Positions 1 to 40,851 of a stretch of DNA of 40,851 nt are shown here, one piece after another. Made by a program: the position numbers and the translations under genes. Origin of the DNA: a bacterium (GTDB lineage Bacteria; Sumerlaeota; Sumerlaeia; MVZB01); the NCBI GenBank assembly GCA_021372575.1, contig JAJFUE010000003.1, forward strand, positions 1 through 40,851, in the 5' to 3' direction. How positions within the stretch are numbered: the stretch's first letter is position 1; the number at the start of each line of letters is the position of its first letter. The notes beneath the pieces were generated by a model, which searched no databases, was not told where the DNA came from, and saw only the letters and a list, made by a program, of their open reading frames with translations.

Positions 1-348
1 CGCGATGAATCGCGGGGTTACGAGGACGGGTGGTCCATTGTTGGCCGGCGATCCATGCCGCTTCGGGCCGCAGCGACCTGCTGACGGAATCGCGTTCGAG
101 GGAGGCCTCGATTACGCTCGGGCTACGGCAGGGGAGCCCGAACTGACGCGGGAAGGATAAACCAAAATGTTCGAAAAAGTCGATTCCCTTACGGACCCTT
201 ATGGCCCTTAGGAAACTTAATCTTTAAAAAAAGTGAGATTTTTTTGGGGGAGCGGAGGAGAAATTCAAGGACCTATCCGCCATCCATCAGGGATTTGCTT
301 GCGATCGGAGCCGGGTTTCGGAGAAAATCCGGCGAAGGCCTTGTGGGG
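1..348. other. Non-coding left edge with short repeats
   Basis: No convincing gene is seen. Bases 1-14 form a perfect hairpin (CGCGAT, GA, ATCGCG). Bases about 58-88, read on the minus strand, resemble the GTCAGTAGGTCGCTTCGG motif also found at about 35175 and 40618. A fragment near 110-128 reads CGCTCGGGCTAC, matching the inverted element at 35401-35430. Bases 183-214 hold an imperfect 9-base array built on CCCTTAYGG. A reading frame open from base 1 to a TGA at 82-84 could be the tail of an upstream gene, but it is too short to judge. Confidence 0.5.
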
Positions 349-1920
349 ATGGGAATCGGCGCCGTGGCTTTTGCGAGGAAAAAACCGATCGACATTTGGC
401 TGTGCGTTGTGGCGTTTGCCGTTGCCGTCGGCCTCCGGTTCGCGTTCCAATACCACCAGTTCGACGACGCGTATATCACGTTCCGCTACTGCCTGAACAT
501 CGTGCGCGGCAACGGGTTTGTGTATAACGTCGGCGAGCGGGTGCTCGGGACGACCACGCCGCTGTTCACCGCGCTGCTGGCCGGCCTCGGCTTTGTGTTC
601 CACACGGAAAACTTTCCGCTCATCGCCAACATCATCAATCACGTGGCGGACGGCTGCACGGCGGTGGTGTTGTATGCCATCGGCCGCGGCCTGTGGCGCA
701 GCCGCGCGCCGGCTTTCCTGCTCGCACTCTACTTCGCGGTCAACTTCCACAGCGTTTTTTATAGCGGCAGCGGCATGGAGTGCGAGTTCTACAGCTTCCT
801 GCTGGTGTTCGCGCTGGAGCGCGCGTTGCGGCGGCGGCTGAGGACGGCGCTGCTGCTGGCCGCGATCGCCATCATGACCCGTCCCGACGGCATGATGCTC
901 GGCGTGACGCTGGTCGCCTACATCGTGATCACATCACGCAAGCAATTTCGGATTACCGACCCGCTTCCCGCGCTGGCGCTGCTGGCGGCCTACCTGGGAA
1001 CGATATGGCTCTATTTCGGCACGCTGATGCCGCAGTCGGTCGTGGCGAAGGAAATGATGTGGGGCGGCCTGGATCGCCGCGCCATCTTTGAGTTCCCGAA
1101 CTATTACGAAGTGATGATGTTCTGGAGCGGCTTCCTGTCGCGGAGCCATTCCATGTTTTACTGGAATAACGTGATCCAGGCGATCCCCGTGATCGTGCTG
1201 TTCATGGCGGGCGTTTATGAGATCGGGCGGCGGCGCCGGCGCATGTTGCTGCTGCCGGCGTTCGGCCTGTTCTTCACGTTCGCCTACTCCAAGACGTCGG
1301 TCTATATGTTCTCGTGGTATCTGCTGCCGACGGTGCCGTATCTGGTGCTGGGCGTGTTCGCCGGCGTCAAGCTGCTCGGCGAGAGGCTGTGCGCGGCGCT
1401 ACGTCTCAACCCGGCACGCGGCGCGGCGGTCGTGTGCGCGCTGCTCGTGCTCTCCGGCACGTTCGTCTATTTCGGCGGCAGCATGTACATTCCGTCGTCG
1501 ATCGACCGCGTGATGTATCCACGGCACACGCGCTATCTCTACCTCACGGCGCTGAACAAGATTCCGCCGCAGAAAACGCCGTTTTCGATCCTGGCGCCCG
1601 AGATCGGCTACATCGGCTACTTCCGGCCCGAGGCGCGAATCATCGACGGGATGGGGCTGACCAATCCCGAGGTCACCGATTATTACGGGCAGCCGTCGGT
1701 GGGTTGGCCGAAGCAGGCGACGTTCGTCAATTTCGGCATCGTGCAGGCGTTCAAGCCGGATTACATCATCACGCTGGCGGCGTTCATGGAGCGAGGAATT
1801 GAAAAGCGGCCGGAGTTTTTAAGGGAATACGAACTCATCCCGGTCCCGATCGACATGAGCCTTCCCGACCGCGACCGCGAAGACATTCGGCTGTATCGAA
1901 ACAGGAAGCGCCCGATTTAG
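349..1920 (+). CDS. GT-C fold polytopic membrane glycosyltransferase (AftB/ArnT-like)
   Basis: Predicted integral membrane glycosyltransferase of 523 residues that would use a polyprenyl-phosphate sugar donor. Near the N-terminus, after the first membrane helix, it carries the DDAYITFRY motif followed by NGFVYNVGERVLGTTTPLF. Known GT-C enzymes such as mycobacterial AftB and ArnT/PMT relatives have this pattern (DDAYI..RYa.N...G.G.v.N.gE.v.G.t), where the acidic pair sits in the first extracytoplasmic loop. Many hydrophobic segments follow, then a roughly 120-residue soluble C-terminal part. I chose the ATG at 349, just before the first hydrophobic segment. The frame is open back to a TTG at 244, but that would add 35 residues with no membrane or signal character. 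Its stop overlaps the stop of the convergent FHA gene by four bases. The acceptor is unknown; a role in lipid or cell-surface glycan modification is inference. Confidence 0.8.
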   Translation: MGIGAVAFARKKPIDIWLCVVAFAVAVGLRFAFQYHQFDDAYITFRYCLNIVRGNGFVYNVGERVLGTTTPLFTALLAGLGFVFHTENFPLIANIINHVADGCTAVVLYAIGRGLWRSRAPAFLLALYFAVNFHSVFYSGSGMECEFYSFLLVFALERALRRRLRTALLLAAIAIMTRPDGMMLGVTLVAYIVITSRKQFRITDPLPALALLAAYLGTIWLYFGTLMPQSVVAKEMMWGGLDRRAIFEFPNYYEVMMFWSGFLSRSHSMFYWNNVIQAIPVIVLFMAGVYEIGRRRRRMLLLPAFGLFFTFAYSKTSVYMFSWYLLPTVPYLVLGVFAGVKLLGERLCAALRLNPARGAAVVCALLVLSGTFVYFGGSMYIPSSIDRVMYPRHTRYLYLTALNKIPPQKTPFSILAPEIGYIGYFRPEARIIDGMGLTNPEVTDYYGQPSVGWPKQATFVNFGIVQAFKPDYIITLAAFMERGIEKRPEFLREYELIPVPIDMSLPDRDREDIRLYRNRKRPI

Positions 1921-2909
1921 GCCCCGGGGGCGACGGAGATCTTGTCGGAGCCTTTTTCGGAGCGGGCGTGACGCGCGAAGTGGCCGGGGCGCACGCGCAA
2001 CAGCGACCCCAGGTGCGACGCGATGAAGTAAAGCGAGCGCAGCTCGTTGAAGCTATAGGTCACCGACCCGTCCTCGGCGTCGAGGTAGATGAAGCCGAAC
2101 AGCTCGTCGGGGGTCTGGATCGGCGCGGCGGTGAAGGAATGGATGCGCTTGCCGCTTTTGAGGCCGAGCTTGGCGAAGCGACGGTCGCGGTGGATATTCG
2201 CGCAGCAGATGCACTTTTCCTCCGCGAGCACGTATTGCAGGACCGGCTGGCCGATCACGATCGTGGCGCTGTTGTCGGCCGTCACGATGGCGCGCACCTT
2301 GAGGTTCTTCTTGGATTCGTCGGCTTCCATGATCACGCCGCGGTGGCCGCCGAGCATGGACAGCGTGCAGCGCAGGGCGCCCTCGAACAGGCCGCGCTGG
2401 TCATGCGCCTCGTCCATCTCGCGGATCGCGCGCAGGAGCATGATCGCGTTGTCGAGGGTGAAGAAGCTGTTGCGGTCGGGGTCGGTGAACAGCGTCTCGA
2501 GCGCGGTGTTCATCGCCTCGGGGCTGAAGACCTCGGCCGGGGCGGGCTTCTCGTTGCCGGTGTTGATGTTCTTCTCGAGCAGGTATTCGCCGCGGCGCGA
2601 CAGGTTCTGCTTGAGGTCGAAATTCTCGGGGGGCTCGAAGAACAGAACGGTGGCGCCGAGGACGATCTCGTCGCCGGGCTTGAGGACGGCCTCGCGGACG
2701 CGCTCGCCGCCGACGAAGATGCCGTTGCGGCTCTTGAGGTCCTTGATGACGACCTGGTCGTCGTGCTCGAAGATGATGGCGTGGGAACGGGAGATCTCGG
2801 CGTCGCGCAAGCACAGCGAATTGAACACGTCGCGGCCGATCGTGATCTGCTGATCGAACTGGACCTCCATGGTGTTGTCGGGATTGATGACCAGCAATTT
2901 CTTGCTCAT
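1917..2909 (-). CDS. FHA-GAF domain signalling protein
   Basis: A cytoplasmic 330-residue protein. The N-terminal forkhead-associated domain (residues about 5-92) keeps the canonical phosphothreonine-binding residues: GR at 25-26, SRSH at 40-43 and SRNG at 60-63. A linker of about 65 residues follows, then a C-terminal GAF domain (about 160-310) ending in a 10-20 residue basic tail. The GAF domain contains an unusual KCICC cluster where relatives usually have a single cysteine or none. FHA-GAF proteins generally read phosphothreonine marks and a small ligand or redox state; here both the partner kinase and the ligand are unknown and no Ser/Thr kinase lies nearby. The start at 2909 is preceded by GGAG eight bases upstream and begins exactly at the FHA strand; the frame is open further upstream but without family support. 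It is transcribed towards the GT-C gene. Confidence 0.88.
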   Translation of the reverse strand: MSKKLLVINPDNTMEVQFDQQITIGRDVFNSLCLRDAEISRSHAIIFEHDDQVVIKDLKSRNGIFVGGERVREAVLKPGDEIVLGATVLFFEPPENFDLKQNLSRRGEYLLEKNINTGNEKPAPAEVFSPEAMNTALETLFTDPDRNSFFTLDNAIMLLRAIREMDEAHDQRGLFEGALRCTLSMLGGHRGVIMEADESKKNLKVRAIVTADNSATIVIGQPVLQYVLAEEKCICCANIHRDRRFAKLGLKSGKRIHSFTAAPIQTPDELFGFIYLDAEDGSVTYSFNELRSLYFIASHLGSLLRVRPGHFARHARSEKGSDKISVAPGA

Positions 2910-3006
2910 CGCTGAACTCCTTGGATGCCCAGGCAAACGGCCCTCGCAAAGACGGACCGGTTTGATTATCTTATAGGACGCTTTGGGGCTTGTCGCCACT
3001 AAATAA

Positions 3007-3090
3007 GTGCGGAGGACGGAGTGCGGAATGCGGAATCGATTTGGTTTCGATTACGATTACGAGCACGAGCACGAGCACGAACACGAACAA
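3007..3090 (+). repeat. Heptad array plus 6-base GATTAC/GAGCAC array upstream of pyrE
   Basis: Bases 3007-3034 are four 7-base units (GTGCGGA, GGACGGA, GTGCGGA, ATGCGGA). Bases 3046-3090 are the 6-base family: TTCGATTACGATTAC, then GAGCAC three times, then GAACAC. The array occupies the pyrE leader and is open in the pyrE frame, where it would encode a DYDYEHEHEHEHE tract. I place translation start after it. Confidence 0.85.
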
Positions 3091-3105
3091 GAACGGAGAT
3101 CAAGC

Positions 3106-3774
3106 GTGCAGCAATACAAACGCGAGTGCATTGAATTCATGGTGCGGTGCGAGGCGCTGCGGTTCGGGCGGTTTTTGACCAAGAGCGGGCGGACGAGCCC
3201 GTATTTCATGAACGCCGGGCGGTTCGACAGCGGGGCGCGGCTGGCGACTCTGGGCGGGTTCTATGCCCGGGCGATTATGGAGAATATGGGCGACCGGTTC
3301 GACCTGCTGTTCGGGCCGGCGTATAAGGGGATCCCGCTCGTGGCGGCGGCGTCGATCGCGCTGGCCGGGATGGGGCGCGACGTGCCGTTCACGTTCAACC
3401 GCAAGGAAATCAAGGATCACGGTGAGGGCGGCGGCCTGATCGGGCGTGCGCCGAAAAATGGGGACAGGATCGTCATCGTCGAGGACGTGACGACCGCCGG
3501 GACGTCTGTGCGCGAGACGGCGGCGCTGCTTGGGTCGGTGGCCGACGTGAAGCTGGCCGGGCTGGTCGTGCTGGTCGATCGCCAGGAGAAAGGCCCCGGC
3601 GGCAAGGGGGCCCTCACGGAGCTCAAAGAGGAATTTGGGATCGAGGCGTTCGCGATCGTCACGCTTGACGAGATCGTTGAGCATCTGCACGGCAAGCCGG
3701 TTGACGGCAAGGTTGTGCTCGATGACGCGGCGCTCGGGGAGATCAAGGAATACCGGGCGCAATATGGGGCGTGA
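3106..3774 (+). CDS. pyrE: Orotate phosphoribosyltransferase
   Basis: Joins orotate to PRPP to make orotidine 5'-monophosphate in de novo pyrimidine synthesis; cytoplasmic, normally a dimer. The 222-residue product shows the KSGRTSPYFMNAG segment, the GPAYKGIPL substrate loop, the FNRKEIKDHGEGG catalytic loop and the PRPP-binding signature IVIVEDVTTAGTS. Length fits the bacterial family (about 210-220). I chose the GTG at 3106 because GGAG lies eight bases upstream and the family begins there; an ATG at 3028 in the same frame would add a repeat-encoded acidic/histidine tract. The thrC gene follows in the same direction. The pyrE stop TGA overlaps a GTG in the thrC frame, but that GTG leads through another repeat and is probably not the thrC start. 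Confidence 0.95.
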   Translation: MQQYKRECIEFMVRCEALRFGRFLTKSGRTSPYFMNAGRFDSGARLATLGGFYARAIMENMGDRFDLLFGPAYKGIPLVAAASIALAGMGRDVPFTFNRKEIKDHGEGGGLIGRAPKNGDRIVIVEDVTTAGTSVRETAALLGSVADVKLAGLVVLVDRQEKGPGGKGALTELKEEFGIEAFAIVTLDEIVEHLHGKPVDGKVVLDDAALGEIKEYRAQYGA

Positions 3775-3779
3775 GAAAT

Positions 3780-3812
3780 GGGTCCTATAGGTCTTATAGG
3801 TCCTATAGGTCA
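3780..3812 (+). repeat. 9-base GGTCYTATA tandem array
   Basis: Units GGTCCTATA, GGTCTTATA, GGTCCTATA, GGTC in direct order between pyrE and thrC. Each unit pair contains the palindrome CCTATAGG. Related arrays are at 12365-12400, 25253-25300 and 39290-39344. Read in the thrC frame it is open and encodes repeated SYR. Confidence 0.85.
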
Positions 3813-3899
3813 CACGGGAACGATCTCGCACGATTCCCCGTTGCGCGAGTCGTTGCTGCTGAGTATCTTGAAAAAGATTACGTTGCGGAAGGGTGGGCT

Positions 3900-5252
3900 A
3901 TGGGTTCTCTCAAGTTTTACAGCACAAACGGCAAGGCGCCGATGGTCGATCTGAAGGGTGCGCTGCTGGCCGGGCAGGCGCCCGACCGTGGGCTTTACAT
4001 GCCGGAGCATGTCCCGACGCTCGATGCCGGGACGATCGCGTCGTTCGCCAAGCGGCCGTATCACGAGATCGCCGAAGAAGTGATCTGGCGCTATGCCGAG
4101 GGTGTCATTGATCGGGGGACGCTCGGCGAGCTCTGCCGCGACGCTTATAACTATGACGTGCCGCTGGAGAAGGTCTATGACCGCGTGCATGTGATGCGGC
4201 TGGACCGGGGGCCGACGGCGTCGTTCAAGGATTTCGCGGCGCGGATGATGGCGCGGCTGATCGGGCGGTTCGTGCGCGAGGACGGCCGCGAGCTGCTGAT
4301 CCTGACCGCTACGAGCGGCGATACCGGCTCGGCGGTGGCGAGCGCGTTCCACGGGGTGCCGGGGATCAAGGTGCTGGTGCTGTTTCCGATCAACGAGGTC
4401 AGCGACCGCCAGCGCAAGCAGATGACGACGCTGCGCGATAACATCCGGACGATCGCGATCGACGGCAAGTTCGACGACGCGCAGGCGATGGTCAAGCGCG
4501 CGTTCAGCGATCCGGCGCTTTCGGGGCTGCCGCTGTCGTCGGCGAATTCCATTAATATTGGCCGTTTGCTGCCGCAGTCGGTCTATTATTTCTACGCGGC
4601 GTCGCGCGTGGCGCAGGCCGGCGAACCGGTGGTGCTGTCCGTGCCGTCGGGCAACTTCGGCGACATGATGGGCGCGGTGCTGGCGCGCGAAATGGGGCTG
4701 CCGGTCAAACGGCTGGTCGTGCCGGTCAACGAGAACGACGAGTTCCCGAAGTTCCTCGCCACCGAACATTACGAGAAGGTCGAGCCGAGCCGGGCGTGCA
4801 TTTCCAACGCGATGAACGTGGGGCACCCGAGCAATCTCGCGCGGCTGGTGAACGTCTATGGCGGGTGGCTTGACGAGACGGGCGTGCTGCACAAGGCGCC
4901 GGATTTCGCGGCGATGCGGCGGGATTTGTTCTCGACGTCGGTCACCGACCAGGAGACGCGCGACGCGATCAAGAAGGCGTGGGACGATTACAAGCTGCTG
5001 CTCGAGCCGCACGGGGCGGTCGGCTGGAAGGGGTTCCTCGATTATTGCGCGAGCGAGCCGCTCGGCAACGCGCCGGCGGTGGTCGTCGAGACGGCCCACC
5101 CGGCCAAGTTCCCCGACGAGATCGAGCGCACGACGGGGGTTCACCCCGACGCGCCGCCCGCGCTCGCCGCGCTGGATGGATTGACGGAAGATTACGATTC
5201 AATGCCGGCGGAATACGAGGCGTTCAAGGCGTACTTGGTGAAGAAGTATTAA
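3900..5252 (+). CDS. thrC: Threonine synthase
   Basis: PLP-dependent conversion of O-phosphohomoserine to threonine. The 450-residue protein has the GLYMPE N-terminal segment and the PLP lysine in GPTASFKDFAARMM (Lys110), followed by ATSGDTGSA and the phosphate-binding SVPSGNFGD. These place it with the E. coli/yeast-type threonine synthases rather than the shorter plant-type group; length agrees. The ATG at 3900 is preceded by a purine-rich GGAAGGGTGGG and starts at the usual family N-terminus. The frame stays open upstream to a GTG overlapping the pyrE stop, which would add 43 residues including a repeat-encoded SYRSYRSYR tract. Probably co-transcribed with pyrE; the pairing of pyrimidine and threonine genes has no obvious regulatory logic that I can see. 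Confidence 0.95.
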   Translation: MGSLKFYSTNGKAPMVDLKGALLAGQAPDRGLYMPEHVPTLDAGTIASFAKRPYHEIAEEVIWRYAEGVIDRGTLGELCRDAYNYDVPLEKVYDRVHVMRLDRGPTASFKDFAARMMARLIGRFVREDGRELLILTATSGDTGSAVASAFHGVPGIKVLVLFPINEVSDRQRKQMTTLRDNIRTIAIDGKFDDAQAMVKRAFSDPALSGLPLSSANSINIGRLLPQSVYYFYAASRVAQAGEPVVLSVPSGNFGDMMGAVLAREMGLPVKRLVVPVNENDEFPKFLATEHYEKVEPSRACISNAMNVGHPSNLARLVNVYGGWLDETGVLHKAPDFAAMRRDLFSTSVTDQETRDAIKKAWDDYKLLLEPHGAVGWKGFLDYCASEPLGNAPAVVVETAHPAKFPDEIERTTGVHPDAPPALAALDGLTEDYDSMPAEYEAFKAYLVKKY

Positions 5253-5262
5253 TTCGATTTAA

Positions 5263-5512
5263 ACAGGAGGAAACGGAGAGAACAGAGAAATTGTTCATCG
5301 GTTCTTCTTGCATAAAACCATGAAGAAAAAAACGGGCGAGAGCGATTTAGGCATTCCAGAGCTTAAACGCGGGGAACTTGGAATAGGCGTGCGCGGCAAG
5401 TATTATCGACGCTTCCTGCGTGGCAGTCGTATCGTCGTGATGAATTCAAAAACGAATAAACCGAATACGAAATCAAAATAGAGATTTCTCTGTTCCCTCC
5501 GTTTCCTCCTGT
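5263..5512. repeat. 28-bp inverted repeat (27/28) enclosing a 194-bp cargo
   Basis: Left arm 5263-5290 begins ACAGGAGGAAACGGAG and ends CAGAGAAA. Right arm 5485-5512 is its reverse complement with one mismatch. The 194 bp between them hold a 53-codon open frame. A closely similar inverted pair at 35264-35318 forms a tight hairpin with no insert. Confidence 0.88.
5320..5481 (+). pseudogene. Truncated antitoxin-like small protein (53 codons)
   Basis: An ATG-initiated frame of 53 codons ending in TAG. The first two thirds look like a real protein: it starts MKKKTGESDLGIPELKRGEL and continues GVRGKYYRRFLRGSRIVVM. That central G-x-R-G-K-Y...G-S-x-x-V-V pattern resembles, from memory, small antitoxin-like proteins which normally continue with a Leu-x-Pro-Asp/Glu-Val-Ala segment and 20-40 more residues. 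Here the sequence instead switches after VVM to an Asn/Lys-rich tail encoded by A-rich quasi-repeat DNA. I read it as a 3'-truncated remnant carried between inverted repeats, with no toxin gene beside it. It could still be an expressed small protein. The family assignment rests on recall only. Confidence 0.5.
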
Positions 5513-5518
5513 TCAGAT

Positions 5519-5896
5519 TTATTTCTCGATGATCACGATCGCGGCGGCGATGTCGCGGGCGTGGGTGATGGAGACGTGGGCGCGGCGCATGCCGATGGCT
5601 TGCGCGCGCTCGGCGGCGCGGCCGTGGAAATGGATGTATGGGCGCTCGCCTTCGGCGCGCACGATTTCGATGTCTTTCCATAAAATTCCGCGCGCGATGC
5701 CCGTGCCGAGGGCTTTGGATCCGGCTTCTTTCGCCGCGTAACGCGCCGCGAGCCGCGGGACCGGATCGTGATGCAGGTTCGCGAAGCGCATTTCTTCCTC
5801 GGTGTAACAACGCTTGAGAAAGCGGTCGCCGTGGCGCGCAAGGACGGCGCGGATGCGGGCGAGTTCGGTCTGGTCGAAGCCGATGCCGATGATCAT
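5519..5896 (-). CDS. acpS: Holo-[acyl-carrier-protein] synthase
   Basis: Transfers 4'-phosphopantetheine from CoA to apo-ACP, activating fatty acid synthesis; cytoplasmic trimer in characterised members. The 125-residue length is typical. The N-terminal IIGIGFDQTEL carries the magnesium-binding Asp8, and RYAAKEAGSKALGTG holds the catalytic Lys56-Glu57 and Lys61 of the family. The C-terminal half has the HVSITHARDIAAA strand. The leader is unusual: from five bases upstream of the ATG it is a run of six 7-base units, and the only plausible ribosome-binding purines (AGGA, nine bases upstream) belong to that array. It is convergent with the inverted-repeat cassette and divergent from the two membrane-protein paralogs. 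Confidence 0.95.
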   Translation of the reverse strand: MIIGIGFDQTELARIRAVLARHGDRFLKRCYTEEEMRFANLHHDPVPRLAARYAAKEAGSKALGTGIARGILWKDIEIVRAEGERPYIHFHGRAAERAQAIGMRRAHVSITHARDIAAAIVIIEK

Positions 5897-5900
5897 GGGA

Positions 5901-5944
5901 AGTCCTGAGTGCTGAGTCCTGAGTCCTGAGTGCTGAGTTTTGAG
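5901..5944. repeat. Heptad array in the acpS leader
   Basis: Six consecutive 7-base units on the plus strand: AGTCCTG, AGTGCTG, AGTCCTG, AGTCCTG, AGTGCTG, AGTTTTG, then AG. On the acpS (minus) strand the last unit supplies AGGACT just before CCCATG, so the array contributes the likely Shine-Dalgarno bases. Confidence 0.9.
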
Positions 5945-5963
5945 AGAAAAACAAATTCAAATA

Positions 5964-6012
5964 CAGTTCACGAAATACACGAAATGACTCACGAAAGACA
6001 CGAAAATGTTTT
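5964..6012 (+). repeat. CACGAAA-type interspersed repeat
   Basis: CAGTTCACGAAATACACGAA is followed by further CACGAAA words and ends in ATGTTTTCGTG. Related copies flank 27766-27893 in inverted arrangement. Confidence 0.75.
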
Positions 6013-6121
6013 CGTGGCGCGATTTGCAAATTGATCCGTGGGGCACAGGGACGAGAAGGTTGATTTCTTTGATTCGGTGTGATTTTTGTGTTTTGATGTT
6101 CCAAGATAACAAGGGCGGACC

Positions 6122-6925
6122 ATGGGAATCGAGTTCAAAAAGCTTATCATTAAAAGCCTCAGGAATGATCAGGTCATCGTCATTCCGATCGCGATTGTTC
6201 TGCTTTTGCTGTTGTTCCATTTTCCGCGAGCAGGATTCCGGGTGTTGAAGTTCATGAGTCTCATGATGGCGGGACTCCTTTTTCTGGTGGTCGCAATTGT
6301 GATCATCGCCATGTATATCGTACCGCGCTTTCAAAAGCGCAAATGGCGGGGAAGGGCCGAGCCGGATAGCGAAGAGTTTCGGGAATGGCTTATGGGTCAA
6401 ATTCGCGATCTGCGGGCGATTGGTTTTTTCCAGGCCGACCGAATGCTCAGCGACCAGGAGCTTTTTGACAAAGTGCTGGCGGAGATGGTCGAGCGCGAAG
6501 GGAACGATCTGACCGCCTGCAGGGTTGCGCCGTGCCTGATTGCGGCGTTGGACCAGGATCGGGTCTATTACGAGGACACGGAGGACGATCGGTATCTCAA
6601 TGACGACGGTTGGGTTGAGATCGTTCAAGACGTGGCGCGAATCTCGCGCGGCGCGTTCAAGCCTGAGAATATCGAGGCGAAATGCGATTATGACAAGAAG
6701 TCGGCCGAAGTTCTGTTCGATCAAAACGGCCGGCGGCATTCATTGAAATTCAAGCTGGACGGGGATTGGATGGATCCAGCGCTGTTTGATCAATTCAACC
6801 CTTTCGTCAGCGACGCGGGATATCAATACGCAGCTGAATTCAGCGATCACGGGCAATGGTGTTTTGTCGTCGCAGTAAAAGATGAAGAGAGAAAAATATT
6901 GAAGAAAATGGGCTGGAATATTTAA
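6122..6925 (+). CDS. Membrane-anchored protein, tandem paralog 1, unknown function
   Basis: A 267-residue protein with two N-terminal hydrophobic segments (about residues 18-34 and 43-67), then a basic stop-transfer stretch (RFQKRKWRGR) and a cytoplasmic domain of about 190 residues. I do not recognise the family. It is clearly homologous to the next gene. Shared blocks are F-R-E/D-W...QxRxLRxxGF near the start of the soluble domain, ARISRGxFxPxNI in the middle, NPFVxxAGYxY, and SDHxQxC followed by VxxEER near the end. The C-terminus ends KMGWNI, and its partner ends GLGWKV. ATG at 6122 is preceded by AAGGGCGG. The gap to the second gene is 61 bases, so they are probably one operon. The two may form a heteromeric membrane complex, which is inference. 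Confidence 0.75.
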   Translation: MGIEFKKLIIKSLRNDQVIVIPIAIVLLLLLFHFPRAGFRVLKFMSLMMAGLLFLVVAIVIIAMYIVPRFQKRKWRGRAEPDSEEFREWLMGQIRDLRAIGFFQADRMLSDQELFDKVLAEMVEREGNDLTACRVAPCLIAALDQDRVYYEDTEDDRYLNDDGWVEIVQDVARISRGAFKPENIEAKCDYDKKSAEVLFDQNGRRHSLKFKLDGDWMDPALFDQFNPFVSDAGYQYAAEFSDHGQWCFVVAVKDEERKILKKMGWNI

Positions 6926-6986
6926 TGGCCCGAAACTGAATCGCAGACATCAGTGCACATTGAGAGTTCCTGAAAAGCCGGAATGA

Positions 6987-7673
6987 ATGCATACAACGAA
7001 CATTTACATACTCGCAACGGTGCTGTGTGCGGCTGTGCTTTTTATCGTCTTTTTGCTTGTCAAGGATCTTCAAATACAGATTAAAAACAGGCGGAACAAG
7101 AGGCGGCGCCAAGCTGTTCTCGAGAGCAAGGATTTTCGGGATTGGATTGGGAATCAGGTCCGCGTGCTGCGCTCATTGGGTTTTCTCAAGCAAGCGAGCG
7201 AGTTGTCGGACGAGGAGATCATGAGCTTTTTTATGAATCAGATGACAGAAGTGGATCCGGGCATATATCGGGAAGCGCCTTACCTGCTTGTGTTCACGGA
7301 CGAAGATCGAGTTCTGTGCGACGAAATGGAAATCAAACGTTTGTCGGAACCAAAAGAGTGGATTGATTTTCTACAGGGCTGGGCAAGGATTTCGCGGGGC
7401 GTTTTCCAACCGACGAATATCAAGGCTGCCATGAATCAGGAGAAGAACGCGGTCGAAATCATTTTCGATCATCGAGGCGAAAGGCAATCAATTCGGCTGA
7501 CTATAGATCGCAAGGGGATGGGGCCGCAAATCTGCGAGAAGTTAAACCCTTTTGTAAGGCCGGCGGGCTATGAATACGTGCTCGAAACGAGCGACCACGT
7601 TCAAAGCTGTTTGGCGGTGGTGGTCACGCCGGAAGAAAGAAATCGGCTGAAGGGATTGGGGTGGAAGGTATAA
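6987..7673 (+). CDS. Membrane-anchored protein, tandem paralog 2, unknown function
   Basis: A 228-residue protein with a single N-terminal membrane segment (about residues 6-25), a highly basic juxtamembrane stretch (KNRRNKRRR) and a soluble domain that aligns with the preceding gene along its length. Conserved positions include DFRDWIGNQVRVLRSLGF, ARISRGVFQPTNI, NPFVRPAGYEYVLETSDH and the closing WKV. Compared with its partner it lacks the first membrane segment. Two overlapping candidate starts exist (ATG at 6983 is out of frame; ATG at 6987 is in frame). Function unknown; the strict conservation of the ARISRG-F and SDH blocks suggests a ligand or protein interface rather than a structural spacer. 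Confidence 0.75.
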   Translation: MHTTNIYILATVLCAAVLFIVFLLVKDLQIQIKNRRNKRRRQAVLESKDFRDWIGNQVRVLRSLGFLKQASELSDEEIMSFFMNQMTEVDPGIYREAPYLLVFTDEDRVLCDEMEIKRLSEPKEWIDFLQGWARISRGVFQPTNIKAAMNQEKNAVEIIFDHRGERQSIRLTIDRKGMGPQICEKLNPFVRPAGYEYVLETSDHVQSCLAVVVTPEERNRLKGLGWKV

Positions 7674-7750
7674 ACAGCAAGACATCAATAGTCATGATTG
7701 AACCGCTACGCGGTTCAAATACTCACAGATAATACAATATCCAAGCCGCA

Positions 7751-7778
7751 CACGGATTGAACGGATTTTCACGGATCA
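7751..7778 (+). repeat. CACGGATTGAACGGATTTTC repeat
   Basis: A quasi-periodic run of CACGGAT words between the second paralog and the 6-base array. Its internal repetition resembles the other spacer elements in this window. Confidence 0.6.
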
Positions 7779-7794
7779 GAGTAAGTGTCCCGGC

Positions 7795-7935
7795 AATGAG
7801 CCTGATCGGAATAATCCGCGGTTTTGCGAAGTAGCGATTGGTTCGATTACAATTACGATTACGAGCACGAGCACGATGACTTCCGACGTATTTTCGTAGT
7901 ATTACGGGCACGAAGGGACAACCATCGGCAAGCGC
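7795..7935 (+). repeat. 6-base GATTAC/GAGCAC element with conserved flanks
   Basis: The core at 7842-7877 reads TTCGATTAC, AATTACGATTAC, then GAGCACGAGCACGA. The flanks CCGGCAATGA (left) and AGGGACAAC...TCGGCAAGCGCT (right) recur around the copy at 29023-29125, so the repeated unit is larger than the core. This copy carries about 30 extra bases between the core and the right flank. Confidence 0.75.
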
Positions 7936-7936
7936 T

Positions 7937-10900
7937 CTATAAGATCAGATCTTCTTCGGCGTCGTTGGGGGCGGCGTGCTGGGATTCGTTGAAGATGGGC
8001 AGGTGCACGGAGAACGTCGTGCCGGCGCCGGGGTTGCTTTGGACTTCAATGCGGCCGCTGTGCGAGGTGAGGATGCCGTAGCTGATCGACAGGCCGAGGC
8101 CCGTGCCGCGGCCGACCGGCTTCGTCGTGAAGAACGGGTCGAAGATCTTGTCGAGCGTCTCGGTGCTCATGCCGGTGCCGTTGTCGCAGATGCGCAGGCG
8201 GAGCTCGTCCGGGCGGACCTGATCGACCTTGATCTCGAGGTGCTTGTGGTAATCGCCGCGGCCGTTGGTGGAGCGGGTTTCGGCTTCGAAGCGGGCATCC
8301 ATCGCGTCGCGCGCGTTGGAGATGAGATTGAGGATGACCTGCTCGATCTGCAGCGGCTCGCCATGGATCGGCGGCAGGCCGTCGGGGATGTCGGTGACGA
8401 CGTCGATGTTGTGGATGCGGAGCTGCTCGCCGAGCAGGCTGAGCGCGCCCTGGATCGACTGGTTCAGGTTGAACGGCGCGAAGTGCGTCATGTCCTGGCG
8501 CGCGAAGATGCGCATGTGGTTGATGATGTGCGTGATGCGGTCGATGAGCTCGATGATCTCGCGCTGCGTCGAGAGCACCTGGGCCTGGTCATAGACGCCG
8601 TGCTCGAATTTCTTGCAGATGAGCTGGGCGCGCGTGCGGATGCCGGAGAGCGGCTGGTTGAGTTCGTGCGCGATGCCGGTGGCCATTTCGCCGAGCGTGG
8701 CGAGCTTGCTCGACTGGATGAGCTGCATGTGCTGGTGGTCGAGTTCGCGGGTTTTTTGCTCGATGACCTGCTGGAGGTTTTCGGTGTAAAGCTTGAGCAG
8801 GTCCTCCATTTCCTTCTGCTCCGTGATGTCGCGCGCGATGACGACGTAGGTCAGGTTGTTGGCCGCGGGCTCGGTGAGGCGGTTCATGGTGACGAGCGCG
8901 GTCAGGCGGTGGCCGGTGCGCGTGATCATCGGCGTCTCCTGGACCCACACGCCCTGGGCGTTGACCTCGTTCATCAGTTCGTCGAGCGAGCCGAAGCTTG
9001 CGCGCTCGAAGTCGATGAGCATGTCGAGCTTGTGGCGGCCGACCATGTCGGCGGCCGGATAGTCGAACAGGAGCTGCGCGCCGCTGTTGAAGTGGAGGAA
9101 CGTGCCGGTGTCGTCGAGGCCGACGATGGCGTGCTCGGTCGAGCCCTCGAGGATGCCGTTGAGGAAATTCATGGTTTGCGTGAGGGCGGTCGTGCGGTCC
9201 TCGACCATGCGCTCGAGGTTGTCGGCGTAGTCGCGCAGCTGGGCCTTGAGGGCCTTGTCGCGCGTGATGTCGTTGAGCGCGGCCTTCTCGCCGATGCGCT
9301 GGCCATTGCGGTCGAGCAGGGCCTGAGAGGTGAGGCTGACGATGACGCCCTCGCCGCTTTTCTTGAGCAGGCGCAGTTCGTAATTTTGCGGCTTGCCGGT
9401 CTCGATCAGGTCCTCGTGCGCGCGCTCGAAGAGCTCGTAGTCGTTCGGGTCGATGATGCGGCGCATGGGGTGGCCGATCAGCTCGTTGAGCGGATAGCCG
9501 AGCGCGATGAGGGCGGTCTGGTTGATCTCGAAGACGATGCCGCCCTTGAGGACGCTGATGAAATAGGTTGGGGCGTTTTCCCAAAGTTCCCGGTAGCGGC
9601 GCTCGGCCTCGAGCGAGTTGTCGTAATGCAGGCAGTTCGTCATGCCCATTTCGAGGGTCTTGGTGAGGCCGGCGAGAAGCTCGTCGTAACGGTCCTCGTG
9701 CTGGCCGGGGATGAGCATGAGCAGCACGGAGGTCGGCAGGGTCGGGTTGGAGCGGCCCATCGCGATGCCGACGAGATGGCACGGGCCGATGCGCGAGGCC
9801 CATTCGGCGATGACCGGGTGCATGCCGGCGTCGCTGACCTGCGCGACCGAGACGACGCCCGGCGACAGCGCGAGGGCGCCGATCGTGTCCTGGCCGATGA
9901 TCGGCGGCGAATCGAGGAACCGCTCGCGCAGGTCGTCGGGCATGCCGGACTCGGCAAGCAGGTTCAGCTCCTCGTAGTTGCGGTTGCTGAGCAGGAGCGT
10001 GCCGGCGGCGTTCAGGCAGCCGTGGATCAGCTGGATGGAGCGGCCGACGACCTCGTCGAGCTTGAGGGATGAGCAACTGATGCGGGCCAGTTCGTAGAGG
10101 GTCTTGTATTGGTCCTCGCTCTGGCGCAGCTGCGTCTCGAGGAGCTTGTGCGGCGAGATGTCCTTGACGACGCCCTGGAAGTGCATGGGGCGGCCGGGGC
10201 CGGTCTGCCAGCGGATCATGTGGATGAGGCCGTAGATCGGGCTTTGGCCGCGGGGGCGAAGCTCGATCTCGAAGTCCTCGATGAGGCCGTCGGTGGAGAC
10301 GGCGCGCTCGATGAGGCGCTGGAAATCCTCGCGGTTCATGCCGATCGTGTCGAAGACCGGCCGCAGCAGGAACTTGTCCTTCGTGTGGCCGAACATGCGC
10401 TCGGCGGTGGCGTTGATGTCGAGCAGGCAGCCGGAGCGGTCGCACAGGAAAATGAGGTCGGGGACTTCGTCGAAGAGGTTGCGGTATTGCGCGAGCGAGC
10501 TGCGGAACGCGGTGTGGAGGTGGCTGAGTTCCCAGTGGCGCTGGTGATTTTCGATCGCCATGCGCATGCGGCGCTCGAGTGTGGACGCCGAGAGCGCATC
10601 GCTGGTCATCAGTTCCCACGTCGATGGGATGTCGGGGACGCGCTCGTAAATCTCGGCCTCGGACTCGGGGCTGAAGATCAGCAGCGTCGGCATGGGCGTT
10701 TCGTGATTCTTAAGGGCTTCGAGGAGCTTGTCGAAATCGCCGGGGAGCGGGTCGAGCCCGAGCACGACGAGGTCGAAGGGGGAGCGCTTGAGCGCCTGGC
10801 GCGCGCCGCGCACGCTTTTGGGGAGTGTGATCTTGCTTCGCGGGAAAACCCCGCGAATGACAGGCGAAATCTGCGCCGCCGGCGCCTTGGCCGAAGCCAT

Positions 10901-11047
10901 CACGAGGACGTGCAGCGGGATGTGAACGAGGCGGCGGGTTTCCTCATGCTCGCCAGTGGCGGCCTGATTGATCGATGCGGCCTGAGCGTTGCGAAGCGAT
11001 TCCATATTGATGATCATCGGCACAAAATCCACCGTTACTTCACCCAT
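7937..11047 (-). CDS. Multi-PAS sensor histidine kinase
   Basis: A soluble two-component sensor kinase of 1036 residues, with no obvious membrane segment. In order: a degenerate receiver-like N-terminal domain (about 35-165), a PAS domain (about 190-300), a GAF-like domain (about 320-480), a second PAS (about 490-600), a coiled linker, a third PAS (about 640-760), then HisKA and HATPase_c. The H-box [13 protein letters not shown] gives phosphoacceptor His794. The ATPase shows [12 protein letters not shown] (N-box), DNGTGM at about 955, IFDPFFTTK (F-box) and [11 protein letters not shown] at about 979. I chose ATG 11047; 11017 and 11005 are alternatives. No response regulator is adjacent; the nearest is the NtrC-type gene at 21862-23274. 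It follows three glycosyltransferase genes on the same strand, separated by a heptad palindrome. Confidence 0.9.
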
Positions 11048-11085
11048 TTTTTTAGACCATTCCGGGTGAAGGGTAAAGCGTAAAG

Positions 11086-11190
11086 GGTGGATGGTGAATT
11101 GTGAATGGTGAATGGTGGATGACACATGCCGCTTTCGTGGCATGCATCCGTGATCCGCCACGATCCACGATTCACGATCCACGATCCACG
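11086..11190. repeat. Compound palindrome: inverted heptad arrays around an inner hairpin
   Basis: Left array 11086-11120: GGTGGAT, GGTGAAT, TGTGAAT, GGTGAAT, GGTGGAT. Inner hairpin: CATGCC 11125-11130, GGCATG 11139-11144. Right array 11153-11190: CACGATC, CACGATT, CACGATC, CACGATC, CACGAG. The two arrays are complementary apart from about one mismatch per heptad. The right array lies in the 3' end of the glycosyltransferase gene and supplies its stop codon. Confidence 0.85.
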
Positions 11191-12356
11191 AGCAGCTCAT
11201 AGAGTTGCCGATGCCGGGCGACGACCGAGTCGAGCGTGTAGTCCTTGAGGAACAACTCGCGGCCGATGGCGCCTTTGGCGGCCGTGGCGGCGGGATCGGC
11301 GGCGGCTTCGGCAAGCTGGCCGGCGAGGGTGCCGGCGTCGCCGGGGGCGTGCAGCCAGCCGTTGCGGCCCGCGTCGATCAGTTCGCGGTTGCCCTGGATG
11401 TCCGAGACGGCGATGGGCAGGGCGTGGTTCATGGCCTCGAGGAGGACGAGCGGCATGCCTTCGCCGAAGAGCGACGGCAAGGCCATCAGGTCGGCGCCGC
11501 CGGCCAGCGCCCACGGATCGGCCATGAAACCGGTGAAGCGCATGCGGGTGGAAATGCCGAGTTGGCCGGCCAGGGCGCGGAGCCGGTCGAGGTAGCCCAT
11601 GCCCTCGGTGAACTCGTCGTCGCCGATCAGGATGAGGACGGCGTTGTGTTCGGCGGGGTTCAGTTTCGCGAACGCGCGCAGGAGTGTTTCGGGGCCTTTG
11701 CGCGGGCGCATCTGGGCGATCATCACGATCGTGAACGCGTCGGCGGGAAGAGATTCGGACGCGAGATATTGATTCAATGCGTCGCGGCGGGCGGGCGAGG
11801 CGAGGGCGGCGTCGGCGAGCGGCTCGATGCCGTTCGGGATCCAGTGGAGCATTTCGCGCGGGACGTTTTCCTCGCGCGCGAGGCGCTCGGTTTCCTCGCG
11901 GCTCACGGGGCAGATGGCGTCGGTCCAGCGGCGGCCGAGGCGCTCGACCGTGGCACGCAGCGGGTGGCTCTTGACGGCGCGGTTTTCGTCGAGCGCGATC
12001 GGCGACTGGATCGTTGTGATGTTCGGAATGCGGAGGCGGCGCGACAGGATGCGCGCGATGAGGTGCGTGCGGCTCGTGTGGGCTTGCAGGATGTGCAGGC
12101 CGTCGGCGCGGGCGGCGCGCGCCATGGCCGAAAGGAAGCGGAAATCGAACCGGCCGGAAGATGGGAAAATGCGGAGCGGGATCGATGACTGGCGCAGGAA
12201 CTCGGCGAGGCGGCCTTCGCTGAGGCAATACACATGGGCCTCGATGTCCGCGCGCGGCGAGGCCTCGGCGAGGCGGCGCACCATTTGCTCGGCCCCGCCG
12301 AAATGGCGGCCGTCAAGAATGTGGCCGACGCGGATGGTGGTGGAAGAGGCGGGCAT
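11172..12356 (-). CDS. GT4-family glycosyltransferase
   Basis: Predicted cytoplasmic GT-B glycosyltransferase of 394 residues using a nucleotide-sugar donor. The N-terminal Rossmann half begins RVGHILDGRHFGGAEQMVRRL, typical of the GT4 group, with the HTSRTH segment downstream. The C-terminal half carries the E-x7-E donor signature EGMPLVLLE, followed by AMNHALPIAVSD. It is the third glycosyltransferase in a minus-strand run that also includes 13481-14686 and 12402-13496, so an exopolysaccharide or O-chain assembly role is likely. The last codons and the TGA stop come from a heptad repeat, giving a VDRGS terminus. A 45-base gap with a 9-base repeat separates it from the gene upstream. Confidence 0.88.
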   Translation of the reverse strand: MPASSTTIRVGHILDGRHFGGAEQMVRRLAEASPRADIEAHVYCLSEGRLAEFLRQSSIPLRIFPSSGRFDFRFLSAMARAARADGLHILQAHTSRTHLIARILSRRLRIPNITTIQSPIALDENRAVKSHPLRATVERLGRRWTDAICPVSREETERLAREENVPREMLHWIPNGIEPLADAALASPARRDALNQYLASESLPADAFTIVMIAQMRPRKGPETLLRAFAKLNPAEHNAVLILIGDDEFTEGMGYLDRLRALAGQLGISTRMRFTGFMADPWALAGGADLMALPSLFGEGMPLVLLEAMNHALPIAVSDIQGNRELIDAGRNGWLHAPGDAGTLAGQLAEAAADPAATAAKGAIGRELFLKDYTLDSVVARHRQLYELLVDRGS

Positions 12357-12364
12357 GGGTAATA

Positions 12365-12400
12365 TTATAGGTCTTATAGGTCCTATAGGTCTTACAGGGT
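12365..12400. repeat. 9-base TATAGGTC array
   Basis: Plus-strand reading TATAGGTCTTATAGGTCC, then TATAGGTCTTACAGG, between two glycosyltransferase genes. It is of the same family as 3780-3812. Confidence 0.8.
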
Positions 12401-12401
12401 G

Positions 12402-13496
12402 TTACAAAACCATATCCGTTTGCATATCGTCAATCATTGCGTCCCAGGTGCGGGAGGCGGTATAGGTTTGGCCGGCGCGGGCTTTTTCGGTTGCGGCGGC
12501 GCGGTCGGCGAACAGGTATTGGGAGCGGTCGCGCCAGTCCTGCGCGGTGTCGGCCAGCTCGACGAAATTCGAGAGGAAACGCACCACGTCCGGCAGCGGC
12601 GTGGAAAGGACCGGCTTGCCGCCGGCGAGGTATTCGAGCGCCTTGACCGGGTAGAGGAAGCGGTGCGGTCCGGTCGTGTCGTAGGGGATGAGCGCGAGGT
12701 CGAATCGCGCGAGATACGATGGGAGCATCACGTATGGACGCGGGCCGATGCAGCGGACGCGGTCGGTTTCGGGAAGCGGCTCGAATCGGGAGGATGCGGG
12801 GCCGATCAGCAGGAGCCGCCATGGGGCCGCGTCGAGAAACGCCGTGACGCGCGCGGTGTCGAAGCGTTCGTTGAGCGCGCCGAAATAACCGGCGAGCGGA
12901 CCGCCGCCCGGCGGCAGGTCGCGCTCGATGCCGGCATCGAATTTCGGATTGGGGCGCGCGAACAGGGCGGCATCGACGCCGCACGGAACGAAGCGCGCGC
13001 TTGGGTGGCGGCCGGCGAGGCGGTCGGCGAGGGAGGCGGTGCCGGTCCAGACGCGATCGACGATCGAGAGCGCGGCGGCTTCGCGCGCCGTGCAGTCCTC
13101 GGGATTGATGATGTGCGCGCTGAGGTCGTCCATGTAATCGAAGATTCTGCGGCGTGCCGGGATGCCGGCCGCGACGGCATGCCAGCGCGGGTCGTTGAAG
13201 ATGACGACGTCCCACGGCTGTTGCGTGATGTTCAGCGCGGCGCGGCGCATGAAACCGATGTTGATCGAATCGATCGCGGCGATGCGGCTGCCGCCGGGGA
13301 GCCCCATGGGCTCGACGACGCGCAGGTTTTTGGGCAGCTCGACGCCGCTGGCGACGCGTTTCGATTTGCGGTGAACGTAGCCGGGGCTCATGTAGGTCAC
13401 GTCCCAGCCGCGCCGCGCCAGGCCGACGGCCATGTGCTGCGGGCGCTGAAACGCGCCGGCCCATTCGACGAATGAGATGATCAGAGCCGAAGCCAT
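12402..13496 (-). CDS. GT-B glycosyltransferase (QRPQH group)
   Basis: A 364-residue predicted glycosyltransferase. Its N-terminus reads IISFVEWAGAFQRPQHMAVG, the QRP-x-H-x-A pattern seen in TuaH-like and related surface-polysaccharide glycosyltransferases. The middle has VDRVWTGTASLADRL and FVPCGVDAALF, corresponding to the second Rossmann half, and the C-terminal part has YPVKALEYLAGGKPVLSTPLPDV, the usual donor-site region. I start it at ATG 13496, which lies inside the last 16 bases of the upstream glycosyltransferase gene; the frame is open further upstream but that stretch is antisense-quality sequence overlapping its neighbour. The overlap indicates translational coupling. Substrate unknown. 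Confidence 0.85.
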   Translation of the reverse strand: MASALIISFVEWAGAFQRPQHMAVGLARRGWDVTYMSPGYVHRKSKRVASGVELPKNLRVVEPMGLPGGSRIAAIDSINIGFMRRAALNITQQPWDVVIFNDPRWHAVAAGIPARRRIFDYMDDLSAHIINPEDCTAREAAALSIVDRVWTGTASLADRLAGRHPSARFVPCGVDAALFARPNPKFDAGIERDLPPGGGPLAGYFGALNERFDTARVTAFLDAAPWRLLLIGPASSRFEPLPETDRVRCIGPRPYVMLPSYLARFDLALIPYDTTGPHRFLYPVKALEYLAGGKPVLSTPLPDVVRFLSNFVELADTAQDWRDRSQYLFADRAAATEKARAGQTYTASRTWDAMIDDMQTDMVL

Positions 13497-14686
13497 TGGC
13501 TCACCAGGGTGACGAGTTTGTTGCGTGGCGGCAGCTCGACCTGGTCGCGCGGGTAAAAGAGGAAGTCGTAGATTTGCGTGAGCTGCCGGGCCGATTCGTT
13601 CCACGAGTAATCGGCGGCGTTGGCGCGGCCGCGGTCGATGAGATAACGGCGCAGCGATTCGTCGGTCAGCACGCGCTCGATGAGGTGGATGACGGAGTCC
13701 TGGTCCTCGGGATCGACAAGGACGGCGCCGTCCTCGCCGGCGATCTCGGGCAGGGCGCCGGCGTCGGCCGCGATGACGGGCAGGCCGCTGAGCTGCGCCT
13801 CGAGGATCGGGAATCCGAAACCCTCGGCGCGGCTGAGGAGGATGAGCAGGCGCGCGTCCTCGAAGATCACGCGGCGCTCGTCGTCCTTGGCGTCGGTGAC
13901 GACCTGGAGGCGGTCGGCGATGCCGTATTGGCGCGCCATGCGGCTCAGCGCCTCGAGCTCGTGCTCCGCGCCGCTGATTTCCATGACGAGCCACAGGTCT
14001 TCCATCGCGGCGTGGTGCTGGCGGATCGTGGCGAACACGCGCAGCAGGGCGGCGATGTTTTTTTCGGCGCGGATGGAGCCCGAATAAAGCATGTAGCGCT
14101 TCGGCAGCTCGAGGCGCGAGCGGATCAGTTCGAACGTTGTCGCCTCGATCGGCGTGCGGAAGATTTCATCGACGCCCGAATGCACGACGATCGTCTTGTG
14201 GCGCAGTTCGGGGTAGAGGCGGCACAGCGCCTCGCGGGTCGCGCTGGAGACGCAGGTGACCCAGCGCGCGCGGGTGAGCGTCATCGTGTAAAGGATGTAG
14301 GACCACAGGCGGCGCCACGGCCGCAGGCGGTAGCCGGTGACGGCGCTTTCGCGCGCGAACGGGACGATGTCGTGGACCGTGATGAGGACGGGGCAGTCGA
14401 TGACCGGGGGCGAGGCGGGGAAGTGCACGTGCAGCAGGTCGATTTTTTCGCGGCGCACGGCGAGGATCATGCGGATCATGGCGGTCAGGCCGAGCGGATG
14501 GCCGCGCATGGGAACGAGCTTGAAATTGGGGCGCAGCTTGAGCTTGCGCTGGAGCTTGCGGCTCACGAAGACGACGTAGTCGTTGTGGGTGTCGGCGCGC
14601 GCCATGGCCTCGAGCAGGTTTTCGCTGTAACGCGCCAACCCGCTGGTCTTTTCGCCGAGGAAACGGGCGTCGATGCCGATGCGCAT
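13481..14686 (-). CDS. GT4-family glycosyltransferase
   Basis: A 401-residue GT-B glycosyltransferase. The N-terminal MRIGIDARFLGEKTSGLARY is characteristic of mannosyl/rhamnosyl-type GT4 enzymes. DLLHVHFPASPP and HDIVPFARES mark the acceptor half. The donor half begins at YMLYSGSIRAEKNI and carries the E-x7-E motif EGFGFPILE followed by AQLSGLPVIAADAGALPEI. It is the first gene of the three-glycosyltransferase run, and the next gene overlaps its 3' end by 16 bases. Upstream lies a 100-bp heptad palindrome. I expect the protein to act at the cytoplasmic face in surface glycan synthesis; the sugar specificity cannot be read from sequence. Confidence 0.9.
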   Translation of the reverse strand: MRIGIDARFLGEKTSGLARYSENLLEAMARADTHNDYVVFVSRKLQRKLKLRPNFKLVPMRGHPLGLTAMIRMILAVRREKIDLLHVHFPASPPVIDCPVLITVHDIVPFARESAVTGYRLRPWRRLWSYILYTMTLTRARWVTCVSSATREALCRLYPELRHKTIVVHSGVDEIFRTPIEATTFELIRSRLELPKRYMLYSGSIRAEKNIAALLRVFATIRQHHAAMEDLWLVMEISGAEHELEALSRMARQYGIADRLQVVTDAKDDERRVIFEDARLLILLSRAEGFGFPILEAQLSGLPVIAADAGALPEIAGEDGAVLVDPEDQDSVIHLIERVLTDESLRRYLIDRGRANAADYSWNESARQLTQIYDFLFYPRDQVELPPRNKLVTLVSQWLRL

Positions 14687-14730
14687 GGGAAGATCCAGTC
14701 GGAAACGGTCGGGAACCTGAAATAAATTCT

Positions 14731-14834
14731 AATGAGAAATGAGAAATGAGCAATGAGAAATGAGAAACCGCAAAAGAGCCGTGCCCCGTGCCAGGCGGCT
14801 CATTTTAGATTTCTCATTTCTCATTTCTCATTTT
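14731..14834. repeat. Compound palindrome of AATGAGA / TCTCATT heptads
   Basis: Left array 14731-14765: five units AATGAGA (one AATGAGC). Right array 14809-14834: ATTTCTC three times and ATTTT, the exact complement of the left units. An inner stem lies between them (GAGCCG 14776-14781, CGGCTC 14796-14801). It has the same architecture as 11086-11190 but unrelated bases. Confidence 0.9.
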
Positions 14835-14861
14835 AAATTCAATTGGATTGCCACGACCAGC

Positions 14862-15143
14862 CTACAGTTGGTACCCACGCTTGCGGGCGTAGTCTTCCTT
14901 TTTCTTCTGGAACAGGGCCTGGTATTCGAACGAGCCCTCGGGGGGGCAGGTCGTCATCTTGGCCATGTCGGCGCGGATGAGGTCGTCGATGGAATCCTCG
15001 GCGCGGAAGTGGTCGATGATCGGGCGCTCGATCCAGGCGGTCACCTGGTTGAGGCGCTTCTGGGTCTTGAGATGGCGCTTCTTGACGAGTTCAAACGCGA
15101 TCTTGTAGGCAATGGCGCTGATGCGGTCTTCGGACAGGCGCAT
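14862..15143 (-). CDS. DUF507 family protein (copy 2)
   Basis: A 93-residue cytoplasmic protein of the DUF507 family, rich in helix, beginning MRLSEDRISAIAYKIAFELV. The family is known from Aquificae, Deltaproteobacteria and several uncultured phyla; its function is not established. A region with alternating acidic and hydrophobic residues (AEDSIDDLIRADMAKM) is conserved in character with its neighbour. The C-terminus diverges (KKKEDYARKRGYQL). GAAAGGGAAA precedes the ATG. It follows the second DUF507 gene by 17 bases, so they are almost certainly co-transcribed, and equal length (93 residues each) suggests a duplicated pair forming a heterodimer (inference). Confidence 0.82.
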   Translation of the reverse strand: MRLSEDRISAIAYKIAFELVKKRHLKTQKRLNQVTAWIERPIIDHFRAEDSIDDLIRADMAKMTTCPPEGSFEYQALFQKKKEDYARKRGYQL

Positions 15144-15160
15144 GTCGGTTTCCCTTTCGG

Positions 15161-15442
15161 TCAGAGGACCATCTTGCGGTCGCGGGCGAGTTGCTGCTTG
15201 GTCTTGAGCAGGATCTTGTCGAAGGCGATTCCCTTGCGCTGGATTTCGTCCATGTGTTCCTCGAGGAGAGCCCGCGCCTGCTCCTCGATTTCGTCCTCGG
15301 CCTTCATGTCTTCGGTGATGATGCGGCGAATCGCGGCGGTGACGGTCGCGCGCTCGGCGCTCATGCCGGCGTCCTTGTTGGCGGCCAGCACATCGTAAAT
15401 TTGTTCGGCCAGGACTTCAATCTTCTCAGGTTTAAGACGCAT
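15161..15442 (-). CDS. DUF507 family protein (copy 1)
   Basis: A 93-residue DUF507 protein starting MRLKPEKIEVLAEQIYDVL, with the helical central block ATVTAAIRRIITEDMKAED and a basic C-terminus (KQQLARDRKMVL). The start ATG at 15442 is preceded by GGGAGG twelve bases upstream. The frame is open further upstream into a repeat region, but that part (including heptad sequence) is not protein-like. Twin DUF507 genes in tandem are known in other genomes. No functional clue comes from the neighbours (glycosyltransferases on one side, a secreted lyase on the other). Confidence 0.82.
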   Translation of the reverse strand: MRLKPEKIEVLAEQIYDVLAANKDAGMSAERATVTAAIRRIITEDMKAEDEIEEQARALLEEHMDEIQRKGIAFDKILLKTKQQLARDRKMVL

Positions 15443-15509
15443 CGTCGGGTCTGCCTCCCGTCCAGCAGTTTGGCTCCATAGTAGCGCAACGGGCGGGGAA
15501 GTCAACCGG

Positions 15510-15565
<56 letters not shown>

Positions 15566-15570
15566 GAAGC

Positions 15571-15652
15571 CGCCACTCAGGAGAGTGGCGTTCCCAGGCA
15601 TCTTTGGACTGCGAACGCCCGCAGCCCGGGAACGCCAATCTCCGGATTGGCG
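15571..15652. repeat. Nested double-hairpin palindrome
   Basis: Outer arms GGCGTTCCC (15587-15595) and GGGAACGCC (15628-15636) are inverted. Each arm also belongs to its own hairpin: CGCCACTC/GAGTGGCG (15571-15590, AGGA loop) and CGCCAATC/GATTGGCG (15633-15652, TCCG loop). The outer stem and the two small hairpins share bases, so they are alternative folds. Confidence 0.85.
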
Positions 15653-15710
15653 GATCGCGCGTGAGGGAATCGCCGAAACCCTTGCCGGATGTTGAATATT
15701 CGGCAAGGGT

Positions 15711-15738
15711 TTCGATTACGATTACGAGCACGAGCACA
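15711..15738 (+). repeat. 6-base GATTAC/GAGCAC array
   Basis: TTCGATTACGATTAC, then GAGCACGAGCAC, ending six bases short of the stop codon (15744-15746) of the minus-strand heparinase gene. Confidence 0.85.
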
Positions 15739-15743
15739 AACCG

Positions 15744-18215
15744 TTAACGGGTGTATGCCGTCCATGTGATCCGGCCCTTGAGCGTGTCGTGCGGGAACGC
15801 GGTGTAGCGGAGGGATTCGGGCGAATCCATCACGAGGCCCGCGTCATCCGCAAGTTCGAGCGTGTTGCCGGCGGATTTCGCGACCGGGAAGACGAACGAG
15901 CGCTTGCCGATCGTAAGGCGCACGGCCGATGCGGCGGGCGCTTTTTTGTCGAGCTTCATCACGCTCTTGCCGCCGATGGTCTCGAGGCCGGTCACGCTGC
16001 CGCCGATGGGCTTGCCGGTTTGATAAGACCAGCCTGCGGACGACATGATCGAAATGGAATCGGTGCCGAAGACGACCGTGTCGGTGACGCGCTTGCCGTT
16101 GAGCCCATAGACAACGGCGAGCTTGTCGCCGTCGTTCTTTACGTTCTCGATCCATGTTTGATTGCGGAACGGTTCGTACACGGTCACGAACGTGCTTTCG
16201 GGGCCGGCGTGGCGCTGCATGATGCCGTTCGTCATGTATTTGGGGAGATCGGCGTCGTTTTTGCCGGCCGGGCGGATCATGGGGGATGTGTAGCGGTAGG
16301 CGGTCGAGCCCGCGGGCGCGATCATATGTGCGCGCAGGCCCGAGCCGTTGTAGCGCCACGTCGCGGTCCAGCCGTCGTTGACGGCCGCCGAGCCGATGTC
16401 GCGCAGGAAGCCGTAGGCGTGGAACTTTTTGCCGATGTAATCGATGTCATTTTCGCCGACGTAGTTGCCGGCCTTGCCCCACGACGGCACGAGCGCGGCG
16501 ACCTTCGAGTTCAGCGCAACGCTCGTTTCGAGCCGGGGTTTCTCGTCGGCCGAGCCGTTGAGGAACAGGTCGTGCGTTTTGCCGCCGCTGACGTCGAAGC
16601 GGTCGATCACGTAGTCGAAGCCTTCGGCGGCGTGAACGAGCGCAATGCGGCGGCGATACGTTTTCACGTCCGGATACGAAGGCGACGCGTCGAGGTCGAT
16701 CGATTTGACATGATCGTCCTTGGCGTCGAACCAAAGGAGGTTGCCCTGCGTCGTCTCCTTTCTGGGGCCGGTTTCCGCCTGCGAGCGTTCATCGACGACG
16801 ACCAGGTTGTGCGACGCCGAGTTGACCGCCCAGTTGCGCCAGCGCGTGTGCGTGTAGCCGATGTCGGGCAGGAGTTCGCCGCTGAACGCGTAGAGGAAAA
16901 TCGAGCCGTTGTCCATGTGCGAGTGGCCGTAATTGCCGCTCCAGTTGAGGCCGAGGCAGATTTGGCTGTCCCCGCGGCCGGCGCCCAGGAGGGCCTGACC
17001 GACGCTCGGCCACAGCCGCGACTGCGAGACGTTCGTCGGCTCGACGTAGTTGTTTGACCACGTGTCGTTGATCGGGATCATGCGGCCGTTGGGCAGGACG
17101 GCTTCCCTGCGCACCTGCTGAGCCTTGACCAGCAGCGGCACCATCGTCATCAGGTCGAGGTTCGTGAATTTCTCGCCGGTCCAGGAGGGTGGGTCGCTGT
17201 AGCCTCTGGCCACGTCGGCGGTCTTGGCCATGCTATTGACGGTCTGCGAGTGATACGATGGTGAGCCTTCCTTCCACCAGCCGTCGGCGAAGAGGCTCCG
17301 CTCGACGAGGCCGCGGAAGCGATCGACGGCGTCGTGGACGTATTTGGGTTCGTTGATCGCCCTGCCGACGAGGATCATCGCGCGATACATGCGCGGCGAC
17401 ATGTTGTGATACTGCTCGGGATTGGCGGCGGTGAAATCGACGATCAGGCGGAAGAGATCCTTCTGGATGAGCGCGTCGGGGTCGGGGCCGAACTTGCCGC
17501 CGAGGCGCTTGAAATCGTAATTTTTTTTCTTGAGCGTGTCATAGGCGCTCGTCAGGTCCTCGGGGATGTCCTGGAACGCCCACCAGTCGAACTTGGAGCC
17601 GCGATAGACGTCGATGCCGGCGTAGGGCCACTTCTGGTCGGCGGGGAAGAATTTCTTCGGGCGATACGGCATGTCGTATTTGACGGCATAGTTGGGCACG
17701 ACCTGCGCGAACCGGGCGAGGATCGCCGCGGCGCGATCGGCGCTGGCGAGGTCGCCGGTGGCGGCGTATTTTTGGGCGAGGGCATCGGCCGACTTGCGCA
17801 GCCACATCGTGCGCTCGAACCACGCGTGGGCTTCGAAGAAGTATTGGCGCCCGTTCGGGGCTTCGTAATAGCGGTAAATCTGGACCGAGCCATCGGGCGC
17901 GGTGATGCGTTTTTCCTTGTTGTTCGGGTACTGCGCGCTGGGGAACGTGGCGCCGCAGTAGCGGCAGCGGAGCGTGTCACCGATACCGTAATGCCAGCCG
18001 AGCACGCCGGCCTCCTGGCTGCCGCCGTCGCACTTCGGGCAGCCGATGAACATGAATCCGGCGGCCGATGGCACCTGCGCGACGACCTCGTCGATCGACA
18101 TTTTCATGAGCGGCGAAACATCGACGGAGCCTTGAGCCCGGGCCATTGCGGCCAATGCCAGCACGATCAAGACCAAGGCCAGCGGTTTTCTGGCGGACGG
18201 ATACAACCAACGCAT
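15744..18215 (-). CDS. Secreted heparinase II/III-like polysaccharide lyase with N-terminal Cys4 knuckle
   Basis: Probable extracytoplasmic uronate-polysaccharide lyase of 823 residues. A signal peptide spans about residues 1-28 (basic start, hydrophobic LALVLIVLALAAMA, cleavage after ARA). Next comes a four-cysteine knuckle, CPKC at 59-62 and CRYC at 84-87, resembling a zinc ribbon. An alpha-helical toroid follows (about 110-440), then the beta-rich heparinase II/III-like domain marked by YGHSHMDNGSIFLYAFSGEL, whose His/Asp pattern matches the family's HGHADN-type block. I chose ATG 18215 because GGAGG lies seven bases upstream and the signal peptide starts there. It is 67 bases after the helicase stop and may be co-transcribed with it. 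The glycan substrate cannot be told from sequence. A second secreted glycan-type protein lies at 25308-26522. Confidence 0.87.
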   Translation of the reverse strand: MRWLYPSARKPLALVLIVLALAAMARAQGSVDVSPLMKMSIDEVVAQVPSAAGFMFIGCPKCDGGSQEAGVLGWHYGIGDTLRCRYCGATFPSAQYPNNKEKRITAPDGSVQIYRYYEAPNGRQYFFEAHAWFERTMWLRKSADALAQKYAATGDLASADRAAAILARFAQVVPNYAVKYDMPYRPKKFFPADQKWPYAGIDVYRGSKFDWWAFQDIPEDLTSAYDTLKKKNYDFKRLGGKFGPDPDALIQKDLFRLIVDFTAANPEQYHNMSPRMYRAMILVGRAINEPKYVHDAVDRFRGLVERSLFADGWWKEGSPSYHSQTVNSMAKTADVARGYSDPPSWTGEKFTNLDLMTMVPLLVKAQQVRREAVLPNGRMIPINDTWSNNYVEPTNVSQSRLWPSVGQALLGAGRGDSQICLGLNWSGNYGHSHMDNGSIFLYAFSGELLPDIGYTHTRWRNWAVNSASHNLVVVDERSQAETGPRKETTQGNLLWFDAKDDHVKSIDLDASPSYPDVKTYRRRIALVHAAEGFDYVIDRFDVSGGKTHDLFLNGSADEKPRLETSVALNSKVAALVPSWGKAGNYVGENDIDYIGKKFHAYGFLRDIGSAAVNDGWTATWRYNGSGLRAHMIAPAGSTAYRYTSPMIRPAGKNDADLPKYMTNGIMQRHAGPESTFVTVYEPFRNQTWIENVKNDGDKLAVVYGLNGKRVTDTVVFGTDSISIMSSAGWSYQTGKPIGGSVTGLETIGGKSVMKLDKKAPAASAVRLTIGKRSFVFPVAKSAGNTLELADDAGLVMDSPESLRYTAFPHDTLKGRITWTAYTR

Positions 18216-18282
18216 GCGACTTCCTCCATGTAGAAATACTGCAAGCATGACCGGTTCCCGGAACCTGTAATTTTTCGTTCGA

Positions 18283-19761
18283 TTATCTGCCGCGACGGGA
18301 GCCGCCCCGCCGGGAACGCTGGCGCCCGCCTTGCGATTCGGCCTTGCGCGGTGCGGGGGCCTCTTTGGCCTCTTGCGAGCCGAAAGCGCCGTGATGCGAT
18401 TGCTGGTAGAAATCGTCAAGGAGCATGGCCAGCAGCGCGCGCTCGTCCTCTGTCTCGAATAACGACGAAACGAGCGGAAGCATACGCTGCATGCGTTCGA
18501 TCTGCAGGCGGTCGCGGCCGCGCTGGGCCGCCTCGAGGAGCGCAACGGTGCGCTCGCCGACGACCGCCGCGACGTCGTCGTCGGTCGGCAGCTCGCGTTT
18601 TTCCATCTCGATCTTGTATTTCGTGCAAACGTGAATGAAGTCGCGGCGCTCCTCGCGCGCGACGAGCGAAATCGCAACGCCCGCGGCGCCGGCGCGGCCG
18701 GTGCGGCCGGCGCGGTGAATGTAAAGCTCGGTCTCCTCGGGGAACTCGTACTGGATGACCATCGCGAGGTCCTCGACGTCGATGCCGCGCGCGGCGATGT
18801 CGGTCGCGATGAGGAAACGCAGCTTGCCCGCGTGGAACTTGCGGATGACGCCCTCGCGCTCGTTCTGCGAGAGGTCGGCCGTGAGCTGGTCGGCGTCGTA
18901 GCCGAACCGCTGCAGCACGGTCGCGACGTAATTGACGCGCACCTTGGTGTTGCAGAAAATCAGCGCCGTCTGCGGGTTTTCGATCTCGATGATGCGCACG
19001 AGCGCGCGGTCCTTGTCCATGCCGGGGACTTCGTAATAGATGTGCGGGACGTCGGCGACGTGGATGTGGTCCTTGGAGAGGCTCAGGAAATCGGGCTCAT
19101 GCAGGAACTCGCGCGCGAGGCTGCGCACGGCGGGCGGGAACGTGGCCGAAAACATGAACCCGGCGCGGCGGCGCGGAAGCGAACGCGCAAGCTGGCGCAT
19201 GTCGGGATAAAACCCCATCGACAGCAGGCGGTCGGCTTCGTCGAGGACGATGATTTTCAGGTCGTCGAGGACGAGCGTGCGGCGGTCGAGGTGGTCGAGG
19301 ATGCGGCCGGGGGTGCCGACGACGATGTGCGCGCCGCTCTTGAGGCCGTCGAGCTGCTGGCCGTAGCCGACGCCGCCGTAAATCGGAAGGACGTTGACCG
19401 GTTCATCGCCGCTCAGCGTGGCGGCCTCGCCGACAATCTGGATCGCGAGCTCGCGCGTGGGGGCGAGGATGAGGGCCTGCGTGACGGGGCGGCTGCGGTC
19501 GATTTTTTCGAGGATCGGCAGCAGGAACGCGCCGGTCTTGCCGGAGCCGGTGCGCGACTGCACCATGAGGTCGCGGCCGGCGAGGAGGTATGGGATCGAG
19601 CGCGCCTGCACGGGCATGAGCTTGTCCCAGCCGGCGCGGCGGGCCGCGTCCTGCATGCGGGGGCTCAGTTGTTCAAAGGTGATTTCGGGAATAGTGTTGG
19701 CGGGCTCGACGATTTCGTCGCTCGCGGGGGCGTGGGCTTCGGCTTTCTTGCGCTCTGTCAT
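18283..19761 (-). CDS. DEAD-box RNA helicase
   Basis: ATP-dependent RNA helicase of 492 residues acting in ribosome assembly or RNA turnover. All motifs are present: Q motif (F29 to Q52), Walker A SRTGSGKT (69-76), PTRELA, TPGR, DEAD within VLDEADRLLSMGF, SAT, RGID within DIAARGIDVED, and HRAGRTGRAG. A C-terminal extension of about 130 residues ends in a basic RG-rich tail (GGRQRSRRGGSRRGR) typical of RNA-binding helicase tails such as RhlE or CsdA-like proteins. Two adjacent ATGs exist (19764, 19761); AGGAG lies five bases before 19761, which I prefer. The frame is open further upstream through a likely promoter, so the longer form is rejected. Confidence 0.93.
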   Translation of the reverse strand: MTERKKAEAHAPASDEIVEPANTIPEITFEQLSPRMQDAARRAGWDKLMPVQARSIPYLLAGRDLMVQSRTGSGKTGAFLLPILEKIDRSRPVTQALILAPTRELAIQIVGEAATLSGDEPVNVLPIYGGVGYGQQLDGLKSGAHIVVGTPGRILDHLDRRTLVLDDLKIIVLDEADRLLSMGFYPDMRQLARSLPRRRAGFMFSATFPPAVRSLAREFLHEPDFLSLSKDHIHVADVPHIYYEVPGMDKDRALVRIIEIENPQTALIFCNTKVRVNYVATVLQRFGYDADQLTADLSQNEREGVIRKFHAGKLRFLIATDIAARGIDVEDLAMVIQYEFPEETELYIHRAGRTGRAGAAGVAISLVAREERRDFIHVCTKYKIEMEKRELPTDDDVAAVVGERTVALLEAAQRGRDRLQIERMQRMLPLVSSLFETEDERALLAMLLDDFYQQSHHGAFGSQEAKEAPAPRKAESQGGRQRSRRGGSRRGR

Positions 19762-19804
19762 CATGGCTCCTTGTTCTGCGGGTGCAATTTCACACGCTGA
19801 AAAT

Positions 19805-19833
19805 ATTGTAATGGGCTGGACAGAAAAACACAA
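19805..19833 (-). promoter_or_regulatory. Sigma-70-type promoter for the DEAD-box helicase gene
   Basis: On the minus strand: -35 TTGTGT (19833-19828), 17-base spacer, -10 TACAAT (19810-19805). The match is four of six and five of six to consensus. The leader to the helicase ATG would be about 37 bases and include the AGGAG site. Confidence 0.5.
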
Positions 19834-19955
19834 TGGGGCGTATTGGCGGGCAGGAAAATGGGGAGAATTGCGTGATGCGCTAATTTCCCGATGTGTTGCG
19901 GGATGTTCCAAAACGGCGGGTGCGAAAAGGCAGGATATTTACCAGTCCAGGGGCA

Positions 19956-21239
19956 TCAAACCTTCTCTCCAAACGATTCCTGCATCCACGTTGGCTGCTT
20001 TTCGGAAAATTTGATGCTGTGCCAGGTGTCGATTGCCCATTGGCGGTCTTCCGGCGGATGGACATAGGTGCAGATCAGCGCGTGCTTTCCCGCGTAGCTG
20101 ACCGATTGCATCTGGGCATCGTCGGGTTGGTTGAAAATCAGTGCCTCACTTTTGTATGTGTCTGTGTTGAATTCGAGTTTTTCCGCGATCGTCGCGGGGT
20201 CGTGCTTTTCGATGAGCCACCCCGGCTCGAAATTCTCCGCCGTGCGGAAAGCGGTAATGAGCACGCGTCGCGTTTCGTCGTTCAGGATAATATTTTCGCC
20301 CGATTCGGAACCGTCGCCGAACGAGCCCGGCAGCCTGATCGACCACGGCCTGATTTTCAGGAATGTGACGTCACGCCGGCGGTAGCCGATGAGAGGCCCT
20401 TCGCAGCGACTCGCGTTTTGCTCGATGATGGCGCGATTGGATTGCCTTTTCCATCCGCAAAGGTCCATGACCTGAAGCCACTCGCGCCATGGATACGTCA
20501 GGTTTGGGTATTTTTCGAAAGCTTTTTCCAGCCACGCGCAGGCTAATCCCATCGTGACACTTTCGTCCTTGTTCAGCGGCTTGCGCCAGCGGATCTCGTT
20601 CCACATGAGCGACTCGGCCCAGCTCTTGAAAGCCCTGTGCAGATCGAAATCCCACCACGGGAAAATATCGGTTCCCAGCTGCGGATTGGCGGCGGCGCGT
20701 TCGAGCCACGCATCGTCCCGCGGTCCCATCGGAGTGAGGATCCCCTTGAAATCGAAATCCTCGTCCATGTTCATGTTCAGGGTGACGACCGAGGTTCCCT
20801 CGGCGCGCACCTGGCGCATATGTTGGACCGCCGCGCCGAGCCATTGCAGCATCAGATCCTCGATGCGGTTCGAGTCGCCACCGCAAAAATACCCGGTGTC
20901 GTCCTCGAGAACTTCCCATGTGAGATCGAGGGCCGTTCCCATTCTTTTTAAGAGATCGCATAGGTAACGGTGATAGCCGGCGCCGAGCGGGCTGGTTTTC
21001 GCGTATATCTGGATGACGTTTTTGCCCTCGGCGGTGAATTCGACGAAATCCAGCGGATGCAGATAGATCTGGATGTGTAGCTTGCCTGTCGTGTCGCGAT
21101 AGTGCTGGATGCGGAAGATGCTTTTGCCGCGATCCTGCTGAAGCCAGTTATTGGCGCGATCAATCAGCAGTTCCTGCCGGGCAAACAGGCCCTTGAGGCT
21201 CCACCCTCTTTTTCCACGCAAGACCAGATCGACACCCAT
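19956..21239 (-). CDS. Conserved protein of unknown function (427 residues)
   Basis: A soluble-looking protein starting MGVDLVLRGKRGWSLKGLFA and rich in aromatic residues. There is no signal peptide or membrane segment. I cannot assign a named domain; the opening (G-x-D-L-x-L-R-G-x-x-G-W-S) and a DDTGYF segment near residue 112 remind me of uncharacterised proteins scattered in diverse bacteria. Recognisable local features are YAKTSPLGAGYH near 80, NMNMDEDFDF near 156, FPWWDFDLHRAFKSW near 195 and a C-terminal HPPEDRQWAIDTWHSI block. It is followed on the same strand by the sigma-70 helicase promoter region and preceded (upstream) by a DUF2442/DUF4160 pair, so it may belong to the same accessory block. 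Base composition looks less G+C-rich than the flanking core genes. Function unknown. Confidence 0.75.
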   Translation of the reverse strand: MGVDLVLRGKRGWSLKGLFARQELLIDRANNWLQQDRGKSIFRIQHYRDTTGKLHIQIYLHPLDFVEFTAEGKNVIQIYAKTSPLGAGYHRYLCDLLKRMGTALDLTWEVLEDDTGYFCGGDSNRIEDLMLQWLGAAVQHMRQVRAEGTSVVTLNMNMDEDFDFKGILTPMGPRDDAWLERAAANPQLGTDIFPWWDFDLHRAFKSWAESLMWNEIRWRKPLNKDESVTMGLACAWLEKAFEKYPNLTYPWREWLQVMDLCGWKRQSNRAIIEQNASRCEGPLIGYRRRDVTFLKIRPWSIRLPGSFGDGSESGENIILNDETRRVLITAFRTAENFEPGWLIEKHDPATIAEKLEFNTDTYKSEALIFNQPDDAQMQSVSYAGKHALICTYVHPPEDRQWAIDTWHSIKFSEKQPTWMQESFGEKV

Positions 21240-21288
21240 TCGCCGGCTCTTTCTGATCGGAAGTTTCGGTCAGATTCGAAAATCCTGA

Positions 21289-21564
21289 TTATGTGCTCGA
21301 TTTGTTTTTGCGAGTTGGCTTCGATTTAAGCGCTTCTTCATACAGCGTCTCGGGAGCCACGTCGACTTCATCGGACCAAACGAGCGTTCCGAGATCGCGG
21401 CTGACCTTAAAACCCCTGAAGAAATTCATGTCCTTGAATTTCCGGAATAAACCCCCCATTGATGGGTATGTCGAGAAATCGACGATGCCGCGCGTACCGT
21501 CATCGAATCCGATCTCAATTAAATAATCGCCTTTATAAACAGCGTCGGTCACGTCGTGAAGCAT
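21289..21564 (-). CDS. DUF2442 family protein
   Basis: A 91-residue protein of the DUF2442 type: MLHDVTDAVYKGDYLIEIGF opens with the family's strand pattern, then DDGTRGIVDFS, GGLFRKFKDMNFF and the closing TLVWSDEVDVAPETLYEEAL. The family is small, compact and often found next to DUF4160, as here with ten bases between the two genes. The C-terminal basic tail (KSKPTRKNKSST) is outside the domain. DUF4160/DUF2442 pairs behave like toxin-antitoxin modules in their distribution, but activity has not been shown to my knowledge. CTACTGAAGCGGC spacing and the lower G+C tone suggest recent arrival, which is inference. Confidence 0.85.
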   Translation of the reverse strand: MLHDVTDAVYKGDYLIEIGFDDGTRGIVDFSTYPSMGGLFRKFKDMNFFRGFKVSRDLGTLVWSDEVDVAPETLYEEALKSKPTRKNKSST

Positions 21565-21574
21565 CTCAAATCTC

Positions 21575-21841
21575 CTACTGAAGCGGCTTGATTTTCTTGA
21601 TTGGTTTTTTGCTATGAGCCCGTTGCCAATTGTCTATGAGTTCAGCCTTATGCTGCAATGCCCATTCTACCACGAATCCATAAATGCGCGGGGGTAATTC
21701 CCCTTTCGAGATTCTCAGCGATTCGATCTCGATCGTGGCGTGGTGCTCGTTATACCGGGCATGAAAATGCGGCGGATCGTGATCATTTAAATACATGGCC
21801 AAAACAACACCGAAGAACCGGCATAATTCAGGCATCGTCAT
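21575..21841 (-). CDS. DUF4160 family protein
   Basis: An 88-residue protein with the DUF4160 signature: FFGVVLAMYLNDHDPPHFHA is the conserved N-terminal half (F-x-G-x-x-x-x-M-Y-x-x-D-H-x-P-P-H-F-H-A), followed by HHATIEIESLRISKGELPPR and a helical WALQHKAELIDNW block ending PIKKIKPL. Two ATGs (21841 and 21835) are possible; GAGGG precedes the first. It is the first gene of a two-gene unit with DUF2442. Histidine and aspartate clustering hints at a metal site, but no enzyme activity is established for the family. Confidence 0.88.
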   Translation of the reverse strand: MTMPELCRFFGVVLAMYLNDHDPPHFHARYNEHHATIEIESLRISKGELPPRIYGFVVEWALQHKAELIDNWQRAHSKKPIKKIKPLQ

Positions 21842-21861
21842 CCCTCGCTATACTGGATATA

Positions 21862-23274
<1,413 letters not shown>

Positions 23275-23413
23275 GGGGCTCCATCCGATTACGAATTGCT
23301 AAAATAGCCAATAAGTCCAAAACTCGCCAGAACGCAATCAAATTGACAAAATTTTGGCGTAAATTTCAATAGAAATCACGAAAAATCGACACGTATCAAA
23401 AAATTGACGATGA

Positions 23414-23441
23414 TCGATTACGATTACGAGCACGAGCACGA
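23414..23441 (+). repeat. 6-base GATTAC/GAGCAC array
   Basis: TCGATTACGATTACGAGCAC followed by GAGCACGA, in the spacer between the divergent NtrC-type gene and bshC. Confidence 0.85.
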
Positions 23442-23478
23442 TTGGTCGGGAGCAGACCGACCCACCCTGTCGTATTCG

Positions 23479-23507
23479 TTGTCGGATTGAATGTGCGCCT
23501 GTAAAAT
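23479..23507 (+). promoter_or_regulatory. Sigma-70-type promoter for bshC
   Basis: -35 TTGTCG (23479-23484), 17-base spacer, -10 TAAAAT (23502-23507). The match is four of six and five of six to consensus. The predicted leader before ATG 23541 is about 25 bases and contains GGAAAGGAAA. Confidence 0.5.
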
Positions 23508-23540
23508 GAAAGGGAATCGTCGTTGGAAAGGAAAAGCCTC

Positions 23541-25241
23541 ATGGCGGAGACGACCGTTTCGTTGGCGGCGTGGCAGGAACTGAAGGGCGAACCGGCGGGG
23601 CAGCGCTGGTTGCGGCGGCATCCATCCCGGATCGAGCGCTGCATCGAGGAGCGCGCGGGGGCGCTGCCGGAGCCGCTTGCGGCCGATGAATTGGAGGAGC
23701 TCCGCAAAAGCCATCGGGACTGGTGCGCGGACCCAAAGAGCCTTGAGTCGATCGAGGTGCTTGGGCGGCGCGAGACGCGCGTCGTCATCGCGGGCCAGCA
23801 GCCGGGGTTCCTTGCCGGGCCGCTGCTGATTGTTTACAAGGCCGCGGCGGCGGTGAAGCTCGCGGCCGAGCTCGCGCAACGCCACCCGGAGCTTCGGTTC
23901 GTGCCGGTGTTCTGGGCCGCGTCGGAGGATCACGATTTCGGCGAGATCCGGCGGGCGTATTGGCCGGGGCAGTCGGGCCTGGAGGAGGCGTATATCCAGC
24001 CGTCGCTGTGGGAGCCGGGGCAGATGGTCGGGCTGGTGCAGACGGAGTCGGTCGTGAACGGGCTGATCGGCCAGATCGAGCAGACGACGTATCGCACGGA
24101 GTTTCGCGACCGGATCGTCGCGCTGCTGCGGCAGGCGTATGGCAGTCCGGCCGCCACGATCGAATTCGGTTTTTGCCGGTTGTTGCTCACGCTGCTTGCC
24201 GGCTCGGGGCTGGTGGTCGTGTCGCCGCTGATGAACTGGGTGAGACGCCGCGGAGCCGCCGTGATGGAGCGCGAACTGGAGCGCGCGGGCCAGAGCACGG
24301 CCGTGGTGCTTGCGCGCGCCGAGGAGATGCGCGCGGCCGGCGTTCAGCCGCCGATCCACCGCACGCCCGACGCGCTCAACGGGTTTTGGGTCGATGACCA
24401 GGGCCGGCGCTACGCGCTGCATCACGAGAACGGCGCCATTCATCGCGTGCTGGCCGAATCGCACGAGGAACTTCCGCCGACAAGCGCCTCCGAGTTGATC
24501 GAGCAGCTTCATCGCGATCCGTCCTGCGTCTCGCCGAACGTGGTCACGCGGCCGATCGTTCAGGACGCGATCCTGCCGACGGTCACGCATGTGGTCGGCC
24601 CCGGCGAAGCCGCTTATTTTTCGCAGGTCGAGCCGGCTTACGACGGCTTCGGCGTGTTCGCGCCGGTGCGCTGGCCGCGGCCGGAGATTCTTCTCATCGA
24701 GCCGCGCGTCGCGCGCAATCTGGAGAAATACGAGGTCGAACTCGACGACGCGCTCCGGCACGATCCTGAGGAGCTGATGGAGAAGTTGTTCCGGCGCGAG
24801 ATGGAGCAGGGCGTGCTGGGCCAGATCGAGTCGGTGCGTGCGCGGCACCAGGCCGAAAACGAGGCGCTTTATCATCAGGTCGGCATGGACGCGCCGGCCG
24901 TGCGCGCCGCGTTCGACAAGCTGAACCAGGCGCTCGAAAAGAGCTTCAAGGCCGTCGAGGAACGCGTGCTGCAGCAGCGCGCCGAGGACGAGGCGCACGT
25001 CGGCCGCGCGCTGGCGATCGTCTCGGCGAGCGTGCGGCCGGCGGGCCTGCCGCAGGAGCGCGCGCTCAACCCGGTCGTCCCGTTCGCGATCAACTATGGG
25101 ATCGACTGGGCGCTGCGGCTGCTGGGCGAGATCGACACGCGCCCCGACCGGCCGATGCAGGTGATCGCGCTGAGCGAGTTGCCTGTCAAGGATGAGGGGC
25201 ATGGGCATCAAATCGAGTTGGAGCCGATGGAGCAAGGATAA
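23541..25241 (+). CDS. bshC: Putative cysteine ligase BshC (bacillithiol biosynthesis)
   Basis: BshC adds cysteine to GlcN-malate in the last step of bacillithiol synthesis in Firmicutes and some other phyla. The 566-residue product keeps the family blocks: AGQQPGFLAGPLLIVYKA near residue 85, FWAASEDHDFGE near 130 and, in the middle, SPNVVTRPIVQDAILPT followed by VVGPGEAAYFSQ. The length is slightly above the usual 540. A coiled helix (about 395-500) corresponds to the family's long coiled-coil. I chose ATG 23541 on the basis of family start and the purine-rich GGAAAGGAAA upstream; an in-frame TTG at 23523 would add six residues. No bshA or bshB is seen nearby, so the presence of bacillithiol in this organism is inference. 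Confidence 0.9.
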   Translation: MAETTVSLAAWQELKGEPAGQRWLRRHPSRIERCIEERAGALPEPLAADELEELRKSHRDWCADPKSLESIEVLGRRETRVVIAGQQPGFLAGPLLIVYKAAAAVKLAAELAQRHPELRFVPVFWAASEDHDFGEIRRAYWPGQSGLEEAYIQPSLWEPGQMVGLVQTESVVNGLIGQIEQTTYRTEFRDRIVALLRQAYGSPAATIEFGFCRLLLTLLAGSGLVVVSPLMNWVRRRGAAVMERELERAGQSTAVVLARAEEMRAAGVQPPIHRTPDALNGFWVDDQGRRYALHHENGAIHRVLAESHEELPPTSASELIEQLHRDPSCVSPNVVTRPIVQDAILPTVTHVVGPGEAAYFSQVEPAYDGFGVFAPVRWPRPEILLIEPRVARNLEKYEVELDDALRHDPEELMEKLFRREMEQGVLGQIESVRARHQAENEALYHQVGMDAPAVRAAFDKLNQALEKSFKAVEERVLQQRAEDEAHVGRALAIVSASVRPAGLPQERALNPVVPFAINYGIDWALRLLGEIDTRPDRPMQVIALSELPVKDEGHGHQIELEPMEQG

Positions 25242-25252
25242 CGCGAAATGAA

Positions 25253-25300
25253 ATGGGTCCCATGGGTCCTATAAGACCCATGAGACCCATAGGACGCACG
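25253..25300. repeat. Inverted 9-base GGGTCCTATA / TATAGGACCC element
   Basis: GGGTCCCATGGGTCCTATAA on the left and GACCCATGAGACCCATAGGA on the right form a near-symmetric palindrome between the convergent bshC and beta-helix genes. It is of the same word family as 3780-3812. A terminator role for both genes is possible, but no U-tract follows. Confidence 0.75.
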
Positions 25301-25307
25301 GTGGGAA

Positions 25308-26522
25308 CTATTTCTTCCGCGCCGGTTTTTCGAATTTGTAGTTCTCCTGAACCTTCCGCGGTGGATTTCCATAGACGTTGTCGTGGGCCTTGGTGTTGCC
25401 GTCGGACTCGATCAGCGTGGCTTTTTTCGTTTCGTCGTAGTTGCGGTAGATCCAGTTGTGATGGACGTCCGCGCTTTCCTGGGGGATGCCGCGGATATAC
25501 AGGATGCGCTCGGAGGGGTGCATGAACGTGTTGTGGTGGATGTTCATGCGCGTGCCGGCGATGGTGGTGCCGTCCTTGCGGTCGCGGCCGCCGTGCATGT
25601 CGAAGAGGTGGCTGTTGGCGTTGTTCAGGATGACGTTGTTGGCCGCCTCGTAACCGCTCTCGGGCCGGCCGGTGCCCGCGATGTGGTGCCGGCAATAATC
25701 GAACAGATTGTAATCGACGAGGGCGAACGCCTGGTTGAAGACCACGCCGTAGCCGAGTCCGTGGCGCCGGTTGTGGTGGATGTAATTATGATGGACGTGG
25801 TGGTCCTTGCCGCCGATCAGGGATACCCCGCCGGAGCTCCAGCCCATGATCTCGCAGTTATCGACTTCGAGCCGGGAAGCCGAAGTCTGGATGCCGTCGC
25901 TGTTGGGCAGCTTGTAATAGAGCGCGTGGCCGCCGCCGCCCTTGCCGAAGCAGCGCTGGTGGAAATCGAGGCGAATGAGGGGATCGGGGCCGCGCAGCCG
26001 CAGGCCGGTGACGCGCGCGCCGTCGCCCATGACGCGAATCATCGGCTGGGTCTTGAGCTCGTCGCTGAAGATCAGCGCGCCGGAACTGCCGTTAAAACCG
26101 CGGTTGCTGGCGAGCGTCACGCCGGCCGGGACCATGATCGCTTTTTTGTCGGCGATGATCCACGTTGTCATGTCGAGGACCGCGTCGCCGGGGATGAACA
26201 CCGTCTGGCCGGGCTTGGCCTGCGCGAGCGCGGCCATGAGCGACTGCACGGTTGAGGTGACGAAATCGCCGCCGGTGACGATATTCATGTAGCCCTTGCC
26301 GCCGCCGATCGGTCCGGTGGCGTCGGGCTTCGCGCCGTAAATCACGCCGTCGATCTCGGTCCACGTTTGGCCGAGCTGCGAGGGCTGGATGTCCGGTTCA
26401 TAGTCGTTGTAGCCGGTCTGCTCCGGCTTCGTGATTTGCGCCGGTTGCGCCAACGCGCAGGCCTGCAACGCCACTGCCGCGCAGATCGAAACGAGAATGA
26501 CTCGAGCAAGGTTGAATTTCAT
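25308..26522 (-). CDS. Secreted right-handed beta-helix (pectate lyase-like) protein
   Basis: A 404-residue exported protein. The N-terminal signal (about 1-26) has a basic start and a hydrophobic core, LVSICAAVALQACALAQ. Cleavage after ALA is likely, though LQAC could also act as a poor lipobox. The body has the periodic Asn/Gly-rich turns of a parallel beta-helix (NNVILNNANSHLF, MNIHHNTFMHPSE, ADVHHNWIYRN), with a His/Asn cluster at HHVHHNYIHHNRRHG. The pattern fits pectate-lyase/polygalacturonase-type folds, but I cannot name catalytic residues. Start at ATG 26522 is preceded by GGGGTGG. Substrate is presumed to be a uronic-acid polysaccharide, in keeping with the heparinase-like gene. Confidence 0.82.
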   Translation of the reverse strand: MKFNLARVILVSICAAVALQACALAQPAQITKPEQTGYNDYEPDIQPSQLGQTWTEIDGVIYGAKPDATGPIGGGKGYMNIVTGGDFVTSTVQSLMAALAQAKPGQTVFIPGDAVLDMTTWIIADKKAIMVPAGVTLASNRGFNGSSGALIFSDELKTQPMIRVMGDGARVTGLRLRGPDPLIRLDFHQRCFGKGGGGHALYYKLPNSDGIQTSASRLEVDNCEIMGWSSGGVSLIGGKDHHVHHNYIHHNRRHGLGYGVVFNQAFALVDYNLFDYCRHHIAGTGRPESGYEAANNVILNNANSHLFDMHGGRDRKDGTTIAGTRMNIHHNTFMHPSERILYIRGIPQESADVHHNWIYRNYDETKKATLIESDGNTKAHDNVYGNPPRKVQENYKFEKPARKK

Positions 26523-26578
26523 CGTGCCACCCCTTTCAACATATTGCCCCAACACTATTCGCTTCCATTGCGATGATC

Positions 26579-26614
26579 AAGCGTCGGCAGGTCGCTTCGG
26601 CTTGGAGCGACACG
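26579..26614 (+). repeat. GTCGGCAGGTCGCTTCGGCT element
   Basis: Carries the word AGGTCGCTTCGGCT followed by TGGAGCGAC, so GTCGCT...AGCGAC forms a small stem. The same word is at about 35180 and 40624 and in reverse at 58-88. Confidence 0.6.
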
Positions 26615-26717
26615 ATCGAAGCCGGAATTCCTGTTCGGAGTTCAAGCTTCAGCTTCCTCCTGAATTCGCGCCGTGGAATGTGTCCCCCGATTGTTGTAAT
26701 CTATTCCTGAGGCCGTC

Positions 26718-27701
26718 ATGAACTACCGCGAACTGCTTGCCACCCAGCCCGTTCTGCCCGCTCCGATGTGCGGGATCAGCGATTATGCCCAGCGCGAAAT
26801 CTGCCGTGCCGCCGGGGCGCGCTACACGTTTACGCAGATGGTCTCGGCCGAGGCGATGGTCCGCAACGAGCTGCACGGCGTTGATGTGCTCGACCTCGAG
26901 CAGGGGGAGTGCGATCTGCTGATCCAGGTGTTCGGCGGGAACCCCGATATGCTCGCCGAGGCCGGCAGGCGGATTGAAGCGATGGGTGCGACGGTCATCG
27001 ACCTCAACATGGGCTGCCCCGCGCGCAAGATTAACAACGGCAATGCCGGCGCGGCGCTTCTGCGCGACATGCCGCGCGTCGCAAAGATTTTCAAGGCGAT
27101 GCGCCGCACCGTGACCGTTCCGCTCACGGTCAAGATGCGCTGGGATTGGGACGAGGGCGACGGCATCGCGCTCGAGGCGGCGCGCATGGCCGAGGCCGAA
27201 GGGCTCGACGGCGTCACGCTTCACGCCCGCACGCGCTCGCAAGGCTATTCCGGAAAGGCCGATTGGGACCTCATCGCGCGCATGGTCGAAGCGGTCAAGA
27301 TTCCCGTCGTCGGCAACGGCGACATCCGCGAGCCCGCCGACGCCGTCGAAATGATGCGCGCCACCGGCTGTGCGGCGGTGATGATCGGGAGGGCGCTGAT
27401 CGGCGATCCGTGGCTGCTGCGCGAGTGCATCGACGCCGTCGCGCGCGGCAGCGCCGAACCCGGCCGTCGATTGCTGGATTGGCCGACCCGCATCGCAATG
27501 ATGCTGCGCCACGCGGAATTGATGATGGGCCGCCCCGGTTGGCGCGGCCGCACCGGCCTGCTTCAGTTCCGCAAGCACGCCATCGGCTACATTCGCGGCC
27601 TGCGCGGCGCCAAGAAACTGCGCGAGCAGTTGATGAAGGTCGAAACGATCGGCGAATTGCAGGGGGTGCTGGCGGGCCATCGCGAAGTAACGACAGATTA
27701 A
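26718..27701 (+). CDS. tRNA-dihydrouridine synthase (Dus family)
   Basis: FMN-dependent reduction of uridine to 5,6-dihydrouridine in tRNA D-loops. The 327-residue protein has the family's N-terminal barrel strand PVLPAPMCGISD, the catalytic cysteine in LNMGCPARKI (Cys100), the basic active-site segment TVKMRWDWDEGD, and the FMN-binding block VVGNGDIREP...MIGRALIGDPWL. The C-terminal helical domain (about 250-320) is present. It is closest in feel to DusB, but I cannot settle the subtype. The ATG at 26718 follows a CCTGAGGCCGTC stretch. It is followed at distance by a GT-C gene. Confidence 0.93.
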   Translation: MNYRELLATQPVLPAPMCGISDYAQREICRAAGARYTFTQMVSAEAMVRNELHGVDVLDLEQGECDLLIQVFGGNPDMLAEAGRRIEAMGATVIDLNMGCPARKINNGNAGAALLRDMPRVAKIFKAMRRTVTVPLTVKMRWDWDEGDGIALEAARMAEAEGLDGVTLHARTRSQGYSGKADWDLIARMVEAVKIPVVGNGDIREPADAVEMMRATGCAAVMIGRALIGDPWLLRECIDAVARGSAEPGRRLLDWPTRIAMMLRHAELMMGRPGWRGRTGLLQFRKHAIGYIRGLRGAKKLREQLMKVETIGELQGVLAGHREVTTD

Positions 27702-27763
27702 AGACGAATCAAGTTCAAAAAATACCCAGCGCGGTCGAGCCGCAACCAAAAGACAAAAAGCAG

Positions 27764-27893
27764 GTCACGAAATTCACGAAAAAGGGAAACCATATTTGTC
27801 GCAGAGAAGCAGAGTTTGGCAGAGACGCAGAGCATATTGCTGAACAGAAGAATTGAACAGGTACGGAAAACATTTTCGTGTGTTTTGTGAACT
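27764..27893. repeat. Inverted CACGAAA repeats enclosing a GCAGAGA array
   Basis: Left arm 27764-27785 reads GTCACGAAATTCACGAAAAA. Right arm 27870-27893 reads ACATTTTCGTGTGTTTTGTG, the reverse complement of the same family. In the centre, 27797-27832 carries GCAGAGAAGCAGAG, TTTGGCAGAG and ACGCAGAG. A related right-hand element sits at 5964-6012. Confidence 0.75.
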
Positions 27894-27900
27894 GGATTTT

Positions 27901-28950
27901 ATGATGTCGAATCGTGAACGCCGCTTCCTTGTTCTCATTCTGATCGCCGCGGTCGCGGCGCGGCTGTTTGTGATCACGCTCGACCTCTATGCGCCCGACC
28001 AGTCGTTCACGGTCGATCTGGGCGGCTACACATGGCGCGGGTTGATCGACGCCACCGCGCAGGACACGCATCCGCCGCTCTTTTACGCGCTCGTCAAGAT
28101 CTGGTTCATGCTCACGCCGCACACGCTGCAATGGGCGCAGGCGTTCACGGTGTTGTTCGCCGTGCCGACGCTGCTGGTCATTTTCCTGCTGGGGCGCGAC
28201 CTGTTTTCGCCGGCGGCCGGCTGGATCGGGCTTCTCTTCGCGGCGTTCACGCCGTACCAGGTGTTCTGGTCGCACGTCGCGCGGAACCATCAGCTCCTTG
28301 CGCTTGCTGTTCCGCTGCTCGTGTGGACGACGTATCGCTGGGTCGGGCATCCCGGCGAGCGGCGCTGGTGGGCGATGGCCGCTTCGATGGCGCTCATGAT
28401 CCAGACGAACTACCTTGGGATCGTGATGATTCCGGTGTGGCTGGTGGCGTTTGGCGCGTTTGAAGTCTCGTCGTGGCCGAGGCGGCGCAGTCTCGCCATG
28501 GCGGTTGTCCCGGGCGCGATGTTGTTCCTGCCGTGGATTCCGATTTTGATCGGGCAGGTCAGGCATGGCCCGATGAACCGCATCTTTTTCCAGGAGACGG
28601 TCTGGCCGTTTTACCTGTTCTTTCATTCGATTATCGGGCGGGCGTCGAACCACCAGCCGATCATGGCGTGGCAGGTATTTACGGTGCTCGCGGCGGTTTT
28701 TACGATTGTTTTCGCGTATGGGTTCAAGGCCGTCGGCCGCCGGTGGAGCTGGTGGATCCTGATGATCGGCATGCCGACGCTGCCGGTCCTTGTGGCGTAT
28801 TGCTGCGACTTCACGCTCGCCGAGCGCCACATCAATTTCGGCATGTCGCTGTTCATGTGCTACTGGGGCGCGGCCGTGATCGAGACGGGCAAGGCCGCAA
28901 GACGGTCTTTTTGCCGCGGAAAAGCAGCGAGATTGAGCGATGAGCGATGA
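27901..28950 (+). CDS. GT39/GT83-like membrane glycosyltransferase, shortened C-terminus
   Basis: A 349-residue polytopic membrane protein. It opens MMSNRERRFLVLILIAAVAA, then an extracytoplasmic loop with QSFTVDLGGYTWRGLIDATA and the hallmark DTHPPLFYALVKIW seen in ArnT/PMT-type GT-C enzymes. Such enzymes take sugars from polyprenyl-phosphate. Characteristic members run to 450-550 residues; here the protein stops right after the helix LAERHINFGMSLFMCYWGAA, continuing only with a basic RRSFCRGKAARLSDER tail that is encoded in repeat DNA (the TGAGCGA heptads). I take this as likely truncation of the C-terminal region. Two ATGs, 27901 and 27904, are equally possible. Whether the shortened protein is active is unknown. 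Confidence 0.78.
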   Translation: MMSNRERRFLVLILIAAVAARLFVITLDLYAPDQSFTVDLGGYTWRGLIDATAQDTHPPLFYALVKIWFMLTPHTLQWAQAFTVLFAVPTLLVIFLLGRDLFSPAAGWIGLLFAAFTPYQVFWSHVARNHQLLALAVPLLVWTTYRWVGHPGERRWWAMAASMALMIQTNYLGIVMIPVWLVAFGAFEVSSWPRRRSLAMAVVPGAMLFLPWIPILIGQVRHGPMNRIFFQETVWPFYLFFHSIIGRASNHQPIMAWQVFTVLAAVFTIVFAYGFKAVGRRWSWWILMIGMPTLPVLVAYCCDFTLAERHINFGMSLFMCYWGAAVIETGKAARRSFCRGKAARLSDER

Positions 28951-28960
28951 GCGATGAAAT
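28934..28960 (+). repeat. Heptad array (TGAGCGA)
   Basis: Three perfect units TGAGCGA at 28934, 28941 and 28948 then TGAAATT. The third TGA is the stop of the preceding gene. It is flanked by an inverted pair CGGAAAAGCAGCGA (about 28917-28930) and TTTTTCGCTGCTTT (about 28985-28998). Confidence 0.8.
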
Positions 28961-29022
28961 TTCGATAGCGGATGATTTCCACCGTTTTTCGCTGCTTTAG
29001 AGCGGGTGATAAAAGTTTTCCG

Positions 29023-29125
29023 GCAATGAACCAGATTCGAATGGTTCCCGGTTGGGCGAGCCGGTGATGGGTTCGATTACGATTACGAGCACGAGCACGA
29101 AGGGACAACTTTCGGCAAGCGCTTT
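29023..29125 (+). repeat. 6-base GATTAC/GAGCAC element with conserved flanks
   Basis: The core at 29072-29100 reads TTCGATTACGATTAC, GAGCACGAGCACGA. It is flanked by CCGGCAATGA on the left and AGGGACAACTTTCGGCAAGC on the right, as in the copy at 7795-7935. Confidence 0.8.
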
Positions 29126-29151
29126 GATGTTCGCAACTGTGCCGCAGAAGT

Positions 29152-30216
29152 TTACTTGCCGGCGCGCTCGGCTTTGCGGATGTCGCGGAAGAGGTTCTTG
29201 AGCGCGGTCATCACGTCGTCGGCGCTGATTTGCGTCATGCAGCGGTGGTCGATCGGGCACTCGCGCAGCATGCAGGGGGCGCAATCGATGCCTTCCTTGC
29301 GCAGGATTTTCGCGCGCTTGGAGAACGGATAGGTCACGTCCCACTCGGTCGGGCCGAAGATCGCGAGCGTCGGGATGCCGAGCGCGGCGCCGATGTGCAT
29401 CGCGCCCGAGTCGTTCGCGACGAGCGCGCTGAGGCGCTGGATGAGCGCGATGGACTGGCTGAGCGACAGCTCGCCGACGAGGTTGTGCACCTTCGCCTTG
29501 CATTGCGATGCGACCCGGTCGATCACTGCTTTTTCAGGCGTGCCGCCGATCAGCAGCACCTCGGTGTTCTGTTCCGAAACGAGCTTGTCGGCCAGTTCGG
29601 CGTAGCGCTCGGCGGGCCAGCGCTTGGCGACGGAGTTGATCGAGCCGGGGGCGATGCCGATCAGCGGACGGCCGCGATCGAGCCCGCGCCGCCTGAGCAG
29701 CAGCTTGACCTCTTCTTGTTCGATCTCGCCCGGGTTGAGCACGAGCTGCGTGTTGGCGCCGACCGGCCCGCACAGGTCCTCGGTCAGGTTCAGGTAGTAG
29801 AAGACCTGGTGCAGGCGCAGCACCTTGGGGTCGATGTCGATGCCGCCGTTGAGCAGCGCGCCGCGGCCGCCGATGTCGTAACCGATGCGCCACTTGACGC
29901 CGCCGAGCCACATGAGGAGCGCCGAGCGGATGGAATTCGGGAACGCGAAGCCGACGTCGAAGCGGCCGCCGCGCACCATTTTGACGGCCTTGAAGAATTC
30001 GCCCGTCGATTCCGAGTCGTCGATGACCCACAGGTCGTTGATGTCGGGGTTGTGCTCGAAGACCGGGGCGACCCACGGCCGCACCATGAGCGTGATGACG
30101 GCCGCCGGATGCGCGCGCCGGATGTGCGCGATCGCCGGCGTCGAAATGATCGCGTCGCCAACCCAGTTCAGGCCCTTGATGAAGATGCGCCGCGGATTGG
30201 GATCGGGTCTTCTCAT
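29152..30216 (-). CDS. waaF: Lipopolysaccharide heptosyltransferase II (GT9)
   Basis: Adds the second heptose to the LPS inner core, at the cytoplasmic face of the inner membrane. The 354-residue protein has the GT9 opening RRIFIKGLNWVGDAIISTPA, where the Asp after VG is the catalytic residue in characterised WaaF. The C-terminal half carries IGIAPGSINSVAKRWPAE and the donor-binding NDSGAMHIGAALGIPTLAIFGPT, both typical. WaaF versus WaaC is decided by overall feel (the C-terminal CAPCMLRECPIDHRCM block is common in WaaF-like proteins). Four bases overlap with the WaaE-like gene (ATGA), so translational coupling is expected and the two likely form an LPS-core operon. Confidence 0.92.
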   Translation of the reverse strand: MRRPDPNPRRIFIKGLNWVGDAIISTPAIAHIRRAHPAAVITLMVRPWVAPVFEHNPDINDLWVIDDSESTGEFFKAVKMVRGGRFDVGFAFPNSIRSALLMWLGGVKWRIGYDIGGRGALLNGGIDIDPKVLRLHQVFYYLNLTEDLCGPVGANTQLVLNPGEIEQEEVKLLLRRRGLDRGRPLIGIAPGSINSVAKRWPAERYAELADKLVSEQNTEVLLIGGTPEKAVIDRVASQCKAKVHNLVGELSLSQSIALIQRLSALVANDSGAMHIGAALGIPTLAIFGPTEWDVTYPFSKRAKILRKEGIDCAPCMLRECPIDHRCMTQISADDVMTALKNLFRDIRKAERAGK

Positions 30217-31010
30217 TTGGATTGCGGCCCGTCGTCTTCGCCGGCAAGCTGGCGCTCGAGCAGCTTGGCGTATTTCATGAACACGCTGTATGCGGCGAGC
30301 GAGCAGACGACCAGCCCGATGCGGCCGTCGAGGAACCCGCGCTTGAGGACGTATTGCTTGAGGAAGCGGCCGGCGGGGCGCAGCGCCAGGTGTTGCACGC
30401 CGACGCGCTTCGTGCGCCGGCCGCGGTCACCCGCGGCCCACGTCGTGTAGCGGTCGAACTTGCGCATGTACTGGTCGAACGTCGCAAACGTGTAATGCAG
30501 GAACTTGGCGCGCAGGCGGCCGATGCGGCCGGTTTTGATCTCGACGTCGGCGTGAACCTGCCGGTCCTGGTAGCGGCCGAGGTCGCGGCGGAACAGGCGC
30601 AGCACGTTGTCGTTCTGCCAGCCGCAGTAGCGCACGCGCCGGCCGAGGAAATGATTGAGCCGGCCGATGCGGTAGCCGTCCATGACCGAGGCGTCGCCGC
30701 GCGCGTCGGCCTCGAGGATCGCGAGGATTTCGTCGCGGAGCCCGGGCGTGACGCGCTCGTCGGCATCGACGATCAGGACCCACGGGTGCGTCGCCTGCGG
30801 CAGCGCCCAGTTCTTTTGCGTCGCGGAGTTGACGTATTCGTGCTGCGTGACGCGCGCGCCGGCGGCCTTCGCCAACTCGGGCGTCTGATCCGTGCTGAAC
30901 GAATCGACGACGAAGATTTCGTCGGCCCACGCCACCGAGGCGAGGCAGTCGCGAATGTTTGCCTGCTCGTTGAAAGTCGGGATGAGGACTGTTAGTGTGG
31001 ACCGTGCCAT
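30213..31010 (-). CDS. GT2-family glycosyltransferase, WaaE-like
   Basis: A 265-residue glycosyltransferase of the A fold. N-terminal LTVLIPTFNEQANIRDCLAS is the GT2 opening; the donor-binding VDSFSTDQTPELA and the metal-binding DADERVTPGLRDEI follow. The SxTQKNWALPQATHPWVLIVD stretch is the canonical pattern of the WaaE/KdtX group, which adds glucose to the LPS inner-core heptose in several Gram-negatives. The C-terminus (QYVLKRGFLDGRIGLVVCSL) is amphipathic and probably membrane-associated, as is typical. It is the upstream gene of an ATGA-coupled pair with waaF. Confidence 0.88.
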   Translation of the reverse strand: MARSTLTVLIPTFNEQANIRDCLASVAWADEIFVVDSFSTDQTPELAKAAGARVTQHEYVNSATQKNWALPQATHPWVLIVDADERVTPGLRDEILAILEADARGDASVMDGYRIGRLNHFLGRRVRYCGWQNDNVLRLFRRDLGRYQDRQVHADVEIKTGRIGRLRAKFLHYTFATFDQYMRKFDRYTTWAAGDRGRRTKRVGVQHLALRPAGRFLKQYVLKRGFLDGRIGLVVCSLAAYSVFMKYAKLLERQLAGEDDGPQSK

Positions 31011-31073
31011 GGGCGCAACCTTATGCGAATCGTAGCAAGCGCGCGCCGCACGGGCAACGATGCATTTCGATTT

Positions 31074-31102
31074 ACGATTGAACGATTGACGATTGATGAT
31101 TC
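31074..31102 (+). repeat. Heptad array in the leader of the PLP-homeostasis gene
   Basis: ACGATTG (31074-31080), a single A, ACGATTG, ACGATTG, ATGATTC. It lies 16 bases before the ATG, leaving GGGAGCG as the ribosome-binding site. Confidence 0.75.
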
Positions 31103-31117
31103 AACTGGGAGCGAGCG

Positions 31118-31801
31118 ATGGGTGACATCGTCGGCAATTTGAAAACCATTCGCGGGCGGATCGAGGCGGCGGCGTTGCGGGCCGGGCGTGATCCGGCTTC
31201 GGTCACGCTTGTCGCGGTGAGCAAGACGCATCCGGCCGGGCGCGTCCGCGAGGCGATCGGCGCGGGCCAGGCCGTGTTCGGCGAGAACCGGATCCAGGAG
31301 GCCCTGCCCAAGATCGAGGCGCTGGCCGGCCTGAATGCGCGTTGGCATTTGATCGGGCATTTACAAGGCAACAAGGCGCGGCAGGCCGCTGGCCGGTTTG
31401 AGCTGATCCACTCGGTCGATTCGCCGGAGCTGATCCGGGAGCTCGACAAGCGGGCGGCGGCGGCCGGCGTGAAGCAGAAAATCCTTTTGCAAATCAACGT
31501 GGCCGGCGAGGCGAGCAAGTTCGGCGCGGCGCCGGACGAGATCACGTCGCTGCTCGACGCCCTGTCGCGCGCGCCGAACCTGATTCCCGAGGGGCTCATG
31601 ACGATCCCGCCGCTGACGGACGATCCCGAGGCCTCGCGGCCGCATTTCAAGCGCCTGCGCGAGTTGCTGAACGGCGTTCGCGCAAAGCAGCCTTCGTTTG
31701 GCTCTCAGCTCTCGATGGGCATGAGCGACGATTATGAGGTGGCGATTGAAGAAGGCGCGACGCTGGTGCGGGTCGGGACGGCGATTTTCGGAGAACGATA
31801 A
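31118..31801 (+). CDS. YggS-type pyridoxal phosphate homeostasis protein
   Basis: PLP-binding protein that buffers vitamin B6 and amino-acid pools; no enzyme activity is required. The 227-residue length matches YggS/PROSC. The PLP lysine lies in TLVAVSKTHPAG (Lys36), followed by VFGENRIQEAL and WHLIGHLQGNKA, both highly conserved. The C-terminal half has LSMGMSDDYEVAIEEGATLVR and closes with VGTAIFGER, the usual family end. GGGAGCG precedes the ATG. The neighbour pair (heptad array upstream, convergent repeat element downstream) does not suggest an operon. Confidence 0.94.
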   Translation: MGDIVGNLKTIRGRIEAAALRAGRDPASVTLVAVSKTHPAGRVREAIGAGQAVFGENRIQEALPKIEALAGLNARWHLIGHLQGNKARQAAGRFELIHSVDSPELIRELDKRAAAAGVKQKILLQINVAGEASKFGAAPDEITSLLDALSRAPNLIPEGLMTIPPLTDDPEASRPHFKRLRELLNGVRAKQPSFGSQLSMGMSDDYEVAIEEGATLVRVGTAIFGER

Positions 31802-31814
31802 GGAAATTGTTTTT

Positions 31815-31957
31815 ACGCCAAGATGCCAAGAACGCCAAGATAAGAAAATTTCTTTGACGCAGAGAAGCAGAGATGGGCAGAGAGGCTGAGAGAATTTTAA
31901 GATTAATCTGAATTCTTGGCGATCTTGGCGTTAAGAAATCTCTGCGTTCTCTGCGAA
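31815..31957. repeat. Interleaved inverted repeats CGCCAAGA and GCAGAGA
   Basis: Order along the strand: L1 ACGCCAAGATGCCAAGAACG (31815-31841), L2 GACGCAGAGAAGCAGAGA (31856-31873), R1 TTCTTGGCGATCTTGGCG (31913-31930), R2 TCTCTGCGTTCTCTGCG (31939-31955). L1 pairs with R1 and L2 with R2, so the two stems cross rather than nest. It separates the convergent PLP-homeostasis and unknown anchored genes. Confidence 0.85.
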
Positions 31958-33205
31958 CTAATTCTTTGCCTCCGGTTCCCGCGGCAGTTCGGGCAGTTCG
32001 ACGATCATCAGCGGGCGGGAGCTGGCGCGCATGGCTTCCATCGCTTCCCGGGCGCGCGGGTCGGCGATGCCGTTGGCGATGCGGTCGGCGGCGTGGCGTG
32101 ACAGGCTCGAATTTCGCCCCAGCTTGTCGAGGCACGTGGCGCAGTTCCACGCGATCATGGCCTTGTAAGCGCTGATTGTGTCGCCGGGCTTGAGCTTGTC
32201 GAAGAAATCGCCGGCGCCCTTGCCGTACACGCTGCCGGTGAAGACGAGCATCGTGAGGCGGAGGAATTCGCGGTACATTTCATCGGCCGGCGGCACCCGC
32301 GTTTCGTTGGGTCGGATCATGAGCAAGGCGATGAATCCCGAGCCGAACTTGCGCGAGACCGGCCCCTGGTTCAGCGCGTGGGTCAGCATGAGCGCGGCGT
32401 GGTTGTAAAGGATCTTTCCCTGGATTTCGTAAATCAGCGTCATGTCGCTCGAGCCGTCGTCGTAGCGTTCGATGAGGCTGTTGATCGCGTCGGCGGCCTT
32501 CATCAAATCCCTGTCGGCGATCTCGAGTTGTTCGGTGGCGTTGTCCGATGGCGCGATCATGGCGATCGGGCCTTCGCCGGGCTGATGAACCGTCAGCCCA
32601 AGGTGATTGAGCGCGCGCGTGAGCAGGTAAATCGCGTCGGTCGTTTCCTGCCTCATCGCCAGGTCGCGCACCGGCATCGACCGCACCTGGTCGCTCCAGC
32701 GCCGGAACTCCGGCAGCGAGGACGAGGGTATCATGTGGTTCGATTCGATGAACCGGAAAAACTCGAGCATGTCTTTCCACAGCGTGAGCGATCCCTCGTG
32801 CAGGATCTGGTTGTTGGTTTGGTAGGCCGCGTAAATGATCGCCATCTTGCGCGACGACAGGTCGATCCCGAAATCGGTTTCGATGCGTGTGAGTGTCGCC
32901 ATCGACTGGCGGGCCGTCTCGAACGGATTGGCGCGTTGGTTGAGCGTGCGCGGGTTGAGGTTATAGACCGCGTTGCTGACGAGCGATTCGATGAACACTT
33001 GCCGCGCCCGGCGCGCCTGGCCGAACGTCAGGAAATCGTTCCGCGACAGCGTCGTGTTCAGGATCAAATAAGCCTGGCGCGGGCTGTTGCTCATTTCGGC
33101 GATCGACCGGTTGAGCGCGCGATTGACCCGTGTCCGGCAGACAAAAGACACTGCGCCGAACAGCGTGATCAGGACGAGCAGGACGATTAGGAATCCGCGC
33201 CGCAT
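31958..33205 (-). CDS. Anchored protein of unknown function (415 residues)
   Basis: A single N-terminal membrane segment (RRGFLIVLLVLITLFGAVSF, residues about 2-22) followed by a mostly helical extracytoplasmic or cytoplasmic domain. I do not recognise a family. The regular helical periodicity and many paired residues suggest TPR-like or other solenoid structure (for instance RSIAEMSNSPRQAYLILNTT and YGKGAGDFFDKLKPGDTISA), but no clean TPR motif is visible. The hydrophobic segment sits at the extreme N-terminus, so it may be either a signal anchor or an uncleaved signal. The stop codon abuts the right arm of the interleaved repeat, so the true C-terminus may be altered. Function unknown. Confidence 0.7.
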   Translation of the reverse strand: MRRGFLIVLLVLITLFGAVSFVCRTRVNRALNRSIAEMSNSPRQAYLILNTTLSRNDFLTFGQARRARQVFIESLVSNAVYNLNPRTLNQRANPFETARQSMATLTRIETDFGIDLSSRKMAIIYAAYQTNNQILHEGSLTLWKDMLEFFRFIESNHMIPSSSLPEFRRWSDQVRSMPVRDLAMRQETTDAIYLLTRALNHLGLTVHQPGEGPIAMIAPSDNATEQLEIADRDLMKAADAINSLIERYDDGSSDMTLIYEIQGKILYNHAALMLTHALNQGPVSRKFGSGFIALLMIRPNETRVPPADEMYREFLRLTMLVFTGSVYGKGAGDFFDKLKPGDTISAYKAMIAWNCATCLDKLGRNSSLSRHAADRIANGIADPRAREAMEAMRASSRPLMIVELPELPREPEAKN

Positions 33206-33659
33206 GATTCAGCTTCGCCGAAGCGAGGGTTGATTTGCAAGAGCCGGAACGTGTGACGAGAGGCGTTTTTTCGTGCTTGTGCTCGCAATCCTGGCCGGGC
33301 CAAGCCAGAACCAAACACATGTTGCAGTCTCGATCGACACATCCAATCGGCTGGAGCCGACGATCGCGATTGTATTTCAAGAACCATACAATTTGTGGCC
33401 ATTTTACATTTAATTTCAGCCGTTAGAGTAATCGTAATCGAAGGTGACGCGCGTTCCCAAAACCCTTCTCGCCAATATTAAAATCATTGATTGACACGCC
33501 CGGTTTATGCGAGGGATGTGGTTCTTGTTGTTGATGATGATCGATCTGGATACGATGCAGTAGCCCGAGCGAAAGGGCGAGGGACACGCGATTCGAGAGG
33601 GCTGCGATTACAAGCGCGAGCACGAATACCGCTTCCAAATGTTCGACAGGAAAATAACC
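33206..33659. other. Repeat-bearing spacer upstream of aroC
   Basis: No gene is supported. Contents: a minus-strand GATTAC/GAGCAC element split by about 141 bases (33271-33442), a GTAGCCCGAGCG...GCGAGGGACA element (about 33560-33592), and a degenerate 6-base copy (33604-33627). Confidence 0.65.
33271..33442 (-). repeat. Interrupted copy of the 6-base GATTAC/GAGCAC element
   Basis: Minus-strand reading TTCGATTACGATTAC (33442-33428), then about 141 unrelated bases, then GCGAGCACAAGCACGA (33286-33271). The junction falls exactly between the GATTAC and GAGCAC halves of the element. Confidence 0.6.
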
Positions 33660-34859
33660 ATGCTGCGTTACATGACATCGGGTGAGTCGCACGGGCCGCA
33701 ACTGACGGCGATCGTGAGCGGGTTGCCGGCGGGCCTGCCGGTGCGCGCCGCGGATATCGACCGCGATCTCCATCGCCGCCAGGGCGGCTACGGCCGCGGC
33801 GGGCGCATGGCGATCGAGCACGACGTTGTGCGCATCGTTTCCGGCGTGCGCCACGGTTTCGCCATGGGGAGCCCGATCACGCTCATCGTGGAAAACCGCG
33901 ACTGGAAAAGCTGGCAGGCGATCATGTCGGCGGAGCCGGTTGAAGATGTTGAGGGCAAGCGCGCCGTCACGCGCCCACGGCCCGGCCACGCCGACCTCGC
34001 CGGCATCCAAAAATTCGCCCACACCGACGCGCGCAACATCCTCGAGCGGGCGTCGGCGCGCGCCACCACGACGCAGGTTGCCGTCGGCGCGCTGTGCAAG
34101 GCGCTCCTTGCCGAGTTCGGCATCCGCGTCGGCTCGCACGTGACGGAACTCGGCCACATCAAGGTCAGCCCAGAGCTGATCGCGTCCCTGTCGCTCGACG
34201 AAATCGAGCGGCGCGTCGAAGCCAGCGAGCTGCGCGTCGCCGATCCGTCGCTCGAGGCCGAGATGAAGCGGCTCATCGACAGCGTCAAGGCCGATGGCGA
34301 CACGGTCGGCGGGGTGTTCGAAGTCATCGCCACCGGCGTCCCGTCCGGCCTCGGCAACGTCATGAACTGGGACGAGCGCCTCGACGGCCGCATCGGCCAG
34401 GCGTTCATGGCGCTTCAGGCGATCAAGGGCGTCGAAATCGGTCTTGGGTTCGAGGGGGCGCGCCGCCCCGGCAGCGAAGCCCACGATCCGATTCTCTACT
34501 CGGAGCATTCGGCCGATTGGCCCGAAGGCCACGGCCCGAGCGGCGGTTTTTACCGCAAGACCAATGGCGCCGGCGGCATCGAAGGCGGCATGAGCAACGG
34601 CGAGCCGATCGTCGTGCGCGCGGCGATGAAGCCGATCGCGACGCTCATGCGCTCGATCCAGTCGGTCGATTTCGCGACGCGCCAGCCGTTCGACGCCAGC
34701 AAGGAACGCAGCGACGTCTGCGCCGTCCCCGCGGCCGCCGTGATCGGCGAATCGCTTCTGGCGATCGTCCTGGCACAGGCATTTTTGGAGAAATTCGGCG
34801 CCGACAGCCTCGTTGAACTGAAACGAAATTATGAAGGCTATATCGAATCGCTCGGGTAG
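33660..34859 (+). CDS. aroC: Chorismate synthase
   Basis: Converts EPSP to chorismate, the last common step of aromatic amino acid synthesis; needs reduced FMN. The 399-residue protein has the N-terminal SGESHGPQL, the FMN/substrate block RRQGGYGRGGRM, RPRPGHADLAGI, and TDARNILERASARAT. The conserved SNGEPIVVRAAMKPIAT and the closing helix are in place. I chose ATG 33660, with AGGA eight bases upstream and family N-terminus at once; an earlier in-frame ATG at 33639 adds seven residues. The stop codon lies in GGGTAGGTCGGGTCTTCGAC, the start of the long repeat behind the gene. Confidence 0.96.
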   Translation: MLRYMTSGESHGPQLTAIVSGLPAGLPVRAADIDRDLHRRQGGYGRGGRMAIEHDVVRIVSGVRHGFAMGSPITLIVENRDWKSWQAIMSAEPVEDVEGKRAVTRPRPGHADLAGIQKFAHTDARNILERASARATTTQVAVGALCKALLAEFGIRVGSHVTELGHIKVSPELIASLSLDEIERRVEASELRVADPSLEAEMKRLIDSVKADGDTVGGVFEVIATGVPSGLGNVMNWDERLDGRIGQAFMALQAIKGVEIGLGFEGARRPGSEAHDPILYSEHSADWPEGHGPSGGFYRKTNGAGGIEGGMSNGEPIVVRAAMKPIATLMRSIQSVDFATRQPFDASKERSDVCAVPAAAVIGESLLAIVLAQAFLEKFGADSLVELKRNYEGYIESLG

Positions 34860-34877
34860 GTCGGGTCTTCGACCCGG

Positions 34878-35160
34878 TATGTGTTTAGCACGGCTAATTC
34901 GAATTTTTGCGCTGAAAGCGCAAGAGAATTTAGCCTGGGGCGGAGCGCAGCGCAGCCCCAGGTTGTGAGTCGATAAAAACCGGAGCGCTGAAAGCGCGAA
35001 AGAAATCGATTTCTCTCGCGCCTTCAGCGCTCGCGACTGATTGGGATCGCTGTCCTGGGGCTGCGCTGCGCTCCGCCCCAGGCTTTATTCTTTCGCGCCT
35101 TCGGCGCTCAGGCGTTAACGCCTTTCAATTGGAATCGGCTTGCGCACGCTAAACACATAC
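34878..35160. repeat. Long nested palindrome (about 280 bp)
   Basis: Arms, outside in: GTATGTGTTTAGC (34878-34890) / GCTAAACACATAC (35148-35160). Then 29-base arms starting CCTGGGGCGGAGCGC (34934-34962) and their perfect complement (35054-35082). Then GAGCGCTGAAAGCGCGA...TCGCGCCTTCAGCGCTC around a centre near 35008. The element contains no open frame of note. The start of a related copy closes the window at 40627-40851. Confidence 0.92.
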
Positions 35161-35203
35161 TCGACCCGACTCCGGGTCAGTAGGTCGCTTCGGCTCGACA
35201 TGA

Positions 35204-35430
35204 ATGCAGTAGCCCGAGCGTCAGTGAGGGATAACCTTCTCAACTTTTTTCAGCAAAGTAAAAACAGGAGGAAACGGAGGAAACAGAGAATTTCTCCGTT
35301 CCCTCCGTTTTCTCCTGTTTAAAAAAAATCTCTGTTCTCCGTCTCTCTGTGTCTCTGTGGCAAAAAAATCTTTGAATCTGTTTTTACCGATCGTGCCGCG
35401 TGTCCCTCGCTCACGCTCGGGCTACTGCAT
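35204..35430. repeat. Second palindrome: GTAGCCCGAGCG arms around a GGAGGAAACGGAGG hairpin
   Basis: Outer arms: ATGCAGTAGCCCGAGCG (about 35204-35220) and CGCTCGGGCTACTGCAT (about 35414-35430), mutually complementary. Between them sits the 35264-35318 hairpin, ACAGGAGGAAACGGAGG...TCTCCTGT, plus a TCTCTGTGTCTCTGTGGC stretch. The hairpin is the same family as the inverted arms at 5263-5512, without cargo. Confidence 0.85.
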
Positions 35431-35443
35431 GGATGTCCTCGCT

Positions 35444-36406
<963 letters not shown>

Positions 36407-36496
36407 GGTGGGAATCCTCGCAGCACGACATCCAGGCACAATACCCGGCGCCTTAATGTAGCAAATTTCCCGAAAATATGAAGCAAGATTCGAAAT

Positions 36497-37900
36497 TTAC
36501 AGCGCATACGTGTGGATCGAGTCGATCGGTTGCGACGCGAGGTCCTTGATGGTTTTGTCGCGGAGCGATTGGCTCAACGCCTCGTTCGCGTGGCCCGGAT
36601 GGTGCGCGCCGTGGAGCCGGCCGTGGCGCACGAGCCGCAGCAGGTCGAGCATCGTGACGGCCTCCGGCGAGCGCACGAACACGAACGCCCCTTCCTCGGT
36701 CCGCTTGACCAGGCCGTTGTTTTCGAACAGGTCGAGCATTTCGCCGACCGGCTCCGACGGCAGCTTCAGTTCGTCGGCGAGTTCGCCGGTATCCATGGGG
36801 GCGCGGGTGCTGGCCACGTTGAGCATCGGCGCGGCCAGCACGGCCGCAAGCCGCAGGCCCAGCGTTTCGCGTTCGGCGGGGGTATCGGACCACGTCCGGC
36901 GGCGCCGCCGCCAATCGCGGATGTTCTGGTGCGCGTTACAGAACTCGACGCCCCACAGCACGATTGACCACGAGAACCAGATCCAGAACAGCAGGAACAG
37001 GACGATCCCGAACGAGCCGTAGATCGTGCGGTAGCGGTTGAGCGTCTGCGCGGCCATCGCGAAAAAGCCGAGTTGCAGCAGTTGGAACAGGATGCCCGAG
37101 ATGAGGCCGCTGATGATCGCCGAGCGCCAGCGCACGCGCGTGTTCGGCATGTAATGGAACAGGAAAATGAACGCCGCCCACGTGACGATGTACGGGATGT
37201 AACGGAGGAGCCATTCCTGCAGGGCGTTGAGTTGGGCGAACAGGCCGCTGAACGTGATAACCGTCTTGCCGGCCGCGCCCGACGTCGCGATGAGCATCAT
37301 CGTCAGGACCAGCAGCATGTTGATGTAATCGGCGATCTTGCGCGTGAGCGGCCGCGACTTGTGGACCGACCACACGTCGTTCATCACCTGTTCGACGCGC
37401 GACATCAGCGACATCGCCGCCAGCAGCAGGCCGATGGTCGCCGTCAGTCCGAGCTTGCTGAAATCGGTCTTGTTCACGATGTCGAACACGCGCTCGATGA
37501 TGCCGTCGATGGCCTGCTGCGCCGGCAGTTCCGCGCCGGCCGCCGCGAGCATGTTATCGACGACGTGCGTGACGGCCTTCTGCGCGCGGTCGAACACGGC
37601 GAACGCCTTGAGCAACGACATCACGATCGCAAGAATCGGCACGAGCGTCAGGATGGACGTATAGGTCAGGGCGCTGGCCTTGGTCATGCTGTCGTGCTCG
37701 CGGAAGCCGCGGATCGAGCTGTCGAGGATTTGCAGGTAGCGCTTGACGCAGGCCTTGAAGCCGCGCGTCTCGTCGGTCGCGCTCCAGATGCGCCCTTCCA
37801 GCCACTCGAGCCACTGGGGCGGGCTTTTCAGCGCGTCCCAAAGATTGCGCGCGCGCCGGCTGATGCTGTTGGTTGGCCGTTCCATCGCTCCTCGTTTCAT
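36497..37900 (-). CDS. YihY/BrkB-family membrane protein with C-terminal winged-helix domain
   Basis: A 467-residue protein with six membrane segments in the YihY/BrkB (formerly called RNase BN) domain, about residues 85-330: ALTYTSILTLVPILAIVMSL, LGLTATIGLLLAAMSLM, then NTRVRWRSAIISGLISGILF and FGIVLFLLFWIWFSWSIVLW. The roughly 120-residue C-terminal extension (about 340-467) looks like a winged-helix domain (LNVASTRAPMDTGELADELK, MLDLFENNGLVKRTEEGAF), a known variant architecture. Function of the family is not settled; a transporter or envelope role is likely. The frame begins at ATG 37900; an in-frame ATG at 37885 has GAGGAG just upstream and a perfect TATAAT lies 30 bases further, so the shorter form is credible. 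Confidence 0.85.
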   Translation of the reverse strand: MKRGAMERPTNSISRRARNLWDALKSPPQWLEWLEGRIWSATDETRGFKACVKRYLQILDSSIRGFREHDSMTKASALTYTSILTLVPILAIVMSLLKAFAVFDRAQKAVTHVVDNMLAAAGAELPAQQAIDGIIERVFDIVNKTDFSKLGLTATIGLLLAAMSLMSRVEQVMNDVWSVHKSRPLTRKIADYINMLLVLTMMLIATSGAAGKTVITFSGLFAQLNALQEWLLRYIPYIVTWAAFIFLFHYMPNTRVRWRSAIISGLISGILFQLLQLGFFAMAAQTLNRYRTIYGSFGIVLFLLFWIWFSWSIVLWGVEFCNAHQNIRDWRRRRRTWSDTPAERETLGLRLAAVLAAPMLNVASTRAPMDTGELADELKLPSEPVGEMLDLFENNGLVKRTEEGAFVFVRSPEAVTMLDLLRLVRHGRLHGAHHPGHANEALSQSLRDKTIKDLASQPIDSIHTYAL

Positions 37901-37914
37901 TGGCTATATGCCTG

Positions 37915-37920
37915 ATTATA
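37915..37920 (-). promoter_or_regulatory. Perfect -10 hexamer upstream of the BrkB-family gene
   Basis: Minus-strand TATAAT, with no good -35 at 16-18 bases (nearest CTCATT). The TSS would fall about eight bases before ATG 37900 or 23 before ATG 37885, the latter giving a usable leader with GAGGAG. Confidence 0.35.
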
Positions 37921-37953
37921 TAATGATTGGCAAATGAAATGAGCAGGGGCGCT

Positions 37954-38439
37954 TTATTGTGGGGGCTTATTGCGGCCGCCGAAATAACATTTGTATGCGT
38001 CTTCGTCCTCGATGAGCAGCACGGCCGAATACGCCGGCCAGAGAATCAATTTCAATAATGTCCATTCGGCGGTGCTTTTGGCGATGGAGCCCGGCGTTCC
38101 GTCTGAATCCAGCCTTGGGCGGACGGTCAAAGAATAAAACGGTATGAACGGATGTCGTAATTCAGGGCAGGTTTCATCCAACGGGTGCGGACTGGCCAGG
38201 TTGAATGCAACGAAGGGGTCCCAGGCTGTATCGGCCAGCACGATTGCCGCATCGATTAACGGGCCCGCAATGGCTCCCGCCTGAACCCAGCCATTATCTG
38301 ATTTCAGCATTTCCCACGTGGCGCTTTTCCGAAAACCGACGGTTTTATATCGGATCGGGCCAACCACGCATGATGAACAGCACAATGCGATCAACATGCA
38401 GGAGTTGATGAATACCAATCGATTCACTATTCGATTCAT
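37954..38439 (-). CDS. Small predicted lipoprotein, unknown function
   Basis: A 161-residue protein. Residues 1-24 form a signal with an odd Cys-rich end, LIALCCSSCVVG, where one of the cysteines could be lipidated, although none matches the canonical L-A/S-G/A-C lipobox exactly. The rest is a compact domain with many aromatic residues (AWDPFVAFNLASPHP, LRHPFIPFYSLTVRPRL) and a short hydrophobic segment (LLKLILWPAYSAVLLIED). I do not recognise the family. It lies downstream of the MBL-fold gene on the same strand but is separated from it by about 110 bases, and by some 50 bases from the BrkB-family gene. Confidence 0.65.
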   Translation of the reverse strand: MNRIVNRLVFINSCMLIALCCSSCVVGPIRYKTVGFRKSATWEMLKSDNGWVQAGAIAGPLIDAAIVLADTAWDPFVAFNLASPHPLDETCPELRHPFIPFYSLTVRPRLDSDGTPGSIAKSTAEWTLLKLILWPAYSAVLLIEDEDAYKCYFGGRNKPPQ

Positions 38440-38548
38440 GAATCCAAGCGTTCCCTGATTGCGTTCAATCGAAGAAAACTTTTCATCAAATGTCTTTATC
38501 TAAGGCCGTCTCCCGGCATTGCCGGGTATCGACGAGATGGCGTCGGAG

Positions 38549-39208
38549 TTATTCGTCAACCCTCTCGCCGGCCAGCATCTTCGCCACGATGTAATTGTTG
38601 TGGCGCTCGGCCGCGATCGTCGTCGTGGGGCCGTGGCCGGGATAGACGACCGTGTCGTCGGGCAGGGTCATGATTTTTTCGCGAATTGAATTGGCCAGCG
38701 TGTCGTAATTTGCGCCGGGCAGATCCCAGCGGCCGACGCCGCCCTCGAACAGCACGTCGCCGGCGATCAGGATGCCGGGCGCGTAAAGGGCGATCGAACC
38801 GGGGCAATGGCCCGGCGCGTCGATGACTTTGAAGGTGGTGTCGCCAAGTTCGACCGCGTCGCCGTCGCGGTAAAGCTGCGTGGCCTCGGCCGGGCTATAG
38901 TCGAGCATGACGCTCTGCGCGAGCTGCCGGCCGCGTTCGCCGAGCAGCGGAAGGGTGTCGGGATGCGCATAAACGGGGATCGCCGGGTATTGCGCGCGCA
39001 ATTCCGCGAGGCCGCCGACGTGATCGAAATGGCCGTGCGTGATCAGCACGATTTGCGGCGGGAGCTGCTCGAACTTGTCGCGCCACAGGTCGAGGATGCC
39101 GTACGTCGGATCGACAAGCGCCCACAGCCCGGTCGCCTCATCGACAAGCCGGTAGGTCATCGTCATCAGCGGCCCGCCGGCCCGCCCTTCAACAGTCAGC
39201 CTCGCCAT
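38549..39208 (-). CDS. MBL-fold metallo-hydrolase (glyoxalase II-like)
   Basis: A 219-residue zinc-dependent hydrolase. The metal motif THGHFDHVGG gives His58, His60, Asp62 and His63. Further ligands are His134 (DAPGHCPGS), Asp151 (LIAGDVLF) and His192 (VVYPGHGP). This is the glyoxalase II/GloB-like order, but the protein lacks the C-terminal substrate-binding domain of true glyoxalase II (usual length about 250), so its thioester substrate is open. I chose ATG 39208, with AGGGGG six bases upstream; an ATG at 39229 would add seven residues. Cytoplasmic, no signal peptide. No functional hint comes from its neighbours. Confidence 0.9.
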   Translation of the reverse strand: MARLTVEGRAGGPLMTMTYRLVDEATGLWALVDPTYGILDLWRDKFEQLPPQIVLITHGHFDHVGGLAELRAQYPAIPVYAHPDTLPLLGERGRQLAQSVMLDYSPAEATQLYRDGDAVELGDTTFKVIDAPGHCPGSIALYAPGILIAGDVLFEGGVGRWDLPGANYDTLANSIREKIMTLPDDTVVYPGHGPTTTIAAERHNNYIVAKMLAGERVDE

Positions 39209-39289
39209 GGCATCCCCCTTATCGTTCACATCGCGATCAAGTATGCCCGAAGCGATGGGTGATTGAAAGCATCGTGTGGTTGGGTGCCG

Positions 39290-39344
39290 TAGGTCTTATG
39301 GGTCTTATAGGTCTTATAGGTCCTACAGGTCCCATAAGACCTGT
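39290..39344 (+). repeat. 9-base array with inverted end (GGTCTTATA ... TATAAGACC type)
   Basis: AGGTCTTATG, GGTCTTATA, GGTCTTATA, GGTCCTACA, GGTCCCATAAGACC: a direct run whose last unit reverses. It sits in the leader of the membrane-protein gene at 39381 and is open in its frame, again encoding SYR. Confidence 0.8.
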
Positions 39345-39380
39345 TGCCCCCCACGCGAATTATTTTTAAGATATCGACCG

Positions 39381-40625
39381 ATGAACCGACGTCTCACAAA
39401 GCGTGATGCAATCTTTTATGCAGCGATCCTGCTGGTCGCGGGCGCGCTTTTCGTTGGCGGCGTGCTGGCCGGCCACCGGCTTCTCGTGCGCGGGTATCTG
39501 TGGCCGGCGAACATCCTGTTCGGCATGGACGCCGAGCGCAACATCCGCAACCTGACCGAGTCCGGTTTCAACGACCGCAGCAATGTGCATCCGTTTTTCA
39601 CGCTGATTTTCAAGCCGGTCGGGCGCGCGGTGATCCGCTGCGGCATCACGCCCGGAACGGCGGGCGTTGTCGTGAACGCCGCCGCCGGCGCGCTTGCGGT
39701 TCTGCTTTTTGCCCTTTACCTGCGCATGCGCGGGATCGCCCGCGCGGAAACGGTCGCGCTCGCGCTCCTGTTCGCCGCCTCGACGACGCTCGTCATCGAA
39801 TCCGCCGTTCCGACGACGTTCCTGTTCTCGCTCTTTGTCATCATCGCGACGCATCTGTTGCTCATCCATTCGTGGCGGCGGGAACGCGACGTGCTGCTTG
39901 AAATCTGGTGGCTCATCGCGGGCCTCGTCAATTACGGGGTGACCATCACGGCCGGGTTCCTCGCGTTTCTGGCCTACGGGTTTTCGCGCCGCGACCGGCG
40001 CGGGTGGCTCCATTCGTTTTTTTACGGCGCGGCGGTGTTCGGGCTGGGGCTCGTCCTGACGTTCATGGTCGGCAGCCTGATGAACATCACCGCCGAGCGC
40101 CAGTTCCTGTTCGGCTACAAAGGCCCCTACAATCCGTTCCTGGCGCTGATCCATACGTTGTCTTCGTTCCTGGCGTGGAACGTCGTCGCGCCGATCCCGC
40201 AGATCAGCGTCTCCGACATCGGAGTGCAACTGCTGACGTTCCAGTCGTGGCATTACACGCCGCTCGGCTGGCTGATGCTCTTGTTGTGGATCGCGCTATT
40301 CGCTTGTGGACTCTGGGCGGCGCTTGTCGATCGCGACGAATCGAGCCGGCGTTTCTCGGCGGCGCTGGCGGCCTCGCTCGGCTTTGCGATCTTGCTCCAC
40401 GTCTTTTATTACGTTGGGTTCGAAGGGAACTTTCAGTTCTCGGGCCAGTATCAGTTCTTCGTGATCGGCCTGCTGGCGCCGCTGGCGTGGCGCGCGTCGC
40501 AATGGCCGTCGCGCCGCCGCGCGTGGTTCCTGATTCTTCTGATCGCGTTTTCAATCTGCCTCGCCGCGCGGCATTACAACCTCATCTGGCACACGCCCGA
40601 CCTCGTCCCGTTGCCGGGTCAGTAG
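39381..40625 (+). CDS. Polytopic membrane protein, possible GT-C-like, unknown function
   Basis: A 414-residue membrane protein with roughly ten hydrophobic segments. After the first helix comes an extracytoplasmic loop, GMDAERNIRNLTESGFNDRS followed by NVHPFFTLIFKPVG, whose position and acidic content recall the catalytic loop of GT-C glycosyltransferases, though the DDAY or DTHPP signatures are absent. Later loops include YKGPYNPFLALIHTLSSFL and FEGNFQFSGQYQFFVIG. I cannot name the family. The ATG at 39381 begins at the first membrane helix; the frame is open upstream through the 9-base repeat, giving a SYRSYRSYR tract that I exclude. The closing LVPLPGQ and the TAG stop lie in the repeat word GGGTCAGTAGGTCGCTTCG, so the C-terminus may have been reshaped by repeat insertion. 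Confidence 0.75.
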   Translation: MNRRLTKRDAIFYAAILLVAGALFVGGVLAGHRLLVRGYLWPANILFGMDAERNIRNLTESGFNDRSNVHPFFTLIFKPVGRAVIRCGITPGTAGVVVNAAAGALAVLLFALYLRMRGIARAETVALALLFAASTTLVIESAVPTTFLFSLFVIIATHLLLIHSWRRERDVLLEIWWLIAGLVNYGVTITAGFLAFLAYGFSRRDRRGWLHSFFYGAAVFGLGLVLTFMVGSLMNITAERQFLFGYKGPYNPFLALIHTLSSFLAWNVVAPIPQISVSDIGVQLLTFQSWHYTPLGWLMLLLWIALFACGLWAALVDRDESSRRFSAALAASLGFAILLHVFYYVGFEGNFQFSGQYQFFVIGLLAPLAWRASQWPSRRRAWFLILLIAFSICLAARHYNLIWHTPDLVPLPGQ

Positions 40626-40851
40626 GTCGCTTCGAGCCGAAGCGTATGTGTTTAGCGCGTAGGTAATCGGTTGTTGCGAGCGCATGGTGCAAAGCGCGCG
40701 CTGAAAGCGTAACAAGAATATAGCCTGGGGCAAAGCGAAGCGACGCCCCAGGTCAGAATCGCATCACGTTAGGAAGCTCTGAAAGAGCGGAAGAAACCCG
40801 TGGTCCATTTCTTTCGCGCCTTCAGCGCTCTCGTTTTCTTGGGATCTTATC
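40618..40851. repeat. Partial second copy of the long palindrome, cut by the window edge
   Basis: Reads in order GTCAGTAGGTCGCTTCGAGC, TATGTGTTTAGC, GCGCTGAAAGCG, a CCTGGGGCAAAGCGAAGCG arm, then TTTCTTTCGCGCCTTCAGCG. This is the left half and centre of the element at 34878-35160, diverged in places. Two copies of the GAAGCG/CGCTTC word near 40628-40645 form a small hairpin. Confidence 0.85.

Follow-up and report, generated by a model that had tools for sequence, protein, structure and literature searches.

Two inverted arms enclose a short reading frame between thrC and acpS in the window (the whole analysed stretch of 40,851 nucleotides, which is contig C194 of a draft genome of 4.63 Mb), and the question that this locus raises is whether the arms are the ends of a mobile unit and, if so, of which kind. 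The sequence-only reading had described 28-base arms, complementary at 27 of 28 positions, around 194 bp that hold a 53-codon frame, and had taken the arms for the ends of a small non-autonomous mobile unit or for a hairpin into which cargo is captured. The pairing (5262-5289 against 5486-5513) and the extent of the frame were recomputed, and the description was reproduced. The coordinates are given in Table 1.

Table 1. Features of the arm-bounded unit, its neighbouring genes and the second member of the arm family in the window.
Feature	Positions	Strand	Description
thrC	3771..5252	+	TIGR00260, E 2.8e-68; convergent neighbour of the unit
Left arm	5262..5290	+	AACAGGAGG AAACGGAGA GAACAGAGAAA; purine-rich, three units of roughly 9 nt
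Interior	5291..5484		194 bp; occurs once in the genome
53-codon frame P0001	5320..5481 (ATG 5320, TAG 5481)	+	Candidate N-terminal half of a BrnT-partner-type antitoxin
Right arm	5485..5513	-	TTTCTCTGTTCCCTCCGTTTCCTCCTGTT; pairs with the left arm
acpS	5519..5896	-	TIGR00516; convergent neighbour of the unit
Second family member	35263..35319		Hairpin with a 5-bp loop, no insert

The gap between the thrC stop codon and the left arm is 9 bp, and that between the right arm and the acpS stop codon is 5 bp. The interior has a GC content of 43%, compared to 61% for the window, and it was found only once in the genome, whereas the arms are repeated; for example, the first 30 bases of the left arm recur without change in a single arm at C47:13078-13107. 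The region 5262-5513 folds far better than shuffled sequences, with a z value of -6.6. The unit has GATTTA on either side, 2 bp out of register, and the search for target-site duplications that had been proposed as a check gave a negative result: the window unit and most others show none, and none was consistent next to the arms across the family units examined. In the nearest relative, G001, which belongs to the same taxonomic family, a different 9-nt repeat (GTCCCTTAC GTCCCTTAT GTCCCTTGC; L244 5190-5240) lies directly 3′ of acpS, where the window has the right arm, and at this junction, which was compared with thrC-acpS, the gene after acpS differs from that of the window.

The protein P0001 encoded by the frame matched no Pfam or NCBIfam model. 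It was found to resemble full-length proteins, 67-83 residues long, both of this genome (contig C13, weakly) and of genomes G010, G011, G029 and G047, with 29-40% identity across the N-terminal half, and in G010, G011 and G029 the homolog immediately follows a BrnT toxin gene, whose identity was confirmed by PF04365. P0001 aligns with this antitoxin family up to about residue 41 and diverges from there on, with the C-terminal half of the family missing and a tail (MNSKTNKPNTKSK) that is A-rich and unrelated to the family, and a search of this genome for BrnT (PF04365) found none. These results bear out the earlier claims that the protein looks genuine for about 40 residues before it becomes A-rich and that it is a truncated antitoxin with no toxin; a lack of homologs, which would have counted against the earlier reading, was not observed for the first ~41 residues. 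P0001 is similar to BrnT-adjacent proteins, is neither full length nor next to a toxin gene, and is best read from the alignment as a putative decayed N-terminal fragment of a BrnT-partner-type antitoxin gene. The full-length antitoxin relative of this genome (L022, G000:C13:25693-28467) adjoins frames read as HigA-like and DUF4288-like, with no BrnT, and these neighbours are possibly a different partner for the antitoxin family.

The distribution of the arms in this genome was evaluated by searching for the arm motif AACAGGAGGAAACNGAGNNAACAGAG with up to 3 mismatches. There were 55 forward and 55 reverse matches, whereas the reversed-pattern control gave 0, and so both window copies are members of a large dispersed family at about 110 sites, as opposed to one fixed locus. 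The arms consist of short tandem repeats of about 9 nt (AACAGGAGG.AAC.GAGG.AACAGAG). In the stretches fetched around arm sites of this genome, 49 arm pairs in inverted orientation were counted, along with 17 arms without a partner. Nearly all of the pairs span 53-113 bp, and just three are long, with spans of 252 bp in the window, 270 bp at C133 and about 425 bp at C41. About 20 near-identical copies are part of an extended mosaic with other short repeats, and in these the arms gain or lose exactly 9 bp; the remaining units have unique flanks and unique interiors.

Because almost all pairs fall within 53-113 bp, the "empty" form is the rule of the family. This changes the meaning of the hairpin at 35263-35319, which is flanked by chorismate synthase (33639-34859, + strand) and nadA (35444-36439, - strand) and had been put forward as a near-identical, empty relative of the cassette. 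The pair exists and has no insert, but its arms are 25/28 complementary and it is an ordinary form of the family, not a special relative of the cassette. Its folding relative to shuffled sequences gave a z value of -8.9, and it has a terminator-like score on one strand. As for the other long interiors, a Pfam search of their frames gave no match, and one of them (that of C41) appears to hold a frame-broken, small membrane-protein-like sequence, so the decayed cargo of the window may not be unique. On the basis of the window copy and this one other decayed-looking interior in the genome, we have low to moderate confidence that the antitoxin fragment was actively captured by the unit, as opposed to being left over.

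The orientation of the flanking genes was assigned with a simple codon-usage gene caller for the 30 classifiable hairpins that have unique flanks. Convergent gene pairs flank 19 of them and tandem pairs the other 11, and none is flanked by a divergent pair (binomial 5e-5 and 1.4e-3); the units in general are mostly intergenic and mostly at gene 3′ ends. This placement is compatible with tolerated insertion and with a 3′-end role alike.

The arm motif, with up to 2 mismatches, was present in 0 of 60 other genomes, which were relatives and outgroups that included 39 of the same phylum. Yet the exact motif was found in at least 107 stretches of other genomes, and the phylum labels of the exact matches were Planctomycetota, Verrucomicrobiota, Acidobacteria/Pyrinomonadaceae, Omnitrophota and Rhodothermaeota. 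Among the matches listed, 89 of 107 stretches hold an inverted pair, with interiors of 0 to about 270 bp; arms in viral sequence amounted to only 7 stretches. Absence from the 60 genomes together with exact matches in distant phyla means that vertical descent cannot explain the distribution, and we infer that repeated horizontal spread or a shared machinery is needed. The many loci, the different interiors, the near-identical copies and the spread across phyla thus favour dispersed, non-autonomous unit ends, as the original reading had it, whereas its "empty" pair and the duplications sought do not add to that case. On two stretches of Planctomycetota bin.426 (L202 and L196), copies of a recurrent type of gene, which encodes proteins of about 330-380 residues, occur in alternation with family hairpins, and this alternation suggests that hairpin and gene may have duplicated together.

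The sole recurrent gene among the arm-bounded intervals encodes a GxxExxY protein. On the planctomycete contig L204, a GxxExxY gene (PF13366) is bracketed by arms of the window type. Near this element are three short units whose interiors have the same two ends as its own and which are internally deleted copies of it (blastn E 3.6e-19 in one case, with weaker values in the other two). This genome has one gene of the arm-associated clade, at C41:14138-14482, bracketed by the same arms. Membership of the GxxExxY family (PF13366/TIGR04256) was indicated by 117 bits for the C41 protein, relative to a cut-off of 22, and by 128.6 bits for protein P0002, relative to a cut-off of 35. Residues D72, E82 and K84, in the arrangement D...E-x-K, are invariant in six aligned GxxExxY proteins, and this, along with the Pfam family, points to a member of the PD-(D/E)XK superfamily and a predicted nuclease. 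A structure prediction had a mean pLDDT of 47, which was too poor for use, and no solved structure of any GxxExxY protein was found.

The first nine cases of arms with GxxExxY came from contigs picked for their arms and were therefore biased, and so the association was retested in two ways without such selection. In the first test, all relatives of P0002 in 40 whole arm-bearing genomes were collected, and the clade was defined as proteins at least 55% identical to P0002. Arms were present within 250 bp of 22 of the 23 clade genes (on both sides of 18 of the 23, with two others cut by a contig end), compared to 2 of the 7 more distant GxxExxY genes in these genomes, both of them weak (Fisher 8e-4 relative to the clade). 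Eight of the 40 genomes had no GxxExxY match and others had non-clade matches only, for which incomplete assemblies may be part of the explanation.

In the second test, GxxExxY genes of the window's phylum were selected by PF13366 alone, and the 200-bp flanks of each gene were compared to each other. A strong inverted repeat was present between the gene's own flanks in 43 of 65 cases, compared to about 7% of mismatched flank pairs, and in none of the 67 control genes, which are from this genome and comparable in size. Some of these GxxExxY genes also have repeats in direct orientation, which is expected if each side can be a full hairpin. The flank repeats are built from 8-10-nt units that vary by gene, such as the CACAGATT and CACGAAGG types, and a further example is a GxxExxY gene with inverted ACGCCAAGACGCCAAGAACGCCAAGA / ACGCCAAGA repeats (L253, G000:C45:23008-23355) that lies between genes read as atpG and atpD. 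The junction between atpG and atpD is usually tight.

Repeat similarity rises with GxxExxY protein identity (Mantel rho 0.37; 0/2000 permutations). In the phylogenetic tree, the eight proteins with AACAGG arms form one clade with support of 100/99, and the GxxExxY protein of this genome nests among members from Verrucomicrobiota and Acidobacteriota. Relatives of P0002 were absent from viral contigs and from phages, and the 8 matches to P0002 in plasmid records were all distant. Taken together, these data show with high confidence that the arms are associated with GxxExxY genes and that the association is clade-specific.

Comparison of sites with and without the gene indicates how such units are bounded. 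Sphingomonas parapaucimobilis carries a GxxExxY gene, together with inverted repeats, in the space between fabD and fabG, whereas in S. paeninsulae fabD and fabG are adjacent with no GxxExxY gene between them. Similarly, Bacteroides finegoldii has a GxxExxY gene between radA and a gene for an FAD protein, and these two genes are adjacent in Parabacteroides distasonis, with no GxxExxY gene. In both comparisons, the repeats are the edges of the extra DNA. Because the paired junctions are from different species or genera and from GxxExxY clades other than that of the window, they show the presence or absence of a repeat-bounded unit in general, as opposed to movement of the window family.

The closest known system is that of REPIN/REP sequences with RAYT (TnpA-REP), together termed "REPtrons" (PMC3116915, PMC8266576, PMC2817692). 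The likeness is in extragenic, hairpin-forming inverted doublets with a spacer, which occur many times per genome, mostly as pairs, with tandem clusters and some singlets that look like remnants (here, 49 dispersed and mostly intergenic hairpin pairs), and in a usually low-copy gene that is bracketed by its own repeat type, such that repeat and gene lineages co-vary. The difference is that the gene here is GxxExxY, of the PD-(D/E)XK type, in place of a Y1 HUH transposase, and that the arms are tandem 8-10-nt units in place of a palindrome with a GTAG-type tag. The units resemble MITEs in their terminal inverted repeats, their small size and, as found on L204, interiors that result from internal deletion of a gene-bearing element; they differ in the lack of a consistent target-site duplication of constant length, in having interiors mostly unrelated between copies, and in a partner that is no known transposase. 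Relative to BrnT/BrnA type II systems, the cargo is like a protein encoded directly 3′ of BrnT toxin genes in three genomes, but it is truncated, its family has no Pfam model, and this genome lacks BrnT. The C41 protein and P0002 are ordinary members of GxxExxY (TIGR04256; PF13366 PDDEXK_3), and the literature searched gave no connection between this family and inverted repeats of its own; the papers there that name the family deal with other subjects.

These comparisons raise an alternative in which the arms are ordinary MITE- or REP-type repeats moved by a transposase encoded elsewhere, with GxxExxY as a passenger in the safe insertion sites between repeats. The intergenic location of the units, mostly at gene 3′ ends, the 13 matches to Y1 transposase (PF01797) in the genome, and the commonness of REP-like and MITE-like families are in agreement with it. 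However, arms were near 0 of the 13 Y1 loci (fetched flanks of about 1.5 kb), for which reason a Y1 transposase was rejected as the driver; moreover, passenger status gives no account of clade-specific arms or of repeats that track the GxxExxY tree, and GxxExxY alone recurs in arm-bounded intervals. We consider this alternative unlikely. A 98-nt inverted repeat, 84% complementary, does lie just downstream of a Y1 transposase match (L118 1938-2242, G000:C83), and has the appearance of an ordinary arrangement of the RAYT/IS200 type, distinct from the arm family.

It is more doubtful that the locus is a remnant of a BrnT-antitoxin operon between thrC and acpS, at which two arms arrived independently and no cassette exists. 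The short distances of the arms from the gene ends, the existence of single arms and the departure of the frame from its family half way could be accommodated in this way, but the two arms match each other at 27/28 positions, inspection of three frames upstream of the ATG gave no trace of BrnT, the genome has none, and inverted pairs greatly outnumber single arms. The least probable proposal, that the hairpins are bidirectional terminators or 3′-end mRNA stabilisers under selection, with mobility incidental or absent, draws on the convergent and tandem placement and on the terminator-like strand of 35263-35319, but there is no terminator-like site at 5150-5600, the placement may equally reflect tolerated insertion sites, and a terminator needs neither a conserved 26-nt sequence common to several phyla, nor about 20 loci that carry near-identical composite copies, nor a cognate gene. 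The clade-specific pairing of arms and GxxExxY is explained by none of these three alternatives.

The interpretation that we favour, and regard as probable, is that the locus is a REPIN-like unit that has GxxExxY, instead of a RAYT, as its cognate gene and that encloses a decayed piece of an antitoxin gene. On the model of REPINs and RAYTs, GxxExxY would recognise and probably cut its own arms, and the arm-bounded units would be copied or moved in trans by it; the chances that GxxExxY is the mobilising enzyme seem to us about even. The window unit would be a non-autonomous member that has moved, and its interior, which has nothing in common with GxxExxY, would have acquired the 5′ half of a gene for an antitoxin of the BrnT-partner type, which has since decayed.

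Several large phyla with few cultured members are rich in short-period intergenic repeats, for which we know of no accepted explanation. No known role was found for GxxExxY, a common small protein family, and in the literature covered, which took in few subscription journals, there was neither a link of GxxExxY to repeats nor a description of the arm repeats. We tentatively suggest, with somewhat more doubt than conviction, that GxxExxY genes and their cognate inverted repeats of 8-10-nt units may constitute an unrecognised class of mobile elements in many phyla, in which the nuclease recognises the arms and units are copied in trans, including ones that have picked up small genes of unrelated origin, like the antitoxin of the window. 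If so, the debris of this class would make up many of the short-period repeats that lack an explanation in the genomes of planctomycetes, verrucomicrobia and similar bacteria, and each repeat type would be tied to its own GxxExxY lineage, which would account for the repeats and the protein family together. The arrangement would, in addition, parallel REP/RAYT as a second one of independent build, based on another enzyme superfamily, and it would provide an enzyme-substrate pair open to direct testing.

The window contains several other repeats. The hairpin at 35263-35319 is enclosed by an inverted 35-nt pair with GCAGTAGCCCGAGCG (35197-35231 and 35403-35437), giving nested repeat pairs, and the GCAGTAGCCCGAGCG-containing repeat is also present at 33555-33588 and 112-141. 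Just upstream of this hairpin is a 54-nt inverted repeat that corresponds to facing matches to the Acido-Lenti-1 RNA (RF01687) at 34908-34962 (-) and 35054-35108 (+); an Rfam search of the window gave nothing but Acido-Lenti-1, which is outside the thrC-acpS unit. Another repeat of 9-nt units, ATAGGTCTTATAGGTCCTATAGGTC, is at 3769-3832, 12358-12412, 25253-25301 and 39280-39354, with copies in either orientation and, in one case, two inverted copies side by side, and it possibly represents the arms of another GxxExxY lineage. A hexamer-type dispersed repeat, GATTACGATTACGAGCACGAGCACGA, is at 3029-3092, 7825-7876, 15688-15739, 23414-23441 and 29055-29106, and a GAAATGAG inverted pair is at 14724-14839. 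The short-period repeat CGCAGAGAAGCAGAG (27786-27832 and 31844-31890) and units of the CACGAAAT type (about 5960-6000) are of types that recur within the mosaic around a 72-bp hairpin subfamily.

Follow-up and report, generated by a model that had tools for sequence, protein, structure and literature searches.

The window, the whole stretch of 40,851 nucleotides that was analyzed, corresponds to the entire contig C194 of a draft genome of 214 contigs and 4.63 Mb. An inserted element of 284 bp (34877-35160), which carries no gene, is located between the convergent genes aroC (plus strand) and nadA (35444-36439, minus strand), and starts 17 bp after the aroC stop codon. The features of the locus are the following:

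33639-34859, plus strand: aroC, chorismate synthase (TIGR00033, E 2.6e-117; PF01264)
34860-34876: target hairpin, left part, GTCGGGTC-TTC-GACCCG(AC), split by the insertion (sequence; rebuilt empty site)
34869-34876: target duplication TCGACCCG, left copy (flanking-repeat comparison)
34877-34889, plus strand: left terminal inverted repeat GTATGTGTTTAGC (arm search and terminus matches)
34877-34908, plus strand: left arm of the outer element (MITE), with 4 differences in 32 positions from the left arm of a core-less 75-bp element
34908-34962, minus strand: Acido-Lenti-1 motif, first arm (RF01687, 37.8 bits, threshold 37)
34909-35117: core, an inner palindrome of 209 bp missing from the 75-bp element (comparison with the core-less element)
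34985-34997, plus strand: small hairpin GCGCTGAAAGCGC, first of the central inverted pair (copy alignment)
35018-35030, minus strand: small hairpin GCGCTGAAGGCGC, second of the central inverted pair (copy alignment)
35054-35108, plus strand: Acido-Lenti-1 motif, second arm (RF01687, 46.1 bits, threshold 37)
35118-35160, minus strand: outer element (MITE), right arm, all 43 bp of which match the core-less element G000:C138 (100%)
35148-35160, minus strand: right terminal inverted repeat (arm search and terminus matches)
35161-35168: target duplication TCGACCCG, right copy (flanking-repeat comparison)
40644-40851, plus strand: second copy, of a diverged subfamily, ended by the contig end (sequence comparison)

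The strong palindrome that the initial annotation had reported behind aroC was confirmed. Its arms form a 54-bp pair (34909-34962 / 35054-35107, 89%), which contains the perfect 29-base pair described previously (34934-34962 / 35054-35082), a central 25-bp pair (34983-35007 / 35008-35032) and the perfect 13-bp terminal inverted repeats. The DNA fold of the stretch was calculated at -120.2 kcal/mol, compared with -63.8 ± 3.8 for shuffled sequences (z = -14.9). The palindrome had also been called nearly perfect, with a single centre near 35008. This centre was correct for the inner arm pairs (35007.5-35008), but not for the terminal pair, centred 10 bp away at 35018.5, and the identity of the element to its own reverse complement was about 78% over the middle 199 bp. 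Therefore, the structure is not one nearly perfect palindrome. The limits first assigned to it (34878-35160) were exact at the end and had to be corrected to 34877 at the start. A second inverted pair adjoins the element at 35207-35430, where TAGCCCGAGCGTCAGTGAGGG (35210-35230) and its inverted copy (35404-35424) surround a 29-bp inverted repeat (35262-35290 / 35292-35320); this arrangement resembles a pair of GTAG-type REPs from a different family.

The distribution of the element in the host genome was analyzed with a 301-base query, and about 40 matching places were detected, several of them covering most of the query with 94-100% identity. The terminal 13-mer, allowing one mismatch at most, was found at 76 sites in the 4.6-Mb genome, compared with 4 for a reversed-pattern control. 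These counts validate the earlier proposal of a dispersed element and rule against a single copy. The half-copy previously placed at 40618-40851 is indeed a second copy, but it occupies only 40644-40851 and stops there because the contig ends; many other copies are likewise situated at contig ends. When the termini were compared side by side, many elements were alike in their ends only, and their interiors belonged to several hairpin types, CCTGGGGC (the type of the window), GACCCTGAAAGGGTC and AACCGTTGAAACGG. The conserved ends of the outer element span 13-14 bp and read GTAYSTGTTTAGCG, also given as GTATGTGTTTAGCG. Elements with these ends in the host genome measured 65-427 bp and carried no transposase gene.

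Both ends together with 8-bp flanking repeats (two mismatches at most) were observed in 18 elements of the host genome, and the repeats were perfect in nine; random 8-mers at such spacing match equally well in 0.8% of cases. The flanks of the complete copies were unrelated to each other, and a target duplication bounded each complete copy. Shared terminal inverted repeats, a target site duplication and a short sequence without transposase are the features of a MITE, and the ends together with the 8-bp duplication point to double-strand insertion with a stagger, by a DDE-type or similar enzyme. The initial annotation had noted neither that the outer arms are transposon ends, nor the 8-bp duplication within a hairpin, nor the Rfam match of the inner arms. 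A REP-like word, TAGGTCGCTTCG, adjoins both element copies of the window (35181-35192 and 40623-40634), and both copies are inserted in or beside palindromes of this type.

An inverted chimera created by the assembly had been mentioned as a possible pitfall, and the genome is a draft of 214 contigs, several of which start or stop within copies of the element. Nevertheless, the copies are scattered over many contigs in differing surroundings, every complete one with a duplication and a hairpin of its own. Moreover, several copies show the same differences between their two halves, and the core architecture recurs in a relative. An artefact is thus extremely improbable.

To characterize the insertion sites, the empty site was rebuilt by deleting the element and one duplication. 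At aroC, a small hairpin GTCGGGTC-TTC-GACCCGAC was obtained (written whole, GTCGGGTCTTCGACCCGAC), with an 8-bp stem whose apex lies where the duplication starts. In 48 of the 58 sites rebuilt from the host and other genomes, the stem reached 5 or more, compared with 16.6% of random 42-mers. Such a stem with its apex 2-4 nt from the duplication centre was present in 46 of the 58, compared with 2.8% of random 42-mers, and in 28 of 33 when only elements with perfect duplications were counted; the hairpin geometry was absent from 12 of the 58 sites. Since the target stems are unlike in sequence, what they have in common is their palindromic structure, rather than any motif. The constant distance to the apex suggests that the enzyme would recognize a hairpin or a cruciform, and the fact that relatives in several phyla enter hairpins likewise suggests that the target is chosen by its DNA shape and not by its sequence.

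The 209-bp core was delimited by comparison with G000:C138, an element of 75 bp that is flanked by a perfect duplication of its own (CCGGCTTC) and equals the element of the window minus the inner 209 bp; the right arms are identical over 43 bp and the left arms differ at 4 of 32 positions. The core was also detected without the ends at C83:26351, C168:6725 and C70:1197, with no duplication visible by eye. The 75-bp element may be the empty form, and it could also be a deletion product; as the core was also found elsewhere, insertion is the more probable of the two, although this is not proof. Discrete ends and the lack of a visible duplication make a Y1 single-strand insertion the likeliest route for the core.

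An alignment of 24 copies of the core, of the kind proposed in the initial annotation for detecting covariation, revealed six conserved small hairpins separated by variable spacers. In the third hairpin, one base pair was altered on both sides in five copies. At that column the innermost long pairing was lost in 18 of the 24 copies, with the local hairpin retained, and in the middle unit the long arm pairing covaried. Paired cells amounted to 97% for the local hairpins, 92% for the long hairpin and 81% for the innermost long helix. This covariation pattern indicates that the local hairpins are kept and the long fold is partly kept. It also answers in part the question, raised previously, of how so long a palindrome can be stable: the arms are offset, the spacers vary and most copies have one disrupted pair within the innermost long pairing. 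The core consists of two hairpin units in inverted orientation, as in a REPIN, but neither a GTAG nor a CGTC tag was seen beside its hairpins in the sequence and in the copy alignment; hence the term REPIN-like.

Both arms of the core scored above the gathering threshold of the Rfam covariance model for Acido-Lenti-1 (37 bits). This motif was published as a probable RNA of Acidobacteria and Lentisphaerae and is filed as an RNA of unknown function (PMC2864571), whereas in this element it makes up the arms of a palindrome with dispersed copies. Matches to microRNAs in Rfam were discarded, being far under their own thresholds. A structured RNA, or a bidirectional terminator serving aroC and nadA, that is maintained by selection and whose copy spread is a secondary effect, would fit the convergent position of the genes, the terminator-like stems, the filing of the arms as sRNA and some compensatory changes. 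This explanation is highly unlikely, considering the target duplication at each complete copy, the unrelated flanks, and a number of terminator-like sites (6 vs. 3.8 ± 2.1) not clearly above chance.

Thirteen Y1 matches were detected in the host genome. Two of these genes, C83:40519 and C111:15395 (PF01797, E 4e-20 and 1e-24), have core-type hairpins on their flanks, and the flank of C111:15395 reached 32.6 bits with the Acido-Lenti-1 model (threshold 37). Neither gene is bounded by the end sequence, the nearest end being about 1.1 kb away. Several of the remaining Y1 genes have hairpins of other kinds at their sides, and some target hairpins resemble hairpins beside such genes (AGCCGGCTTCAGCCGGCT near C150:3962 and CCCGCCATGACAATGGCGGG near C111:34768). 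Y1 genes were also present in all six tested genomes that carry the ends. These genes, together with the fact that no other partner enzyme was found, could indicate a single REPIN/RAYT-type element without an outer MITE, in which a Y1 (HUH) transposase would move all 284 bp including the ends. We consider this improbable: the 8-bp duplications are general in these elements, the same ends enclose interiors without this core, and the end sequence does not delimit the two Y1 genes with core hairpins. Y1 single-strand insertion is not known to generate a target duplication.

Elements of 65-430 bp with the same ends and unrelated interiors were also detected in Planctomycetota, Verrucomicrobiota and Bacteroidota. 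On contigs named Planctomycetota, Phycisphaerales, Verrucomicrobia and Bacteroidetes, complete elements with duplications were located at exact 14-mer matches, and the ends (one mismatch at most) numbered 293 and 145 in two Planctomycetota genomes and 94 in a Phaeodactylibacter genome. The words of the element had been compared to planctomycete-type genomes; this holds for the termini, which are numerous in certain Planctomycetota genomes. The host itself, however, seems to come from a different and small phylum: 39 genomes of its class were available, with only one further genome of the phylum among 60 relatives, whereas the sample of the phylum of G062, named Planctomycetota, was drawn from more than 294 genomes. 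The spread is patchy, with an exact match in 11 of the 294 sampled genomes of Planctomycetota (four with more than two) and a single match in one of the 38 other genomes of the class of the window. Viral contigs with the same 14-mers (309 stretches) contained no element, which indicates that chance 14-mers do not yield paired, duplicated elements. Elements, with 46 ends, were also present in G065 (L170), a record titled as an Akkermansia muciniphila MAG; at 7.9 Mb it is far too large for this species, and its label or bin is therefore doubtful. The end sequence was not found in the open literature.

The enzyme of the outer element was also searched for. Neither a transposase between such ends nor an autonomous parent with the same ends was observed in the loci read, among the matches listed for the richest genomes. 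IS66 (PF03050) and IS1595 (PF12762) were rejected as partners, since they matched in 2 of 6 and 3 of 9 end-carrying genomes, respectively, and had no match in the host genome. DDE_Tnp_1 (PF01609) was present in 8 of 9 such genomes, with no obtained locus bracketed by ends and duplication. At the locus L362 (G067:C96:75945-77620), two end-like sequences enclose a DDE gene; a duplication is lacking there, and the gene appears to possess inverted ends of its own. Two apparently long elements, G062:C313 (1454 bp) and G131:C34 (3961 bp), were each resolved into a short element plus an unrelated end. The reading frames adjoining solo ends in the host genome were ordinary-looking by inspection.

We regard as likely an explanation based on nested mobile palindromes, in which a target hairpin holds a transposase-less MITE and the MITE holds the REPIN-like core of 209 bp. 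According to this proposal, a small stem-loop just behind aroC would have received a non-autonomous DNA transposon, whose putative enzyme would recognize the GTAYSTGTTTAGCG ends and insert them with an 8-bp stagger at a fixed distance from the hairpin apex. The MITE family extends over at least three phyla, its members being alike only in their ends and in landing in hairpins. The core, probably a pair of inverted hairpin units (Acido-Lenti-1/REP-like) such as those flanking Y1 (RAYT-like) genes of the host, would have been inserted afterwards near the middle of the MITE, most likely by such a Y1 enzyme. These steps are proposed from sequence comparisons. A broader reading is given about even odds: a cross-phylum system that chooses hairpin apices of any sequence by their secondary structure, with an 8-bp stagger, and with ends conserved from Planctomycetota to Bacteroidota without a visible autonomous copy; the Acido-Lenti-1 "RNA" would then be, instead of an sRNA gene, one arm of a Y1-mobilized palindrome.

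Bacterial MITEs, such as Chunjie, MITEAba12, ERIC, YPAL and Nezha (PMC10969869, PMC3733652), are likewise short and gene-less, with terminal inverted repeats, target duplications and many copies. Unlike them, the element described here lands at hairpin apices, holds a second mobile palindrome and has no partner enzyme found. The REP-targeting IS elements IS1397, ISKpn1, IS621, ISPsy8 and ISRm22 also insert at a specific position within small palindromes of the chromosome; some of them produce a short duplication, and ISRm22 is inserted on the palindrome axis (PMC1525189). However, those elements have been reported at particular REP families, whereas this one enters hairpins of unrelated sequence, with an 8-bp duplication and without a gene. 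The core resembles REPINs and RAYT-associated REPs in its inverted hairpin units and variable spacers, and perhaps also in its relation to hairpins that flank Y1 genes (PMC3116915, PMC3733652); REP dimers inside palindromes, and REPs arranged around RAYT genes, have been seen previously (PMC3733652). It differs from REPINs in its larger units, of two or three hairpins each, and in the missing tag.

These results bear on how long palindromes may persist in such genomes, as offset, nested and separately mobile pieces, on the possible nature of the orphan Rfam motif Acido-Lenti-1, and on whether hairpin recognition by a DNA transposon can be independent of sequence. For probing cruciforms and single-strand hairpins in living cells, a transposase that is guided by structure and has short conserved ends would be a useful tool; the end sequence provides a direct handle for seeking it.

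Additionally, several Y1 genes of the host (L316, L322, L327, L336; G000) each have their own flanking hairpin type, and some of these types resemble target hairpins of the element. In another genome of the same class, G021:C445 (L062 103-327), an inverted Acido-Lenti-1 pair lies between CACTACTTGGTCA and TGACCAAGTAGTG, a different 13-bp palindrome without the GTATGTG ends. Moreover, a strong single Acido-Lenti-1 match (54.8 bits), unlike the core of the window in sequence, was detected at G000:C88 (L040 265-311), where an end sequence of the family lies about 1.2 kb away.
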